Source of the DNA: Sandaracinus sp. | GTDB lineage: Bacteria > Myxococcota_A > Polyangia > Polyangiales > Houyiibacteriaceae | Direction of reading: 5' to 3' | Assembly: GCA_002699025.1 (NCBI GenBank) | Contig: PABA01000182.1 | Location: forward strand, 62,001 to 126,000 | DNA: 64,000 bases | In this document: piece after piece, positions 1 to 64,000 of the stretch | Layout of the letters: every line of letters begins with the position of its first letter | How positions within the stretch are numbered: the stretch's first letter is position 1 | The notes under the pieces: generated by a model | Seen by the model: the letters and a program-made list of their open reading frames with translations, nothing else | Told to the model about the DNA's origin: nothing | Database searches by the model: none | Position numbers and translations under genes: made by a program

Positions 1-1653
1 GCGGGTGAAGTCCTCCACGTTCGAGGGCGTGGCGCTGGTGCGCATGCGCTCGAGGGCGCGGTCCCGATCGGGGAGTGAGGTGCAGTTCTCGTTCAGGAGA
101 CAGGTCGGGAGCGCGCCCGGGCAGTCGCCGTCCGGCACCTCGTACTGGCAGGCGGCCCGCCAGGGACCGAGGCGCGGCCCCCAGCCCTCGCGCTGGCAGA
201 TGAGGATGTTGCTCGCGCCGCGCCGGTTGTTCTGCTCGAGGAGCTGCCAGTTGGTCTCGCTCCGCTCGACGGTCTCGCTGCGGACCTCGCAGGTGCCGTC
301 GCCGGGCTCGACCTTGTAGTACATCAGGTACCGGTTCTCTTCCGTGTAGCTGAAGTTCTCGAGGTCCCGGTCGCGGCTCCGGTTGCACTGGCTCGCGGCG
401 TCGGTGGCGTTGTTCTGGCAGTCGTTGAGCTGCCCCGAGTCGAGCGAGGGGATCGTGTAGGTCGTGCCGGGCGCCGACTCGCCGGGGATCTCCGCCTTGT
501 CCGCGCAGGGGCCCCGCGCCTCGAAGTCGCGGTTCTCCTCGCAGGCGGTGCCGTCCATGCACTCGAAGATGCCGACGACCCGGAGCTGGTCCCGGTAGTC
601 GTCGCAGACGCTCTCACGCGCCGACTGGCAGGCCGCCGAGTCGCGGTCGCTCGAGCAGGGAGAACAGCCTGGATAGGAGACGACCGTTCCATCCGGGTTG
701 ATGCAGTTCTGCGCGCACGCTTGCTGGACGTCGCTCTCCGGGTAGCCGACTTGGTTCTCGACTTCGACCGAGGGTGGGTCGACCGATTCTCCCGGTCTCG
801 CCCCGCAGAAGTACACGGCGAGGGCGCGGACCATGCCGCCGATGGCGCCGGAGACGGCGTCGCCGATCTTGTCGCCGAAGGGCAGGATGCGGAAGGGCGC
901 GGCCATGAGCTCGGCCACCATCACCGAGGCGCGGTCGCATATCTCGCGCACCTCGTGGTCTTCGACTGGGAGGGCGCCCCATGGGGGCCAGACGAAGCCG
1001 AAGGTCGATGGCGGTGAATAGGTGTCCGTCGCCGACATGGTGTCGACGGCTCTCGCCTGTCCGAGCGCGGGCCAGGCCAGGCGTATGGCGTTCTGGATCT
1101 GGCTGCAGACCACCGTGACCCGCTTCACGGCGCGCTCGACCTGCTGGATGACGCGGTTGAGCTGGGTGTTCATCTGCCCGAGGGTGGGCAGGGCGGCGCA
1201 GCCGACGCCGGGGAAGAAACAGAGGGCGGTCGCGATGATCGTGCCGATGGCGAGGAGCACCTGGACGATCTTCAGGGCGATCAGGATCGCCATGGCGACG
1301 GCCATGATGATGTTCAGCAGGACGATCAGGTTCATCCCGCGCGCGTTCATCACGGCGGCCGAGAAGGCGCCGGCGTCGGCGGCGTCCTGCATGCGCTCGC
1401 GGAAGGCGATCGACTCGCCGATGCCGACCATGTAGTAGAGCATCCCGACCAGGAACACGGCCATGAAGATGCCCATCAGCATGATGGCGCCGCTCGTGTC
1501 CCGGCGGAGGCTGCGCCGCACGGGCCCGTCGACCTGGTGCGCGTCGACCTGGTGCGCGTCGACCCGGTGCGCTTCGAACCGGTGCGCGTCGACCGCCCGC
1601 TCTCGGGAGCCGCCCGTGCCCGTGTCGAAGAGCAGGCTTCGCAATCCATCCAT
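1..1653 (-). CDS. Tad pilus TadG-like protein (Tad domain), 3' end outside the window
   Basis: The frame stays open for 551 codons from an ATG at 1653 to the window edge, so the C-terminus is missing. The start overlaps the TadE-like stop by one base (TGATG), implying translational coupling. Residues about 21-45 are a VDAH-type pentapeptide repeat. A Tad/TadE-G-like segment follows: RRDTSGAIMLMG, a membrane helix near 55-77, then RERMQDAADAGAFSAA, the usual family signature. A second hydrophobic stretch spans about 108-135. The rest is a large Cys-rich extracytoplasmic region with no domain I recognise. By family, such proteins sit in the envelope and help assemble or cap Flp pili. The long Cys-rich part is unlike short alpha-proteobacterial TadG. 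The function of that part is unknown. Confidence 0.8.
   Translation of the reverse strand, partial: MDGLRSLLFDTGTGGSRERAVDAHRFEAHRVDAHQVDAHQVDGPVRRSLRRDTSGAIMLMGIFMAVFLVGMLYYMVGIGESIAFRERMQDAADAGAFSAAVMNARGMNLIVLLNIIMAVAMAILIALKIVQVLLAIGTIIATALCFFPGVGCAALPTLGQMNTQLNRVIQQVERAVKRVTVVCSQIQNAIRLAWPALGQARAVDTMSATDTYSPPSTFGFVWPPWGALPVEDHEVREICDRASVMVAELMAAPFRILPFGDKIGDAVSGAIGGMVRALAVYFCGARPGESVDPPSVEVENQVGYPESDVQQACAQNCINPDGTVVSYPGCSPCSSDRDSAACQSARESVCDDYRDQLRVVGIFECMDGTACEENRDFEARGPCADKAEIPGESAPGTTYTIPSLDSGQLNDCQNNATDAASQCNRSRDRDLENFSYTEENRYLMYYKVEPGDGTCEVRSETVERSETNWQLLEQNNRRGASNILICQREGWGPRLGPWRAACQYEVPDGDCPGALPTCLLNENCTSLPDRDRALERMRTSATPSNVEDFTR
1528..1587. repeat. 15-bp minisatellite, 4 units, in the TadG-like gene
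   Basis: Four consecutive 15-bp units of the form GTCGACCTGGTGCGC, the last more diverged. Read on the minus strand they give the VDAHQ/VDAHR pentapeptides ahead of the membrane helix. Confidence 0.85.
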
Positions 1654-2687
1654 CACGGGCAGACCTCGCTGGAGTTGCAGGCGCAGCCGCGGCCCACGTG
1701 GCAGGTGTTCGAGCGGCTGATGCAGGTGTCGCCGCAGGCGTAGCCGGAGCTGCAGACGCGGCAGCACGAGCCGCGGTCCACGCAGCTCTCGCTGCCGCCT
1801 CCGCTACCGCCGCCGCCGCTGCCCCCGCTCGAGCTGGCGTCGGACTCGGCGCCCTGCTCGCTCGCGTACTGATACTCCGCGCCCTGGTAGAGCATCGTCG
1901 ACTCGGCGCGGAGGATGTGGAAGCAGGACTGGAGCAGGTTGGCGAGCATGCCGAGGAAGCCGCTGCCCTCGCCCATGATCGGGTACATGGCGCCGCCGAG
2001 CTCGTGGTAGCCCTGCTCGCTCTGGCGCCGCAGGTTGAAGGGCGCGTCGCACATGAGCTGCGCGGCCAGGGGCACGGCGCAGTTGAAGAGGTAGGTGACG
2101 CGGGTCGTGAGCTCGCTCGGGCTGTCGCGCGAGTAGCTGAAGGACTGCGTGCCGCTGATCTGCGCGTCCTCCGCGCCGGGGCCGCTCGGGAAAGTCACCG
2201 AGACGGCCGTGATGTTGTAGGCGAGCCCGCCGACCAGGCGGAGGCCGGCCTCGCCGATGGCCTCGCGCACGCTGTCCGAGCCGCGGCTGTCGATGGCCTG
2301 CTGGGGCGTCGGGGCGATGGCGAGGAGCGGCTTCCAGGCGGCCCAGCGGATCGTGTTCAGGCGCGAGTCGCCGCGGAAGCTGAAGGTGCCGCCGAAGTCC
2401 ATGCCGGCGATCGTGCTGCCGCTCGAGCTGTCCGAGTCGTTGTCGTCCCAGCTGATCTGGTTCTTGGGCGCCTCGTCGGGGCCCCCGTAGCGCGCCGGGT
2501 CGTCGGGAAGCACGACGATCGCCGAGCGCCCGGCGGCGTCGGCGGCGTGCTGCACGAGGTTGTCCGCGGCGAAGATCAGCGCGACCTGGATCATGCCCAG
2601 GAAGAGCGTGAACATCGGCATGAACACGACGAGGAACTCGACGTAGACCGCCGCCCTCGTGTCGTCCTTCAAGCTCCTGCGCTTCAT
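1653..2687 (-). CDS. TadE-like minor pilin with Cys-rich tail
   Basis: Protein of 344 residues. Residues 8-45 (KDDTRAAVYVEF, then a hydrophobic helix and QHAADAAGRSA) match the TadE family, whose members are prepilin-like proteins of the Flp/Tad pilus. The helix would be membrane-inserted with the rest outside. Near residue 290 a Gly/Ser linker (SGGSGGGGSGGGS) leads to a 43-residue tail with ten cysteines, suggesting a small disulfide-rich knob; this tail is not part of normal TadE. It lies between the prepilin peptidase gene, 145 nt upstream, and the overlapping TadG-like gene. Assignment to Tad is secure; the tail's role (adhesion or capping) is only a guess. Confidence 0.82.
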   Translation of the reverse strand: MKRRSLKDDTRAAVYVEFLVVFMPMFTLFLGMIQVALIFAADNLVQHAADAAGRSAIVVLPDDPARYGGPDEAPKNQISWDDNDSDSSSGSTIAGMDFGGTFSFRGDSRLNTIRWAAWKPLLAIAPTPQQAIDSRGSDSVREAIGEAGLRLVGGLAYNITAVSVTFPSGPGAEDAQISGTQSFSYSRDSPSELTTRVTYLFNCAVPLAAQLMCDAPFNLRRQSEQGYHELGGAMYPIMGEGSGFLGMLANLLQSCFHILRAESTMLYQGAEYQYASEQGAESDASSSGGSGGGGSGGGSESCVDRGSCCRVCSSGYACGDTCISRSNTCHVGRGCACNSSEVCP

Positions 2688-2737
2688 CGCTTCGTCATGC
2701 TCGGCAGCGAGGAGGGAAGCTGCTCCCCCCGTGAAAC

Positions 2738-2743
2738 ATTACA
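2738..2743 (-). promoter_or_regulatory. possible internal -10 box before the TadE-like gene
   Basis: TGTAAT on the minus strand, five of six matches to TATAAT, lies about 50 nt before the ATG at 2687 in the only sizeable gap of the pilus operon. No convincing -35 box is visible. Confidence 0.3.
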
Positions 2744-2832
2744 AGTTGTGCGTCCGACCGCTGGACACGCGAAATCGTGAAGGGAGCGGACGACCCTTCA
2801 CCAAGCCCGAGATCCGATCCGTTTCGTTCCGT

Positions 2833-3372
2833 TCAGATCCAGAGCTGCGGGTAGTGGGCCAGGGTCACCACGACCGCGCCCACCAGGAACGCCCCACCCA
2901 TTCGCACCTTCGACATGAGGGTCGGTGAGACCTCACGGCGCCAGCTCTTCGGGAGGATGGGGTTCAGGGCGATGAAGAACGAGTTGGCGAGGGTCCGGAG
3001 GAGCTTGCCCTCCCAGGTGAGCCGCCCCAGTGCGTAGAGAGCGGCGACCACGAACCCCGCGAGCTCGAACTCGAGCCCGTTGACATAGCCGGCGACCGCA
3101 CCGATCGCCGCGACCATCTTCACGTCCCCTCCGCCGATGGCGTCCTGCCGGAACAGGAGATAGGGGACGAGACCGCAGATGAAGATGCCCGCGATCGAGA
3201 CCAACGCCGCCCCCGGGCTCACGAAGAGCGCGAAGGCTGCCGGCGCCAGCACGAGCGGCGGAAGGGTCAACCAGTTCGGTATCTCACCTCGTCGCCAGTC
3301 AGTGACCGCCGCCACCAGCGCGAGGCCGATGGCGGCGCACTGACCGACGAGTGCAGCTTTGTAAGGGAGCAA
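2833..3372 (-). CDS. cpaA: prepilin peptidase, TadV/CpaA type (A24)
   Basis: Integral membrane aspartic peptidase of 179 residues that would cleave the leader of the Flp pilins encoded just upstream. It has the two A24 signatures: TDWRRGEIPNW with Asp25 and GGGDVKM with Asp83 (GxGD). It lacks the N-terminal methylase domain of PilD, as expected for the short TadV/CpaA type. About six hydrophobic segments are present. The start is a TTG at 3372, chosen because GGGAGGGA lies about 10 nt upstream and no ATG or GTG occurs before the first catalytic motif. It lies 27 nt after the flp stop, in the same operon. Confidence 0.88.
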   Translation of the reverse strand: MLPYKAALVGQCAAIGLALVAAVTDWRRGEIPNWLTLPPLVLAPAAFALFVSPGAALVSIAGIFICGLVPYLLFRQDAIGGGDVKMVAAIGAVAGYVNGLEFELAGFVVAALYALGRLTWEGKLLRTLANSFFIALNPILPKSWRREVSPTLMSKVRMGGAFLVGAVVVTLAHYPQLWI

Positions 3373-3399
3373 ACCGGTGGTCCCTCCCAGCCGACGGCG

Positions 3400-3591
3400 T
3401 CAGCTGCCGAGGCTGGAGATGTTGCTCGTGGAGCCCTCGACCTTCGACTTCACGGCGGAGCCGAACGCCTGCCACGCCACGATGGCGATGACGGCGATGA
3501 GGATGAGGATGATGATGTACTCGACCGTCGAGAGGCCGTCCTCGTCCTTGGCGAGATTCTTCTGCTGGAGCTTCTTGAGATCGATCTTCAT
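3400..3591 (-). CDS. flp: Flp-type pilin
   Basis: A 63-residue class IVb pilin. After a basic leader comes DEDGLSTVEY, which fits the Flp processing site (G followed by xxxxEY). A single strongly hydrophobic helix of about 20 residues and a short Ser/Gly-rich tail follow. GGAGAGGG lies upstream of the ATG. The prepilin peptidase follows after 27 nt and the second Flp-like gene precedes by 32 nt. Family knowledge makes this the likely structural subunit of an adhesive Flp pilus. Confidence 0.9.
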   Translation of the reverse strand: MKIDLKKLQQKNLAKDEDGLSTVEYIIILILIAVIAIVAWQAFGSAVKSKVEGSTSNISSLGS

Positions 3592-3623
3592 GGGGCTGAC
3601 CCTCTCCTTACAAACCTGCTCCC

Positions 3624-3863
3624 TCAGGGGATGGGCAGCAGGACCATCATGTTCACGTAGCGGTAGAGCGCGAGAAGGGGCAGGCCCAACGCGACCACCG
3701 CCGCAGAGCCACCGATGCTGACCATGATGGTCACCATGATGTACTCGACGTAGATCGCACCCGAGGTCTCCTCGAGAAGCGTCGTGCTGGCGTGGGGGAC
3801 GCGGCGCGCGTCCTCGGACGCACGGCCTCCGGCCCCCCGTGAAATGGCTCGACACGTCTTCAC
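3624..3863 (-). CDS. second Flp-like pilin, longer leader
   Basis: Product of 79 residues, first gene of the operon. Residues 31-42 read EETSGAIYVEYI, again a G-xxxxEY-like processing motif, followed by one hydrophobic helix and almost no tail. The leader before the motif is about 35 residues, longer than in the neighbouring Flp, so the start could be internal. The GTG at 3863 is preferred because GGGAGGGA precedes it at good spacing and a promoter lies just upstream. It could be a second major pilin or a minor pseudopilin; the sequence does not decide. Confidence 0.78.
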   Translation of the reverse strand: MKTCRAISRGAGGRASEDARRVPHASTTLLEETSGAIYVEYIMVTIMVSIGGSAAVVALGLPLLALYRYVNMMVLLPIP

Positions 3864-4406
3864 GTGAGTTCCCTCCCGCTCGGCCGTCGTAGCGCGTCCC
3901 GGAAGGCGCTGTCAATCGACGGTGCGGTGAAGGTCGGGTGCATGGGATTCGGTTTCCGGGGTGAGGGCTCGGGGCCCTTGCCGTTCGTCGGGAGGGTTTG
4001 CAACCGCGGTGCCAGGTAGGCGCCTGTCCTACATGTATCCCGCAAGTCTCGGGGATCAGCGGGCTTTGTTCGAATTCCGCTCGTGGCGAAATGATGAATC
4101 CGTGACAGGATGACGCAGATCCGCGGGACCGTAGACCCCACTGGGGTCCCTTCACCCCCGGTTTCCCGAAGCGTGACGCGTAGATGGCGTCGTCGGGCTT
4201 TTTCCCACGGGATTCGCGAACATGGCTCACTTGGGGGATGACGCGTTGCGCCATCGCGAGCGCCCGAACGAGGCCCGGGCCGGACGGACCGCGCCATCGT
4301 CCGGGGAGCCCGAGCGCTCGCTTCGAGAGGGCCGAACCTTCGGACGAGGACGCTCCGGGGAGCCCGAGCGCTCGCTGCGGGAGGGCCGAATCCTCGATGA
4401 GGGCGC
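3864..4406. other. intergenic region between the pilus operon and the RCC1 gene
   Basis: About 540 nt without a convincing gene. It holds the operon promoter at its left end, a stretch of somewhat lower GC around 4020-4110 with no recognisable element, and the tandem copies of the RCC1 gene end at 4303-4409. Confidence 0.6.
3886..3915 (-). promoter_or_regulatory. sigma-70-type promoter of the Tad/Flp operon
   Basis: On the minus strand TTGACA (3915-3910), an 18-nt spacer and TACGAC (3891-3886) precede the GGGAGGGA ribosome site and the GTG at 3863. The -35 box is perfect, and the implied leader is short. Confidence 0.65.
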
Positions 4407-4460
4407 TCAGGGGAGGCCGAGCACTCGCTGCGGGAGGGCCGAATCCTCCGTGACGCCGGT
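4303..4460. repeat. 53-54-bp tandem repeat copying the 3' end of the RCC1 gene
   Basis: Units start at 4303, 4357 and 4410 (GGGGAGCCCGAGCGCTCGCT type). The right-hand unit encodes the last codons of the RCC1 lipoprotein (SALPQRVLGLP) plus its stop. The two left-hand units are downstream copies beyond the stop, still reading LPQRALGLP-like on the minus strand. Confidence 0.85.
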
Positions 4461-5627
4461 GCCGAGCTGGCCCGCGTCCCCGGCGCCCCAGCAGCGGACG
4501 CCGCCTTCGTCGGTGAGCGCGCAGCTGCTCGCGAAGGTGGCGGCGCCGGCGGCGATGGGCGGGAGCCCGCTCGGCGAGACGGAGGGCCGCTGCGGGCCCG
4601 GCGCGGCGAGACCCGTCTGCGAGCGCTCGTTGGCGCCCCAGCAGCGGACGCCCCCGCCGGCGACGTTCGCGCAGGTGTGGCGGGCGCCGGCGAAGAGGCC
4701 CTCGGCGACCAGCGCGTTGCCCTCGTCGTCCTCGAGCGGGACCTGGCGAGGGCGCTGGACCTGCGGGACGAGGCTCGCGTCCCCGGCCTGCCCCGCGTCG
4801 TTCGCGCCCCAGCACCAGACGCCTCCGTCGGCGTCCAGGCCGCAGGCGTGGGCCGCGCCCGCGACGATCAGGGTGAGCGGCACGTCGATGCGCGCGTCCG
4901 TCTCGGGGTCGCGGAAGTCGAGCGCGACGGGGCGGAGCCGGTCGACCAGGGTCCCGCTTCCGAGCTGGCCCAGGTCCCCGGCGCCCCAGCAGAAGGCGGC
5001 CCCGTCGCTGCGCAGGGCGCAGGCGTGGGCGGCGCCGAGGGCGACCGAGTCGGCCAGGAGCTCGACGTCGTCCGTGGCGCCGACGACGCGCTGGGGCACG
5101 CTCCGGTCGGCGCCGGCGCCGGTCCCGAGCTGGCCCCGCTCTCCGGCTCCCCAGCAGAAGACGGCGCCGTCACTGCGGACGGCGCAGGCGAAGCCGCCGG
5201 TCGTGAAGCGGGCCGTCGCGACCTGGACGGGCGAGGCCCCGGAGTCGCCGACGAAGTCCGCCACGGGGAGCGCCCGGTCGTGGGCGACGGAGCTGCCGTC
5301 GCCGAGCTGACCGCGATCGTTGGAGCCCCAGCAGCGCACGACGGGCACGTCGTCGTCGTCCGGGACGAGCGCGCAGGCGGGGTTCCCGAGCGCGAGGGCC
5401 GTCGCGCTGCCGGCGCCGTTGGTGAGCGGCGCGGGGCTGGCGGCGCCGCTGCCCCAGCAGAAGATGCCCTCCCGCTCGCCGACGCCGCCGTCCTCGTCGA
5501 GCTCCTGAACGCGGGCGCAATAGCCGTTGCTGCCGGAGAAGAGGGCGAGGGCGCGACCGAGCGCGGCCTGATCGTCGCAGCCGAGGGCGAGCAGCATCAG
5601 CAGCGAGACGCCGAGGAAGCGGAGCAT
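4407..5627 (-). CDS. RCC1-repeat lipoprotein
   Basis: A 406-residue protein. The N-terminus MLRFLGVSLLMLLALGC is a lipoprotein signal with the lipid Cys at 17. The rest is about seven RCC1-type repeats, each with a CWG(A/S)(G/N)...GQLG core and a CAL/CAV(R)SDG half; these fold as a beta-propeller. Conserved Cys pairs in every blade suggest an exported, disulfide-stabilised propeller. Secreted RCC1 lipoproteins are common in myxobacteria and have no assigned substrate. The ATG at 5627 is chosen over an upstream ATG at 5648 because TACCCT ends 7 nt before it. The 3' end is part of a tandem repeat. Confidence 0.85.
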   Translation of the reverse strand: MLRFLGVSLLMLLALGCDDQAALGRALALFSGSNGYCARVQELDEDGGVGEREGIFCWGSGAASPAPLTNGAGSATALALGNPACALVPDDDDVPVVRCWGSNDRGQLGDGSSVAHDRALPVADFVGDSGASPVQVATARFTTGGFACAVRSDGAVFCWGAGERGQLGTGAGADRSVPQRVVGATDDVELLADSVALGAAHACALRSDGAAFCWGAGDLGQLGSGTLVDRLRPVALDFRDPETDARIDVPLTLIVAGAAHACGLDADGGVWCWGANDAGQAGDASLVPQVQRPRQVPLEDDEGNALVAEGLFAGARHTCANVAGGGVRCWGANERSQTGLAAPGPQRPSVSPSGLPPIAAGAATFASSCALTDEGGVRCWGAGDAGQLGTGVTEDSALPQRVLGLP

Positions 5628-5634
5628 GGGCGAG

Positions 5635-5640
5635 AGGGTA
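5635..5640 (-). promoter_or_regulatory. -10-like box of the RCC1 gene
   Basis: TACCCT on the minus strand ends 7 nt before the ATG at 5627, so a transcript would start at or next to the initiation codon. Confidence 0.45.
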
Positions 5641-5786
5641 ACGCGCATCGGGGGCGGCGCGGCGACGAAGGCACGGCGACCACCAAGAAGCGCGGTGCGG
5701 GCCGCGGTCGTGAACCCTCGTTGCAACGTGTGATTGCGCACGGGCGGGCGCGCGAGGGCGCCGCGCCCCGTGAAAGAGTGGCCGCC

Positions 5787-7745
5787 GTGCTTGGCTCCCC
5801 CCTTCGCTTCCCCCTCCCCGCCCTCCTCCTCGGCCTCGCCGCCGCCTGCGCCGGCGAGCCCCCACCCGGCGCGCGCAGCGAGGCGATCGTGGACGGGACG
5901 CGGGAGACCGGCGAGGAGGCGGTCGTGCTCGTCAAAGTCGTCGGCGGCGTGGGGCTCTGCACGGGCACGTTCATCGCGCCGACGGTGGTGCTGACGGCGA
6001 AGCACTGCGTGCAGCAGGCGGGCGCGGACGCCCCCTACCCGCTCGGGCTGCTGACGATCGGCGTGGGCCACGACGTGCGCGACACGGTCGACTACCGGGT
6101 GCGGCGCGTGGACACGACGCCCGGCGCCTACTTCTCCGGGGGCGGGCTGAGCGGCGCGCTCGTCGGGGAGGACGTGGCGGTGATCACGATCCGGCCCGAC
6201 CGGGACGGCAACCTGCCCGACGTGACGCCGCTGCCCGTCTACCGCGGCGACGCGGCGGAGCTCGTCGGGGAGGAGATGACCTTCATCGGCTTCGGGCAGA
6301 CGCCCGAGGGCGGGAGCGGGCAGAAGTTCACGACGACGGGGACGATCACGAGCGTCGACTCGGGCGTGCTCTTCTCGGCGCAGAACATCTGCTCGGGGGA
6401 CAGCGGCGGCCCGATGATCTGGGAAGACGCCCCGGGCGGTCGCGCGATCGTCGGCGTGGCGAGCTTCGGCCAGGCGACGGTGTCGGGGCCCAGCTGCCCG
6501 AGCTCGCGAGACGGGCACAACCGGGTGGACGTGCTGATGGGCGTCATCGACGCGGCGCTCTACGAGGCCGGGGAGTGCCCGGAGGAACGCGACGAGACCT
6601 GCAACTCGCTCGACGACGACTGCGACGGGACGATCGACGAGGGCTGCAGCGGGCTCGGCGAGGCCTGCGCGGAGGACGCGGAGTGCGCCTTCGCGCAGCT
6701 GCCGGAGGCGTTCGGGCGGGGGCTCGCGGGGCTGCCGGAGAACCCGGTGGTCTGCGGGGAGACGCCGGCCGGGCGCGTGTGCACGCGGGGCTGCGATCCG
6801 CAGCAGCCGGTGGCGAGCTGCGCGAGCGTGCCGCACCCCTTCGCGCGGGGAGAGACGCTGGCGACGCCGGACGCCTTCTGCGCGGCGGCCGAGGGGGGCT
6901 GCGGCGGGACCTGCGTGGCGGGCGTGCGCGGCCTGCTCGCGGCCGGGGAGCCCTGCGCGGCGGATACGGACTGCTCGACCCTGGCCTGCGTGGATCCCGG
7001 GGACGGGGAGCGGCGGTGCCTCCATCGCTGCCGCGGCGGCGCGGGCGGCTGCCCGGTCGAGACGGTCTGCGCGGCCGGCGAGGGCGCCTGCAGCGCCTGC
7101 GTGGACCCGGGGCTGGTGGCCGGGGCGCGGAGCCTCGGCGAGCCCTGCGCGACGGATGGGGAGTGCGGCTCGGGGCTCTGCGTGACGGACGGCGAGGCGC
7201 GCTACTGCTCGGTGGCCTGCGACTCGGGCGTGGACTGCGCCGAGGACTTCCACTGCCGGGCGGGGGCGTGTGTGCGGGGGCGCCTCGGGCGGGACGGCGC
7301 GCCCTGCCTGGTGGCGGAGGACTGCCAGGGGGAGCGGCGCTGCGAGGCCGGGCTCTGCGCGAGCGCGTGCGAGACCGCCGACGATTGCGAGGCGGATGGC
7401 TTCGCGTGCACGGCCGGGCTCTGCCAGCCGGAGACGGCGCCGCTCGGCGCGGCCTGCGCGAACGACGGGGAGTGCCTGGACGGGCGCTGCCTCGTGGAAG
7501 AGGACCGCGGGTTCTGCACCGCGAGCTGCGGCGGCGCCGGGAGCTGCCCGCCGGGGCTCGCCTGCATCGACGTCGGGGGCGAGCTGGTCTGCGCGTCGCC
7601 CGAGCGGGCGGCGGCGGCGAGCGGCGGAGAGGGGGGCGGCTGCTCGGCGGGCGGCTCGGGCACGCCGGGCGGGGCGCTCCTGTTCCTCGCGGCGCTGGCG
7701 CTCGCGGGCCGGCGCCGTCGTCGCGTCGGCGGCCGGCTCGGCTGA
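5787..7745 (+). CDS. trypsin-like (S1) serine protease lipoprotein with Cys-rich repeats and MYXO-CTERM-like tail
   Basis: About 652 residues from GTG 5787 (GTG 5778 is an alternative). A lipoprotein signal ends LGLAAAC (Cys21). The S1 protease domain follows: LTAKHC (His73), GEDVAVI (Asp129) and CSGDSGGP (Ser206). A CNSLDDDCDGTIDEGC motif is typical of myxobacterial surface proteins. Several Cys-rich modules of the C..D.EC..G.C type fill about 300-600. The C-terminus has GGGCSAGG, a hydrophobic helix and RRRRR, a MYXO-CTERM-like sorting signal. With both a lipobox and a sorting tail, the anchoring is ambiguous. All catalytic residues are present, so an active envelope or surface protease is likely. 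Confidence 0.85.
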   Translation: MLGSPLRFPLPALLLGLAAACAGEPPPGARSEAIVDGTRETGEEAVVLVKVVGGVGLCTGTFIAPTVVLTAKHCVQQAGADAPYPLGLLTIGVGHDVRDTVDYRVRRVDTTPGAYFSGGGLSGALVGEDVAVITIRPDRDGNLPDVTPLPVYRGDAAELVGEEMTFIGFGQTPEGGSGQKFTTTGTITSVDSGVLFSAQNICSGDSGGPMIWEDAPGGRAIVGVASFGQATVSGPSCPSSRDGHNRVDVLMGVIDAALYEAGECPEERDETCNSLDDDCDGTIDEGCSGLGEACAEDAECAFAQLPEAFGRGLAGLPENPVVCGETPAGRVCTRGCDPQQPVASCASVPHPFARGETLATPDAFCAAAEGGCGGTCVAGVRGLLAAGEPCAADTDCSTLACVDPGDGERRCLHRCRGGAGGCPVETVCAAGEGACSACVDPGLVAGARSLGEPCATDGECGSGLCVTDGEARYCSVACDSGVDCAEDFHCRAGACVRGRLGRDGAPCLVAEDCQGERRCEAGLCASACETADDCEADGFACTAGLCQPETAPLGAACANDGECLDGRCLVEEDRGFCTASCGGAGSCPPGLACIDVGGELVCASPERAAAASGGEGGGCSAGGSGTPGGALLFLAALALAGRRRRRVGGRLG

Positions 7746-7852
7746 ACGCGGCTCGGCTCGACGCGGCTCGGCTGCACGCAGCTCGGCTGCACGCGGCTCG
7801 GCTCGACGCGGCTCGGCCGGACGCGGCTCGGCGGATCGGAGCTCGGGTGTTC
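7733..7852. repeat. 15-bp minisatellite, about 8 units, at the end of the protease gene
   Basis: Units of the form GCGGCTCGGCTCGAC or GCGGCTCGGCTGCAC repeat in exact 15-bp register from the last codons of the protease gene (stop at 7743-7745) to about 7852. Most of the array is noncoding, so the 15-bp period is not kept by a reading frame there. Confidence 0.88.
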
Positions 7853-7913
7853 GTGCTCGGCCGGCGTGGCCGAGCCGGGGTCCTCCCCCTCGCCAGGGCC
7901 GTCGTGGGGGCGG

Positions 7914-7919
7914 TAGGGT
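7914..7919 (+). promoter_or_regulatory. -10-like box of the S9 peptidase gene
   Basis: TAGGGT ends 8 nt before the ATG at 7928. There is no Shine-Dalgarno sequence between them. Confidence 0.42.
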
Positions 7920-7927
7920 CCGCCTCG

Positions 7928-9898
7928 ATGATCACCCCGGAGAGACTCACGCAGCTCGGACGCCTCGCCGAGGTCGTCCCCGCCCCGGACGGCTCCTGGC
8001 TGGCCGCGGCCATCGCCCGCCTCGACGAGGACGACGCCGCCTACGTGCACGACCTCTGGCGCATCCCGCTGGACGGCGGCGTGCCCCGAAAGCTCACGCG
8101 CGGACCCTGGGACGATCGCTCGCCGCGCTTCCGGCGCGACGGGAGCCTCTGCTTCCTCTCGAACCGGGCGCACGGGAAGAAGCCCGAGGAGGGCGAGGAG
8201 AAGCGCGCGCAGGTCTGGGTGCTGCCCGAGGACGGCGGCGATCCACGGCGCCTGACGGACGAGCCGCTGGGCGTGCGCGACTTCCGGCTCGCGGCGAACG
8301 CGGACGTGATGGTCGTGCTCGCGGACGTCTGGCCGGGCGTGGCGCACGAGGAGCAGCGGGCGCACGCGAAGGAGGTCTCCGAGAAGGGGCCGAGCCTTCT
8401 CCACTACACGCGCATGCCCGTGCGCTACTGGGATCGCTGGGAGCCGGCGGCCTCGCCGCACCTGATCGCCTACACGAGCGAGGGGGAGGAGCGCCGGGAC
8501 CTGACGCCCCGGGCGCATCGGGCGCATCGGGACGTGGGCTGGGATCTCTCGGCCGACGGCGAGCGCGTCGTGATCGGCAGCCGCGAGACCGTGCACGCCG
8601 ACCGCATCGAGGACGTCTGGCTGGCGATCCTCTCGGTGAAGGGCGCGCCGGATGCGGAGCCGATCGAGCTCGGGCGGGGGCGCCGGAGCAGCCACCAGGC
8701 GCCGCGCTTCAGCCCCGACGGCTTGCGCGTGGCGACGGCGCGGACGACGCGGCGGGAGGGCGAGCTCTACGCGCACGACCTGGTGCTCTACGACCTCGAG
8801 GGGCGCGAGCGCGTCCTGGACGAAGGCTGGGATCGCTGGGCGACGCCCGAGTGCTGGGTCGACTGGAACACGCTCCTGGCGCGCTACGACGACCAGGGGA
8901 ACGTGCGGCTCGCGCGGGTGGACGCGGCGGGCAAGGGCGTGGAGAAGCTGCCCTTCGAGGGGAGCTACGGCGGGGCGCATCCGCTGCCCGAGGGGCAGGG
9001 CTTCGTCGGCGTGGGGCATACGCTGCTCCAGCCGCCGCGGGCGTTCCGGCTGGTGGGCAGCGTCATGGAGTGGCTGGCCGACCCGAGCGGCTGGGAGCCG
9101 GACGAGGTGGCCGAGGTGGAGGTCGAGGACCTCGCCTTCGCGGCGCCGGACCCGGTGGAAGAGGGTGGCGAGCCGGCGACGGTGCGGGGCTTTCTGCTGA
9201 AGCCGCCGGGGGAGGGGCCGCATCCGACGCTGCTCTGGATCCACGGCGGGCCGATCTCCCAGTGGTCCGACGGCTGGCACTGGCGCTGGAACCCGCTCGT
9301 GCTCGTGCAGGCGGGCTACGCCGTGGCGCTGCCGAACCCGCGCGGCTCGACGGGCGAGGGGCACGCCTTCACGGCGGGCATCTGGGGGAACCGCTGGGGC
9401 GAGGCCTGCTACCGGGACCTGATGGCGGTGAGCGACGGGCTCGCCGCGCGGGAGGACGTGGACGAGGGGCGGCTGGTCGCCATGGGCGGGAGCTTCGGCG
9501 GCTACATGACGAACTACCTCGGGGGCCGGACGGAGCGCTTCGCGGCGCTGGTGTCACACGCCGGGCTCTGGGATCTGCGCGCCTTCTACGGGGTGACGGA
9601 TGTGCCGAGCTTCTTCGGCATGCAGAACGCGTCGACGCCCTGGGAGGGAGAGATCGACAAGCACTCGCCGCATCGGAACGTGGGGAGCTGGGAGTCGCCG
9701 GTGCTCATCCTGCACGGCAGCCGGGACTACCGGGTGCCGGTCGGGGAGGCGCTGGCGATGTTCGAGGCGCTGCAGGCGCACGGGGTGGAGAGCGAGCTGG
9801 CGGTCTTCCCGGACGAGAACCACTGGATCCTGAAGCCGCGGAACGCGCGGGCCTGGTACCGCACGGTGATCGACTTCCTGAACCGCAAGCTCGCCTGA
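7928..9898 (+). CDS. S9 family prolyl-oligopeptidase-type peptidase (acylaminoacyl/dipeptidyl peptidase)
   Basis: A 656-residue protein with no signal peptide, so probably cytoplasmic. Residues 1 to about 400 form a WD/TolB-like beta-propeller (repeats such as SPRFRRDGSLCFLSN and APRFSPDGLRVATA). The C-terminal third is an alpha/beta-hydrolase with the S9 signature: HGGP, GGSFGGYMTN (nucleophile Ser522), HGSRDYRVP (Asp600) and DENHW (His632). The length is normal for the family. It would cleave short peptides, removing N-terminal acyl-amino acids or dipeptides; the exact specificity cannot be read. It converges on the M17 aminopeptidase gene with only 57 nt between, a plausible peptide-catabolism pair. 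Confidence 0.9.
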   Translation: MITPERLTQLGRLAEVVPAPDGSWLAAAIARLDEDDAAYVHDLWRIPLDGGVPRKLTRGPWDDRSPRFRRDGSLCFLSNRAHGKKPEEGEEKRAQVWVLPEDGGDPRRLTDEPLGVRDFRLAANADVMVVLADVWPGVAHEEQRAHAKEVSEKGPSLLHYTRMPVRYWDRWEPAASPHLIAYTSEGEERRDLTPRAHRAHRDVGWDLSADGERVVIGSRETVHADRIEDVWLAILSVKGAPDAEPIELGRGRRSSHQAPRFSPDGLRVATARTTRREGELYAHDLVLYDLEGRERVLDEGWDRWATPECWVDWNTLLARYDDQGNVRLARVDAAGKGVEKLPFEGSYGGAHPLPEGQGFVGVGHTLLQPPRAFRLVGSVMEWLADPSGWEPDEVAEVEVEDLAFAAPDPVEEGGEPATVRGFLLKPPGEGPHPTLLWIHGGPISQWSDGWHWRWNPLVLVQAGYAVALPNPRGSTGEGHAFTAGIWGNRWGEACYRDLMAVSDGLAAREDVDEGRLVAMGGSFGGYMTNYLGGRTERFAALVSHAGLWDLRAFYGVTDVPSFFGMQNASTPWEGEIDKHSPHRNVGSWESPVLILHGSRDYRVPVGEALAMFEALQAHGVESELAVFPDENHWILKPRNARAWYRTVIDFLNRKLA

Positions 9899-9910
9899 CG
9901 CCCCGGCGCC

Positions 9911-9935
9911 CCGAGCGACCCGCTTCGGCGCTCGG
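9911..9935. terminator. possible bidirectional terminator hairpin between S9 and M17 genes
   Basis: Inverted repeat CCGAGCG / CGCTCGG with an 11-nt loop in the 57-nt gap between two converging genes. There is no T-tract, so it is a weak call. Confidence 0.3.
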
Positions 9936-9955
9936 AGCCCGGTCGCTGGCGGCCG

Positions 9956-11374
<1,419 letters not shown>

Positions 11375-11490
11375 GGTCTTCCTCCTGAGGCCGGCGAGAG
11401 TGCCACAGGGGCGGGCACGCCGTCTTCCGCCGGGCCCTTCCGCCGGTGGTCTGGGCCCCGGCCTCCCTCGACAGGCCCGGCCGAGGGTCC

Positions 11491-11496
11491 TAGACC
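11491..11496 (+). promoter_or_regulatory. -10-like box of the DUF2452 gene
   Basis: TAGACC ends 6 nt before the GTG at 11503. GGAG also falls in the gap but too close to the start to be an ideal ribosome site. Confidence 0.42.
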
Positions 11497-11502
11497 GGAG
11501 GC

Positions 11503-11991
11503 GTGGCGGAGAAGAAGCACGACGGCGGCAAGCACCGGGGCAGCGGCCGGAGCTCGCCCTATGGGCTGAGCCGGCTCGCGCCGGCGATCACGCTCGTCGA
11601 CGTGGCGAAGGAGATCGAGCGGGCCGACGAGATGATCGGGCAGACGACCTCGTCGAAGCTCAAGCTCATCGCCGACCAGATCCGCTTCCTCCAGGAGCAG
11701 GCGCGGGGGATCCTCGAGGACGCCAAGCGCGACCTCGACCTGCACCGGGCCGACTGCGCCTTCTCGCGGCGGATCGGGCACGTCTACCACCTCTACGAGC
11801 GGGACGACGGATCGCTCTACTGGTCCATGGTCTCGCTCGAGGAGTGGGGCGGGGAACCGCCGCACGCCTACGCGGGCTCCTACCGGCTCGGGCCGGACCA
11901 GTCGTGGACCCCCGTCGAGGAGATCGACGACGAGGTGGATCTGGACCCGCTCACCGGCGAGGCGATCGTGCGCAAGCTCCTGCCGGGCTGA
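11503..11991 (+). CDS. DUF2452 (C1orf50-like) protein
   Basis: A 162-residue soluble protein. The central region (LVDVAKEIERADEMIG, KLKLIADQIRFLQEQAR, then HVYHLYERDDGSLYWSML-like and SLEEWGG) matches DUF2452, the family of the human protein C1orf50, as I recall it. The N-terminal 25 residues are basic and probably disordered; the C-terminus is acidic. The helical middle is amphipathic and could mediate protein contacts. No catalytic motif is visible and no function is established for the family. It is monocistronic, with a -10-like box next to the GTG start. Confidence 0.75.
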   Translation: MAEKKHDGGKHRGSGRSSPYGLSRLAPAITLVDVAKEIERADEMIGQTTSSKLKLIADQIRFLQEQARGILEDAKRDLDLHRADCAFSRRIGHVYHLYERDDGSLYWSMVSLEEWGGEPPHAYAGSYRLGPDQSWTPVEEIDDEVDLDPLTGEAIVRKLLPG

Positions 11992-12124
11992 CTCCGGCGA
12001 CGGGCGGAGTCCGTCGAGGCGCCCCCGACCGGTGCTCGATCATCGGTGGATCCGCGGAGACGCTCGCTCCGTCGACCGAGCGCCCCGCAGAGCCAGTATC
12101 TCGGCAGGCCGCGGGCCGCTGCGG

Positions 12125-12130
12125 TAGGCT
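12125..12130 (+). promoter_or_regulatory. -10-like box of the PEGA gene
   Basis: TAGGCT ends 8 nt before the GTG at 12139. The same hexamer precedes the starts at 18800, 24911 and 57241. Confidence 0.42.
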
Positions 12131-12138
12131 CGGCGGTC

Positions 12139-13125
12139 GTGATCGGCCGGGGCGTAGACAGCCAGGGGTGTGGAGCGAGGCGGGGCGCGGGGACTCGCGC
12201 GCGGCGCAGCGCCCTGCTCGCCCTCGTCCTGCTCGGCGCCCTCGCCCCCGGGCCCCTCGCCGCGCAGGACGCGGAAGACGAGGAGGCGCAGGCGCGCGAG
12301 CTCTTCATCGAGGGCGCCCACGCCTACCAGGCCGAGGACTACGACACGGCGCTCGAGGCCTTCACGCGCTCCTACGCGATCCGCCCGGTGCCCGTCGTCC
12401 TCTTCAACCTCGCCCAGACGCTCCGCTTCCTCGGCCGGGCGGCGGAGGCCGTGGATGCCTTCGATCGCTATCTCGAGACCGAGGACGAGGTGCCCGAGGA
12501 GCGGCGGGTGGCCATCGAGGACGCCGTCGCGGAGCTCCGCGCCGAGCTCGCCCCGGTGCGGCTGATCGTGGACACGCCGGGCGTGGAGGTGCGGGTGGGC
12601 GAGCGCCTCCTCGGGACGAGCCCCTTCCCCGAGCGCGTGTGGGTGACGCCGGGCTCGCGCCGCTTCGAGGCGACGAAGGAGAACCACGAGCCGGCGACGC
12701 GGACGGTCGAGCTCCGCGCCGGTGAGGAGGCGACGGTGCGGCTGGCGCCCCAGGCGCTGCCTGCCGAGGGCACGCTGGTGGTGACGGCGAGCGTGGACCC
12801 GGCGGTGGTCTCGGTCGGCGAGCGCCGCATCGGCGAGACGCCTCTCGAGCTTCCCTACCCGGCCGGCGAGCTCGAGGTGGAGGTCGAGGCGCCCGGCTAC
12901 CGGAGCTTCGCGGAGGTCGTGGAGCTCGCCGATGGGCAGCGGCTCGAGCTGCACGCCGAGCTGACGCCGCGGCTCCGGCTCGCGGAGAAGTGGTGGTTCT
13001 GGGCGACGCTCGGCGGCGTGGTGGTGCTCGGCGTGGTGGCGGCGCTGGCGGCGACGCTGCCGGCCGATACGCAGCCGCTCGAGGGCACGCTGCCGACGGT
13101 CCGAGCGCTGGAGCTGGGGCCGTGA
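12139..13125 (+). CDS. TPR and double-PEGA domain envelope protein
   Basis: About 328 residues from GTG 12139; the frame is open further upstream but the -10-like box argues for this start. A basic N-terminus and signal helix end near ALAPGPLAAQ. A TPR region (residues 50-115: ELFIEGAHAYQAEDYDTALE) follows, then two PEGA-like beta domains (about 135-205 and 210-285, each with a GERLLGTSPF / GERRIGETPLE turn), and a C-terminal helix near 290-312 (KWWFWATLGGVVVLG). The layout suggests a membrane-attached periplasmic or cell-surface scaffold. It overlaps the next lipoprotein gene by 4 nt, so the two products probably act together. No enzyme motif is seen. Confidence 0.8.
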   Translation: MIGRGVDSQGCGARRGAGTRARRSALLALVLLGALAPGPLAAQDAEDEEAQARELFIEGAHAYQAEDYDTALEAFTRSYAIRPVPVVLFNLAQTLRFLGRAAEAVDAFDRYLETEDEVPEERRVAIEDAVAELRAELAPVRLIVDTPGVEVRVGERLLGTSPFPERVWVTPGSRRFEATKENHEPATRTVELRAGEEATVRLAPQALPAEGTLVVTASVDPAVVSVGERRIGETPLELPYPAGELEVEVEAPGYRSFAEVVELADGQRLELHAELTPRLRLAEKWWFWATLGGVVVLGVVAALAATLPADTQPLEGTLPTVRALELGP

Positions 13126-13682
13126 GGCGGGACGCGCTCGTGACGGGGGCCGCGCTGGCCATGCTGCTGGCGCTCGGGGGCTGTGGGGACGGAACGCCCA
13201 CGCAGCTCTTCGTCTGCTACGGGATCGATCCGGAGCTGGTGGCGCCGGACACGGTCGTGCGCGCCTGCGTGCGGAGCGACGAGGGCGAGGCGCTCTTCGG
13301 CTGCGACGAGACCTCCGTCTTGAGCCTCGGGCAGACCGGCGCCGTGCTCAGCCAGGCGGTGGTGCAGGGTGGCGCGGAGCGGGTGCGCATCTCGCTCGCG
13401 GGGGAGGTGACGCGACCCGGTCCCGGCGGGACCACGCGCACCGTGCCGGTCGAGCAGGCGCTGGACGTGCCCTTCGTGCCGGGCGAGATCATCGACGTGA
13501 CGTTGCGCCTCGAGCCGAGCTGCCTGGATCGCACCTGCACGGACGGAACGACGTGCATCGATGGCGCCTGCGTGGACGCGTCGGTGAACGAGCGCTGCCT
13601 GACGCCCCACGGGATGCTGCCGCGCGAGGGCTGCACGGATCCGCGCCTCGTCGCTGCGTGCCCGGCGCCCTTCGACGACTGA
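13122..13682 (+). CDS. lipoprotein of unknown function, coupled to the PEGA gene
   Basis: A 186-residue protein starting at a GTG that overlaps the PEGA stop (GTGA). The lipoprotein signal ends LLALGGC. The mature part looks like an immunoglobulin-like beta domain with scattered cysteines, followed by a Cys-rich end (CLDRTCTDGTTCIDGACVD). I recognise no family. The translational coupling implies a fixed stoichiometry with the PEGA/TPR protein, most simply as its periplasmic partner. Confidence 0.72.
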   Translation: MRRDALVTGAALAMLLALGGCGDGTPTQLFVCYGIDPELVAPDTVVRACVRSDEGEALFGCDETSVLSLGQTGAVLSQAVVQGGAERVRISLAGEVTRPGPGGTTRTVPVEQALDVPFVPGEIIDVTLRLEPSCLDRTCTDGTTCIDGACVDASVNERCLTPHGMLPREGCTDPRLVAACPAPFDD

Positions 13683-13708
13683 AGGCGCTCGCTCTCGCTT
13701 CGCGTTCG

Positions 13709-14062
13709 CTCGCTCTCGCTCGCGGCTTTCCGCTCTCCGCCGTCCGCTCTCCGTGGGGGGCGGACCATCGCGCCGGCGGCGGCCGCGTTCGCGTTCGCGG
13801 AGAGAAGGGGCGTGGATGCGCGCGGCTTGGCTCGCTCTCGCTCGCGGCTTTCCGCTCTCCGCCGTCCGCTCTCCGTGGGGGGCGGACCAACGCACGGGCG
13901 GCGGCCGCGTTCGCGGAGGACGGGGCGTGGATGCGCGCGGCTTCGCTCGCTCTCGCTCGCGGCTTTCCGCTCTCCGCCGTCCGCTCTCCGTGGGGGACGG
14001 ACCATCGCACAGGCGGCGGCCGCGTTCGCGGAGGACGGGGCGTGGATGCGCGCGGCTTCGAC
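13709..14062. repeat. three tandem 115-122-bp repeats
   Basis: Units begin at 13709, 13831 and 13946 with CTCGCTCTCGCTCGCGGCTT and run through a TTTCCGC...CCGCCGTCCGC stretch to GGGGCGTGGATGCGCGCGGC. On the minus strand they contain CGGACGGCGGAGAGCGGA, also found in the repeat at 43786-44045. Confidence 0.88.
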
Positions 14063-14200
14063 CGGGGCGTCCTGCGGACGTCGGGAGGTCCGAGCGGGAC
14101 CGGGGAGATGCCGGCGCGACGTCGAGCGAGCCCGATATCTTCTTGATCTCGGATGCTTGCGCGATGCGTGGCGCAAGGCGCGGGAACGCTCGAGACGGAG

Positions 14201-14228
14201 AAGTTGAACTTGACGTCAGGTTCAACTT
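14201..14228. promoter_or_regulatory. 28-bp near-perfect palindrome with TGACGTCA core
   Basis: AAGTTGAAC and GTTCAACTT flank a central TGACGTCA; only one base pair of the 28-bp dyad is mismatched. It is much less GC-rich than its surroundings. It could be a protein-binding site or a hairpin at the meeting point of two convergent genes. There is no T-tract. Confidence 0.5.
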
Positions 14229-14380
14229 TGGTTGCTCTCGCTTCGCGTCCGCGGACCGTGGCTCCGTGGCTTCACGCTCGACGCCCCCTTCTCTCCGCGA
14301 ACGCGGCCTCTGCGCGTCGTCGAGCGGCCCGCTGCGGACGCGGACGGCGAGCGGACGGCCGCGAGGCGAGCGGGAGCGAC

Positions 14381-16126
14381 TCAGGGATAGGAGAGGTCGA
14401 TCTGCATGCCGAGCCGGCGCATGGAGCTGTCGCGCATGGTGCTCCGGCGCATCGTGCTCGCGCGCATGGTCGTGCTGCGGCGCGGACGCCGGCGGCGCAT
14501 CACCGTGGCCTCGTCCTCTTCGACGGTGTCCACCTCGGCGACCTCGGGCTCGTCGGTCTCCGTGATCTCCGGGAGCGCCTCGGAGACCTCGGGCAGCGGC
14601 TCGCGCTCGGTCGGCAGATCGAGCGGCGGCAGCTCCACCTCGAGCGGCTGGCGGAAGATCCCGTCGTAGCGCCAGAGCTCCCGCTCGCCGAGTAGCGCGC
14701 GCACGTGGTGCACCTCGTCGCTCGGCTCCACCTCCATCCGCGGTACCTCGAGCACCGCTCCGTCGACCTCGAGCGTGACCCCGTCCGGCACCTGCGTGAA
14801 GACGATCTCCACCGGCGCCGGCGGCCCGCTCGGCTCGACGACGACCGGGGCCGCCGAGGTGGGCTCGGGCGCCGAGGGCTCGTCCGGGCTCAGGGCCCAG
14901 GCCGTGAGCCCGAAGGCCAGGCCGAGGATCGCCACGCCCCCCGCCGCGAAGAGGCCGAGCTGGCGCCGCGTGAGCCCGAGGGGGGCCTTCGCGGACTGCT
15001 CGAGCGTGGGGGTCGGCGTCAGCTCCAGCGGCGCGGGCGGCGCGGCCCCCTCGAGCTCGGCGACCCGGGGCCGCGGCGAGATCCCGCTCTCGGAGGGTGT
15101 GAGATCGACCCCGACGAGCCGGAGCTCCTCCGAGGGGACGTCGCCGTCCTGGGGCCGGTCGGGCGCGTAGAACGCTGCGTCCTCGCCCACCGGCACGGCC
15201 CGGCCGAGCAGCCGCCGCACGAGCCGCGTCTCGCTCGCGGCCTCTTGGCTCGCCATCCACGTGCGGAGCGCGTGGGCGAGGCTCTCGCAGCTGTCGAAGC
15301 GGTCGGTGGGGCTGCGGCGAAGCGCGCGCATGACGATGCGCTCGAGGGCCGGCGGGCAGGGCCGCACGCTCGAGGGCTTCGGCGTGGGCTCGTGGAACAT
15401 CGCGTTCATCGTGAGGATCGGATCCTCGCGGGCGTAGAGGCGCGCTCCGGTGAGCATCTCCCAGAGCACGATGCCGAGGGAGAACTGATCGGCGCGTCCG
15501 TCGACCTCCTTCCCGCGGGCCTGCTCCGGCGCCATGTAGGGGAGCTTGCCCTTGATGACGCCGCTCTCCGTGCGGTTCTGCTGGTAGGCGCTCTTCGCGA
15601 TGCCGAAGTCCAGCACGCGCACGTGCCCGTCGCGCGTGAGGAAGAGGTTGTGCGGGGAGATGTCGCGGTGGACGAGGTCGATGGGCTGCCCGGCCCGGTC
15701 GCGCTTGCGGTGCGCGTAGTCGAGGGCGCTGGCGGCCTGGGCGACGATCGCGGCGGCAGCGTGCGGCGGGACGGCCTCGTGCTGGGCGCCGAGGCGCTGG
15801 AGCACGGTCCAGAGGTCGCGCCCCTTGAGGAACTCCATGACGATGCAGGGGCGCCCCTCGAGCTTCGTCACGTCGTGGATGTGCACGATGTTCGGGTGCG
15901 TGAGCATCGCGGCGACGCGGGCCTCGCGCATGAACATCTCGACGAAGCGCTCGTCCTCGGCGAGGTGCGGGAGGATCGCCTTGATCACCACGGGCCGCGT
16001 CACCTCGCCGTCCATCCGCTGGGCAGCGAGGAAGACCTCGGCCATGCCGCCGGTGCCGAGCTTACGGACGAGGCGGTACTGGCCGAGCGATTGGGCCTTC
16101 AGAGCGGGCATCGCGCCGGACGGCAT
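14381..16126 (-). CDS. membrane Ser/Thr protein kinase with Met-Arg-Ser/Thr repeat tail
   Basis: A 581-residue Hanks-type kinase. The kinase domain spans about 18-285: GTGGMAEVFLA (P-loop), VVIKAI, HRDISPHN (catalytic loop in the form common in myxobacteria), DFGIAKS and YMAPEQARG. All catalytic residues are present. A linker and a membrane helix (LGLFAAGGVAILGLAFGL) follow, then an extracytoplasmic beta-like region and an acidic stretch. The last 40 residues are basic and repetitive (MRRSTMRDSSMRR). The ATG at 16126 has GGGGGTGACC directly upstream; GCATG at 16111 is an alternative. The tail could be a phosphoacceptor or nucleic-acid-like binding segment, but it lies outside the membrane in the simple topology. 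Substrates are unknown. Confidence 0.88.
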   Translation of the reverse strand: MPSGAMPALKAQSLGQYRLVRKLGTGGMAEVFLAAQRMDGEVTRPVVIKAILPHLAEDERFVEMFMREARVAAMLTHPNIVHIHDVTKLEGRPCIVMEFLKGRDLWTVLQRLGAQHEAVPPHAAAAIVAQAASALDYAHRKRDRAGQPIDLVHRDISPHNLFLTRDGHVRVLDFGIAKSAYQQNRTESGVIKGKLPYMAPEQARGKEVDGRADQFSLGIVLWEMLTGARLYAREDPILTMNAMFHEPTPKPSSVRPCPPALERIVMRALRRSPTDRFDSCESLAHALRTWMASQEAASETRLVRRLLGRAVPVGEDAAFYAPDRPQDGDVPSEELRLVGVDLTPSESGISPRPRVAELEGAAPPAPLELTPTPTLEQSAKAPLGLTRRQLGLFAAGGVAILGLAFGLTAWALSPDEPSAPEPTSAAPVVVEPSGPPAPVEIVFTQVPDGVTLEVDGAVLEVPRMEVEPSDEVHHVRALLGERELWRYDGIFRQPLEVELPPLDLPTEREPLPEVSEALPEITETDEPEVAEVDTVEEDEATVMRRRRPRRSTTMRASTMRRSTMRDSSMRRLGMQIDLSYP

Positions 16127-16262
16127 GGTCACCCCCGCGTGGGGAGGGGTCAATCGCTTGGGCGCGCTGAGCGCGCGCGGGAGGGGGGACGGGGCGTCGG
16201 GGCGAGGCGGGGGCGAGGGCGCGCGGCGGTGGGCGGCGGAGTGGTCGGAGCGTAGCGGGGGC

Positions 16263-16859
16263 TCAGCGGCCGCCGAGGAGGTCTTCCATGCGGGCGCGGT
16301 CGCGGGCGGGGAGGTTCTCGGTGACCTGGCGGCACTCCTCGGCGTGGGCGACGGCGTAGCGGGGGAGCAGGCAGCGGCGGGCGGGCTCCGGGAGCTGCTC
16401 GCAGGCGTCGACGAAGAGCGCCCGCGGCGGCATCTCGCGCACCTCGTCGGGGAACTGGGCGGCGACGGCCCGCACCATCGCGCGCACGGACTCGTAGGCC
16501 GCGTCGCACTCGCTCGCGCCGACCTCGTGCTCCTCCGCCTCGGCGAGGGCCGTGGCGACCGTGTCGTCCACGTCGGGGCCGTCTTCCGCGCCCTCGCCTT
16601 CCCCGCCGGCGTTCTCGGCCGCGGCGGGGACCACCTCCGGCGGGAGCGGCGGCACCCCGGTCCCCTCCTCGGGGGCTTCCTCGGCGCCGTCCTCGGCGGC
16701 CCCTTCGTCGGCGCCGCGATCGCCCGAACGGTCCGCGGCTTCGGCCGGCGGCCCCTCCTCCCGCTCGACCCGCTCGTGGAGCTCCCCCTCTCCTCCCCCA
16801 CCGCACGCGGCGAGCATCAGGGCGATCAGCAGAGCGCACGGCGGGCGGCGGGCGTCCAT
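16263..16859 (-). CDS. acidic lipoprotein of unknown function
   Basis: A 198-residue protein. The signal MDARRPPCALLIALMLAAC ends in a lipobox (Cys19) followed by GGGG. Residues 25-110 are a low-complexity Glu/Gly/Ala/Pro linker. A small helical domain with four cysteines fills 120-198 (SECDAAYESVRAMV, FVDACEQLP, RRCLLPRYAV, EECRQV), which would form two disulfides in the periplasm. The family is not recognised. The kinase gene follows 136 nt downstream on the same strand. The divergent Cys-rich lipoprotein gene shares its upstream region, which contains a 20-bp near-palindrome. Confidence 0.72.
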   Translation of the reverse strand: MDARRPPCALLIALMLAACGGGGEGELHERVEREEGPPAEAADRSGDRGADEGAAEDGAEEAPEEGTGVPPLPPEVVPAAAENAGGEGEGAEDGPDVDDTVATALAEAEEHEVGASECDAAYESVRAMVRAVAAQFPDEVREMPPRALFVDACEQLPEPARRCLLPRYAVAHAEECRQVTENLPARDRARMEDLLGGR

Positions 16860-16935
16860 CCCGCGCTCATGGCCGCCCCGGAGCCCCACCGCAAGGGCGA
16901 TGCTGGGGTCCAGCCACCCCGGGATCCCCCTCGAT

Positions 16936-16955
16936 CCGGCCATTCGAGTGGCCGG
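16936..16955. promoter_or_regulatory. 20-bp near-palindrome, candidate operator (site A)
   Basis: CCGGCCATTCGAGTGGCCGG, one mismatched pair, lies between divergent lipoprotein genes, 77 nt from the start at 16859 and 90 nt from the start at 17046. Its 16-bp core GGCCATTCGAGTGGCC is nearly identical to site B at 33887-33902. Confidence 0.5.
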
Positions 16956-17029
16956 CTCTCACCACCGAGACACGCCCTGCGCCCGGAAATTCACCCAGCT
17001 GGCGCGAGATCCAGGTGGCTCGGATCTTG

Positions 17030-17035
17030 TAGACT
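17030..17035 (+). promoter_or_regulatory. -10-like box of the Cys-rich lipoprotein gene
   Basis: TAGACT ends 10 nt before the ATG at 17046, the longest gap of the set. Confidence 0.4.
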
Positions 17036-17045
17036 TGCACCCACG

Positions 17046-18611
17046 ATGTCTTTTTCGGCCGGCCTTCGCTTCGCGCTCCTCCCCGCGCTCTCGCTCGCCC
17101 TGACCGCCCTCGCCGGGTGCGCCGCCGAGACGCTCGACGCCGACGACGAGCCCGAGTGCCTCGACGATCGCGACTGCGCGATCGGCCTCGTCTGCGAGAG
17201 CGGCCTCTGCCTGCCGCCAGGCACGGACCCGACCGATCCCACCGATCCGACCGATCCCGGCGACCGCATGTACTGCGACGACGCGAGCGACTGCCCGGAG
17301 GAGTACACCTGCGAGGAGCGCGGCGCGGTCCGCATCTGCATCCCGCCGGAGGTCGAGGGCCCCGACTGCGGCGACTGCCCCTTCCCGGGCGAGTGCCGCG
17401 ACGGCGTCTGCGTGATGCCCGACGACGAGGGCGCCTTCTGCGAGTTCGACCCCGAGTGCGGCGAAGGCATGCTCTGCATCGCCGGCCGCTGCACCCCCGA
17501 CCCGCGCATCCCGCGCACCTGCCTCGACGGCGAGGAGTGCCCCGACGGGCTGATGTGCACCATGGACGGGCGCTGCGTCTGCACCCGCACGGCCGACTGC
17601 CCGGTCGGCACGATCTGCTCGCCCGAGGGCGAGTGCGTGCCCGACGACGACGGCTGCATCGCCGACGACGAGTGCCCGGCGGGCATGCTCTGCGACCGGG
17701 GCGTCTGCATCCCCGGCGACGCCTGCGACACGGTCCACCCGGACCTCTCCACGCCGCGCGAGTGGGAGGTCTCGAGCGTCTACAACCTCCGCGAGGCGCT
17801 CCCGGGCTGGCTCGACGACTTCCTCGACGCCGTCTCCGGGCCCTTCCGCTTCCTCGCCGGCGACAGCGACGACCCGGACCTCGGCCTCCCGGGCTTCATC
17901 GAGGGCGCCATCGGCGCGGCCATCCGCGGCTGGGCCGAGGACAACCTCCCGCCCTGGGCGCTCCGGGCCATGGGCGGCGTCGCCGACCTGAACGACATCC
18001 TCAGCACCTGGCTCGTCCAGGAGATCATGCGCCTGACGCCCGGCGAGGAGCGCGACGCCTACCGCGGCGAGAGCGAGTGGATCGAGGTCACCTTCGAGTA
18101 CCGCGGCGACCGGCTCACGGGCCGTCCCGAGGACATCATCGACTGGAGCTACGACCCGGACACCTTCGACGCGCAGGCGGTCTGCGGCACCTTCAACGTC
18201 GAGCGCCACGACGTGAACGTCGGCATCGGCGCCATCATCTCCTGGGCCGTCGACGCGGTGGTCTTCGAGGCCTCGGACGGGCGCTACACGGGCCTCCGCG
18301 ACATGGCCGACACGCTGCGCATGAACCTCTGCGGCGAGGCCGGGCGGATCGCGACGCGGGTCTGCAACGACCTGGCGGACTCGATCCTCTGCGCGGGCGT
18401 CGGCAGCGGCGCCGAGAGCTGGTGCAACTCGAGCGTCGAGTCGCTGCTCGACGTGGCCCTGAGCGCGGTCGAGGAGGCGCGGCTCCGCCTCGACGTGATG
18501 CGCCTCGGGGGCTACGCGACGATCGTCAGCGGCACGCGGCTCGAGCCTGGCGTCTGGGAAGGCTCGCTGGTCGGCGGCGACTTCACGGGCAGCTGGTCCG
18601 CGCGGCGCTGA
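17046..18611 (+). CDS. Cys-rich repeat lipoprotein
   Basis: A 521-residue protein with a lipoprotein signal ending ALTALAGC. Residues 35-225 are tandem Cys-rich modules of the C.DD.DC..G..C..G.C type, interrupted by a TDPTDPTDPTDP linker. The C-terminal 290 residues are a different globular region with few cysteines, amphipathic helices (LPGFIEGAIGAAIRGW) and a predicted beta-rich end. The Cys-rich modules are typical of surface lipoproteins in this lineage. I recognise no family in the C-terminal domain. It is monocistronic with a -10-like box next to the start, and is followed by about 190 nt of sequence with no gene. Confidence 0.75.
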   Translation: MSFSAGLRFALLPALSLALTALAGCAAETLDADDEPECLDDRDCAIGLVCESGLCLPPGTDPTDPTDPTDPGDRMYCDDASDCPEEYTCEERGAVRICIPPEVEGPDCGDCPFPGECRDGVCVMPDDEGAFCEFDPECGEGMLCIAGRCTPDPRIPRTCLDGEECPDGLMCTMDGRCVCTRTADCPVGTICSPEGECVPDDDGCIADDECPAGMLCDRGVCIPGDACDTVHPDLSTPREWEVSSVYNLREALPGWLDDFLDAVSGPFRFLAGDSDDPDLGLPGFIEGAIGAAIRGWAEDNLPPWALRAMGGVADLNDILSTWLVQEIMRLTPGEERDAYRGESEWIEVTFEYRGDRLTGRPEDIIDWSYDPDTFDAQAVCGTFNVERHDVNVGIGAIISWAVDAVVFEASDGRYTGLRDMADTLRMNLCGEAGRIATRVCNDLADSILCAGVGSGAESWCNSSVESLLDVALSAVEEARLRLDVMRLGGYATIVSGTRLEPGVWEGSLVGGDFTGSWSARR

Positions 18612-18786
18612 ACGGCGCGTCGAAGCCGGAGCGCGGGGAGGGAGCCCATCTCGTCCCGTCGCGCTCGCGAGGGCGCCCCACTCGCCCGCACGGGCCGTCC
18701 CGGGCGCTCGCGCTCCGCGCTCCCCTTCGATGACGAACAGCGTTCGTGAGCGCCCCGAAAGGTGGGTGAGGTCGCGGCGTCCGGTG

Positions 18787-18792
18787 TAGGCT
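18787..18792 (+). promoter_or_regulatory. -10-like box of the TPR/coiled-coil gene
   Basis: TAGGCT ends 7 nt before the ATG at 18800. Confidence 0.45.
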
Positions 18793-18799
18793 GCGTGCC

Positions 18800-19810
18800 A
18801 TGAGACGAGAGCGGACGGCGGCCTGGTGGCTGGCGGCGGCCTTGGTCGCCGCGCCGACCTGGAGCGCCGCGGCCCAGACCGAGGGCGGCGCGAGCGCGGA
18901 CGACGCGACGGCCGAGGCGGAAGACGACGCGGGCGCCGAAAGCGAAGCGAGCGCCGAAGGCAGCGCCAGTGCCGAAGGCAGCGCCAGCGCCGAAGGCAGC
19001 GCCAGCGCCGAAGGCAGCGCCAGCGACGGGGAGGACTACGACCCGCGCCAGATGCGCACCGAGGGGCTCGACGACGAGGCCGCGCGCTCGCGCTTCCGGG
19101 TCGGGCAGACGCTCTACGACGAGGGGCGCTTCCTCGAGGCCGCCCGCGAGTTCGAGCGCGCCTTCGAGCTCTCCCAGCGCGCCTCGCTCCTCTTCAACGC
19201 CTACCTCGCCTACCGCGACGCCGGCCAGCTCGCCGACGGCGTGCGCACCCTCGACGCCTACCTGACGAACGCGCCGGACGTGGCCGACGCCGAGCCGCTC
19301 CGCCACCGGCTGGAGGCCATGCGCGAGACGCTCGCCGAGCAGCGCGAGCGGGAGGCGGCGGAGGAGGCCGAGCGTCAGGCGCTCCAGGAGGAGCGCGAGC
19401 GGCTGGCCCGCGAGGCCGAGGAGGCGCGCCGGCGCGCCGAGCTGGCCGAGGCCGAGGGGGGCGTCAGCCCGGTCGGCATCGTGGTCGGCGGCGTCGGCGT
19501 GGGCATGCTCGCCGGCGGCCTGGTGAGCGGGCTGCTCGCGAACGGTCAGTTCGACGACATCGAGGCCGCCTGCCCGGACCAGCGCTGCGTCGTCGGCTTC
19601 GACCTCGAGGGCGAGCGCGCGACCCAGGACCGGCTCAACCGCACGACCGACGTGCTCCTCTTCGGTGGCGCCGCCGTGACCCTCACGGGCCTGGTGCTGC
19701 TCTTCGTCCTCGACCCCGCGACGGACGACGACGACGCCGGCGCCCCCGCGAGCGCGTCGGCGAGCTGCGGCCCGACCGGGTGCCGCGCGGACCTCACGGG
19801 GGACTTCTGA
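18800..19810 (+). CDS. exported TPR and coiled-coil membrane protein
   Basis: A 336-residue protein. A signal peptide (cleavage near TWSAAAQ) is followed by an acidic Ala/Ser/Glu linker with a GSASAE hexapeptide repeated four times. A TPR-like region (FRVGQTLYDEGRFLEAAREF) and a charged coiled coil (about 175-220) come next, then two hydrophobic helices (VGIVVGGVGVGMLAGGLVSG and DVLLFGGAAVTLTGLVLLF) and a short Cys-containing tail. It resembles in plan the PEGA/TPR protein at 12139. The stop overlaps the next lipoprotein start (TGATG). It is probably an inner-membrane-anchored periplasmic scaffold. No enzymatic motif is visible. Confidence 0.78.
   Translation: MRRERTAAWWLAAALVAAPTWSAAAQTEGGASADDATAEAEDDAGAESEASAEGSASAEGSASAEGSASAEGSASDGEDYDPRQMRTEGLDDEAARSRFRVGQTLYDEGRFLEAAREFERAFELSQRASLLFNAYLAYRDAGQLADGVRTLDAYLTNAPDVADAEPLRHRLEAMRETLAEQREREAAEEAERQALQEERERLAREAEEARRRAELAEAEGGVSPVGIVVGGVGVGMLAGGLVSGLLANGQFDDIEAACPDQRCVVGFDLEGERATQDRLNRTTDVLLFGGAAVTLTGLVLLFVLDPATDDDDAGAPASASASCGPTGCRADLTGDF
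18950..19021. repeat. 18-bp coding repeat, 4 units
   Basis: Four units of AGCGCCGAAGGCAGCGCC, one base different in the second, encoding the SAEGSA hexapeptides of the acidic linker. Confidence 0.85.
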
Positions 19811-20772
19811 TGCGACCCGCTCTTGCTTCTCTTCCGGCCGCGGCGCTGCTCGTCGCGCTCCCTCTCGGCGGCTGCTTCGCCCTCAACGACACCGGCGACT
19901 TCGAGGTCGACGAGGGCTGCGACCTCCAGCTCGAGCTCCGCGACTTCGCGCCGCACGTGCGCGACCGCTTCGAGGTGCGCCTGGTGCAGCCGCGGGCGAA
20001 CCCGGACGCCCTCGCCGAGCTCCAGGCGCTCGCGCTCTTCGAGCCCCTCGACAGCCCCTTCCTCTCGCTGCGCATGCCGAACGCCGTGGCCCCCCTCGAG
20101 GACGCGACCCGGCCGCGCTCGGCCATCGACTTCTACGCAGACTTCGACTCGGAGCCGGGCTTCTCCTTCCCCGGCGACCACACCTGGATCCTCCCCGACG
20201 CCTGCGCCGAGGGGCCCGAGGAGTTCGTGCACAACGTCGACTTCGAGCCGGTGCGCGACATCCAGCCGCGGGACGCGGGCGTGCGGGTCGTGCTCTGCCA
20301 GCGCCAGATGGAGGCGGGCAACGCGCCCATCGAGGTGCGCGTGACGGGCAACTTCCCGCCGGACGTGAACCGGGCCGTCGGCTTCTTCCGGCGGGCGACG
20401 GCGCGCGACGGCGCGGCCAGCATCACCATCCCGGGCATCGTCGACCTCGGCTTCCGGCACGAGATCGAGGTGTACGTCGACGCGAACGAGAACGAGGCGC
20501 ACGACGCGGGCGAGCCCACCTGGTCCTTCACCTACCGGCCCGAGGACATGCGGGAGTGCGACTTCGACTCGCCGCTCCCGGAGGACATGCTCCTCTGCGT
20601 CACCTCGGCGGGCCTCGCCGAGCAGCCCATGCGCATCCAGGACGCGCTCGGCTCGCTCGAGACCTGCATCGACGACGCCGGCAACGTCGCGGTCACGCTC
20701 GGCGACCTCGGGAACCGGCGGATGACGGACAGCGTGCTCCCGCCGGCCTCCTGGTTCTCGACGCAGCCCTGA
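19810..20772 (+). CDS. lipoprotein of unknown function, coupled to the TPR gene
   Basis: A 320-residue protein whose ATG shares its A with the upstream TGA stop. The lipoprotein signal ends LPLGGC. The mature protein reads as two beta-sandwich-like domains with internal similarity: an RDFAPHVRDRFEVRLVQP start and a second GFRHEIEVYVDANENEAHD segment. It has scattered cysteines and no catalytic motif. No family is recognised. The gene pair repeats the arrangement seen at 12139-13682, a TPR membrane protein translationally coupled to a lipoprotein. The final codons and stop lie inside a 23-bp tandem repeat. Confidence 0.72.
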   Translation: MRPALASLPAAALLVALPLGGCFALNDTGDFEVDEGCDLQLELRDFAPHVRDRFEVRLVQPRANPDALAELQALALFEPLDSPFLSLRMPNAVAPLEDATRPRSAIDFYADFDSEPGFSFPGDHTWILPDACAEGPEEFVHNVDFEPVRDIQPRDAGVRVVLCQRQMEAGNAPIEVRVTGNFPPDVNRAVGFFRRATARDGAASITIPGIVDLGFRHEIEVYVDANENEAHDAGEPTWSFTYRPEDMRECDFDSPLPEDMLLCVTSAGLAEQPMRIQDALGSLETCIDDAGNVAVTLGDLGNRRMTDSVLPPASWFSTQP

Positions 20773-20852
20773 GCTCACGCTCCACGCAGCCCTGAGCTCA
20801 CGCTCCACGCAGCCCTGAGCTCACGCTCCACGCAGCCCCGAGCCCACGCGCG
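20761..20852. repeat. 23-bp tandem repeat, 4 units, across a stop codon
   Basis: Units start at 20761, 20784, 20807 and 20830 (ACGCAGCCCTGAGCTCACGC type). The first unit contains the last two codons and the TGA of the lipoprotein gene, so the stop context is duplicated three more times downstream. Confidence 0.9.
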
Positions 20853-20919
20853 ACGCCGCTCCGAGCCCGTCCTCGAAGCCGCTCCGACGCCACCACGAGG
20901 GGCACGCTTCGGCGGCGCC

Positions 20920-22245
20920 TCAGAGGCGCGCGTCGAAGGGCACGACCTCGACCGAGCGGACGCCCGGGAGCTTCGCGAAGGGGGCCTCGAGGCGCGTCGC
21001 GTCCCCGACGGCCACGACGAGGAGGTGTCGCGGATCGAGGCGCTTCGCGACGGCCTCGTGCACGGCCTTCCGGGTGACGCCGCGGATGGCGCGTCGGTAG
21101 CCGCCGAGGTGCGGGTTGGTCGCCGGGCTCTCTTGGTCGACCCCGTAGAGGGCGGCGCTGAGCCGGTGATCGAGGCGCCGCGCGGCCGTGTCCTCCTCGA
21201 AGCAGCGCGAGCCGACCAGGTAGCGCTTGGCCCGGCGGAGCTCGCCGGGGCTCAGGCCGTCGGCATGCCAGGCCTCGAGGAGCTCGAGCTGGAGGGCGGC
21301 GCAGGCCGGGGCGTTCTCCACCGCCGGGTGCGACCACATGCGCCAGGCGTCGCGCTGGGTCGCGACCGAGAGCTGGCTGTAGGCCGAGTAGCTCCAGCCG
21401 CGCTTCGCCCGCACCTCCTGCACGAGGCGCGAGGTGAACATGCCCCCGAAGGCTGCGTCCCCGACCAGGAAAGGGAACCAGTGCGGATCCTTCAGCTTCG
21501 GCCCGAGGAGCGCGACGCCGAGCTGGGTCTGCGAGCGCTCGGGCTTGTGCACGAGGAGCACGTGGCGGCCGCGGGGCGGCTTCGTCGCCGGGATGCGCGC
21601 CTTCGGCCGGGCCCCGCCGGGGAGGTCGGCGAAGTGGCGCTCGAGGAGGCCGCGGAGCCCGTCGGCGTCGATGGCGCCGGCCGCGCCGAAGACGAGGTTG
21701 CGCGCACGGACCGTGGCCGCGTGGTGCGCGACGATCTGCGGGCGCTTCAGCGAGGCGATGCTCGCCTCCGTGCCGCCGACCGGGCGGCCGAAGGGGTGCC
21801 CGGGGAAGAAGGCGCGGCGGAGGTGGCGCTCGGCGAGCCCGTAGTCGTCCTCGCGCAGCGCGCGCAGGTCGTGGCGGATGCGGCGCTTGGCGCGGGCGAG
21901 GTCCGAGCCGCGGAACGCGGGCCGCCGGATGAGCCCCGCGAGGAGCTCCACGAAGGGCTCGAGGTTCCGCGCGAGCACCGTGCCGTGAAAGCGCGTGGCC
22001 GAGCGCGAGACCGTCACCGAGAGCCGCGCGCCGAGCCGGCCGATGGCGTCGTCGATGGCGCTCGCCGGGACGCCGCGCGTGCCCCGGCGCATGAGCCGCG
22101 CGGTCATGCGCGCGAGGCCCGGCTGCGCGACCGGATCGAGGGCGGCGCCGCCGCGGACGCAGACGACGAAGTCGACGAGGGGGAGGTCCTCGCTCGGCTC
22201 GAGATAGACCGGCGCGCCGGCATGGGTGAAGGAGGCCTGGCTCAC
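20920..22245 (-). CDS. M16 family metallopeptidase-like subunit lacking the zinc site
   Basis: A 441-residue M16 fold protein (GGAALDPVAQPGLARMTARL, EVRAKRGWSYSAYSQ and RHLLVVAVGDA are typical). The position of HxxEH reads RLMRRGTRG, so the zinc ligands are absent. By analogy with two-subunit M16 proteases (MPP-alpha type), this is the non-catalytic partner of the gene just upstream. Its C-terminal half keeps the Arg-Tyr type segment (RGWSYSAYS). The start overlaps the partner's stop by 4 nt (ATGA), consistent with a 1:1 complex. No signal peptide, so cytoplasmic. Confidence 0.88.
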   Translation of the reverse strand: MSQASFTHAGAPVYLEPSEDLPLVDFVVCVRGGAALDPVAQPGLARMTARLMRRGTRGVPASAIDDAIGRLGARLSVTVSRSATRFHGTVLARNLEPFVELLAGLIRRPAFRGSDLARAKRRIRHDLRALREDDYGLAERHLRRAFFPGHPFGRPVGGTEASIASLKRPQIVAHHAATVRARNLVFGAAGAIDADGLRGLLERHFADLPGGARPKARIPATKPPRGRHVLLVHKPERSQTQLGVALLGPKLKDPHWFPFLVGDAAFGGMFTSRLVQEVRAKRGWSYSAYSQLSVATQRDAWRMWSHPAVENAPACAALQLELLEAWHADGLSPGELRRAKRYLVGSRCFEEDTAARRLDHRLSAALYGVDQESPATNPHLGGYRRAIRGVTRKAVHEAVAKRLDPRHLLVVAVGDATRLEAPFAKLPGVRSVEVVPFDARL

Positions 22246-23573
22246 GACGGCTCCACCTCGATGACCGTGCGCGTCGCCGGCGTGAGGCGGCGGGCGGCCT
22301 CTCGCACGTCGGCGGCGGTGACGGCGCGGTGCGCCTCGAGGCGGGCGAGGGCCGCGGCCGGGTCGCCGTCCACGAGGGCGTGGAAGCCGATCTGGTCGGC
22401 CTTGCCGCCGATGGTCTCGAGGGCCGAGAGGAGCCCGAGCTCGATGCGCGCCTTCACCCGCTCGAGCTCGTCCTCCGTCGGGCCCTCCTCGGCCACGCGC
22501 GCGATGTGCGCGTCGATGCGCGCGAGCGCATGCGCCGCCGGCTCGCCCTCGCGCATGGCGACGCCCGCCTCGAAGAGGCTCGGCAGAGCGAAAGGCGGCA
22601 GGAAGGCCCAGACGTCGGTGGCGCGCTCGTCCTCGAGCACGAGCTCGCGGTAGATGCGCGCGCTCCGGCCGCCGAAGAGCAGATCGCCGAGGACGGTCAG
22701 GGGCACCCAGCCGGGCTCGCCGAAGGCCGGGGCGTGCCAGCCCAGGAGGAGCTTCTCGGCGGTGGCCGGGAGGCGGAGGCGCTTGCGGCGCTCCTTGCGC
22801 TGGCCCTGGGCACGGCGCGGAGGCGCGTCCGGGAGGCGCGCCGGCTTCAGGTGGCCGTAGCGCGCCTGGATGCCCTCGAGGAGGGCCGCCTCGTCGAAGG
22901 CGCCGGCGACGACGAGCGTGAGGTTGTTCGGGGCGTACCAGGTGCCGTGGAAGCGCTGGCAGTCGGCCACCGTGTAGGCGCGGATGTCGCGCTCCCAGCC
23001 GAGGGTCGGGTGGCCGTAGGGGTGCCCCGCGAGCGCCGTCGCCCAGAGGGCCTCGCCGGCGCGCCCGTCGACGTCGTCGTCGATGCGGTCGCGGCGCTCG
23101 GAGAGGACGACCTCGCGCTCGGAGGCGACGAGGTCCGGCTCGAGGGCGAGGTGCTCGAGCCGGTCGGCCTCGAGCTCGAGGGCGAGGGGTAGCTCCTTGG
23201 CCGGGAGGTTCTCGTAGTAGCAGGTCCAGTCGGTCCAGGTGGCGGCGTTGTTCTCCGCGCCGACCTCCTCGAGGCGCACGTCGAAGTCGCCGGCCGGGTG
23301 GGCGGGCGTGCCCGTGAACATGAGGTGCTCGAAGAAGTGGGCGAGGCCCGTCTGCCCGGCGGTCTCGTGGCGGGAGCCGACGCCGAACCAGGACTGGTAG
23401 CTGACGACCGGCGTGGTGGAGTCGACGAGCGTGTGGACGCGGAGGCCGTTGCCGAGGCGCCAGCTGCGGACCGTGAGGCGCGGGCCGTAGGGGGCCTCGC
23501 CGAGGAAGCGGAGCTTCGCGTGGCGGCGGCGGGTGGCGCGGCTCAGGCGCTGGGCGAGGTCGGCGGGTCGCAT
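22242..23573 (-). CDS. M16 family zinc metallopeptidase, catalytic subunit
   Basis: A 443-residue protein with the inverted zinc motif HFFEH (His79, Glu82, His83) and a downstream Glu in LELEADRLEHL. This is the expected M16B catalytic set. EREVVLSERRDR, TVADCQRFHGTWY and NNLTLVVAG are further family landmarks. It would degrade or process peptides together with the inactive subunit encoded by the overlapping downstream gene. The ATG at 23573 matches the usual N-terminus; longer frames upstream have no family support. No export signal. Confidence 0.88.
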   Translation of the reverse strand: MRPADLAQRLSRATRRRHAKLRFLGEAPYGPRLTVRSWRLGNGLRVHTLVDSTTPVVSYQSWFGVGSRHETAGQTGLAHFFEHLMFTGTPAHPAGDFDVRLEEVGAENNAATWTDWTCYYENLPAKELPLALELEADRLEHLALEPDLVASEREVVLSERRDRIDDDVDGRAGEALWATALAGHPYGHPTLGWERDIRAYTVADCQRFHGTWYAPNNLTLVVAGAFDEAALLEGIQARYGHLKPARLPDAPPRRAQGQRKERRKRLRLPATAEKLLLGWHAPAFGEPGWVPLTVLGDLLFGGRSARIYRELVLEDERATDVWAFLPPFALPSLFEAGVAMREGEPAAHALARIDAHIARVAEEGPTEDELERVKARIELGLLSALETIGGKADQIGFHALVDGDPAAALARLEAHRAVTAADVREAARRLTPATRTVIEVEPS

Positions 23574-23610
23574 GCGCGGCCGCGCAAGGTGAAAGGGCCG
23601 GCGCCCCGGG

Positions 23611-24252
23611 TCAACCGCCGACCCGCCCCCGCGCGGCCTCGAGCGCGCCCCGGAGCCGCTCGTCGTCGCGCCAATCGGGAGCGAGCAGGTCGAGGTGCGT
23701 CTCCCAGGCGGCGACATGGGCGGAGGTCGTCGGGCTATTCGCGACCTCGTGGGCGAGCTCCTCGCGGTCGAGCTCGAGCGCATTCAGATAGGCTTCGAAG
23801 GAGGGTGCGACGTCGAGCCAGGCGGAGTCGGTTGGGAGGCCCGTCCACCCGGGCAAGCCGCGCCGGAAGACGACGACGCGGCCGGCCCCCTCGGGGGTGA
23901 GGTCGAGGAAGACGGGAGCGCTCCACCCCTCCGCGATGGGGAGGATCCGCGGCGGCAGCTGGAACACGTTGGTGCGCGCTTGCTCGAGCTCGAAGAGGAG
24001 CGTGCCCCACCCGCCGTACAGGCGCGTCGAATGGAAGCGAGCCGGGCCGACCCGCGGAGAGGTGCCGTCGGGCGAGCGCGACGGACAGACGTAGAAGGCG
24101 AGCGAAGCGCCGTTCCCCTGCTCGAGGAAGGCGCAGTAGCTCGCGGGGAGCGTGGCCCCGAGCCGCTCCTCGATGGCGGCGAGCTCGCGGGCCGTCGGAG
24201 GCGGCTCGACGTCCTCGAGGACGAGGTGGCGGAAGCGGACCGGGGCGCTCAT
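23611..24252 (-). CDS. SMI1/KNR4 (SUKH) family protein
   Basis: A 213-residue protein. TARELAAIEERLGATLPASY followed by CAFLEQGNGA is the SMI1/KNR4 signature. W and F residues near 80-160 (GWGTLLFELEQ, DVAPSFEAYLNAL) fit the rest of the fold. By family, such proteins act as immunity proteins for contact-dependent or polymorphic toxins, or as binding modules; no toxin gene is adjacent. The ATG overlaps the stop of the zinc-ribbon gene (ATGA), so the two are coupled. The coupled gene is divergent from a SIR2-TPR gene, which makes a defence role worth considering but unproven. Confidence 0.72.
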   Translation of the reverse strand: MSAPVRFRHLVLEDVEPPPTARELAAIEERLGATLPASYCAFLEQGNGASLAFYVCPSRSPDGTSPRVGPARFHSTRLYGGWGTLLFELEQARTNVFQLPPRILPIAEGWSAPVFLDLTPEGAGRVVVFRRGLPGWTGLPTDSAWLDVAPSFEAYLNALELDREELAHEVANSPTTSAHVAAWETHLDLLAPDWRDDERLRGALEAARGRVGG

Positions 24253-24911
24253 CGGGAGGCGCGGGCGCCGCAGTTGGGGCAGCGGGTGTCGTGGGCGAGG
24301 AAGGCCTGGCCGCAGTAGGCGCAGAGCTGGTGGCCCGGGCGCGAGTCCTTGCGGACGGCGACGAGGGGCGGGGCCTGGGCGTCGACGGAGGCCTGGGCGA
24401 GGCGGAGCTCGGCGCCGGCGAACTGCGGGTCGGTCCAGGCGGCGATCTGACGAAGCCGGGCGACGACGGCGCCCAGGTCCTGGTCGTCGGCGACCGTGTC
24501 CATCGGGGTGGTGGCGTGGACCTGGAAGCCGAGGACGACCCCGCCGGGGAGACCGGAGCGGGCGACGCCGGGGCCGTGGGGCGCCTCGGAGGCGGGGCCG
24601 GCCCAGACGTGGGTGGCGGTGGGGGCGGCGCGGACGACGTCGAGGGCGGCCTCGCGGGCCTCGGTGGCGGAGCGGAGCGCGCCGTGGCGCTGGGCGAGGT
24701 CGCGGACGTACTGCTCGTCCTCGCGCCCCTCGAAGCGGAGGAAGAAGGTGACCGAGCGGGAGGTGGGCGCCGGCACGGGAGGCCCCTGGCCCGGGGGCGC
24801 GGGCGGGCGCGGCGGGTTGGCCTTGCGGAAGGCGATGAAGGCGACGGCGCCGCCGAGGACGAGCACGACGACCACGCCGGCGCAGATCAGGACTTCCCCG
24901 AAGCCGAGCAT
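24249..24911 (-). CDS. membrane-anchored protein with C-terminal zinc ribbon
   Basis: A 220-residue protein. An N-terminal membrane helix (residues 5-28, LICAGVVVVLVLGGAVAFIA) is followed by a Pro-rich linker. A globular domain of about 130 residues (TFFLRFEGREDEQYVRDLAQ, GGVVLGFQVHATTP) comes next, and the protein ends in CAYCGQ...CPNCG, a four-Cys zinc ribbon. I do not recognise the middle domain. With the N-terminus at the membrane the rest is most likely cytosolic, since zinc ribbons are usually internal. It starts 57 nt from the divergent SIR2 gene and overlaps the SMI1/KNR4-like gene downstream. Confidence 0.7.
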   Translation of the reverse strand: MLGFGEVLICAGVVVVLVLGGAVAFIAFRKANPPRPPAPPGQGPPVPAPTSRSVTFFLRFEGREDEQYVRDLAQRHGALRSATEAREAALDVVRAAPTATHVWAGPASEAPHGPGVARSGLPGGVVLGFQVHATTPMDTVADDQDLGAVVARLRQIAAWTDPQFAGAELRLAQASVDAQAPPLVAVRKDSRPGHQLCAYCGQAFLAHDTRCPNCGARASR

Positions 24912-24918
24912 GGCCGCG

Positions 24919-24924
24919 AGCCTA
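24919..24924 (-). promoter_or_regulatory. -10-like box of the zinc-ribbon gene
   Basis: TAGGCT on the minus strand ends 7 nt before the ATG at 24911. Confidence 0.45.
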
Positions 24925-24968
24925 CCCCAGCCCCCCTTTTTCGACACACCCACGTGGATCATCCGACC

Positions 24969-26765
24969 ATGCCGCCCGCGATGACGCCGCTCCGCCTCGA
25001 GACCGCCGCCGCCCGCATCCGCGAGACCCGGCGCTCGCTCGATCGCCGCGCCGCGAGCCCCTACTTCTTCGTCTGCGGCGCCGGCATCTCGGTCCCCTCC
25101 GTGCCCCTCGCCTGGGCCATCGAGCAGGAGTGCCGCGAGCGCGCCGAGCGCCTCGGCCTCCACAGCGGCACGCCCCCCACGGACCCAGCCGGCGGCTACT
25201 CCTACTGGCTCGAGCAGGCCTGGCCGGACCCCGACCAGCGCCGCGCCTTCTTCCGCTCGAAGATCGTCGACCAGCCGCTCACCGACGCCAACCTCCGGCT
25301 CGCCCACCTCCTCGCCGACGGCGCCCTCACCAACCTCCTCATCACGCCGAACTTCGACGACTTCGTCAGCCGCGGCCTCCACCTCTTCGGCCACCCGCAC
25401 GTGGTCTGCGATCACCCGGCGACCACCGCGCGCATCGACCTCGACGCGCCGGACGTGCAGATCATCCACGTCCACGGCACCTACTGGTTCTACGACCTGG
25501 TCAACACGGACTCGGAGATCGTCGAGCGCGCCAGCGGCATGCGCGCCGGCCCGGGCATGGGCGAGCTCCTCGGCGACCTGCTGCGCGCGCGCGTCCCGCT
25601 GGTGATCGGCTACTCGGGCTGGGAGGGCGACGTGCTGATGACCGCCCTGAAGGCGCGCCTCGCCAAGGGCCTGAAGCACCAGCTCTACTGGTTCTGCTAC
25701 CGCGAGGACGCCCTCGACCGGCTGCCGGCCTGGCTCGTCGACCACCCGAACGTCTGCTTCGTCGTGCCCGAGCCCGGCGGCGCGCTCCCGGCGGACCGGG
25801 TCTTCGAGGCGCTCCTCCGCGTGCTGAAGGTCGACGCGCCGCCGCTGACGCGGGATCCGCTCGGCTTCTTCGCCGACCAGATCCGCCGCCACGTGCCGCC
25901 GCGCGACCCGGGCGCCGCGCCGGACCTCTACTACTTCGACGACGTCATCGCGCGCATCGAGCGGGCGGCGAGCCTCTCCGGCGAGGGCGCGCGGAAGGTC
26001 GAGCGCGACGTGGAGGGCGTGCGCGACGCCGTCCGCCGCGGGCGCTACGGGCTGGCGGCGCGGCGCGCGAACGCCATCGGCCTCCGGCCCATGAAGAAGG
26101 CCCAGCTCGGCGACCTCCTCGACGCGCTCTGGCCGGCGGCGGCGAGGGGCGGGCGCGACGCCGCCGAGGATCTGCGCATCTACGACGCCTACCTCCGCGT
26201 GCTCGACGAGCGGCCGGCGGCGCCGGTGAAGAGCGGGCGGCTGGCGAGCGTGCTGATCGGGCGCGTCGGCGCGCTCCACGCGCGCGGGCACCATCGGAAG
26301 GCGGCGGCCGCCGTGGACGACGCGCTCGGACGGCTCCGGGACGACCGAGACAAGATGCCGCGGGCCGTGCACCGGCTGCTCCGGCTGAAGGCGCGGGCGC
26401 TGGTGGCCGATCGACGGGCGGCGGCGGCCCTCGAGATCTACGACGAGCTCGAGGCGCGCTTCGGCAAGGCGACGGGGCATCGGCTGCGGGCGAGCGTGGC
26501 CGGGGCGCAGCGCGAGCGGGCGGCGGTGCTGGTCGAGCTCGGGCGCGAGGACGACGCCCTCGACGCCCTCGACGCGCTGGTGAAGCGGCTCGAGAAGGCG
26601 GCGAGCGCGCGCATGCGGCGGGAGCTGGCCTCGGCCCTCGCGCTCCGGGCCGAGCTCCACGGCGCGCGGGGCGCGAAGGACGCGGCCGACGAGGACGCGG
26701 CGCGGGCCGGCGCCGTGCTGGACGCGACCCCCGCCGGCGGGAGCACGCCGCCGAAGGCCTTCTGA
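24969..26765 (+). CDS. SIR2-like NAD-binding protein with TPR-like C-terminus
   Basis: A 598-residue cytosolic protein. The SIR2-like domain (about 15-300) shows FFVCGAGISVPS (residues 34-45, NAD loop), ITPNFDDFVSRG, IIHVHGTYWFYD with the expected catalytic His, and VIGYSGWEGDVLM. It lacks the zinc-binding Cys set of true deacetylase sirtuins. The remaining 290 residues are helical, Ala/Arg-rich repeats of TPR type (RKAAAAVDDALGRLRDD, AALEIYDELEARFG). This SIR2-plus-helical-repeat plan is known from NAD-depleting antiphage effectors, but it also occurs elsewhere. Defence is therefore an inference from architecture and from the divergent SMI1/KNR4 pair. The ATG at 24969 lies 57 nt from the opposing start. 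Confidence 0.78.
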   Translation: MPPAMTPLRLETAAARIRETRRSLDRRAASPYFFVCGAGISVPSVPLAWAIEQECRERAERLGLHSGTPPTDPAGGYSYWLEQAWPDPDQRRAFFRSKIVDQPLTDANLRLAHLLADGALTNLLITPNFDDFVSRGLHLFGHPHVVCDHPATTARIDLDAPDVQIIHVHGTYWFYDLVNTDSEIVERASGMRAGPGMGELLGDLLRARVPLVIGYSGWEGDVLMTALKARLAKGLKHQLYWFCYREDALDRLPAWLVDHPNVCFVVPEPGGALPADRVFEALLRVLKVDAPPLTRDPLGFFADQIRRHVPPRDPGAAPDLYYFDDVIARIERAASLSGEGARKVERDVEGVRDAVRRGRYGLAARRANAIGLRPMKKAQLGDLLDALWPAAARGGRDAAEDLRIYDAYLRVLDERPAAPVKSGRLASVLIGRVGALHARGHHRKAAAAVDDALGRLRDDRDKMPRAVHRLLRLKARALVADRRAAAALEIYDELEARFGKATGHRLRASVAGAQRERAAVLVELGREDDALDALDALVKRLEKAASARMRRELASALALRAELHGARGAKDAADEDAARAGAVLDATPAGGSTPPKAF

Positions 26766-26873
26766 GCTCGCCTCGGCAGCCGGCTCCGCGCCCAGCTTCG
26801 CGACCTGGGTGAGTCGTGGGAGGGGTCGCGAGGCGGGCCCGCGGCTCGCTCCCTGCGGCCGCGCGCCCGGACG

Positions 26874-27290
26874 TCAGAGCAGCGGGAGGTCGCCCGTGAC
26901 GAGGTCGACGCGCTCGCGCCAGTCCGGGCCGACGGCGACCACCGTCTTCGTGGGGACGCCGCCGAACTCGGTGCGGCCGCTGTCGACGATACGCGCCACG
27001 GGCACGCCGAGCTCGCGGGCCTTCGCGTAGACCGCGTCGAGCGCCTCCTCGCTCTCGACGTAGACGCAGACCTTGGTGAAGCGGCCGTCGAGCCAGGCGC
27101 CGAGGGGCTCCTCGGGGCGGTAGCGGAGCGTGCGCCGGACCTCGCCACCCGCGCGCTCGGGGGCCATGCGCTCGAGGAGCACCTTCATGGAGGCGTGCGC
27201 GCACTGGGCGGCGATCTTCCCCTTGCGCATGCGGAGGTCCTTGCGGACCACGAGCACCTGCTTGGCCTCGCTCGGCGGCGTCTCGGTCAT
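26874..27290 (-). CDS. pth2: peptidyl-tRNA hydrolase, PTH2 type
   Basis: A 138-residue protein. QVLVVRKDLRMRKGKIAAQCAHAS (split here as KDLRMRKGK and AAQCAHAS) is the PTH2 signature. KVCVYVESEEAL, GVPVARIVDSGRTEF and PTKTVVAVGP complete the fold. PTH2 enzymes release peptides from tRNA and are typical of archaea and eukaryotes; bacteria usually rely on the unrelated Pth. Short PTH2-type proteins do occur in some bacteria, so it may supplement rather than replace Pth. It converges with the SIR2-TPR gene. A -10-like box lies 8 nt before the ATG. Confidence 0.85.
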   Translation of the reverse strand: MTETPPSEAKQVLVVRKDLRMRKGKIAAQCAHASMKVLLERMAPERAGGEVRRTLRYRPEEPLGAWLDGRFTKVCVYVESEEALDAVYAKARELGVPVARIVDSGRTEFGGVPTKTVVAVGPDWRERVDLVTGDLPLL

Positions 27291-27298
27291 CGCGGTCG

Positions 27299-27304
27299 AG
27301 CATA
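27299..27304 (-). promoter_or_regulatory. -10-like box of the PTH2 gene
   Basis: TATGCT on the minus strand ends 8 nt before the ATG at 27290. Confidence 0.48.
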
Positions 27305-27336
27305 GCCCGCGCGGACGCCCGGACCCGCCCGCGCGC

Positions 27337-28845
27337 TCAGCGGAGGCCGACGTCGATGCGCGCGAGGCCGCCGCCCTGGGTCGGCGCGAAGCCGAAGCGC
27401 ACCGTGCCCGGCTCCCCCACCTCGGCCCGATCGTCGCGCCCGTCGAAGCGCCGCGTCAGCCACCAGGAGAAGGCGAACCCGCCGAGCCCGCCGAGCGCCG
27501 CCGCGCCGAGGAGCGGCCCGCGGCTCGCGTCTTCGCCCTGCGCGAGCGCCACCACGCCGAGGCCGAGGCCCACGCCGGTGGCGAGGCCGAGGTCGAGGAG
27601 CATCGCCCGCCCGCGCGTGAGCTCCACGCGCCGGGTGAGCAGCGCGCCCACGGTGAGCGCCGCACCGTTCGCCACGAGCAGGCCCCCGAAGAAGAGCTGC
27701 CGCTGCCACTTCTGGTCGAGGGCGGAGAGGTCCCCGATGGCGCTGGCGACGAGCAGGTAGGTCACCGACGTGAGGTTCTGCATGCTGTCCATCAGCCCCA
27801 CGTCGCCGGCCGAGGGGCCGAGGCGGAGGTCCACGGCCAGCGCGGTCCCGAGGCCGACCAGCTCGCCGAGGAGCAGGCTCGCGAGGTGCGCCTCGTAGCG
27901 GCCTTCGACGTCCCCGAAGGAGGTCTCGCGCCAGGTCACGCCGAGCGCCGAGGCGAGGAGCCAGCCGTTGTAGGCGCCCCAGCGCGCGGCCGAGTCGTAG
28001 AGGACGGTCTGGCCGGGCGTGACGCCGTCCCGGCTGAGCGCGGCGGAGACGCCGAGGCCCACGCCGGCCCCGAGGAGGGTGGTCATGGTCCAGGCGCGCA
28101 CGCCATCGCACTCGGCGATGCCGCAGACGAGCGCGGCGCTCGCGGCGCCGTGGGCGGTCTGGGTGACGACGAGCTCGGCGCGCGCGAGGCCCGTGCGGCG
28201 CTCCCCGGAGCGGGAGGGGCGCCGCTCGCTGGCGCCGAGGCGATCGAGGAGCTGGCCGGCCTGCGCCGCCGCCGGGTGCTCCGGGTGGCGCGCACGGATC
28301 TCGCGGAGCAAGCGGATCGCGCCGTCCTGGTCGTCGTCGGCGAGGGCCAGGGCGGCGGCGTGGTAGCGGGCCCAGACGGGATCGTCCTCGTCGAGGGTGC
28401 GGGTGACGTCGGTGGTGTAGCCGCTCGGCGGGGTGACGGCGCCCGCGGGCGCCGCCGAGGAGACGCTGTCGGAGCCGCCGTCCGAGACGCTACCGGCGGT
28501 CGGAGCGGCCGGTGTGGATTCGCGCGGTGTCGATTCGCGCGGTGTGGATTCGCGCGGTGTCGACTCACCCGGTGCCGACTCGCCCGGTGTGGATTCGCGC
28601 GAGGTCGATTCGCCCGGGGCCGACTCGTCCGGGCTCGACTCGTCCCGTGCCGCTTCGTCGGGCGCGTCGCGATCCGCGCGGCCCTCACCGGGGGTCTCCT
28701 GCGGCGGCTCCTGGGCCGCGGCAGGCGCGGCGAGAGCGAAGGCGGCGAGGACGAAGGCGGCGAGGGCGAAGGCGACGAGCACATGCGCCCGGAGGACACC
28801 GATGCCCCCGGCCCCGCGCTCTCCTCGCTGGCCCTGCTGCTTCAT
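27337..28845 (-). CDS. repeat-rich exported membrane protein of unknown function
   Basis: A 502-residue protein. A long N-terminal hydrophobic signal (VLVAFALAAFVLAAFALAAP) ends near AAAQ. Residues 45-140 are a low-complexity linker with pentapeptides of the ESTPR/ESAPG type, encoded by a 15-bp minisatellite. A TPR-like helix pair (DQDGAIRLLREIRARHPEHP) follows, and then about six to seven hydrophobic helices to the C-terminus (LGAGVGLGVSAAL, LLLGELVGLGTALAVDL, LLDLGLATGVGLGLGVVALA). I recognise no family. The ATG at 28845 has only a weak upstream GGGAA; a later GTG in GIGVLRAH is possible. Confidence 0.7.
   Translation of the reverse strand: MKQQGQRGERGAGGIGVLRAHVLVAFALAAFVLAAFALAAPAAAQEPPQETPGEGRADRDAPDEAARDESSPDESAPGESTSRESTPGESAPGESTPRESTPRESTPRESTPAAPTAGSVSDGGSDSVSSAAPAGAVTPPSGYTTDVTRTLDEDDPVWARYHAAALALADDDQDGAIRLLREIRARHPEHPAAAQAGQLLDRLGASERRPSRSGERRTGLARAELVVTQTAHGAASAALVCGIAECDGVRAWTMTTLLGAGVGLGVSAALSRDGVTPGQTVLYDSAARWGAYNGWLLASALGVTWRETSFGDVEGRYEAHLASLLLGELVGLGTALAVDLRLGPSAGDVGLMDSMQNLTSVTYLLVASAIGDLSALDQKWQRQLFFGGLLVANGAALTVGALLTRRVELTRGRAMLLDLGLATGVGLGLGVVALAQGEDASRGPLLGAAALGGLGGFAFSWWLTRRFDGRDDRAEVGEPGTVRFGFAPTQGGGLARIDVGLR
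28511..28645. repeat. 15-bp minisatellite, 9 units, coding
   Basis: Nine in-register units of the form GGTGTGGATTCGCGC / GGTGCCGACTCGCCC encode the pentapeptide linker of the membrane protein on the minus strand. Confidence 0.9.
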
Positions 28846-29124
28846 CGTTCCCACACCCCGTTCCCACACCCACTGGCCCCACGCGCACGACGCGCGCAGC
28901 CTTCGGCTCCGGGAGAACGCAAGCCACGTGCCGTCACCCGGTGCCCCCACCCCACACCGCTCGACGCCCTCCTCCGGGACCGACCGTGAAACCTGGTCAC
29001 GCGCACCGGGCGCCACGGTCACGGATCGCGCCGAGCTGGCACGCCCCCCGCCGCGGCCGCCCCTCGGCGCGAGCGGACTTTCATCTTGCGAAAGCGCGCC
29101 CCGACCTTTAACCGCTCTCCCATC

Positions 29125-30576
29125 ATGAGCGTCCGCGTTCGCTTCGCCCCCTCCCCCACCGGCTACCTGCACATCGGTGGGGTCCGCACGGCCCTCTACT
29201 CCTGGCTCTGGGCCAGAAAGCACGGCGGCGAGTTCGTGCTGCGCATCGAGGACACGGACGCCGCTCGCTCCACCCAGGAGGCCGTCGACGTCATCCTCGA
29301 GTCCATGCGCTGGCTCGGCCTCGACTGGGACGAGGGCCCGGAGGTCGGCGGCCCCCACGCGCCCTACTTCCAGACCGAGCGCGAGGCCCTCTACGCCGAG
29401 TGGGCCGAGAAGCTCATCGCCTCCGGCCACGCCTACCGCTGCTGGGCGACGAAGGAGGAGATCCAGGCGCAGCGCGAAGCCTACGAGCAGGGCCGCGGCG
29501 GCAAGAAGGGCTTCAAGTTCCGCTCCCCCTGGCGCGACCGCACCGACGGCGATCCCTCGCAGCCCCACGTCGTCCGCTTCAAGGCGCCCCGCGAGGGCAA
29601 GACCGGCTGGACGGACCTCGTCTACGGCGACGTCGCCTACCCGAACAAGGAGCAGCAGGACTTCGTCCTCATCCGCGAGAACGGCCTGCCCCTCTACAAC
29701 TTCGGCTGCTTCGTCGACGACCTCACGATGGGCATCACGCTCGTCACGCGCGGCGACGACCACCTCGTGAACACGCCGATGCAGCTCATGCTCTACGACG
29801 CCGTCGGCGCCGAGCGTCCCCAGTTCGCGCACCTGCCGATGGTCCTCGACGCGAGCGGCAAGAAGCTCTCGAAGCGGAGCCCCGGCGTCGGCGTCGCCGT
29901 GCTCGACTACCGCGACGGCGGCTACCTCCCGGCGGGCGTCCTCAACTACCTCGCGCGCCTCGGCTGGAGCCACGGCGACGAGGAGCTCTTCACCCTCGAG
30001 GAGCTGATCGCGAAGTTCGACTGGAAGGGCGTCGGCAAGACCGGCTCGCGCTGGGACAAGAAGAAGCTCGCCCACGTGCAGGGGCATCACCTGCGCAGCC
30101 AGGACGACGCGACGCTCGCGAAGCTCGTCACGCCCTTCCTCGCCGAGCGCGGCGTCGAGGTGGCCGCCGACGACGCGCGCCTCGTGAACGCCATCGCGCC
30201 GGTGAAGCTCCGGGCCACGACCCTGATCGACCTCGCCGAGGGCCTCGATTACCTCTTCCGCCCGGACGCGGAGATCGCGCCCGAGAACGACAAGGCCGCC
30301 AAGCACCTGAAGCCGGCGACGGCCCCCTACCTCGAGAAGGTCCTCGAGGTCGTGCGCGCCACCGAGCCCTTCACGGCCGAGGCGCTCGCCGGCCCCATCG
30401 AGAGCTGGGTCGAGGCCGAGGAGCTGAAGATGGGCAAGGTGGCCCAGCCCGTGCGCGTCGCCATCACCGGGCGCACGCGGAGCCCGGGCCTCTTCGAGAC
30501 CCTCGAGCTCGTGGGCAAGGAGGCGTCGATCGCGCGCCTCGAGCAGGCCCTCGAGCGGGCGCGCGCGGCGGAGTGA
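29125..30576 (+). CDS. gltX: glutamyl-tRNA synthetase
   Basis: A 483-residue class I synthetase that charges tRNA-Glu in the cytoplasm. The HIGH-type motif is PTGYLHIGG (residues 11-19). IEDTDAARST, GCFVDDLTMGITLVTRGDDH and ASGKKLSKR (KMSKS type) follow, and the length is standard. KKEEIQ/RCWATKEE replaces the CxCxYC zinc region, as in non-zinc GluRS. I chose the ATG at 29125 since MSVRVRFAPSPTG is the canonical N-terminus. A TTTAAC element ends 12 nt upstream with a TTGCGA about 15 nt before it, a possible promoter. The stop overlaps the next gene (GTGA). Confidence 0.96.
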   Translation: MSVRVRFAPSPTGYLHIGGVRTALYSWLWARKHGGEFVLRIEDTDAARSTQEAVDVILESMRWLGLDWDEGPEVGGPHAPYFQTEREALYAEWAEKLIASGHAYRCWATKEEIQAQREAYEQGRGGKKGFKFRSPWRDRTDGDPSQPHVVRFKAPREGKTGWTDLVYGDVAYPNKEQQDFVLIRENGLPLYNFGCFVDDLTMGITLVTRGDDHLVNTPMQLMLYDAVGAERPQFAHLPMVLDASGKKLSKRSPGVGVAVLDYRDGGYLPAGVLNYLARLGWSHGDEELFTLEELIAKFDWKGVGKTGSRWDKKKLAHVQGHHLRSQDDATLAKLVTPFLAERGVEVAADDARLVNAIAPVKLRATTLIDLAEGLDYLFRPDAEIAPENDKAAKHLKPATAPYLEKVLEVVRATEPFTAEALAGPIESWVEAEELKMGKVAQPVRVAITGRTRSPGLFETLELVGKEASIARLEQALERARAAE

Positions 30577-31529
30577 GCGGAGGGGCGGCGGCCGCCGGGG
30601 CGGAGCCGCCCCACAGCCCGGCGTCGGCGGAGGCGGACGACGAGACGGCGGAGCTCGAGCTCAGCCTGCTCCGCTTCTGGCGCCTGCCCGGCCAGCTCCT
30701 CGGCATCTGGCGCGAGCTCGACGCGCGCGCCGCCCGGCTGCGGGAGGAGGCGCGCGGCGAGGACGGTCGGGAGCGCTGGGATCGGCGCCCGCTGATCGCG
30801 TTCTGCGCCGGCGCCGTCTTCCTCACGCTGATGGAGTACTTCGGCATGCCGCGCCACTGGCAGTGGGTGGCCGATCACTTCGCCGAGATGGAGTACGCCG
30901 GCGAGCTCGACTCCACGATCTGGCGCGACCTCTCGGACCCCTTCGACTCGCGCTGGGGCGAGCTCTGCGGCCACGCCTGGTGGGCCATCTGGCGCGTGCT
31001 CGGCTTCCTGGTCTTCCCGGTCGTGCTGCTGAAGGGGCTCGGCTACCGCCTCCGCGACCAGCACCTCCGCTGGCGCGGCACGCGCGCCCACCTCGGCATC
31101 TACCTGAAGGCCTTCGCGCTCGTGCTCGTCGCGGTGGTCGTCGCCTCGTTCTTCGAGGGCTTTCAGGAGTACTACCCCTTCTACGACAAGAGCCACCTGA
31201 GCTGGGCCGAGCTCCTCCTCTGGGAGCTCCTCTACGTGCTCCAGTTCCTCAGCCTCGAGTTCTTCTTCCGCGGCTGGTGGCTCAAGGCCGGCGAGCGGCT
31301 CGGGAGCCACGCGATCTTCGCGATGGTCGTGCCCTACGTGATGATCCACTTCGGGAAGGAGCTCGCCGAGACGCTCGGCGCGATCCTCGCGGGCGTCTTC
31401 CTCGGCACGCTCGCCATGCGGACGCGGAGCATCTGGGGGGGCTTCCTCGTGCATGGGCTGGTCGCCGTCAGCATGGACGTGGCGGCGATGCTCCAGACGA
31501 CGGGCCTGCCGCGTCAGTGGTGGCCCTGA
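30573..31529 (+). CDS. CPBP (CAAX/Abi-type) family membrane protein
   Basis: A 318-residue protein with about six membrane helices after a 70-residue charged N-terminus. The C-terminal half has the three CPBP motifs in degenerate form: LEFFFRGWW where EExxxR is expected (first Glu is Leu), YVMIHF (FxxxH-like) and the late LVHGLVAVSMD. Members are intramembrane proteases or related membrane proteins. Loss of the first Glu makes proteolysis uncertain, although the second Glu, Arg and His residues remain. The GTG start overlaps the gltX stop, so it is translated with gltX; the link to tRNA charging is not evident. Confidence 0.75.
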   Translation: MSGGAAAAGAEPPHSPASAEADDETAELELSLLRFWRLPGQLLGIWRELDARAARLREEARGEDGRERWDRRPLIAFCAGAVFLTLMEYFGMPRHWQWVADHFAEMEYAGELDSTIWRDLSDPFDSRWGELCGHAWWAIWRVLGFLVFPVVLLKGLGYRLRDQHLRWRGTRAHLGIYLKAFALVLVAVVVASFFEGFQEYYPFYDKSHLSWAELLLWELLYVLQFLSLEFFFRGWWLKAGERLGSHAIFAMVVPYVMIHFGKELAETLGAILAGVFLGTLAMRTRSIWGGFLVHGLVAVSMDVAAMLQTTGLPRQWWP

Positions 31530-31631
31530 GAGGAGCTCGGCCGCGAGCGGGAGAGGGCCCGAGCAGGCCGCGTCACCGCGCGCGGGTCGGGCTCGGTGGA
31601 TCGGGCTCGGTGCGGGCTCGGTCGGCCCTTC

Positions 31632-33725
31632 TCAGAGCGACGCCGCGCCACCGCGCACGCGAGCGAGCTGCTCGGCGGAGGGCCGGAAGAGGAACCAGAC
31701 GCCGCGCTCGACCGTGGAGGCGTCCACCTCGCGTCGCATGCTCGCGTGCACGCAGCGGCTCGAGGCGTTCTCGGCGCGATGCCAGTGCACGCGTCCGTCC
31801 TCCTCGACCATGAGCTGCACGTCGGTCCGGCCCGGCTGCCGCAGGCATGCGAAGAGCGCGTCGCGGTGGGTGAGGACGTAGCGCTCGAGCTCGGGCGGCG
31901 AGCGGAGCGTGCCGAAGAGGAGCGTGCCGCTCCCGAAGGTGGCGGCGATCAGGCAGCGCCCATCGTCCGCGGCGCGGGGCGTCACCCGGCGGGTCAAGGT
32001 CATGCCCTCGCGCGCCTCCCCGTCGGCCGCCCGAGCCATGCGCACGGCGCGGAGCGTCGCGGGGGCGAGGGGCAGGTCGATGGCGTCGCCCGCGTGGCCG
32101 AGCGGCTCCCCGTCGCGGAAGAGGGCCACGTCCTCGTCGACGTCGGCGAAGGAGCTGCAGCGAACGGTCCCGGCCCGGCGCGCGGAAGGGGCGCGCTCCT
32201 CGCCGAGCCGATCCAGGCGCGCCTGCGCCGCCGTCGGCACGATCCGACCGGGCACCACGCGATCGGGCACCACGCGATCGGGCACCGCGCGATCGGACTC
32301 CGTGCGACCCGGCGGTGGGGGCGAGCCCGCGCGCTCCTCGACGCCGCCCGCGGGCGCCGCGCCCTCCGCACGGGCCGGCTCATCGGGCGGCGCGTCGTTC
32401 GCCGCGCCGGCGCCCCGCGCGCCGCCGTGCGTCGCGCTCGCGTCTCGCCAGGCGGCGCGCAGCTCCGCGCGGTAGGCGGCCGCGAGCCCCCCGCCACCGA
32501 GGAGGACCAGCAGCACGATCCACGGCGCGAGCGAGCCACGCGCCGACGTCGCGCGCGCGCTTCCGCGTGCCTCCTCTGCGTCGGCGCCGTCCTGCCGGCC
32601 GGGCTGCGGCGGGGAGCCGCGCGCGGAGAACGAGGCGGGCTCGGCGGAGAAGGTGCCCGCCTCCGGCGCGCTCCTCGAAGACGTCGGAGCGGTCGAGGCC
32701 TCCGCGAAACCGTGCCGGGTCTGGACGCCGACCTCGCCGTCGCCGCCGCTCGCCCCGTCGTCCTCGCCGGGCGCCGCGAAGCCCCGCTCCGTGCGCGGCG
32801 CGCCGAGCCCGGGCGCCGGCTCGTCGGCCGGGCCGGCGGGCTCCACCGCCATGGTGGCCGCGAACGCATCGGGCGCCGACGCGCTCGCGACCTCGACGCT
32901 GCGGAGCGCGCTCGCCAGCGCCGCGCAGCTCTGGAAACGCGCCGCCGGGTCGCGGGCCATGGCCGCCTCGACGATGTCGTAGAGCGCCGCCGGGAGACCG
33001 GGGCGCACCTCGCGCAGCGACCGCGGCTGCCCCTCGGTGATGGCGACGATCAGCGCCGGGAGCGTCGCCGCCTCGAAGGGGAGCCGCCCCGAGAGCGCGT
33101 GATGGAGCACGACCCCGAGCGCGTAGACGTCCGCCCGCGCGTCCACGTCGCGCGAGGCGCGGAGCTGCTCCGGCGCCATCGCGTAGGGCGTGCCGAGGAG
33201 ATCCGCCGTGCCCGTGAGCGACGAGTCGCGCAGCTTGCTCACGCCGAAGTCGACGACCTTCACGAAGAGCGGATCGCCCCGGCGCGCGAGCACCATCACG
33301 TTCTCGCTCTTCACGTCGCGGTGCACGATGCCCGCCTCGTGCGCGGCGCCGAGCGCGTCGCAGGCCTGGGCGAGGACGTGGACGGCGTCGCCCGGCGCGA
33401 GCGGGCCACGCTCGGCGATGAGCTCGGCCAGGTCCTGCCCCGGCAGGTACTCCATCACCATGAACGGCGCGCCGCGAGGCAGGACGCCGAGGTCGTAGAC
33501 GTCGACGATGTGCGGCGACCCCACGCTCGCCGCCGCCATGGCCTCGCGGCGGAAGCGCTCCACGACGTCGGGCCGGCCCGCGAGCGAGGAGTGGAGCGTC
33601 TTCAAGGCGACGGTGCGGCCGAGTCGCAGCTGCTCGGCCTCCCAGACGGCGCCCATGCCCCCGCGACCGAGGAGCCGCCGGACCCGGTAGCGCCCGTCGA
33701 GCACCGTGCCGACCAGCGAGTCCAC
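31632..33725 (-). CDS. membrane Ser/Thr protein kinase with C-terminal extracytoplasmic domain
   Basis: A 697-residue Hanks-type kinase. The kinase domain covers residues 12-275: LLGRGGMGAVWEAE, VALKTL, IVHRDVKSENVM, VVDFGVSKL and GTPYAMAPEQ, all catalytic residues present. A disordered Ala/Gly/Pro region, one membrane helix near 405-425 (APWIVLLVLLGGGG), a Val-Pro-Asp-Arg repeat linker encoded by a 15-bp minisatellite and a C-terminal domain follow. The last 70 residues (LTHRDALFACLRQ, VEEDGRVHWHRAE, SRCVHASMRR) recall the paired-Cys C-terminal domains of myxobacterial AgmX-like proteins. It is likely a sensor kinase for envelope signals. The GTG start at 33725 is marked by a -10-like box. 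Confidence 0.87.
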   Translation of the reverse strand: MDSLVGTVLDGRYRVRRLLGRGGMGAVWEAEQLRLGRTVALKTLHSSLAGRPDVVERFRREAMAAASVGSPHIVDVYDLGVLPRGAPFMVMEYLPGQDLAELIAERGPLAPGDAVHVLAQACDALGAAHEAGIVHRDVKSENVMVLARRGDPLFVKVVDFGVSKLRDSSLTGTADLLGTPYAMAPEQLRASRDVDARADVYALGVVLHHALSGRLPFEAATLPALIVAITEGQPRSLREVRPGLPAALYDIVEAAMARDPAARFQSCAALASALRSVEVASASAPDAFAATMAVEPAGPADEPAPGLGAPRTERGFAAPGEDDGASGGDGEVGVQTRHGFAEASTAPTSSRSAPEAGTFSAEPASFSARGSPPQPGRQDGADAEEARGSARATSARGSLAPWIVLLVLLGGGGLAAAYRAELRAAWRDASATHGGARGAGAANDAPPDEPARAEGAAPAGGVEERAGSPPPPGRTESDRAVPDRVVPDRVVPGRIVPTAAQARLDRLGEERAPSARRAGTVRCSSFADVDEDVALFRDGEPLGHAGDAIDLPLAPATLRAVRMARAADGEAREGMTLTRRVTPRAADDGRCLIAATFGSGTLLFGTLRSPPELERYVLTHRDALFACLRQPGRTDVQLMVEEDGRVHWHRAENASSRCVHASMRREVDASTVERGVWFLFRPSAEQLARVRGGAASL
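32235..32309. repeat. 15-bp minisatellite, 5 units, coding
   Basis: Five units of GGGCACCACGCGATC type, the outer ones diverged, encode the DRVVP pentapeptides of the kinase linker. Confidence 0.85.
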
Positions 33726-33731
33726 GCAGCG

Positions 33732-33737
33732 AGGGTA
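33732..33737 (-). promoter_or_regulatory. -10-like box of the kinase gene
   Basis: TACCCT on the minus strand ends 6 nt before the GTG at 33725. Confidence 0.42.
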
Positions 33738-33885
33738 CCGGAGCGCCCCGCCGAGCGCCGGACCGCGCGCCGCGGAGCCCGCGAGGTCGCGCGCGCCGCC
33801 TCCAGGAGCGCCCGACCGGCAACCGCAGTAGCCACCTCTGTTTCGGCCTCATTTCCAAGCGCCGAAAAGGCCCGTTCTTTCGCGA

Positions 33886-33903
33886 TGGCCACTCGAGTAG
33901 CCA
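33886..33903. promoter_or_regulatory. 18-bp near-palindrome, candidate operator (site B)
   Basis: TGGCCACTCGAGTAGCCA, one mismatched pair. The 16-bp core GGCCACTCGAGTAGCC agrees with site A (16938-16953) at 14 of 16 positions. Both sites sit between divergent genes. Confidence 0.5.
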
Positions 33904-34013
33904 CGTGCGCGACAGACGTCGGAAAGTGGACGTCAGGCGACGGAAAGACGCATCATTTCGAACACTTGAGCCCGTCGATCGACGACACTCGAACACACTC
34001 GTTTACAAGTCAC

Positions 34014-34042
34014 GACAATTGATTTGGCGCGGATGACAATTG
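34014..34042. promoter_or_regulatory. two GACAATTG boxes, 21 bp apart
   Basis: Direct repeats of GACAATTG at 34014-34021 and 34035-34042. The 21-bp spacing is two helical turns, and each box contains the palindrome CAATTG. They lie about 160-190 nt before the glycosyltransferase start. Confidence 0.45.
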
Positions 34043-34202
34043 TTCGGCTGCGGCCTGTTTGTATCCGCTTCAAGCTCCACCGTCGCCGCGCGAAGCGCCG
34101 AGCCGCCGCCCCCTCGCGGGCGGCCCCGACCCGGCCTTCGACCCCGGCGACCCGGTGCCCCGACTCCCGGAGCATCCCCGAAGCAGCATCACGGAGATCC
34201 CC

Positions 34203-35651
34203 TTGGATACGCTGATCATCGTCCTCTACCTCATCGCCCTGAGCATCCTGGGCATCTACGGCGCCCACCGCGGCCACCTGCTGATGCTCTACCTGCGGCA
34301 TCGGAAGAAGAACCCGAAGCCCACGCGGAAGTTCGCGGAGGAGGAGCTGCCCTCGGTCACCATCCAGCTCCCGATGTTCAACGAGATGTACGTCGTGGAC
34401 CGGCTCCTCGAGGGCGTCGCGAGCATCGACTACCCGAAGGACAAGCTGCACCTGCAGATCCTCGACGACTCGACCGACGAGACCGTGCAGATCGCGCGGG
34501 CCAAGGTCGACGAGCTCTGCGAGCGCGGCTTCGACGCCGAGTACATCCACCGCACGGACCGCACGGGCTACAAGGCCGGCGCGCTCGAGAACGGCCTGAA
34601 GACGGCCAAGGGCGAGCTGGTGATGGTCTTCGACGCGGACTTCGTGCCGCAGGCGGACATCCTCCGGAAGCTCGTCGACCACTTCACGGACGAGAAGGTC
34701 GGTATGGTGCAGGCGCGCTGGGGCCACCTGAACCGCGAGTACTCGATGCTCACGCGCTGCCAGTCGATGATGCTCGACGGCCACTTCGTCATCGAGCACA
34801 TCGCCCGGAACCGCTCGGGCCGCTTCTTCAACTTCAACGGCACGGCGGGCATCTGGCGCAAGGAGACCATCGAGGACGCCGGCGGCTGGGAGCACGACAC
34901 GGTCACCGAGGACATGGACCTCAGCTTCCGCGCCCAGCTCAAGGGCTGGCGCTTCGTCTACATGCCGGACGCGCTCGCGCCGGCCGAGCTGCCCTGCGAG
35001 ATGAACTCCTTCAAGACGCAGCAGTTCCGCTGGGCGAAGGGCTCGGCGCAGACGACGAAGAAGCTCCTCTGGACGGTCCTGAAGGCGGACATCCCCTTCA
35101 AGGTGAAGCTCGAGGTGATCTTCCACCTCACGAACAACTTCGCGTACCTCTTCCTGGTCGTCCTGGCGCTCCTGCAGCTACCGAACATGCTGCTCCGCCG
35201 CCACATGGACAACCCCGAGCTGCTGCTCCTCGACGTGCCCCTCTTCGCGGCGACCTGCGGCTCGATCTGCGTCTTCTACCTGGTCACGCACCGGGCGCTC
35301 TACGGGAACCTCTGGGATGCCGTCAAGCGCCTGCCGCTGATGATGGCGCTCGGCATCGGGCTGAGCGTGAACAACGCGCGGGCCGTGCTCGAGGGGCTCT
35401 TCGGCAAGGACCTCGAGTTCGTGCGCACGCCCAAGCACGGCGTCGCCTCGACCTCGGACGTCTGGAAGAAGAAGAAGTACAAGGCGCGCTTCCCGGTGCA
35501 CTCGCTCCTCGAGCTCGCCTTCGGCCTCTACTTCGTCGTGACGATCGTGCTGGCCGTGATCACCGGGAGCTGGGTGACGATCCCCTTCCTGGTGCTCTTC
35601 ATGATCGGCTTCCTCTACGTCGGGGCGCTGAGCCTCTACCAGGCCCGCTGA
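34203..35651 (+). CDS. CslA-like processive glycosyltransferase, GT2 (beta-mannan synthase-like)
   Basis: A 482-residue integral membrane GT2. An N-terminal helix is followed by a cytosolic GT-A domain with LPMFNE, ILDDSTDE (first Asp), RTGYKAGALENGL, VFDADFVP (DxD), FNGTAGIWR, TVTEDMDLSFRAQLKGW (catalytic TED) and QQFRWAKGS (QxxRW). Four C-terminal helices follow. The order and wording of these motifs are closest to plant CslA glucomannan 4-beta-mannosyltransferases rather than BcsA, so a beta-linked mannan or related polysaccharide is the best guess; the sugar is not proven. No ATG fits. TTG at 34203 is used because GGAG lies about 9 nt upstream. An intrinsic terminator follows at 35753. 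Confidence 0.85.
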   Translation: MDTLIIVLYLIALSILGIYGAHRGHLLMLYLRHRKKNPKPTRKFAEEELPSVTIQLPMFNEMYVVDRLLEGVASIDYPKDKLHLQILDDSTDETVQIARAKVDELCERGFDAEYIHRTDRTGYKAGALENGLKTAKGELVMVFDADFVPQADILRKLVDHFTDEKVGMVQARWGHLNREYSMLTRCQSMMLDGHFVIEHIARNRSGRFFNFNGTAGIWRKETIEDAGGWEHDTVTEDMDLSFRAQLKGWRFVYMPDALAPAELPCEMNSFKTQQFRWAKGSAQTTKKLLWTVLKADIPFKVKLEVIFHLTNNFAYLFLVVLALLQLPNMLLRRHMDNPELLLLDVPLFAATCGSICVFYLVTHRALYGNLWDAVKRLPLMMALGIGLSVNNARAVLEGLFGKDLEFVRTPKHGVASTSDVWKKKKYKARFPVHSLLELAFGLYFVVTIVLAVITGSWVTIPFLVLFMIGFLYVGALSLYQAR

Positions 35652-35752
35652 GGCGAGCCCGGAGGCCGAGCCGAAGACCCGTGCCCGTGCTCCTGCCCCT
35701 GCCCGCGGGCGGAAGGAGCACCGAGGCGGGTCGGAGAGGGGCCCACGCGAAG

Positions 35753-35784
35753 ACGCCCGCGCTCGAGTCGAGCGCGGGCGTTTT
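35753..35784 (+). terminator. intrinsic terminator of the glycosyltransferase gene
   Basis: A perfect 14-bp inverted repeat, ACGCCCGCGCTCGA and TCGAGCGCGGGCGT around a single central base, is followed by TTT. An A-rich stretch precedes the stem. It lies about 100 nt after the stop at 35651. Confidence 0.8.
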
Positions 35785-35818
35785 CGTGTTCCGGGGAGTG
35801 CGTGGCTCGCCGTGCCGT

Positions 35819-36050
35819 CTCGAACGGGGCACGCGGGGCTTCGAGGGTGCGCGAGCCTCTTTGCTCGTTCGTCTGGCTCTCGAACGGGAACGGGCACGGT
35901 CACGCGGGGCTTCGAGGCGCGAGGCCCATTGTTCGTTCGTCTCGTTCTCGAACGGGCACGGGCAGGGGTCGCTTCGAAGCCGCGCGAGGCTCTTTGTTCG
36001 TTCGTCTCGTTCTCGAACGGGCACGGGCAGGGGCACGGGCACGGGTGGCC
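35819..36050. repeat. 60-68-bp tandem repeat, about 3.5 units
   Basis: CTCGAACGGG recurs at 35819, 35879, 35947 and 36012, each preceded by a GTTCGTCT-type stretch and followed by runs of GGGCAC hexamers and a CGCGGGGCTTCGAGG-like segment. Entirely noncoding. Confidence 0.8.
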
Positions 36051-36235
36051 CGGCGGCCTTTGGCCGTCGGGTCTAGCCCGGGTTCGTCACCAGTCGACGC
36101 GCCCTCGCACAACCCTTCGGGCCCACAGCGGGTTCTCGCTCCGCCGAAATACGGCCTGTATTCCTTGCTTCGCGAGAAACCACTGCGAACCCGAAACCTT
36201 GCACGATCATCACGCCGCGTGGTGACTCATCCGGG

Positions 36236-36658
36236 CTAGAGCACCTGGAGAACCACCCGCACCGTCCAGTCCGGCGGCGGGTGCGCGAGGCCTTCTCGCA
36301 GCAGGCCCCCGTCGGCGTCGACGAGCACCACGGACCCGTCGTGGCGGACGAAGCGGTACTCGCGCGGCGAGACCTCGATGGCCTGGATGCGCCCGAGCAC
36401 GTCGTGCTTCAGGCCGAGCACGCGGCAGCGCGCGTCCCAGCGCGGCCGGTCGAGCCCAGCCGCCATGAAGACCACTCCGCCGCGCGTCGGCGGCACGGGG
36501 TTGCGGAACTGGAGCACGCTCTCCTGCCCCTGGGCCAGCGCCGGGTCCTGCCCGTACCAGCGCGGCATCCAAAGAGCCTCGAAGACCTGCTCCTTCGCCA
36601 CCGTCGTCTCGCCTCCCGCCACCGCTGCGTCCTGGTGCCGTGTGCCCTTCACGCGCAT
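36236..36658 (-). CDS. hypothetical protein
   Basis: About 140 residues from ATG 36658 (GTG 36667 is an alternative). No signal peptide and no membrane helix. VFEALWMPRWYGQDPALAQG and RFVRHDGSVVLVDADGGL suggest a small alpha/beta or beta-rich protein; a Trp/Pro-rich C-terminus ends the chain. I recognise no family. The codon pattern has the usual third-position GC bias, which supports coding. It is followed on the same strand by an empty region and preceded by the helicase gene on the same strand after about 100 nt. Confidence 0.55.
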   Translation of the reverse strand: MRVKGTRHQDAAVAGGETTVAKEQVFEALWMPRWYGQDPALAQGQESVLQFRNPVPPTRGGVVFMAAGLDRPRWDARCRVLGLKHDVLGRIQAIEVSPREYRFVRHDGSVVLVDADGGLLREGLAHPPPDWTVRVVLQVL

Positions 36659-36758
36659 CGCCTTCACGCGCCTCGACGGACGGTCGCTCCCACCACCACG
36701 ACCCGCCCGAGGGTCTTCTTAGCCGCCGCGAGCGCCGGATGCACCCCCCGGCGCCGGC

Positions 36759-38813
<2,055 letters not shown>

Positions 38814-38922
38814 GGAGTAGCCGTTCGGCGGCCCGCCAGCAAGGGCCCTGGCGGCGAGAGGGCCCGCTGGCGCCCCGCGCTGCCCGTCCTCAGGTGAAAG
38901 GGCGGCGGCGCTCTCCCTGACG

Positions 38923-38928
38923 CATACT
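38923..38928 (+). promoter_or_regulatory. -10-like box of the alpha/beta-hydrolase lipoprotein gene
   Basis: CATACT ends 7 nt before the ATG at 38936. Confidence 0.43.
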
Positions 38929-38935
38929 GCCGCCG

Positions 38936-41056
38936 ATGCGAACCAGGTTCTGGGTTCTGCTGGTGGCGCTCGCGCCGCTGGCCGCGTGTGGAGACGACGA
39001 CGGCGGGCCGGCCGATGGCGGGCCGGGCGACGCGGCGAGCGCCGACGCGGCCGCCGTGGACGGAGGCCCGACCGGGCCGACCCAGCTGATCTTCGAGCCT
39101 TCGAGCGAGGTCGACATCTGGCAGCGGCCCTTCCCCATCGAGACGCTCCGCACCGCCGACGGGAACCCCTCCATGGCGGGCTTCCCGAACCCGCGCCGCC
39201 TGCCCCTCCTCGAGACCTTCTTCGAGACCATCGAGACGGAGGTGGAGGGCTGGAGCCCGACCGGCCCGACCTGGTTCCCCTTCGACGGCCCCCTCGACGT
39301 CTCGACGCTCCCGGAGGACCCGGCCGCCTACCGCGACGACGCGGACGCGCCCATCGTCCTCGTCGACATCGACCCGGACTCCCCCGAGCGCGGCGCGCGG
39401 AGCCCGCTCCTCGTCGCCTTCGCCGAGTCGGACCGCGACCCCTACCGGCCGCCGAACCTCCTCCAGGTGCTCCCGGCGCCCGGCTTCAACCTCCGCGAGG
39501 GCACGCTCTACGGCGTCGTCGTGCGCGACCTCGAGGCCGCGGACCCGGACCGGCCCATCCAGCAGAACCCGGTGCTCGGGCAGCTCCTCGCCGGCGAGGT
39601 GCCCGCGGGAGACCTCGGCGCGGGCCTGGCCGCGGACTGGGCGCCGCTCCGGAGCTGGCTCGACGAGGAGGGCATCGACGCGGGCACGATCCTCGCGGCC
39701 ACGGTCTACCGCACCGGCGACGTCACCTCGCGCATGCACGCGATCGCCGAGTGGGCGCGCGCCCAGCCGGCCCCGGAGCCGAGCGTCGCGCCGGCGCCGC
39801 TCCTCGAGATGCCCGAGTACTGCGCCTACCTCGGCGCCTGGGACCCGCCCCAGTACCAGGCCGGCGAGCCGCCCTACTCCATGGAAGGCGGCAACATGGT
39901 CCTCGACGAGGACGGCGCGCCCGTCGAGCAGCGCAGCGAGCGCGCGCCCTTCGTGATCGCCGTGCCCAAGGGCGAGATGCCCGCCGAGGGCTGGCCGCTC
40001 CTCTTCTACGTGAACGGCACCGGCGGCGTGGCCCGCCAGGTCATCGACCGGGGCCGCGCCACCGCCGCGGGCCCGCCCCCGGCCGGCACGGGGCCGGCGC
40101 AGATCGCCGCCCAGCGCGGCTGGGGCGCCTCCGGCATGGCGGGCATCCTGACGCCCGAGCGGCTCAGCGAGGGCGGCCTCGGCGGCTACATCTTCTACAA
40201 CTTCTTCAACCCCGTCGCGATGCGCGACAACTTCCGCCAGTCGCTCGTCGAGCACATGTTCTTCCGGCGCCTGCTCCTCGAGCTGCGCATCGACCCGAGC
40301 ACCTGCGAGGGCGTCGACGCGAGCGCCGCGGAGGACGGCCTGGTGCGCTACGACCCGGAACACCTGGTGGTGATGGGTCAGTCCCTCGGCTCGTACCTCA
40401 CGGGCATGCTCGCGACCCTCGACCCGGGCTGGGACGGCGCGATCTTCACGGGCGCCGGCGGCTCGTGGATCGAGTTCCCCTTCGGCGCGCGCTCGCCGGA
40501 TCTGACCGCCCTCGCGCGCACGGTGCTCAGCGTCACGGGCACGCAGCCCTTCGACCGCTTCCACCCGGGCATCTTCCTCTTCGACCTCGCCGTCGGCCCC
40601 TCGGACAACACGCACTACGCGGACGAGCTGCTGCGGAACCCGACCCGGGACGGCCAGCGCGAAGGCTTCGACCCGCCGCACGTGCTGGTGATCGAGGGCG
40701 ACGACGACGACAACATCTCGACCGGGCTGCAGCGCGCGCTGAACGCGGCGCTCGGGACCGACCTCGTCGGCATGGACGTGGGCGCGCCGGAGGACCGCAT
40801 CGAGCCCTGGATCGAGCTCCGCGGGCGCATGCGCCGCGCGCCCCCCGTGCGCGCCAACGTGATGACGAGCGCCGGCGCGCGGACGGCGGGCGTCGTGCGC
40901 TGGCTGCCGGACTTCGACGACGGGGGCCATTACGTGACCTTCCAGCTCGACGGGCCGAAGCGGCAGTACGGCTGCTTCCTCGAGACGCTCCTCAGCGATC
41001 CCGAGGGCGTGCCGACGATCTTCGCCGGCGGCGCCGCCGACGCGCCCTGCGAGTGA
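38936..41056 (+). CDS. large alpha/beta-hydrolase-like lipoprotein
   Basis: A 706-residue protein. The lipoprotein signal MRTRFWVLLVALAPLAAC is followed by an Asp/Gly/Ala-rich linker. The region after about 330 has an alpha/beta-hydrolase look: PLLFYVNGTGG (oxyanion strand), LVVMGQSLGSYLTGM (nucleophile elbow with Ser), HVLVIEGDDDDN (acid) and GGHYVTFQ (His candidate). The first 300 residues form an unknown N-terminal domain. It may be an exported esterase, lipase or deacylase; no substrate is evident. It is divergent from the helicase gene and overlaps the next gene by 4 nt (GTGA). Confidence 0.72.
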   Translation: MRTRFWVLLVALAPLAACGDDDGGPADGGPGDAASADAAAVDGGPTGPTQLIFEPSSEVDIWQRPFPIETLRTADGNPSMAGFPNPRRLPLLETFFETIETEVEGWSPTGPTWFPFDGPLDVSTLPEDPAAYRDDADAPIVLVDIDPDSPERGARSPLLVAFAESDRDPYRPPNLLQVLPAPGFNLREGTLYGVVVRDLEAADPDRPIQQNPVLGQLLAGEVPAGDLGAGLAADWAPLRSWLDEEGIDAGTILAATVYRTGDVTSRMHAIAEWARAQPAPEPSVAPAPLLEMPEYCAYLGAWDPPQYQAGEPPYSMEGGNMVLDEDGAPVEQRSERAPFVIAVPKGEMPAEGWPLLFYVNGTGGVARQVIDRGRATAAGPPPAGTGPAQIAAQRGWGASGMAGILTPERLSEGGLGGYIFYNFFNPVAMRDNFRQSLVEHMFFRRLLLELRIDPSTCEGVDASAAEDGLVRYDPEHLVVMGQSLGSYLTGMLATLDPGWDGAIFTGAGGSWIEFPFGARSPDLTALARTVLSVTGTQPFDRFHPGIFLFDLAVGPSDNTHYADELLRNPTRDGQREGFDPPHVLVIEGDDDDNISTGLQRALNAALGTDLVGMDVGAPEDRIEPWIELRGRMRRAPPVRANVMTSAGARTAGVVRWLPDFDDGGHYVTFQLDGPKRQYGCFLETLLSDPEGVPTIFAGGAADAPCE

Positions 41057-41520
41057 TCGGTGTTCGGAGCGCCGAGCCCGTGACGAAGACACCGACCGAA
41101 CGCGCGCCGCTGGTGGACGCCGCGCGCTGGCCCCTGCTCCGCGTGGTCTATCCGCCCGACTACGGCGACGGCGATGCTTTCGTCCGGTCGCTGGGCGCGA
41201 AGCTCCACGCCGCCGTCGCCCGCCGAGCCCCCGGGCGCTTCGTGGTGCTCGCCGATCTCCGGCGCGTCGAGCGACGCCCGACGGCCGGCGACCGGAAGAA
41301 GATCGCCGAGATGCTCAACGAGCTCGCGGACGCCTTCGCGCCTCCGGTGGCCGAGGCGCTCGTGCTCCGCGGCGAGCTCATGCGCCTGATCGTCCAGGGC
41401 GTGACCTTCCTCCAGGGCGACAAGCGCTACCCACGTCGGATCTTCACCTCGCCCGAGGAGGCCGAGGCCTGGCTCCACGAGCGCGCCCGCGAGGCGGGGC
41501 TGGACCTGCCGCGCGGGTGA
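41053..41520 (+). CDS. small soluble protein, possibly STAS/SpoIIAA-like
   Basis: A 155-residue protein starting at a GTG that overlaps the hydrolase stop; GTG 41080 is an alternative. The alternation of strands and helices (LLRVVYPPDY, GRFVVLADLRRV, KKIAEMLNELADAF, EALVLRGELMRLIVQGV, TSPEEAEAWLHER) resembles SpoIIAA-like/STAS proteins seen in proteobacteria. No key residue confirms this. It has no signal, so it is cytosolic, unlike its coupled exported neighbour. Confidence 0.58.
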   Translation: MIGVRSAEPVTKTPTERAPLVDAARWPLLRVVYPPDYGDGDAFVRSLGAKLHAAVARRAPGRFVVLADLRRVERRPTAGDRKKIAEMLNELADAFAPPVAEALVLRGELMRLIVQGVTFLQGDKRYPRRIFTSPEEAEAWLHERAREAGLDLPRG

Positions 41521-41702
41521 TGCCGGCGCGCGGGCTCGGAACCGGCTCGTCGCAGGCATCGCGCCCCCTCGCGCTTCGCGGCTCCGGCGCGCTCGGCCGG
41601 GAGCTCGCGCGGAGGCGTCGGTGCCCGGGGCCATCGCGCCTCGCCGACGTCGCGCCCCGGGGCGCCGAGCGGGTCCCCGGGGCGGCGACCGGAGCCTTCT
41701 GG

Positions 41703-41708
41703 CATGCT
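41703..41708 (+). promoter_or_regulatory. -10-like box of the SUMF1-type gene
   Basis: CATGCT ends 6 nt before the GTG at 41715 and supports that start. Confidence 0.42.
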
Positions 41709-41714
41709 GGCGCC

Positions 41715-42851
41715 GTGGTCTGGCGGACCGAGAGAGGGCGCGCTGCGTTCGCCGCGATGGCGCTCTTCCTGGGCTGCGGCGAGGTGGAGACGCCCCTCGA
41801 CGCCGGCGGCCCCGAGCCGCTCGACGGCCGCGCCGACGCCGCGAGCTCGGACGGGAGCGTCGAGGACGCGAGCCGGCCCCTCGACGCGGCGGCGGATGGC
41901 GGCCGCTTCGACGCCGGCGCCTTCGATGGGGGAGCTTTCGACGGCGGCGCCTTCGATGGGGGAGCCTTCGACGGCGGCAATCCGTGGACCGGCACGCCCT
42001 GCTCGGTCGATGGCGTGCCCGGCGTCTGCCAGCCCGTCGGCACCTGCGCCGGCGTCGCGACCCCCGGCTTCTGCCCGGGCCCCGCCGAGATCCAGTGCTG
42101 CACGCCGAGCGATTTCGACGCCGGCGCGCCGATGGACGCCGGCGCCTTCACCTGCGACCCGGACGCGCGCCCTCAGCCGAACGCCGCGCTCCTCGTCGAG
42201 GCGCCGGGCGTCGGCGGCTGCCCCGCCGGCATGATCCCCGTCGCCGACTTCTGCGTGGATCGCTACGAGGCCAGCCTCGCGCTCGTCGGGGCGGGCGGCG
42301 CGCTCACGCCCTGGTCCCCCTACTTCAACCCGGGCGACGCGCGCGTCCGCGCCCTCTCCGTGGCCGCCGCCGTGCCGCAGGGCTACATCACCGGGCGCCA
42401 GGCCGCCGCCGCCTGCGCCGAGGCCGGCAAGCGCCTCTGCACCGACGCCGAGTGGCTCCGCGCCTGCCGCGGGGCCAGCGAGCGCGTCTTCCCCTACGGC
42501 GACGCGCGCGACCCCGGCGTGTGCAACGACGCCCGCGCCATGCACCCGGCCGTCGAGTACTTCGGCACGAGCGCCGACTGGATCTGGTCCATGCTCGGCC
42601 ACCCCTGCATCAACCAGCTCCCCGCGAGCCTGGCCCCGACCGGCGACCACCCCGGATGCGTGAGCGAGGACGGCGCCTACGACATGGTGGGCAACCTCCA
42701 CGAGTGGACCGCGGACCCCGACGGCACCTTCCGCGGCGGCTTCTACGCAGACACGGAGCGCAACGGGCCCGGCTGCCTCTACCGCACGACCGCCCACAGC
42801 ACGGGCCACTGGGACTACAGCACGGGCTTCCGCTGCTGCGCCGACCGCTGA
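41715..42851 (+). CDS. SUMF1/formylglycine-generating-enzyme-like lipoprotein
   Basis: A 378-residue protein from GTG 41715. The signal ends AMALFLGC (lipobox). An acidic Gly/Ala/Asp linker with GAFDG pentapeptides (15-bp minisatellite) follows, then a Cys-rich segment, and from about 175 a SUMF1 domain: MIPVADFCVDRYEAS, GKRLCTDAEWLRACRG, GAYDMVGNLHEWTAD, FRGGFY and GFRCC. This fold is shared by true sulfatase-activating enzymes and many non-enzymatic or other modifying proteins. The paired active-site Cys motif of genuine FGE is not evident, so a structural or binding role outside the cell is more likely than sulfatase maturation. Confidence 0.82.
   Translation: MVWRTERGRAAFAAMALFLGCGEVETPLDAGGPEPLDGRADAASSDGSVEDASRPLDAAADGGRFDAGAFDGGAFDGGAFDGGAFDGGNPWTGTPCSVDGVPGVCQPVGTCAGVATPGFCPGPAEIQCCTPSDFDAGAPMDAGAFTCDPDARPQPNAALLVEAPGVGGCPAGMIPVADFCVDRYEASLALVGAGGALTPWSPYFNPGDARVRALSVAAAVPQGYITGRQAAAACAEAGKRLCTDAEWLRACRGASERVFPYGDARDPGVCNDARAMHPAVEYFGTSADWIWSMLGHPCINQLPASLAPTGDHPGCVSEDGAYDMVGNLHEWTADPDGTFRGGFYADTERNGPGCLYRTTAHSTGHWDYSTGFRCCADR
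41901..41975. repeat. 15-bp minisatellite, 5 units, coding
   Basis: Five 15-bp units alternating GGCGCCTTCGATGGG and GGAGCCTTCGACGGC encode the GAFDG linker of the SUMF1-type lipoprotein. Confidence 0.88.
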
Positions 42852-43042
42852 GGCGCGCGTGGCACGATGGGGCACGGCGCCGTGGTCGAGCGCGCACACC
42901 TTTCGCCCGGCCGCCGGCCCGCGCAGGCCATTGCAGGCCATCCGAGGCCATCGCTGGCGGGCGCGCCGCCACGCAGATCACCGGGTCACGCCGGCGGGCG
43001 CGCTCGAATGCACGCCCCCGAGCATTCCGGCACGAGTTTCGC

Positions 43043-43048
43043 TAGACC
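43043..43048 (+). promoter_or_regulatory. -10-like box of the small membrane protein gene
   Basis: TAGACC ends 8 nt before the ATG at 43057. Confidence 0.42.
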
Positions 43049-43056
43049 AGTGGCCC

Positions 43057-43602
43057 ATGACTCGCCTCCTCTTCGGATGCCTCGCCGCCGCGCTCGCGCT
43101 CCTCCTGACGCGCACCGCCTCCGCCCAGGCCGTCCCCGACCCCGCCCAAGCCGCCCTGGACTCGGTCGTGAGCGCCGCCGAGAGCGCGCTGGGGGCGGAG
43201 GCCCCGAATGCCTTCGGGACCGTCGAAGCCCGCGCCGAGGACGCCTCGCGCGAGGACGCCGAGGCGGCGCGCCGACAGACCGGCACGCGCTGGCTGCTCA
43301 CGAGCGGCGCCGCGCTCCTCCCGGCCGGCATCGAGGGCCTGGCCTGGTTCGCGCGCGGACGCTGCGCCTACGGCGACCGCATGCACGTCACGCTCGGCCC
43401 CGCGATCGGGCACACCCTCGCCGGCGCCGCGCTCCTCCTCGGCGGGATCATCGCCCGCCTCCGGCGCGGTCCCCCACCCCGCGAAGGCCTCGCGCGACGC
43501 CGCGGCATCCACGCCCTCTACGGCTTCCTGATCGGCGCCTCGGCTCTCGCCGGGATGAGCGCCCTCGGCTGGGCCGAGCAGAACGGCTGCTCGAGCAGCT
43601 GA
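43057..43602 (+). CDS. small exported membrane protein, unknown
   Basis: A 181-residue protein. The signal peptide MTRLLFGCLAAALALLLTRT is cleaved near ASA-QA; a Cys at 8 lies too early for a lipobox. A short helical region follows, then three hydrophobic helices: LLTSGAALLPAGIEGLAWF, IGHTLAGAALLLGGIIARL and YGFLIGASALAGMSALGW. I recognise no family. The end is Cys-Ser-rich. The -10-like box and the good codon pattern support a real gene. Confidence 0.68.
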   Translation: MTRLLFGCLAAALALLLTRTASAQAVPDPAQAALDSVVSAAESALGAEAPNAFGTVEARAEDASREDAEAARRQTGTRWLLTSGAALLPAGIEGLAWFARGRCAYGDRMHVTLGPAIGHTLAGAALLLGGIIARLRRGPPPREGLARRRGIHALYGFLIGASALAGMSALGWAEQNGCSSS

Positions 43603-44053
43603 GCCCCCCGCGCCGGAGCGAACGACGGGGGAGGCCGCCGCCTCTCCCCGAGCGAACGACGCTCGAGCCGCCGCCACCTCCGCCGGAGCCAACGCGAAGG
43701 GCGGAAAACGACGAGCGGATAGCGGATAGCGGATAGCGGAGCTCACGAAGCACTCGAGCCGCCGCCACCTCCGCCCCGCCCCTCCGCGCACGCGGCATGG
43801 ACCGCGGACTCGAGCGAAGCACGGACGGCGGAAAGCAGACCGCGGAACGCCTCACGACGCAGTCGTGAGCACCCGCGCACGCGGCATGGACCGCGGACTC
43901 GAGCGAAGCACGGACGGCGGAGAGCGGACGGCGGAACGCCTCACGGCCCCCCGGTCGTGAGCACCCGCGCACGCGCACGCACTCGAGCGAAGCACGGACG
44001 GCGGAAAGCGGAACGCGGAACGCCTCACGACGCAGTCGTGAGCACCAGCGAGC
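43603..44053. other. 451-nt convergent intergenic region
   Basis: No gene seen. It consists of GCGGATAGCGGATA and GCCGCCACCTCCGCC simple repeats (43600-43785) followed by the 90-bp tandem repeats at 43786-44045. Confidence 0.65.
43786..44045. repeat. three tandem 79-92-bp repeats with internal hairpins
   Basis: Units begin at 43786, 43875 and 43967 with GCGCACGCG and contain GAGCGAAGCACGGACGGCGG and a CTCACGAC-gca-GTCGTGAG hairpin (43852-43870, 44026-44044; a variant in the middle unit). The middle unit carries CGGACGGCGGAGAGCGGA, also found reverse-complemented in the repeat at 13709-14062. The last hairpin ends just outside the PLP-enzyme gene end and could help terminate converging transcription. 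Confidence 0.85.
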
Positions 44054-45493
44054 TCAGGCCCGGTAGAGCTTCGACATGAACTCCTTCAGGAGCGCCTCCT
44101 TGGTCTCCGTCGAGAGCATGTCGATGACCGCGTTCAGGCCGGCCCGCTCCTTCGGGAGCATGCCGCCCTCCTCGCCGCCGCCCCCACCGACCATGGCGAT
44201 GAGCTCGTCGAAGCGCTGCTCCACCATCTCCGGCGTGAGCATCTTCGCCGCCTGCACGAGCATCTCGTTCGGCCCCTCGGCGGGGCTCGCCTTCACCTCC
44301 CGGACGCACTCGGCGAGGTCCGCGAGGAAGGGCTCGGCCATGCGCGCGTTCGCCGGCTCGACCATGAGGTGGACGTTCTTCGGGCTCCCGCCGTAGGCGA
44401 GCTGCGGCTGCACGTACCAGCCGCGGGCCGCGAGCGCGTCGCAGAGCTGGAAGACCTCGACCGTGTCCGAGGCGATGGCGATCAGCCCCATCTTCGGCGC
44501 GCCGAGGATGCGCAGGTCCTCCTGCGCCTCGATGCCCTCGAGGAGCGCGCGCGTGGCGTCGCGGATCGACGCGGCGAGCTTCCGGTAGCCCTCGTGGCCG
44601 AGGTAGTGGAGCACGGCCCAGGCGCCGGCGAGGGGCGCGGCGGACTTGGTGCTCTGCATGGTCGTGTTGACGACCGAGTAGCCGGTCCAGCCGGCGCAGG
44701 CGAAGTAGGAGTGGCGCCGGAGCTCCGCGTCGCGGAAGAGCAGCACCGAGGAGCCCTTCGGCGCGTAGGCGTACTTGTGGAGATCCATGGAGATGGACGT
44801 CACGCCGGGCACCCGGAAGTCGAAGGGCGGGATGTCCTCGCCCAGCTCGGCGAGGAAGGGCAGGAGCCAGGCGCCGATGCAGCCGTCGACGTGGAGGAGC
44901 ACGTCGCGCTCCTTCGCGAGCTTCCCCATGGCCTCGATGGGATCGATGACGCCGTGGGCGTAGCCGGCCGCCGAGCCGACCATCAGCACCGTGCTCGGGC
45001 CGAGCTTCGCCTCGAGGTCGGCCAGGTCGACCATGAAGCTCTCCGGGTCGACCGCGACCGGCACGACCTTCACGCCGAAGTAGCGCGCGCCCTTGTGGAA
45101 GGCCGCGTGCGCCGTGACCGGGAGGAGCAGCTCGGGCTCCTCGATGCCCTTGGCGCGGCCACGCTCGCGGGCCGCCTTCACGGCCAGCATGCAGCTCTCC
45201 GTGCCGCCGCTGGTGAAGGTGCCGACCACCTCCTCGCCGCCGTTCAGGTGATCCCGGGCGATGGCGAGGATGTCGTTCTCGAGGCGCTCGAGGCTCGGGA
45301 AGACCGTCGGGTCGAGGCCATTTTTGCCGAGGTAGGTGACGACGGCGCGCTGCTTCACGGCGTCCACCTCCGGGCCCGCGTCGTAGACGAAGCCCCAGGC
45401 GCGCCCGCCCTTCACGGGCAGATCGTCCTGTCGGTACTCGTCGAGGCGTGCGAAGACCTCGTCCGTGCTCATCCCCTGCTGCGGCATCGCCAT
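44054..45493 (-). CDS. PLP-dependent lyase, sphingosine-1-phosphate lyase/group II decarboxylase family
   Basis: A 479-residue fold-type I PLP enzyme. GTFTSGGTESCMLAVKAARE, LLHVDGCIGAW and DLHKYAYAPKGSS (PLP Lys) fit the sphingosine-1-phosphate lyase branch especially well; eukaryotic members have a near-identical HKYGYAPKGSS. No N-terminal membrane helix is present, so it is cytosolic. It might cleave a phosphorylated long-chain base or decarboxylate an amino acid; the closest motif evidence favours the former, and some myxobacteria are known to make sphingolipids. The ATG at 45493 follows AAAGGGG and a promoter at 45519. An ATG at 45487 is also in frame. Confidence 0.82.
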   Translation of the reverse strand: MAMPQQGMSTDEVFARLDEYRQDDLPVKGGRAWGFVYDAGPEVDAVKQRAVVTYLGKNGLDPTVFPSLERLENDILAIARDHLNGGEEVVGTFTSGGTESCMLAVKAARERGRAKGIEEPELLLPVTAHAAFHKGARYFGVKVVPVAVDPESFMVDLADLEAKLGPSTVLMVGSAAGYAHGVIDPIEAMGKLAKERDVLLHVDGCIGAWLLPFLAELGEDIPPFDFRVPGVTSISMDLHKYAYAPKGSSVLLFRDAELRRHSYFACAGWTGYSVVNTTMQSTKSAAPLAGAWAVLHYLGHEGYRKLAASIRDATRALLEGIEAQEDLRILGAPKMGLIAIASDTVEVFQLCDALAARGWYVQPQLAYGGSPKNVHLMVEPANARMAEPFLADLAECVREVKASPAEGPNEMLVQAAKMLTPEMVEQRFDELIAMVGGGGGEEGGMLPKERAGLNAVIDMLSTETKEALLKEFMSKLYRA

Positions 45494-45518
45494 GGCGTGA
45501 ACCCCTTTCGTGGAGAGA

Positions 45519-45546
45519 GGTGTAGCAACATGGCATCGAGTGTCAA
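45519..45546 (-). promoter_or_regulatory. sigma-70-type promoter of the PLP-lyase gene
   Basis: On the minus strand TTGACA (45546-45541), a 16-nt spacer and TACACC (45524-45519) give a leader of about 20 nt that holds the AAAGGGG ribosome site. This contrasts with the leaderless-type starts elsewhere in the window. Confidence 0.62.
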
Positions 45547-45671
45547 GTGGCATGAGCTGCCGACTTATGCCTCTCTCGACGGACCGCGCCCCGAAACGAC
45601 TGGCGGGGACGGACGACGAGAGCCGCCCCCCGCGCTCGGCGAAGGGCGGCCCCGTCCCGTCTCACCGCGGC

Positions 45672-46859
45672 CTACTCGATCGACACGAAGGAAGACGTCC
45701 CGGGCCGGCTGCAGCTCCCGCCCGAGGCGCTGATGGAGTCGAGCACGCAGTTTACGTCGACCCGGCGGTCGAAGAGCTCGAAGATCGCGGCCTCCACGTC
45801 GTTCTCCGCGTACTCGCACATGAAGCCCGCCCCGGTGATCACGGCGCTGCTGCCGCCGCTCACGTCGATGCAGGCGGAGACGGTCGCGGTCACCGTGTCG
45901 TACGCCGACGCGCAGAGGCAGCCGAGCGTGTGCGTCCGCGGGTCGGGCTCCGGCTCCGGCTCGGGCGGCGCCGCGCACTGGTCGTGGATCCCCGTCCAGC
46001 GCGACCAGGAGTAGTCGTAGCGGCTCGCGCGGACGGTCTCGCTCGCCCGCGCCACGAGCCGGCGCCGGCAGTCCTCGTCCCGCGCGCTGGCCTGGATGTT
46101 CGCCGAGCTCGTCCGCAGCGCCTCGACGGTGCGCCGCACGGCGTCGACGCTCCCGAGCGTCAGGGTGCAACGCCCGTAGGTCGTGTCCCGGCTCTCGCTG
46201 GTCGTCACGCAGCGCATGGAGCGCGAGCTCCCGCCGGCGGAGTAGGTGGCGCCGACCTCGCTCCACTCGCCGCGCGGGTGCGACCAGCGGAAGACGAGGT
46301 TCGTGCAGCTCGCGTCCGGCGAGGGGATCGGCGTGAAGTCCACCTCCAGCGGGCGCGCCCGGTCCGCGTAGTCCCGCGTGCGGATCTCCGACTCGGGCGC
46401 CGAGCAGTTCCGCACCCAGTCGTCGTTGTTGCGGTTCTCGGAGGTGCAGCCCTCGGCGTTCTTCTCGAGGTCCATGCTGTACATGCCGTAGCTCCGGCCG
46501 CCCACGGTCGTCCGCCCCGACACGCGCGCCCGCCAGCCAGCGCAGCGGCCGGCCTCCCAGTACTCGCGGTGGAGCACGTGGCGCCCGGCGGACCAGCCGT
46601 AGAGCGGGTCCTCCCACCAGCCCTCCGCGATGGGCGTCTCGCTCGTCGTCACCGGCGGCGCGATCGCCTCCCAGCGGCGCGCCGTGAAGTCCCAGGCGCG
46701 CACGCTGACCGTGGCCCCCGCGTAGGGGTGATAGCCCGAGAAGGGGATCGGCTGATCCCGATCGCGCACCTCGTAGCCGTTCGCCGGCGTGGCGATGCAG
46801 CCGGTCGTCGCGCAGAGCGCCGCCGCCAGGGCGACGCGAAGAGCAGCTCCGTCCTTCAT
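45672..46859 (-). CDS. Cys-containing lipoprotein of unknown function
   Basis: A 395-residue protein with the signal MKDGAALRVALAAALCATTGC (lipobox, Cys21). The mature protein is rich in Arg, Ser, Tyr and Trp, with about 14 cysteines. Two regions are split by an EPEPEPEPDP linker. The first half looks beta-rich (GGRSYGMYSMDLEKNAEG, FRWSHPRGEW); the C-terminal third includes CLCASAYDTVTATVSACI. I recognise no family. The ATG is supported by GGAGGAG 8 nt upstream. A -10-like box is not seen, unlike several other lipoprotein genes here. Confidence 0.7.
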   Translation of the reverse strand: MKDGAALRVALAAALCATTGCIATPANGYEVRDRDQPIPFSGYHPYAGATVSVRAWDFTARRWEAIAPPVTTSETPIAEGWWEDPLYGWSAGRHVLHREYWEAGRCAGWRARVSGRTTVGGRSYGMYSMDLEKNAEGCTSENRNNDDWVRNCSAPESEIRTRDYADRARPLEVDFTPIPSPDASCTNLVFRWSHPRGEWSEVGATYSAGGSSRSMRCVTTSESRDTTYGRCTLTLGSVDAVRRTVEALRTSSANIQASARDEDCRRRLVARASETVRASRYDYSWSRWTGIHDQCAAPPEPEPEPDPRTHTLGCLCASAYDTVTATVSACIDVSGGSSAVITGAGFMCEYAENDVEAAIFELFDRRVDVNCVLDSISASGGSCSRPGTSSFVSIE

Positions 46860-47039
46860 CCGTCTCTCCTCCGGGCGCAGCGCGCCCCTCCTCGCCGCGG
46901 CCTCTCCCGGGCCCGGCGGCGCCACCCACATCCCGGGCGGCGATGGAGGAGAGTCGCGAGCCGCGCTCTGTGAAGGCCGCGTCGCGCCATCCCGTGAGGA
47001 GCCTCGCGCCACCGTGAAGGCGGCTCGCCGGCGGCACGC

Positions 47040-47960
47040 CTAGGTCTGCGCCGTGAAGGCGGCGATGCGCAGGCCGATCTCCCGGCCGTGGTCCTCCTGG
47101 AGGAAGTGGCTGGCGTCCTCGAGCACGAGCGTCAGGTCTTCCCGCACGCCGACGAGCCGCTCGCGGAACTTCTCCATCACCCGCGGCGGGAAGACCGGAT
47201 CGCGCGCCCCCCAGACGAGCAGCACGGGCTGCTTCAGCTTCCGTAGGCCCTCGTCCGTGCGCTTCATGCGCGCGTAGGCGGCGTCGCCCCCATCGAGCGG
47301 GATGTGCCGCGGGAAGGCGAGCACGGCCTTGCGGCTGGCGGCGTCCGGGAAGGGGGCGCGGTAGGCGCCCATGGCCTCCCGGTAGAAGCGCAGCTTGCGG
47401 CGCACGCCGCCGGGCAACGCGACCTCGACGAAGGCGTTCAGGCGGAGCACGAGCGCCTCGCCGAGCGCGGGCGTCCGGAAGGTCTTCAGCGGCTGGGGCA
47501 CGCGGTTGTGCGCGCGCGGCGCGAAGGCCCAGGTGTTCATGATCACGAGCCGGGCGAGCCGCTCGGGGTGGTCGACGGCCCAGGAGAGCCCGATGGGCCC
47601 GCCCCAGTCGTGGACGGCGAGGGTCACGCGCTCGAGGCGGAGGTGATCGAGCAGGGCCGCGAGCGCCGCGAGGTGGTTCTCGAGCGTGTAGTCCGCCATG
47701 CGCCGCAGCCGATCGCTCCGGCCGAAGCCCAGCAGGTCCGGGGCGATGACCCGATGGCGCCGGGCCAGCGGCGGGATGACCTCGCGCCAGAGGAAGGACC
47801 AGGTCGGGTTCCCGTGGAGGAGCACGACCGGCTCGGCGTCGCGCGGGCCGACGTCGACGTAGCTCAGCTCCACCGGCTGCCCCGCGACGCGCATGGGGAG
47901 GAAGCGGGGCGGATGCGGGAAGAGCGGGCTCGCGAAGGTCCGGGCGGGGCTGGCGCTCAT
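47040..47960 (-). CDS. alpha/beta-hydrolase, haloalkane-dehalogenase-like
   Basis: A 306-residue cytosolic hydrolase. HGNPTWSFLWR (residues 49-59) gives the oxyanion residues including a Trp used for halide binding, VHDWGGPIG has an Asp nucleophile (Asp118), VWGARDPVFPP a second acidic residue and DASHFLQED the His (285). The Asp nucleophile and Trp place it in the haloalkane dehalogenase branch rather than among esterases. Close relatives also act on other substrates, so activity on halogenated compounds is probable but not certain. Confidence 0.85.
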   Translation of the reverse strand: MSASPARTFASPLFPHPPRFLPMRVAGQPVELSYVDVGPRDAEPVVLLHGNPTWSFLWREVIPPLARRHRVIAPDLLGFGRSDRLRRMADYTLENHLAALAALLDHLRLERVTLAVHDWGGPIGLSWAVDHPERLARLVIMNTWAFAPRAHNRVPQPLKTFRTPALGEALVLRLNAFVEVALPGGVRRKLRFYREAMGAYRAPFPDAASRKAVLAFPRHIPLDGGDAAYARMKRTDEGLRKLKQPVLLVWGARDPVFPPRVMEKFRERLVGVREDLTLVLEDASHFLQEDHGREIGLRIAAFTAQT

Positions 47961-47968
47961 GGGCCGAG

Positions 47969-47974
47969 AGCATA
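47969..47974 (-). promoter_or_regulatory. -10-like box of the dehalogenase-like gene
   Basis: TATGCT on the minus strand ends 8 nt before the ATG at 47960. Confidence 0.48.
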
Positions 47975-48027
47975 GAGCCGGAGGTCGCGCGCCCGAAGCG
48001 CCGGGACGCGCTCGTGCGGGCGCCCGC

Positions 48028-49227
48028 TCATCGATCCTCCGGCACGGGCACGTCAGCCGACGGCACCGTGAACCAGAAGGTCGACCCCTCGCCGGCGACG
48101 GACTCCACGCCGATCTCGCCGCCCCACCCTTCGACGATCCGCCGGCAGATGCTCAGGCCGATGCCCGAGCCCGGGATCTCGTCGTGCGTGTGCAGCCGAC
48201 GAAAGACGTCCCAGATCACCTCCTGCTGCTCCGCCGTCATGCCCATGCCCTCGTCGCGCACGGCGACGCGCACCCAGGCCCCCTCGCGCTCGGCCTCCAC
48301 CGTCACCCGCGGCCGGTCCGGCGAGTACTTCAGCGCGTTCGAGATCAGGTTCGTCAAGAGCCGCGTGACCCGTGGGGCGTGCGCGCGCACGGCCGGGAGC
48401 GGGGCCGGCCGGACGACCTCCGCGTCCCGCTCGCGCAGCGAGGCCACGAGCGCGTCCAGAGCCGCCTCGAGGCACGCCTCCGCCTCCACCTCGTCCGCGG
48501 GCCCGAGGCTCTCGCCGGCGCGGCTGAGCTCGAGCAGATCCTCGATCATCCGCCGCATGCGCTGCGCCCCCTCGAGCGCGTGGCCGACGTAGCGCTGTCC
48601 CCGCTCGTCGAGCGCCTCCCCGAAGCGCTTGTCGAGGAGGCCCACGTAGCTCGAGACCATGCGCAGGGGCTCCTGGAGGTCGTGGGAGGCGACGTAGGCG
48701 AACTGCTGCAGGTCGCGGTTGGAGCGCGCGAGCGCCTCGGTCCGCTCCCGGACGCGCAGCTCGAGCTCTTCGTTGCTCTCGCGGAGGCGCGCCTCGGCGG
48801 CCTCGCGCCGCTCGACCTCGGCCGAGAGATCCGCGTTGGCCGCGGCGAGCTGGGCCGGGCTGGGGAGCCGAAGCGCGGCCGGGAGCAGGCGCCAGAGCAC
48901 GATGGCCGTGGACGCGGAGACCAGCGCCGTGACGAGCTTCAGGACCCCCTCGAGCCGGTACATGGGCGTCCAGACCGTGACGATGTCGAAGAGGTGCGTC
49001 GTGCCGCAGGCCAGGATGAACGCGCTGAAGAGCAGGAAGACCCGGCGGAAGGCGAGGTCCTCCCGGCGCCGGACGAAGACGAGCAGCGCCAGGGGGATCG
49101 TGAAGTAGGCGAGCCCGATGCCGAGGTCGGATCCGACGTTCAGCCAGAGGATCTCCGGGCGCCAGAAGTAGCAATGCCCATGAGGCATGAAGTCGGACGC
49201 GAAGAGGTTCGACAGGAACTCGATCAT
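48028..49227 (-). CDS. ethylene-receptor-like sensor histidine kinase
   Basis: A 399-residue protein. The N-terminal 115 residues hold three membrane helices that match the ethylene-binding domain of plant ETR1: GSDLGIGLAYFTIPLALL has the equivalents of ETR1 Asp25, Tyr32, Ile35 and Pro36 (here Asp34, Tyr41, Ile44, Pro45). FILACGTTHL has the Cu(I) ligands Cys65 and His69 (here Cys74 and His78). A coiled coil, an H-box (VASHDLQEPLRMV), an N-box (NLISNALKYS) and G-boxes (DEGMGM, GSGIGLSI) complete an active kinase. Related domains are known in cyanobacteria and other bacteria, so ligand binding is plausible but unproven. It is divergent from a response regulator with about 33 nt between. Confidence 0.85.
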   Translation of the reverse strand: MIEFLSNLFASDFMPHGHCYFWRPEILWLNVGSDLGIGLAYFTIPLALLVFVRRREDLAFRRVFLLFSAFILACGTTHLFDIVTVWTPMYRLEGVLKLVTALVSASTAIVLWRLLPAALRLPSPAQLAAANADLSAEVERREAAEARLRESNEELELRVRERTEALARSNRDLQQFAYVASHDLQEPLRMVSSYVGLLDKRFGEALDERGQRYVGHALEGAQRMRRMIEDLLELSRAGESLGPADEVEAEACLEAALDALVASLRERDAEVVRPAPLPAVRAHAPRVTRLLTNLISNALKYSPDRPRVTVEAEREGAWVRVAVRDEGMGMTAEQQEVIWDVFRRLHTHDEIPGSGIGLSICRRIVEGWGGEIGVESVAGEGSTFWFTVPSADVPVPEDR

Positions 49228-49236
49228 CGGATAACC

Positions 49237-49244
49237 TTACGTAA
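49237..49244. promoter_or_regulatory. TTACGTAA palindrome between the divergent signalling genes
   Basis: An 8-bp perfect palindrome in the 33-nt gap between the kinase start (49227) and the response-regulator frame. It contains TACGTA, which could serve as a -10 box in either direction. Confidence 0.4.
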
Positions 49245-49260
49245 CGGAAGGGGGAGCCGC

Positions 49261-49665
49261 ATCCAGGTTCTCTTCGCCGAGGACAACCAGGCCGACGCCG
49301 AGCTCCTGATCGAGGCGTTCGCCGAGATCGGCGCCGAGGTCGAGTGCGTCGTGGTCGCGTCACCGCACGCCTTCTTCGAGCAATTGCATCGACAGAATTG
49401 GGACATGCTCTTGGTCGACCTGCGTCTCGGACCCTACGACGGCCACGAGCTCCTGGAGCGACTGCGCGGCGAGCGGAAGCTCGGCCCCGAGACCCTCGTG
49501 GCCGTCCTCAGCTCCTCCGCCGCCCCCGCCGACATCGAGCGATCCCGCAGGTACGGTATCCATGGCTATCTTCGGAAACCTTTCACCATCGAGCGCTGGG
49601 TGGAGCTCGCCTCCGACCTGGTTCTGGCTGGCACATCACCCCAGAGTGGGGGTACCAAAAACTAG
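49261..49665 (+). CDS. single-domain response regulator with no canonical start codon
   Basis: A receiver domain of about 134 residues: IQVLFAEDN with the acidic pocket, LLVDLRLGPYDGHELLE (phosphoacceptor Asp), AVLSSSAA (Thr/Ser switch) and LRKPF (conserved Lys). It resembles the phytochrome-type, output-less regulators. The domain begins right at the 5' end of the frame, but no ATG, GTG or TTG lies there. The frame upstream runs back into the opposite-strand kinase gene. GGAAGGGGGAG stands 4 nt before an ATC codon at 49261, taken here as a possible start; a base change from GTG to GGG at 49252 is another reading. Confidence 0.6.
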   Translation: MQVLFAEDNQADAELLIEAFAEIGAEVECVVVASPHAFFEQLHRQNWDMLLVDLRLGPYDGHELLERLRGERKLGPETLVAVLSSSAAPADIERSRRYGIHGYLRKPFTIERWVELASDLVLAGTSPQSGGTKN

Positions 49666-49681
49666 CCCTTCGGGCAGCCCG

Positions 49682-51247
49682 GTGGCGCTGGATCCGCTCC
49701 GCGGCCGAAGCCCTTCTCAAACCTCGATCTCCCGCGACGGACACCGGATTCTCCTCGTGGAAGACAATCGGGGAGACGCCGATCTCGTCGAGGAGTTCAT
49801 CGAGGAGTCGCCGCTCCAGGCCGAGCTCGTCGTCACGCCTCGGCTCGGGGAGGCGCTGGAGCTCCTCTCCCAGATGGAGTTCGACTGCGTCCTCCTCGAC
49901 CTCGGGCTGCCGGACGCGCGCGGCCAGTCCGCGGTGAAGCGCTTCCGGTCCCGGGCGCCGCGCGTCCCCCTGGTCGTGCTCACGGGGTTGGAGGACGCCG
50001 GGACGGCCCAGGCCTGCGTGCAGCTCGGCGCGCAGGAATACCTCGAGAAGGCGCGGCTCGACCCGCGCTCACTGACGCAGGCGGTGAGCCTGGCCATGCT
50101 GCGGGTGAGCGAAGCCCGAGCGCGGCGCGAGCTCCTCCAGGCCGACCGGCTGCGCTCCGTGGGCCTGCTCGCGGCCGGCGTCGCCCACGAGATCAACAAC
50201 CCCCTCACCTACCTCGAGGTGAACCTGGAGCACCTGCAGGCAGAGCTCGAGGAGAGCCTTCCCGCGGACGCGCGCTCGCCGCGCGAGGTCGTCGCCGAGT
50301 GTCGGGATGGCGTGGGACGCATCGGACGCATCGTCGGCCGCCTCAACGGCTTCGCGCGGACCGACGAGGGGACGCCGCCGAGCCTGCTGCACGTCGACAC
50401 CATCGTGCAGGACGCGCGCCGCCTCACGCGGCACCAGTGGCAGCCCTACTGCCGCTACGAGGAGCAGCTCGGGATGACGCCGCCGGTCCTGGGCTGGCCC
50501 GGGGAGCTCACGCAGGTCCTCGTCAACCTGCTGCTGAACGCGGCGCATGCGATCGGGAAGCAGGGCCGCGGGCGCATCCGGGTGTCCACGCGCCGGGTCG
50601 GCGAGCACGTGGAGATCGCCGTGGAGGACGACGGCCCCGGCATGCTCCCCTACGAGCTCCGGCGCGCCTTCGACCCGTTCTTCACGACGAAGCGGCGCGA
50701 GGAGGGGACGGGCCTCGGCCTCGCCCTCTGCCGGGAGATCGCCCGACGCCACCAGGGCACGCTCGAGGCGGAGAGCGCACCGGGCGCCGGCGCCACCTTC
50801 GTGCTGCGCATCCCGATCGGGGAGCCGCGGGCCGTGAGCCACGAGCGGCTCAAGCCCGTGAAGCGGGACGCACGGCGCCGAATCCTCTTCGTGGACGACG
50901 AGGCGATCCTGCGGCGCTCCGTGGAGCGGCTCCTGGCGCGCCACCACGATCTGGTCATGGCGGCGGACGCCGAGAGCGCCATCGAGCGGCTCGAGGGCGG
51001 GGCGCCCTTCGACCTGGTGCTCTGCGACCTCACCATGCCCGGCATCGGCGGTCGGGGGCTGTGGCGCTGGATCGGTGAGCAGCGTCCCGAGCTGGTCTCG
51101 CGCTTCGTGCTCATGAGCGGCGGCATGCCCGACGAGCTCCCGGCGGGGCTCCCGGCGGCGCCGCGGCTGAGCAAGCCCTTCCGCCGCGAGGAGCTCGAGC
51201 AGGTCATCGCCGCGGTCGGCGCCAGCCGCGACAACGAGACCGACTGA
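49682..51247 (+). CDS. hybrid histidine kinase, REC-HisKA-HATPase-REC
   Basis: About 521 residues from GTG 49682 (GTG 49646, overlapping the regulator gene, is an alternative). It has no membrane helix. An N-terminal receiver (RILLVEDNRGDADL, CVLLDLGLPDA, VVLTG) comes first, then a kinase core with AAGVAHEINNPLTYLE (H-box), VNLLLNAAHAIG (N-box), EDDGPGMLP and EEGTGLGLAL (G-boxes), and a second receiver (ILFVDDEAILRR, LVLCDLTMPG, LSKPF). All phosphotransfer residues are present. Starting 16 nt after the response regulator, it probably belongs with the ethylene-receptor-like kinase in one signalling circuit. Confidence 0.86.
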   Translation: MALDPLRGRSPSQTSISRDGHRILLVEDNRGDADLVEEFIEESPLQAELVVTPRLGEALELLSQMEFDCVLLDLGLPDARGQSAVKRFRSRAPRVPLVVLTGLEDAGTAQACVQLGAQEYLEKARLDPRSLTQAVSLAMLRVSEARARRELLQADRLRSVGLLAAGVAHEINNPLTYLEVNLEHLQAELEESLPADARSPREVVAECRDGVGRIGRIVGRLNGFARTDEGTPPSLLHVDTIVQDARRLTRHQWQPYCRYEEQLGMTPPVLGWPGELTQVLVNLLLNAAHAIGKQGRGRIRVSTRRVGEHVEIAVEDDGPGMLPYELRRAFDPFFTTKRREEGTGLGLALCREIARRHQGTLEAESAPGAGATFVLRIPIGEPRAVSHERLKPVKRDARRRILFVDDEAILRRSVERLLARHHDLVMAADAESAIERLEGGAPFDLVLCDLTMPGIGGRGLWRWIGEQRPELVSRFVLMSGGMPDELPAGLPAAPRLSKPFRREELEQVIAAVGASRDNETD

Positions 51248-51300
51248 ACGCGGGTCTGGGCTGGCGCCGCAGATCGAGGCCGCGGTCGGTGAGGACCGCG

Positions 51301-51359
51301 CGACGACGGACGCACGACGACGGACCGTGCGACGACGGACCGTGCGACGGGCGCGCGTG
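51301..51359. repeat. 14-15-bp minisatellite, 4 units, noncoding
   Basis: Units of CGACGACGGACCGTG type after the hybrid kinase gene and before the amidohydrolase gene end. The period is 15 bp although no gene is translated here. Confidence 0.85.
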
Positions 51360-51366
51360 CTCCGGC

Positions 51367-52236
51367 TCAGCGGCCGAGCAGCTCGAGGAAGCGCTCGCCG
51401 AAGATGCCGTCCTTCTTCTTCGCCGGCACGGGCAGGCGCGCGATCCAGCCCTTGATGGCCTCGTAGTCGTAGCTCTCGTCGGGCCCCTCGAAGCCGTAGG
51501 GCGCGTCCGTGCCGTAGAGGCAGCGCTCGGGGCCCATGGCGGCCACCGCCTCGCGCGCGAGCCGCTCGTCGATGTAGGGGCTCGAGAGGTCGACGTGCAG
51601 GTTCGGGTAGGCGCTCCGGTAGCGCCAGAGATCCCGGTAGAAGGGGAAGCCGGCATGCGCCGCGATGATCGTCAGCTTCGGGTAGCGCGCCGCCATGCTG
51701 CGGAAGTCGCCGCGCGCGCCGAAGCCGAGGTGGATCAACGCCGGGAGGCCGAGCTCCTCGCAGCGGCGGAGGATCGGGTCGAGGAGCTCGGTGCGGTAGT
51801 CGTGCCAGTGCGGGTGGAGCTTCACGCCGACGAAGCCCGGCTCCTGGCGCCAGCGCTCGAGCGTCCCGAGCACGTCCGGATCCGCCTTCGGGTTGAGGAA
51901 GATCCAGCCCCAGAAGCGATCCGGGCGCGCGCGGAGCACCTCGGCGACGGCGCCGTTGTCCGGCAGGGGGTAGATGACCGTGGTCTGACCGCCGTAGTGG
52001 AGATTCCCGTTCCGATCGAGCGTCGCGCGGTGGATGGCCTCGGCGAGGGGGCGGGTGGCCGCGCGCTTCATCAGCGTGCGCACGGTCTTCAAGAGCAGCT
52101 CGGGCGTCGAGGGGAGCAGGTCGTTCATCGCCGGGATGAGCACGACCCGGTCGACGCCGGCCGCGTCGATCTTCCGCACGACCCCGTCGAGGTCGAGCAT
52201 GCGCGGCTCGAAGTGCGCGTGGCAGTCGACGATCAC
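51367..52236 (-). CDS. amidohydrolase 2 (metal-dependent hydrolase)
   Basis: A 289-residue TIM-barrel hydrolase of the ACMSD-like type. DCHAHFE (HxH metal ligands) opens the chain, with VGVKLHPH, LIHLGFG, IIAAHAGF and YGTDAPYGFEG at the later strand ends, the last giving the catalytic Asp. Members decarboxylate or hydrolyse ring compounds. The GTG start at 52236 overlaps the preceding stop (GTGA), making it the last gene of a coupled three-enzyme operon with a GMC oxidoreductase and a 3beta-HSD-like dehydrogenase. Confidence 0.82.
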   Translation of the reverse strand: MIVDCHAHFEPRMLDLDGVVRKIDAAGVDRVVLIPAMNDLLPSTPELLLKTVRTLMKRAATRPLAEAIHRATLDRNGNLHYGGQTTVIYPLPDNGAVAEVLRARPDRFWGWIFLNPKADPDVLGTLERWRQEPGFVGVKLHPHWHDYRTELLDPILRRCEELGLPALIHLGFGARGDFRSMAARYPKLTIIAAHAGFPFYRDLWRYRSAYPNLHVDLSSPYIDERLAREAVAAMGPERCLYGTDAPYGFEGPDESYDYEAIKGWIARLPVPAKKKDGIFGERFLELLGR

Positions 52237-53213
52237 GGGAGGGCCTCCCCGAGGCGCGCCATGGCCTCCTTCAGGTCGACCTTCGGCGCCCAACCGAGCA
52301 CCTCCCGCGACGCCCGGAGCGAGTAGGTGGCGCGGCGCGAGACGTAGCGCACGGAGCCGACGGTGAGCGGCGGCGCCTGCCCCGTGAGCCGGCTCGCCGC
52401 CTCGGCCGTCCGGGCGGCGGCGAGGGCGACCCGGAGCGGGACCTTGGCGCGCGGGAGCGGCACCCGGCCGGCGCGCGCGAGGCGCGCGAAGTAGTCGCGG
52501 TAGCGGGTGGTGTCGGCGCCGTCGTGGAAGGCGAAGACGCCCCCCGGGGCGGCCGGGTGGTCGAGGCAGAGGACGAGCCCGTCGACGAGGTTGTCGATCC
52601 AGCAGTGCGCGATGAGCCCCTCGCCCCCGTCGATGAGCACGGGCTGGCCCTTCCGCATCATCTCGAGCGGGCGGCGGACCCAGGGCTCGCTGCCCGGCCC
52701 GAAGACGTCCCCCGGGCGGGCGACGACCACCTCGAGCTCGCCCCGCGCGGCGACGTCGCGCACGTGCCGCTCGGACGCGGCCTTGGTGTCGAAGTAGGCG
52801 ACGCCCGTGTCCGTGACGAGCGGGCTGTGCTCGTCGGCGCCGGGCCCCGGGTCGAGGCCGAGGGCGGCGATGGAGCTGACCTGGACGAAGCGCTCGACGC
52901 CGTGGCGGAGCGCCGCCTCGAGGACGTTCCGCGTGCCCTCGACGTTGACGCGCCGGGTCGTGGCGGGCGGCACGCGCTCGTCGACGACGGCGGCGGCGTG
53001 CACGACCTTCGCGGGGGCGTAGCGGGCGAAGACGTCGTCGACCTCGGCCGGGTCGGTGACGTCCATGCGCACGGTGGGGTGGTAGCCGGCCCGCAGGTCG
53101 ACGCCGACCGCGCGCCGGCCGAGCTCGAGGAGGCGGCCGACGAGGGCCTCGCCGACGAAGCCGGCCGCGCCCGTGACCAGCACGTCGACGCGGTGCCCGT
53201 CGAGCGGCGTCAA
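52233..53213 (-). CDS. NAD(P)-dependent epimerase/3beta-hydroxysteroid dehydrogenase-like
   Basis: A 326-residue extended short-chain dehydrogenase. LVTGAAGFVGEALVGRLLE (Rossmann GxxGxxG), MDVTDPAEVDDVF, VVHAAAVVD, VNVEGTRNVLEAA, YFDTKAASE (catalytic Tyr and Lys) and ARPGDVFGPG fit the 3beta-HSD branch better than sugar epimerases. It starts with a TTG at 53213 that overlaps the GMC stop (TTGA) and is preceded by GGAGG; GTG 53183 would be the alternative. In this operon it could oxidise a sterol or other ring alcohol, but no substrate can be read from sequence. Confidence 0.82.
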   Translation of the reverse strand: MTPLDGHRVDVLVTGAAGFVGEALVGRLLELGRRAVGVDLRAGYHPTVRMDVTDPAEVDDVFARYAPAKVVHAAAVVDERVPPATTRRVNVEGTRNVLEAALRHGVERFVQVSSIAALGLDPGPGADEHSPLVTDTGVAYFDTKAASERHVRDVAARGELEVVVARPGDVFGPGSEPWVRRPLEMMRKGQPVLIDGGEGLIAHCWIDNLVDGLVLCLDHPAAPGGVFAFHDGADTTRYRDYFARLARAGRVPLPRAKVPLRVALAAARTAEAASRLTGQAPPLTVGSVRYVSRRATYSLRASREVLGWAPKVDLKEAMARLGEALP

Positions 53214-54751
53214 AGCGCGTCCTCCCGGAGCCACTCGCCGAAGCGCTCGCCGAGCATGATCGTCGGCAGGTTGATGTTCGAGGAGGGCACGGTCGGGAAG
53301 AGGCTCGCGTCGGCCACGATCAGGCCCTCGGTGCCGCGCACGCGGCCGCGCGGATCGGTGGCCGCGCGCGGATCGTCCTCGTCGCCCATGGGCACGGTGC
53401 CGCAGGGGTGGTAGCCGCTGCCGGTCTGGCCGAGGAGCCACTCGCGGATGGCCCTGCGGCTCGAGAAGCCGCGCTCGGTCGGGAGCACGAAGGTGGCCAG
53501 CTCGCCGAGGGCCTTCGAGGTGCCGAGGAGCCAGAGGAGCTCCATGGCCTCGAGCTGCTGCTCGAGCTCGTCCGGGTGGTGGAGGAGCTTCGAGTCCAGG
53601 ATCGGCTTGGCGCGCGGGTCGGGCGAGTCCCAGCGGATCGTGCCGGCGCCGGCGGGCTTGCCCACCTGCACCATGAGGCTGACGACCGGGAGCTCGACGA
53701 AGGGGAGCGGGACCAGGGAGCCGGCCTGCACCTGCATGTCGTTGCGCTGGCGGCTCCCGCGGCTCGTGTAGCGGAGCGCGGTCTGGATCAGCGGGTCGGC
53801 GAGGTGGACGAGCGCCGGGTCCTTCGGGAGGAGGAAAACGGCGCTCCCGGGGTGGTCGAGGAGGCGCGAGGCGACGCCCGGGTTGTCGGCGACGAGCTCG
53901 ACGCCGAGGTGGGCGAGCTGGGCCTTCGGGCCGACGCCGCTTCGGAGGAGGATGCCCGGCGTGCAGACGGCGCCGGCGGAGAGGACGACGCGGCGGGCGC
54001 GCACGGTCTCGACCCGGCCGTGGCGCTCGACCTCGACGCCGACGGCGCGGCGGCCCTCGAAGAGGACGCGGCGGGCGAGCGTCTCCGGGGCGAGGTGGAG
54101 GTTCGGGCGGGCGCGGACGGCGTCGGTGAGGTAGCCGCGGGCGACGTTCTGGCGCACGCCCTCGATCTTGTTCATGGCGTGCGGGCCGGCGCCGGTGCTC
54201 CCCGGGCGGTTGTGGTCCTCGGTCGCGTCGAAGCCGAGCTCGGCGCAAGCCTCGAGGAAGGCCGCCTGCCAGGGGACCAGCTCCTCCGGCCCGTGGCGGC
54301 GCATGCGGATCGGGCCGCCCTGGCCGTGGTAGGGGCGCTCGCCGAAGTCGAGGTCGTCCTCGAGGCGACGGAAGGCCGGGAGGCACTTCTCCCAGGTCCA
54401 GTCCGCGAGGCCCCACTCGTCGAAGTCGTAGTCCTCGCCGCGGAGGGCGATGCAGGTGTTGACGGCGCTCGAGCCGCCGACGACGCGGCCGCGGGGAAAG
54501 AGGTGCGGCGGGTAGCGGGGCGGGACGACGGGGCGGTGGCGGAAGCCCCAGTCGTGGTCGTGGATGCTGTTGCGCGTGCCGTCCCGGAGGTCCGGCGGGA
54601 GGGGCGTCTCGGGCGGGTAGTCGGGGCCCGCGTCGAGGAGGAGCACCTCGCGATCGCTCCGCTCGGTGATGCGCGCGGCGAGCACGGCCCCGGCCGAGCC
54701 GGCGCCGACGACGATGGTCTCGACCTCGCGGGGCAGCGGCGGGGCGGCCAC
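53210..54751 (-). CDS. GMC family FAD-dependent oxidoreductase
   Basis: A 513-residue flavoprotein. IVVGAGSAGAVLAARITE (FAD dinucleotide fold), RGRVVGGSSAVN (GMC signature 1), LSAGAVCTPGILLRSGVGP (signature 2), SGYHPCGTVPMG with the catalytic His and SSNINLPTIM with the partner Asn are all present. Enzymes of this family oxidise alcohols such as choline, glucose or cholesterol. No signal peptide. The GTG at 54751 follows the lipoprotein stop by 7 nt. The coupled downstream genes suggest an alcohol-to-ketone pathway. Confidence 0.88.
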   Translation of the reverse strand: MAAPPLPREVETIVVGAGSAGAVLAARITERSDREVLLLDAGPDYPPETPLPPDLRDGTRNSIHDHDWGFRHRPVVPPRYPPHLFPRGRVVGGSSAVNTCIALRGEDYDFDEWGLADWTWEKCLPAFRRLEDDLDFGERPYHGQGGPIRMRRHGPEELVPWQAAFLEACAELGFDATEDHNRPGSTGAGPHAMNKIEGVRQNVARGYLTDAVRARPNLHLAPETLARRVLFEGRRAVGVEVERHGRVETVRARRVVLSAGAVCTPGILLRSGVGPKAQLAHLGVELVADNPGVASRLLDHPGSAVFLLPKDPALVHLADPLIQTALRYTSRGSRQRNDMQVQAGSLVPLPFVELPVVSLMVQVGKPAGAGTIRWDSPDPRAKPILDSKLLHHPDELEQQLEAMELLWLLGTSKALGELATFVLPTERGFSSRRAIREWLLGQTGSGYHPCGTVPMGDEDDPRAATDPRGRVRGTEGLIVADASLFPTVPSSNINLPTIMLGERFGEWLREDAL

Positions 54752-54758
54752 CGGGGAG

Positions 54759-55115
54759 CTACTCGCTCTCGCCCTCGGCGCTCTCGCCTTCGCCCTCGGC
54801 GGCTTCGCCTTCGGTCGCCTCGCCCTCGGCCTCGCCTTCGCCCGCGGCGGCTTCGCCCTCGGCGTCGCCCTCGCCGTCCATGCTCAGGTCGACCCCATCG
54901 AGGCCGTCGTCCCACTCCTCCTCGACCGGCTCTTCTGCGAGGGGATCGTCGCCCTCGACGTAGAGGGCGAGATCCGTCTCCTCGAGGGGCGGCGACTCGG
55001 GGAAGGGGTAGTCGGGCACCGGCGTGTCGGCGCCGCAGGCCGCTCCGCCGAGGAGGGCGAAGGCGACGAGCCAGCGGAGCGCGAGGCGGGGCAGGGAGGC
55101 GAGCATCGCGTGCAT
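54759..55115 (-). CDS. small acidic lipoprotein
   Basis: A 118-residue protein from ATG 55115 (ATG 55106 is possible). The signal ends ALLGGAAC. After a short Pro/Glu-rich segment, the last 50 residues are almost all Glu, Gly and Ala (GEGEAEGEATEGEAAEGEG), a low-complexity acidic tail. No domain is seen. It precedes the GMC oxidoreductase gene by 7 nt on the same strand and is probably the first gene of that operon, though its role there is unclear. Confidence 0.62.
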   Translation of the reverse strand: MHAMLASLPRLALRWLVAFALLGGAACGADTPVPDYPFPESPPLEETDLALYVEGDDPLAEEPVEEEWDDGLDGVDLSMDGEGDAEGEAAAGEGEAEGEATEGEAAEGEGESAEGESE

Positions 55116-55449
55116 CAAGCCACGACGGGCCGGGCCCACGCAAGGGGGGTCTTCCGCTCGCTGGCGCTCGCCATCATCGGCTTGCCGGCGGGCCCGAGGG
55201 GGCGCTCCCTCCACGGTCGGGTGGCTTCGCCGCTTCGCGGCCGCGGCGGTCTCTTCGCGGCGGCCCGACTTCGCCGGGTCGCGCTGCGGGGGTCCCCGGC
55301 GGTCGGCCTGGACGCAGCCGGTGAGAGCGGCTCCCGATCCGGCGGGCACGGGCGGGCACGGGCACGGGTCCATGGCTCGGGCACGGGTCCGTGGCTCGCG
55401 GGATCGGCGAGGATCGGCGGGGAGCGGGCGGGGCAGGTATGCTGCGGGA
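55116..55449. other. 334-nt divergent intergenic region
   Basis: No gene seen. It contains GGGCAC hexamer runs near 55340-55390 and the -10-like box of the beta-lactamase-fold gene at its right end. Confidence 0.6.
55438..55443 (+). promoter_or_regulatory. -10-like box of the beta-lactamase-fold lipoprotein gene
   Basis: TATGCT ends 6 nt before the GTG at 55450. Confidence 0.48.
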
Positions 55450-56748
55450 GTGCGCCCCTGGGTCTCGCTCTCGCTCCTCGTGATCCTCGCGGCCTGTGGG
55501 GACGATGGCTCGGCCTCGCTGGACGCCGGGCGGGGGGACGCCGGCCTCGGAGAGGCGGGGCTCGGAGACGGCAGCGTCGCCGACGCGACGACCGGTCGGG
55601 ACGCCGGGCCGCGGGACGTCGACGCCGGGCCGCCGCCGGAGGACCTCGACGGCTTCGTCGAGTGGCAGATGGCGCGCGGGGGGCTGCCGGGGCTGGCGAC
55701 GGCGCTGATCGTGGACGGCGAGGTCGTGCACGAGGGGCTCTACGGCTACGCCGACGTGGAGGCCGGCCGCGCCGTCGACGCGCATACGCTCTTCGCCGTG
55801 GCGAGCGTCTCCAAGCTCTTCACGGGCATCGTCGCGCTCCGCGCCTGGGAGGAGGGTCGGCTCGATCTGGACGCGGACGTCGGCGAGACGCTCGGCTTCG
55901 CGCTCCGCCACCCGGACCACCCCACGGCGCCGATCACCGCGCGCATGCTCCTCACGCACACGTCGGGGCTCCGCGACAACTGGCCCATGCTCGGCCAGAC
56001 GACCTACGAAGGCGACCCGGAGATCGACCTCGAGACCTTCACGCGCGGCTACGCGCTCGAGGGCGGCGAGTGGTTCGCGGGCCCGAACTGGGGCGCCGCG
56101 CCGGGGACCGCGCACGACTACTGCAACGGGGCCTTCGCCGTGGCCGCGCACCTGAGCGAGGCGGCCTGGGGCGAGGGCTTCCGGGCGGCGAGCGAGCGGC
56201 TGGCCTTCGAGCCCCTCGGCTTCGAGGACACGGGCTGGTGGCTGGCCGACGTGGACGCCGGGAAGCTCGCCGTGCCCTACACCTGGAACGCCGCGCGGGG
56301 GAGCTTCGTGCCCCTCGAGCAGACGACGCCGGCGCACTACCCGGCGGGCGGCCTGCGGGCGAGCCTGCACGACCTCGAGCGCTGGGCGCGGGCCATGCTG
56401 CGCGGCGGCGAGCTCGACGGCGTGCGCGTGCTCGAGGCGGAGACGGTGGAGGCGATGCGGACGCTGCAGGTGCCCGACCTGAGCACGCGGCAGGGGCTCG
56501 TGATGCGCTACGAGGGGATCGGCGGGCACGGCTACGTGGGGCACAGCGGGGCCGGCATCGGGGGGAGCGCGAACGTGCTGCTGCGGAGCGACGCGGACGC
56601 GGCGCTGATCGTGCTGAGCAACGGCGACGCCTACATCCGCGCACGGCTCGGGTTCACGGAGGGGCGAGACGCGATGGACGCGATCCTCGAGCGGCTCGAC
56701 ACGGAGCTGGAGGCGGAGCTGGAAGCCGCGCTGACGACCGAGCCTTAG
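55450..56748 (+). CDS. serine beta-lactamase-like (S12) lipoprotein
   Basis: A 432-residue protein. The signal MRPWVSLSLLVILAAC ends in a lipobox, then an Asp/Gly/Ala linker of about 60 residues. The S12/beta-lactamase fold has all three catalytic motifs: SVSK with Ser119 and Lys122 (SxxK), YCN at 224-226 (YxN) and HSG at 365-367. LLTHTSGL is a further family landmark. Members act as esterases, D-aminopeptidases or carboxypeptidases; class C beta-lactamase activity is not implied. The GTG at 55450 is supported by the -10-like box. Confidence 0.85.
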   Translation: MRPWVSLSLLVILAACGDDGSASLDAGRGDAGLGEAGLGDGSVADATTGRDAGPRDVDAGPPPEDLDGFVEWQMARGGLPGLATALIVDGEVVHEGLYGYADVEAGRAVDAHTLFAVASVSKLFTGIVALRAWEEGRLDLDADVGETLGFALRHPDHPTAPITARMLLTHTSGLRDNWPMLGQTTYEGDPEIDLETFTRGYALEGGEWFAGPNWGAAPGTAHDYCNGAFAVAAHLSEAAWGEGFRAASERLAFEPLGFEDTGWWLADVDAGKLAVPYTWNAARGSFVPLEQTTPAHYPAGGLRASLHDLERWARAMLRGGELDGVRVLEAETVEAMRTLQVPDLSTRQGLVMRYEGIGGHGYVGHSGAGIGGSANVLLRSDADAALIVLSNGDAYIRARLGFTEGRDAMDAILERLDTELEAELEAALTTEP

Positions 56749-56950
56749 GTGGCCGGCGCCGCAGGCGCCCCCGTGCCCTTGCCCGTGCCCATGCCCGTGC
56801 CCGCAGGAAAGCGGACCGTACGCACGGCATCCCAACACCCGAAACAGTCCAGCCCGAGCACCAAAGCCCGAGCGCCAAGGTCCGAACCCCGAGCCCAAGC
56901 GCCGAGCACGAGCTGACAGCCCGAGCGCCAAGCCCAAGCTGACATCCCAA

Positions 56951-57041
56951 GCGCCGAGCCCAAGCACCGAGCCCAAGCACCGAGCCCAAGCACCGAGCCC
57001 AGGCACCGAGCCCAAGCACCGAGCCCAAGCACCGAGCACGA
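56951..57041. repeat. 13-bp minisatellite, 7 units
   Basis: Seven in-register units of GCACCGAGCCCAA with single-base variants; looser copies extend to about 57130 and back to 56835. Confidence 0.88.
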
Positions 57042-57227
57042 GCCCAAGCGCCGAGCACGAGCTGACAGCCCAAGCCCAAGCGCCGTGCCCAAGCCCCAGC
57101 ACCGAGCGCCGAGCCCGAGCCCGAGCGCCGCGCTGCTGCGGGCGCACGATCGAGCCCGCGCCAAACTCGACCCGAGCCTGAGGTGCGTCCCCCATCCCGC
57201 CGGCTGGTCGCCGGGCAGCGCCCGTCG

Positions 57228-57233
57228 TAGGCT
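57228..57233 (+). promoter_or_regulatory. -10-like box of the double thioredoxin-fold gene
   Basis: TAGGCT ends 7 nt before the GTG at 57241 and immediately follows the repeat region. Confidence 0.45.
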
Positions 57234-57240
57234 CTCCGCC

Positions 57241-58530
57241 GTGAGCGTCGGGGCGAAGCTGAAGGGGGCGGCCATCGGCGCCTACCTCGGCGGGGGGCCG
57301 GCCATGCGGCGGGCGTGGGAGGGCACCAAGCGCGCCCTCGGCCGCGGTCCGCGCACCGTCACCTTCCACCACCAGGTCGACGACCCCTGGTCGCACCTCT
57401 TGGCGCAGGCGCTCGTGACCTTCCGCGCGCGCTTCCCGGCCGTCGACCTGCGCATGGTCGTCGTGCCGCCGCCGGCGGCGGACGCGGACCCGGAGCCGCA
57501 GAAGCGCCGCGCGTGGGCGCTCCGCGACGCCACGGCGCTGGCCGCGCGCCACGGGCTCCACTTCCCGACGCCGGCGGAGCTCCCGGCCGAGGACCGGCTC
57601 CGGCGCGCGAACGCGGTGCTGCTCCTCGACCGCCCCGTCGACGCGCAGCTCGACGCGGCCATCCGCGTGGGCGACGCCCTCTTCCGGGGCGACGGCGACG
57701 CCGTGGCGGAGCTCGTGCGCGAGCTGGGGACCGTGCCCGGGCAGCGCGTCCGCCCGGCGCTCGAGTCGAACTACGCGCGGCTCCGGAAGGCGGGCCACTA
57801 CCAGGGCGCGATGCTCGAGCACGACGGCGAGTGGTTCTGGGGCGTCGATCGGCTGCCCTACCTCGCCCAGCGTGTCGGCGGCGAGGAGGCCGCGCCGCTC
57901 CTCCCGGTGGCGCGCCGCGAGGCGCCGGCGGCGCCCGGGGAGCCGCTCGAGGTCTTCTTCTCGTTCCGGAGCCCCTACTCGTACCTGACGATCGCGCGCC
58001 TCTGGGCCGCGCACCAGGAGAGCCCGCTCCCGCTCCGCCTCCGCCCGCTCTTGCCCATGGTCACGCGCGGCCTCCCCGTGCCCCGCGACAAGCGCCTCTA
58101 CATCGTGAAGGACGCCAAGCGCGAAGCGGACCGGCTCGGCCTACCCTTCGGGCGCATCTGCGACCCGCTCGGCGAAGGCGTCGAGCGCTGCCTGCGCGTC
58201 TTCCTCGCGGTGGAGGCGGCCGAGGGCACCTCCGCGGCGCTCCGCTTCGCGGCCGAGGCCTACGCGGGCATCTGGTCCCGGGCCGTCGACGTCGCGAGCG
58301 ACGCGGGCCTCGCCGAGGTCGCCGCGGCGGCGGAGGTGGAGGCGCACGTCGAGGGCGCGCTCGCCACGGAGGGCTGGCGCCAGGTGGTCGAGGCGAACCG
58401 CGACGCGCTCTCCGAGCTCGGGCTCTGGGGTGTCCCTTCCTTCCGCCACGGCGACTGGATCGCCTGGGGCAACGACCGCCTCGACTGGGCGCTCGAGCGC
58501 TGCGCCCGCCCTCCGGTCGTCGGGGGCTAG
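57241..58530 (+). CDS. tandem DsbA/2-hydroxychromene-2-carboxylate isomerase-like protein
   Basis: A 429-residue cytosolic protein with two thioredoxin-superfamily domains. The first (about 38-215) starts TVTFHHQVDDPWSHLLAQAL; the second (about 238-425) starts LEVFFSFRSPYSYLTIARLW, the usual opening of DsbA-like kappa-class GST and isomerase proteins, and ends with GVPSFRHGDWIAWGNDR, the cis-Pro segment. Neither has a CxxC, so disulfide exchange is excluded. A glutathione-dependent isomerase or transferase is likelier. The fused duplication is unusual for the family. Confidence 0.78.
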   Translation: MSVGAKLKGAAIGAYLGGGPAMRRAWEGTKRALGRGPRTVTFHHQVDDPWSHLLAQALVTFRARFPAVDLRMVVVPPPAADADPEPQKRRAWALRDATALAARHGLHFPTPAELPAEDRLRRANAVLLLDRPVDAQLDAAIRVGDALFRGDGDAVAELVRELGTVPGQRVRPALESNYARLRKAGHYQGAMLEHDGEWFWGVDRLPYLAQRVGGEEAAPLLPVARREAPAAPGEPLEVFFSFRSPYSYLTIARLWAAHQESPLPLRLRPLLPMVTRGLPVPRDKRLYIVKDAKREADRLGLPFGRICDPLGEGVERCLRVFLAVEAAEGTSAALRFAAEAYAGIWSRAVDVASDAGLAEVAAAAEVEAHVEGALATEGWRQVVEANRDALSELGLWGVPSFRHGDWIAWGNDRLDWALERCARPPVVGG

Positions 58531-58580
58531 ACGCGGGTTCCTCGGAGGAGTTCCCCGACCTCTCGATGCGAGTGCGGTGC

Positions 58581-58778
58581 CGCGCGTTCCGCCCCTCAGG
58601 CCGCGGGCACGGGCACGGGCACGGGTTCTTCCTCGGCTCCTCAGGCTCCCGTCGCTCGGTAGACGTGCGCCACCGCGCGTTCCGCCCCTCACCCCGCGGG
58701 CACGGGCAAGGGCGCGGGCACGGGCACGGGTTCTTCCTCGGCTCCTCAGGCTCCCGTCGCCTGGTAGACGTGCGCCAC
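58581..58778. repeat. 93-105-bp tandem duplication including the alaS 3' end
   Basis: Unit A starts at 58581 and unit B at 58674, both CGCGCGTTCCGCCCCTCA. They differ by the number of GGGCAC hexamers. Unit B contains the last 33 nt of alaS (58746-58778: TCAGGCTCCCGTCGC...). Unit A has the same stretch at 58641-58673 beyond the stop. Confidence 0.9.
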
Positions 58779-61415
58779 CGCCTCGTCGAGCTTCGTCGGG
58801 TCCGAGCCGCCCGCCTGCGCGAAGTCCGGCCGCCCGCCGCCGCCGCCGCCCACGATGGCCGCCGCCTGCTTCACGATGTCGCCGGCCTTGAAGCGATCGG
58901 TCACGTCCTTCGAGACGCTGCACACGAGGATCGCCTTCTTGCCGTTCGGGCTCGGCGCGCCGAGCAGGATCACCGCCGGCGCGAGCTTGTCGCGGAGCTG
59001 GTCGGCCATCTCCCGGAGCGCCTTGCCGTCGACGCTCGGCACGGTCGCCCCGAGCACCTTCACGCCATCGACCTCCTTGGCCTCGCTCGTCAGGTCCTTC
59101 GCCCCGCCGCCGCTCACGAGCTCCTTCTGCAGCCGCTCGATCTCCTTGTGCAGGCTCTTCTGCGCGTCGAGGAGCTTCTCCACCCGCTCCTTCGTCTCCT
59201 GCGGCGTCGCCTTCAGCAGCTCCGCCGTCTCCTCGAGCTGCCCGCGCGTCGCCCGCAGATGCGCCAGCGCGTTCAGCCCCGTCGCCGCCTCGATGCGCCG
59301 CACGCCGGAGGCGAGGTTCGAGTCCCCGAGCACCGTGAAGAGGCCGATGTCGCCCGTCCGGAAGGCGTGCGTCCCGCCGCAGAGCTCGAGGCTCGGCCCG
59401 ATCTTCAACACGCGCACCACGTCGCCGTACTTCTCCTCGAAGATGCCGATGGCGCCGCGCTCCTTCGCCGCGTCCATGGCCATCACGTCCGTGGTGATCG
59501 CCGTGTTCTCGAGGATGGCCGCGTTGACCAGGTCCTCGACGCGCTGGAGCTCCTCCTCGGTCGGCGCCCGCGGCGTGCCGTAGTCGAAGCGCAGCCGGTC
59601 GGGCCCGACGAGCGAGCCCTTCTGCGCGACCGTCTCCCCGAGCACCTGCCTCAGCGCCCAGTGGAGGATGTGCGTCGCCGAGTGGTTCCGCCGCGTCGCC
59701 GAGCGGAGCGCGTGGTCCACCTCGAGCGTCAGCGCGTCGCCCACCGCGAGCCCCTCGCCCTCGACCACGCCCTGGTGGACGATCAGCCCGTCGACGGGGA
59801 TCTGCGTGTCGCCCACGGCGAGCACCGTCGCCTCGCCCTTCTTCATCCAGCCGGCGTCGCCGACCTGGCCGCCCTTCTCGCCGTAGAAGGGCGTCGCCTT
59901 CGTCACGACCTCGACCGCCTCGCCGGCCGCCGCCCGCTCGACCTTCGCGCCCTCCTTCAGGATCGCGACGACCTCGCTCTCGGCCTCCTCCGCGTCCCAG
60001 CCGAGGAAGCGCACCTCGCCGCCGACCTCCTCGCGGACGTCGTAATAGATCTTCTCGCTCGCCTGCGCCTTGTTCAGCTGCGAGCCCTGGGAGCGCTTCC
60101 GCGCCTCATCCATCTCCGCCTCGAAGCCCTCGTGGTCGACGACGAAGCCCTCCTCCTCGCCGATCACGTCCTGCAGATCGACCGGGAAGCCGAAGGTGTC
60201 GTAGAGCTTGAAGGCCACCGCGCCGGGCAGGGTCTTCTTCCCCTCGCGCTCGGCCCACTCCTCGTTCGCGTGGATGAGGTCGATGCCGCTCTTCAGCGTG
60301 CGCCGGAACTGCTCCTCCTCCCGGTGCGCGACCTCTTCGATGCGCGCCTTCTGCTCGGCGAGCTGCGGGTAGTCCTCGCCCATCAGCTCCACGACCTTCG
60401 CCGCGCAGGTGTGCAGGAAGGGCTCCTCGATCCCCAGCCGGTAGCCGTGCCGGATCGCCCGCCGCATGACGCGCCGGAGCACGTAGTCGCGCCCGCCCTT
60501 CCCCGGCTCGAGCCCCTCGCTGATCGTGAAGGCCGCCAGCCGCGCGTGGTCCGCGATGACCCGCATGGAGACGTCGTCCTCGGCCTGCGTCGCCTGGTAG
60601 CGCTTGCCGGCGATCTCCCCGGCGAGCTCGACGATCGGCTTCAGCAGATCCGTGTCGTAGTTGCTGAGCACGTCCTGCATCACGACCGCCGCCCGCTCGA
60701 GGCCCGCGCCCGTGTCGACGCTCGGCGCCGGCAGGTCGAGCAGCGTGCCGTCCGGCTGCCGGTCGAACTGCATGAAGACCAGGTTCCAGAGCTCGAACCA
60801 GCCGCGCCCCTCCGGCGTCGGCTCCTCGCCGAAGGTCGAGGGGTCCACCGGGTCCACGCCGAGGCAGTAGTGGATCTCCGTGCACGGCCCGCAGGGGCCC
60901 GTGTCGCCCATCTGCCAGAAGTTCTCCTTGGCGTTGCAGCGCTTCACGCGCTCGGGGCCGCAGCCGGTGATCTCCATCCAGAGCTTCGCCGACTCCTCGT
61001 CGGCCGGGCCGTAGCCCTCCTGGCCCTCGAAGATCGTGAAGACCATGCGCTCCGGGTCGAGCTTCAGCACGTCCATGTAGAAGCGCCACGCGAGCTCGAT
61101 GGCCTCGCGCTTGAAGTAGTCGCCGAAGCTGAAGTTCCCGAGCATCTCGAAGAAGGTGTGGTGCCGCGCCGTGCGGCCCACGTTCTCGAGGTCGTTGTGC
61201 TTGCCGCTGATGCGGATGCACTTCTGGGACGAGGTCGCGCGCGTGTAGGGGCGGCTCTCCTTGCCCGTGAAGACGTCCTTGAAGGGCACCATCCCCGCGT
61301 TGACGAACATCAGCGTCGGGTCGTTCTGGGGGATCAGCGGAGCGCTCGGGACGTGCTCGTGGCCCTCGCCGGCGAAGAAGCTCGTGAAGGCCTGGCGGAT
61401 GTCGCGCGACTTCAT
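58746..61415 (-). CDS. alaS: alanyl-tRNA synthetase
   Basis: An 889-residue class II synthetase that charges tRNA-Ala. MKSRDIRQAFTSFFAGEGH is the canonical start. VNAGMVPFKDVF, RHHTFFEMLGNFSFGDYFK and GWNLVFMQFDR-like (ELWNLVFMQFDR) belong to the catalytic core. HHSATHILHWALR and CGGTHAF form the editing-domain metal site. The C-Ala domain (VIVGGGGGGRPDFAQAGG) ends the chain. It is full length. A TACCTG word ends 9 nt before the ATG. The last codons take part in a tandem duplication that extends past the stop. Confidence 0.96.
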   Translation of the reverse strand: MKSRDIRQAFTSFFAGEGHEHVPSAPLIPQNDPTLMFVNAGMVPFKDVFTGKESRPYTRATSSQKCIRISGKHNDLENVGRTARHHTFFEMLGNFSFGDYFKREAIELAWRFYMDVLKLDPERMVFTIFEGQEGYGPADEESAKLWMEITGCGPERVKRCNAKENFWQMGDTGPCGPCTEIHYCLGVDPVDPSTFGEEPTPEGRGWFELWNLVFMQFDRQPDGTLLDLPAPSVDTGAGLERAAVVMQDVLSNYDTDLLKPIVELAGEIAGKRYQATQAEDDVSMRVIADHARLAAFTISEGLEPGKGGRDYVLRRVMRRAIRHGYRLGIEEPFLHTCAAKVVELMGEDYPQLAEQKARIEEVAHREEEQFRRTLKSGIDLIHANEEWAEREGKKTLPGAVAFKLYDTFGFPVDLQDVIGEEEGFVVDHEGFEAEMDEARKRSQGSQLNKAQASEKIYYDVREEVGGEVRFLGWDAEEAESEVVAILKEGAKVERAAAGEAVEVVTKATPFYGEKGGQVGDAGWMKKGEATVLAVGDTQIPVDGLIVHQGVVEGEGLAVGDALTLEVDHALRSATRRNHSATHILHWALRQVLGETVAQKGSLVGPDRLRFDYGTPRAPTEEELQRVEDLVNAAILENTAITTDVMAMDAAKERGAIGIFEEKYGDVVRVLKIGPSLELCGGTHAFRTGDIGLFTVLGDSNLASGVRRIEAATGLNALAHLRATRGQLEETAELLKATPQETKERVEKLLDAQKSLHKEIERLQKELVSGGGAKDLTSEAKEVDGVKVLGATVPSVDGKALREMADQLRDKLAPAVILLGAPSPNGKKAILVCSVSKDVTDRFKAGDIVKQAAAIVGGGGGGRPDFAQAGGSDPTKLDEAVAHVYQATGA

Positions 61416-61424
61416 GGTCCGGCA

Positions 61425-61430
61425 CAGGTA
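61425..61430 (-). promoter_or_regulatory. -10-like box of alaS
   Basis: TACCTG on the minus strand ends 9 nt before the ATG at 61415. Confidence 0.38.
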
Positions 61431-61537
61431 GCGCCGCGCCTCCCCGGTTTCAACAGGCGGCGGTGCGTTCGATCGCGGCTGCCGCAGCGAAGGCCGGTGG
61501 TGACGCCCGGGCTCGGGCCGGGCATCATGGGCGGTCC

Positions 61538-63607
61538 GTGAGCGGGGACGAGCGCGAACAGCCGAGCGAGAGGCCGAGTCCAGGCTCGAGTCCGGGGCAG
61601 AAGCCGAAGCCGAGGCAGAGGAAGTCGCCGGGCCCCTCCTCGCCCACGCTCCCGGCGACCCCCACCCCCACCGCGACGCCGCCGGACCTCGACGCCCGCT
61701 GGCCCTCCCTCGCCGACCACGCGGCGACGGTCGCCGACGCGCCGCGGGAGACCATCGTCCCGCCCTCCACCGATCACGCCATCGACATCGCCGTCACCAC
61801 GGCCGGCAAGCGAACGCTCGGCCTGCTCCGCGAGATCGACGCCGCGCCGGCCAAGCGCCTCGAGGTCTCGGACGAGAAGCTCGGCCGCGGCGGCATGAGC
61901 GACGTCTGGCTCGGCGAGCAGACGGCCCTCGGGCGCCCGGTCGCCGTCAAGACCGTCCGCGAGGATCTCGGCAGCGCCGGCGGCCAGACCACGGCGGCCC
62001 GCGAGCTCCTCCGCGAGGCCGTCCTCACGGGGCGCCTCGAGCACCCGAACGTGCTCCCGGTCCACGACCTCACGCTGGCCGAGGACGGCGCGCCGCTCAT
62101 CGTCCTCAAGCGCGTCGAGGGCGAGTCCTGGACCGAGCTCCTCGAGGCGCCGGCGCGCCTCCGCGCGCGCTTCGGCGTGGAGGACCCGCTCCGCTGGCAC
62201 CTCCAGACCTTCATGCAGGTCTGCAGCGCGGCCCACGCGGCCCACGCGCGCGGCGTCGTGCACCGGGACATCAAGCCCGACAACGTGATGATCGGCCCCT
62301 ACGGCGAGGTCTACCTGATGGACTGGGGCATCGCCGTGGCCGTCCCGCCCGCCGAGGGGGAGCGCTCGGCCGGCGCGGACCTCGGCGCCTACGACCCGAG
62401 CGTCCTCGCCGGCACGCCCGTCTACCTCGCGCCGGAGATGGTCCTCGGCGAGCCCGTCACGCCGCGCACGGACGTCTACCTGCTCGGCGCGACCCTCTTC
62501 GAGCTGCTCAGCGGCGACCCCCCGCACGTCGCCGGCTCGCTCCGGGCCATCGCCCAGAAGGCGCTCCGCCGCGAGCCGCCCCCGCTCCCCGAGCGCGTCG
62601 CCCCCGATCTCGCCGCGCTCTGCCGGCGCTGCCTCCGCTTCGATCCGACCGAGCGCTTCGAGAGCGCCGAGCAGCTCCGCCGGGCCGTGCAGCGCTACCT
62701 CGAGCAGCGCGAGTCGCGCCTGCTCGCGGAGAACGCCCGCGACGACCTCGTCGCCCTGGAGACGGCCGTCGAGGAGGCGGTGGCGCGCCCGGAGGAGAAG
62801 GCGAGCCACGTCTTCGACCTCTACGGCGCGTGTCGCTTCGGGTTCCAGGCGGCGCTCCGCGCGTGGCCCGAGAACGCCGAGGCGCGCGAGGGGCTGACGC
62901 GCGCCGTGGAGGCGATGATCCGGCTCGAGATCGCCCGGCAGAACGCGCGGGGGGCCGAGGCGCTGCTCGCCGAGCTCGAGGCGCCCCCGGCGGCGCTGCG
63001 CCAGCAGGTGCAGGAGGCGCTCGCGGAGCGCGAGGCGGCGCGCGCCGAGGTGGCGGCGCTGGCGGCGTTCCGGCAGGAGCTCGACCCGCGCGTCGGCCGG
63101 CGGGGGCGCTTCCTCGCGGCGGCCGTGCTCTCGGTGGTCTGGGTGAGCTCGCCGCTCGTGCAGCACTTCACGACCGGCCCCCGCGCGGAGACGCACACCA
63201 AGGGGCTGATCACGCCGCTCGTCTACATGGGGCTCGTCGCGGCCCTCGTCTGGTGGCGACGGCGGGAGGTCCTCGCGAGCCGCTACAACCGGCGCCTCGT
63301 CTTCACCGCGCTCTTCCACTTCGTCGCGGAGCTGACGCTCAGCGTCGGCCAGTGGCAGGCGGGCATGGACCCGACGGCCGCCCACGTGCAGGACTTCGGC
63401 CTCCGCGCGGCCACGCTCGGCTACGCGGCGATCTTCATCGACGTCCGCCTGCTGCTCACGAGCGTCGCCGCCTTCGGCGCCTACTTCCTCGCGGCGACGC
63501 ACCCCGAGCTCCGCTACCTCGCCACCGCGGGCTCGGACGCCATCCTCGGGGCGACGCTCCTCTGGATGTGGCGGCCGCGAGAGCGTCGCGCAGCGCGGGT
63601 GAGCTGA
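61538..63607 (+). CDS. Ser/Thr protein kinase with polytopic membrane C-terminus
   Basis: A 689-residue protein. The first 60 residues are Pro/Ser/Thr-rich. The kinase domain spans about 110-390: KLGRGGMSDVWLGE, VAVKTV, VVHRDIKPDNVM, LMDWGIAVA and GTPVYLAPEM. The Mg-binding triad is DWG instead of DFG, a known variant in this kinase type, so activity is expected. A helical region (NARDDLVALETAV) follows, and from about 525 there are five or six membrane helices (FLAAAVLSVVWVSSP, LITPLVYMGLVAALVWW, LVFTALFHFVAELTL). A multi-helix C-terminus rather than a single helix is unusual. GTG 61538 is the first in-frame start after the divergent alaS promoter region. Confidence 0.86.
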   Translation: MSGDEREQPSERPSPGSSPGQKPKPRQRKSPGPSSPTLPATPTPTATPPDLDARWPSLADHAATVADAPRETIVPPSTDHAIDIAVTTAGKRTLGLLREIDAAPAKRLEVSDEKLGRGGMSDVWLGEQTALGRPVAVKTVREDLGSAGGQTTAARELLREAVLTGRLEHPNVLPVHDLTLAEDGAPLIVLKRVEGESWTELLEAPARLRARFGVEDPLRWHLQTFMQVCSAAHAAHARGVVHRDIKPDNVMIGPYGEVYLMDWGIAVAVPPAEGERSAGADLGAYDPSVLAGTPVYLAPEMVLGEPVTPRTDVYLLGATLFELLSGDPPHVAGSLRAIAQKALRREPPPLPERVAPDLAALCRRCLRFDPTERFESAEQLRRAVQRYLEQRESRLLAENARDDLVALETAVEEAVARPEEKASHVFDLYGACRFGFQAALRAWPENAEAREGLTRAVEAMIRLEIARQNARGAEALLAELEAPPAALRQQVQEALAEREAARAEVAALAAFRQELDPRVGRRGRFLAAAVLSVVWVSSPLVQHFTTGPRAETHTKGLITPLVYMGLVAALVWWRRREVLASRYNRRLVFTALFHFVAELTLSVGQWQAGMDPTAAHVQDFGLRAATLGYAAIFIDVRLLLTSVAAFGAYFLAATHPELRYLATAGSDAILGATLLWMWRPRERRAARVS

Positions 63608-63641
63608 CCCCGGCGGCGGCGCGAGCGGCCCCGTATACGGG

Positions 63642-64000
63642 CTACCCCGGCTCGCTCGCGGCGGCGCTCTCCGCGCCTCCCTTCGGCCCCGCCAGCTCCG
63701 CGAGCACGCCGGCGAGCGCCCGGGGGCGCCCGCGCAGAAAGCCCTGCACCCGGTCGACGCCGAGGTCGCGCAGCAGCGCCTCCGTCTCCTCGTCCTCGAC
63801 CCACTCGGCGACCGTCTTCGCCCCGAGCTGCGCCGCGATGCGCACGACCGCCTCGACGATGCAGCGGTCCACGGCGTCCTGCGCGCAGCGCCGCACGATG
63901 GAGCCATCGATCTTCACCGTGTCCACGTCGAGCTGCCGCAGGTAGGAGAAGGACGCGACGCCCGCGCCGAAGTCGTCGAGGGCGACGCGCGCGCCGAGCG
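63642..64000 (-). CDS. EAL domain protein (c-di-GMP phosphodiesterase type), 5' end outside the window
   Basis: The C-terminal 119 residues of an EAL domain: VALDDFGAGVASFSYLRQL, VDTVKIDGSIVR, AKTVAEWVEDEETEALLRDL and GVDRVQGFLRGRP. The DDFG and KIDG segments carry catalytic residues of c-di-GMP phosphodiesterases; AEWVED-type Glu is present. The EAL motif itself lies outside the window, so activity cannot be judged. It converges with the membrane kinase gene, 34 nt apart. Confidence 0.85.
   Translation of the reverse strand, partial: LGARVALDDFGAGVASFSYLRQLDVDTVKIDGSIVRRCAQDAVDRCIVEAVVRIAAQLGAKTVAEWVEDEETEALLRDLGVDRVQGFLRGRPRALAGVLAELAGPKGGAESAAASEPG

Follow-up and report, generated by a model that had tools for sequence, protein, structure and literature searches.

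Among described systems, those closest to the start region considered here are the S. aureus genes ccpN and cvfC1, which have non-canonical starts (AUA and AUU, respectively) with an extended Shine-Dalgarno (SD) sequence, as reported in PMC13009471, and the Streptomyces gene sigR, whose GTC start is repressed by IF3, with Streptomyces infC itself beginning with ATC, according to PMC5472188. The latter source also describes how gene finders assume ATG, GTG or TTG, so that such genes are missed or mis-started. A comparator for gene content is the Azospirillum ethylene receptor AzoEtr1, which is adjoined by a response regulator, AzoRR-etr1, with a predicted length of 135 amino acids (PMC11819568), and the pairing of an ETR1-like receptor with a regulator is thus known in bacteria. 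A similar set of genes in a divergent layout is found in the window, a 64,000-nucleotide stretch of DNA from Sandaracinus sp., as follows.

48028 to 49227, minus strand: ethylene-receptor-like histidine kinase, divergent (ETR1_N PF25487, 6.6e-40; HisKA PF00512, 3.5e-12; HATPase_c PF02518, 1.5e-25).
49261 to 49665, plus strand: response regulator with a single domain, which counts 134 codons when read from the ATC and ends in a TAG stop (PF00072, E=2.6e-15).
49682 to 51247, plus strand: hybrid REC-HisKA-HATPase-REC kinase, with a GTG start 16 nt past the regulator stop.

The divergent kinase has an N-terminal ETR1_N domain above the cut-off together with HisKA and HATPase_c, which places it among the ETR1_N kinases, and it is the one ETR1_N match of the genome. 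Its sequence contains a CGTTH stretch, a putative counterpart of Cys65 and His69 of ETR1, and ethylene binding is only putative. The regulator belongs to the receiver family by its domain match and by its acidic, phospho-acceptor and lysine residues, and D8, D53 and K106 are invariant in an alignment of seven sequences. As with AzoEtr1 and AzoRR-etr1, an ETR1-like receptor lies next to a regulator that has no other output motif, though the AzoRR-etr1 gene is located just downstream of the receptor gene (PMC11819568), whereas here the regulator is divergent and 33 bp separate its start from the 5' end of the kinase. The locus is an ordinary two-component cassette of the known ethylene-receptor type, and its rare AUC start is credible.

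What stands out is the missing canonical start in combination with the SD, the exact coding onset and the kinase start. The frame of 49261 is that of the receiver sequence RIQVLFAEDN, and the claim of the earlier note that no in-frame ATG, GTG or TTG lies between the divergent kinase start (49227) and RIQVLFAEDN agrees with the sequence; in all three plus-strand frames, no ATG, GTG, TTG or CTG begins at 49201-49266, and no usable ATG, GTG or TTG is present at the coding onset, as is characteristic of a gene with a non-canonical ATN start. The absence of a canonical start is therefore a real fact of the sequence. The features of the region are the following.

49237 to 49244, no strand: perfect palindrome TTACGTAA between the two divergent starts, with 2 copies in a 2.35-Mb sample of the genome.
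49246 to 49254, plus strand: extended SD GGAAGGGGG, 9 bp with the assumed anti-SD tail, two of them G-U.
49250 to 49274, plus strand: possible hairpin from folding, with 49250-49258 pairing with 49266-49274 and the ATC in a 7-nt loop.
49261 to 49263, plus strand: proposed initiation codon ATC, 6 nt past the extended SD; none of the frames has an NTG that begins at 49201-49266.

The strong ribosome site that the earlier note had placed 4 nt before an ATC codon is indeed there, as GGAAGGGGGAG at 49246-49256 followed by CCGC and then by the ATC at 49261. Within it, GGAAGGGGG pairs with the textbook anti-SD tail over 9 bp, leaving a 6-nt spacer to the ATC, with a duplex energy of -13.0 and -13.3 kcal/mol in two computations; the ATN codon is thus preceded by a strong and well-spaced SD, given an anti-SD tail that is assumed to be the textbook one, the organism's 16S match being partial and lacking the 3' end. 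An equally strong SD occurs in 2.3% of 1,444 called genes, where whichever canonical start close to the onset was best stood for the gene, and a duplex this strong is present at 0.43% of 6,000 random positions of the sampled genome. The site stands out less when the anti-SD is narrowed to 8 nt, since it is then matched by 12.6% of 786 genes and by 2.1% of 7,168 ATC triplets. Among the ordinary genes here, the weaker start codons do not come with stronger SDs (medians of -6.3, -5.9 and -5.5 kcal/mol for ATG, GTG and TTG), so that no general compensation by the SD is seen. The predicted hairpin would mask the SD, though its stability is not clearly greater than that of shuffled sequences (z of -0.69 and -1.24), and a sigma-70 scan of 49050-49450 gave no promoter-like site. 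The combination of an ATN start with an extended SD is like that of S. aureus ccpN and cvfC1; those starts were mapped by Ribo-Ret, are conserved, and belong to different proteins (PMC13009471).

The position of the start is indicated by the cumulative coding score, in which codons are scored against the other frames, and which peaks locally exactly at ATC 49261 (62.9) and drops upstream. The highest score of the whole open frame is 63.1 at 48367, in sequence antisense to the kinase, and a first onset rule that took the maximum over the whole open frame placed the onset of the regulator there, with the gene then lost as an overlap; the X-drop rule that replaced it, giving 49261, was chosen after the score profile of the regulator had been seen. 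The frame is open far upstream and contains ATG 49180, ATG 49174 and GTG 48994, all within the antisense kinase gene, so that the regulator might start at ATG 49174 or 49180 with an N-terminal extension of 27-29 residues. The in-frame ATGs and the open frame are in keeping with such a start, but the SDs at 49174 and 49180 are weak (-2.5 and -0.5 kcal/mol), ATA and TTA codons would have to be read (25 and 3, respectively, in 601,983 called codons), and the coding score drops upstream of 49261, and we consider it highly improbable. TTA is nearly absent from the genome sample and the window, and ATA likewise.

At the other end, the first in-frame ATG, at 49405, had been described as lying past the phosphorylation pocket, which holds for D8 of the acidic pair and fails for the phospho-acceptor D53, which the ATG precedes by 4 codons; GTG 49351 and TTG 49384 are also in frame, both ahead of it. 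Initiation inside the receiver at any of these three canonical codons would cut off beta-strand 1 and the acidic pair, which are kept in the alignment, and the coding signal extends up to 49261, which leaves an internal start barely credible. All starts other than 49261, taken together, are very unlikely. The earlier note had offered ATC or ATA as the rare start, and it is the ATC that is best supported, by the strength and spacing of the SD, by the local coding peak, and by the ATC of the genome's own infC. The ATA at 49231 is not supported, with an SD of -4.3 kcal/mol at 10 nt spacing and a TTA codon that would be read.

A missing canonical start by itself proves little, since for 61 of 1,618 called genes the 25 codons next to the onset as computed contain none, mostly, we think, through onset error. 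The onset method is noisy: in 90 of 867 genes, no canonical start came within 13 codons of where the onset had been placed. The screen covered a sample of 2.35 Mb, about 25% of the genome, with 1,618 genes analyzed of the 1,679 called, and the sample was not a random one in that it takes in the window and the infC contig. It passed 23 rows, 18 with CTG or ACG and five with ATN, and the only clean cases of a strong SD with an ATN start are infC and the regulator, the three others having been dropped by eye: L156 sits inside a frame that is open for 1,536 codons upstream, in L259 a GTG lies at a distance of 11 codons from the onset, and L159 is ambiguous. Four candidates of the missing-start screen were inspected in detail. 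For the candidate L190, an ordinary ATG further in is most likely. A coding frame at a contig edge (L173:97-1188) has no canonical start near the computed onset.

A strong SD is equally expected of an ATG gene that carries one wrong base, and the genome is a draft assembly (9.24 Mb in 238 contigs), suggesting the possibility that the assembly or consensus is in error, that the true codon is canonical, most simply at 49261 itself, and that the gene is an ordinary one. A single base would do, the regulators of the related cassettes start canonically, and the odd start was selected for its oddness from thousands of genes. Against this, an indel cannot simply restore a nearby start, since no NTG begins at 49201-49266 in any frame to be shifted in and it would take a substitution, or an indel that creates a new NTG, and start codons are not generally damaged, since in the 1,618 sampled genes infC is joined by a single clean ATN case. 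The particular alteration proposed earlier, a GTG in place of GGG at 49252, is disfavored, because such a start would adjoin the AAGG of the SD without any spacer. We regard a base error as unlikely overall, although it carries appreciable weight as the main alternative.

The related cassettes also bear on the history of the start. In L032 and L111, the ORF lists give kinase, regulator and hybrid kinase in that order on one strand, and the matches in L110 agree; two genomes of the same order have almost the same cassette as a Sandaracinaceae record. The kinase here is inverted relative to L032 and L111, where the regulator sits downstream on the same strand, which indicates that the locus was rearranged. 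Kinase matches at 1e-60 are found in 3 of 183 genomes of the order and in 11 of 377 genomes of the phylum, our own genome counted, and a close orthologue of the regulator was not found, with matches at E<=1e-12 in 2 of the 377 genomes, of which its own is one, the 377 being drawn from a larger group with just 4 and 11 first-look candidates scored per genome. All 17 of the N-terminal receivers near related kinases have a canonical start at most 12 codons from the aligned receiver. These 17 come from 20 receiver rows taken from 29 kinase loci, with second receivers and partial or distant ones (for example L042, L045 and L144) set aside, and with three receivers fused behind the kinase (L047, L053 and L090) outside the count; they include the N-terminal receiver of a hybrid (L148), a minus-strand gene with TTG that is not a cassette regulator (L035), and two near-identical groups (L032, L110 and L111; L112 and L113). 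Since all 17 start canonically, the ATC was, on this sequence comparison, probably absent from the ancestor of the wider cassette.

The start might instead reflect a recent and genuine start-loss mutation, leaving the ATC as a near-null allele that has no selected function and is decaying. There is a precedent in an E. coli O104:H4 stock, in which an ATG to ATA change in rpoS arose on laboratory cultivation and RpoS was up to 5-fold lower (PMC12864459). The rearrangement of the locus is consistent with this, as is the atypical codon usage of the regulator, with a GC3 of 0.828 (1.5th percentile of 526 genes); its coding score per codon is at the 9th percentile. Opposed to decay are the receiver, which is otherwise intact and keeps its key residues, and the frame, which is free of stops and frameshifts, and we judge start loss to be decidedly improbable.

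Precedent for ATC initiation is found in the same genome, where the main infC has no canonical start before the domain and begins with ATC GCC behind AGGAGG (L114, C90:41382-41591). An ATC start of infC is common in this order: 19 of 25 loci (our own and 18 of 24 relatives, with the SD in relatives judged by eye) have the codon at the same place, 17 to 21 codons ahead of the domain motif, and infC matches were obtained in 26 of 28 genomes, 25 of 30 loci being read, with the second copies L115 and L141-L143 and the partial match L140 left out. One of these 19, L122, has an additional ATG five codons into the frame, and in several of them a GTG or TTG is present far upstream. The exceptions are L132 with ATT, L137 with ATA, L139 with ATG, and L130 perhaps with CTG, while L127 is unclear and L138 was not parsed. 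That our own infC and those of relatives begin in this way indicates that AUC initiation exists in the lineage, which, as judged from these sequences, very probably uses AUC to start IF3. The regulator is like infC, with its ATC, ATT and ATA starts, in having an ATC behind a strong SD in the same genome, and it differs in that the infC codon recurs across loci and encodes IF3, whereas here the gene is a signaling gene without a known orthologue. Our genome also contains a second IF3-like gene (L115, C13:11723-11926), which has a canonical ATG behind AGGAG, and a second IF3_N match is present in G001, G007, G010 (partial), G014 and G025; two IF3 proteins with a division of labor are possible.

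Taking these observations together, we lean toward the AUC start of the regulator being real and used, and the most likely situation is weak translation of the regulator from AUC. In this mechanism, the extended and correctly spaced SD would hold the ribosome while the AUC at 49261 is read as formyl-methionine by the initiator tRNA, and IF3 would reject most of the AUC complexes, resulting in low output. An AUC start should be inefficient and sensitive to IF3, which would keep the regulator scarce. The GTG of the hybrid kinase at 49682 has a weak SD of about -2.8 kcal/mol at best and is 16 nt past the regulator stop, and for this reason the hybrid kinase is perhaps translationally coupled to the regulator; if its translation depends on ribosomes that finish the regulator, the AUC may set the level of both proteins. 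We infer use of the codon by ribosomes, low output, IF3 sensitivity and coupling from these features. The comparison with Streptomyces sigR is again apt, as it too is a regulatory protein with a non-canonical start and an extensive ribosome-binding site, although its start is GTC (in 32 of 34 Streptomyces species) rather than ATC, and repression by IF3 is experimental for sigR and inferred for the regulator here (PMC5472188).

A further suggestion, which we put forward as doubtful, is that the AUC evolved together with a compensating extended SD as a means of keeping the regulator, and the coupled hybrid kinase, scarce and tied to the level of IF3. If that were true, a myxobacterial-type genome would have, next to infC, a second gene that is AUC-initiated and controlled by IF3, and this would be, to our knowledge and with a literature search aimed at topics other than rare-start response regulators, the first such two-component regulator. 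If the start is real, a signaling protein would be added to the genes with non-canonical starts, a short list on which every member is a candidate for IF3 control, and it would be an AUC-initiated regulator in a lineage whose own infC starts with ATC.
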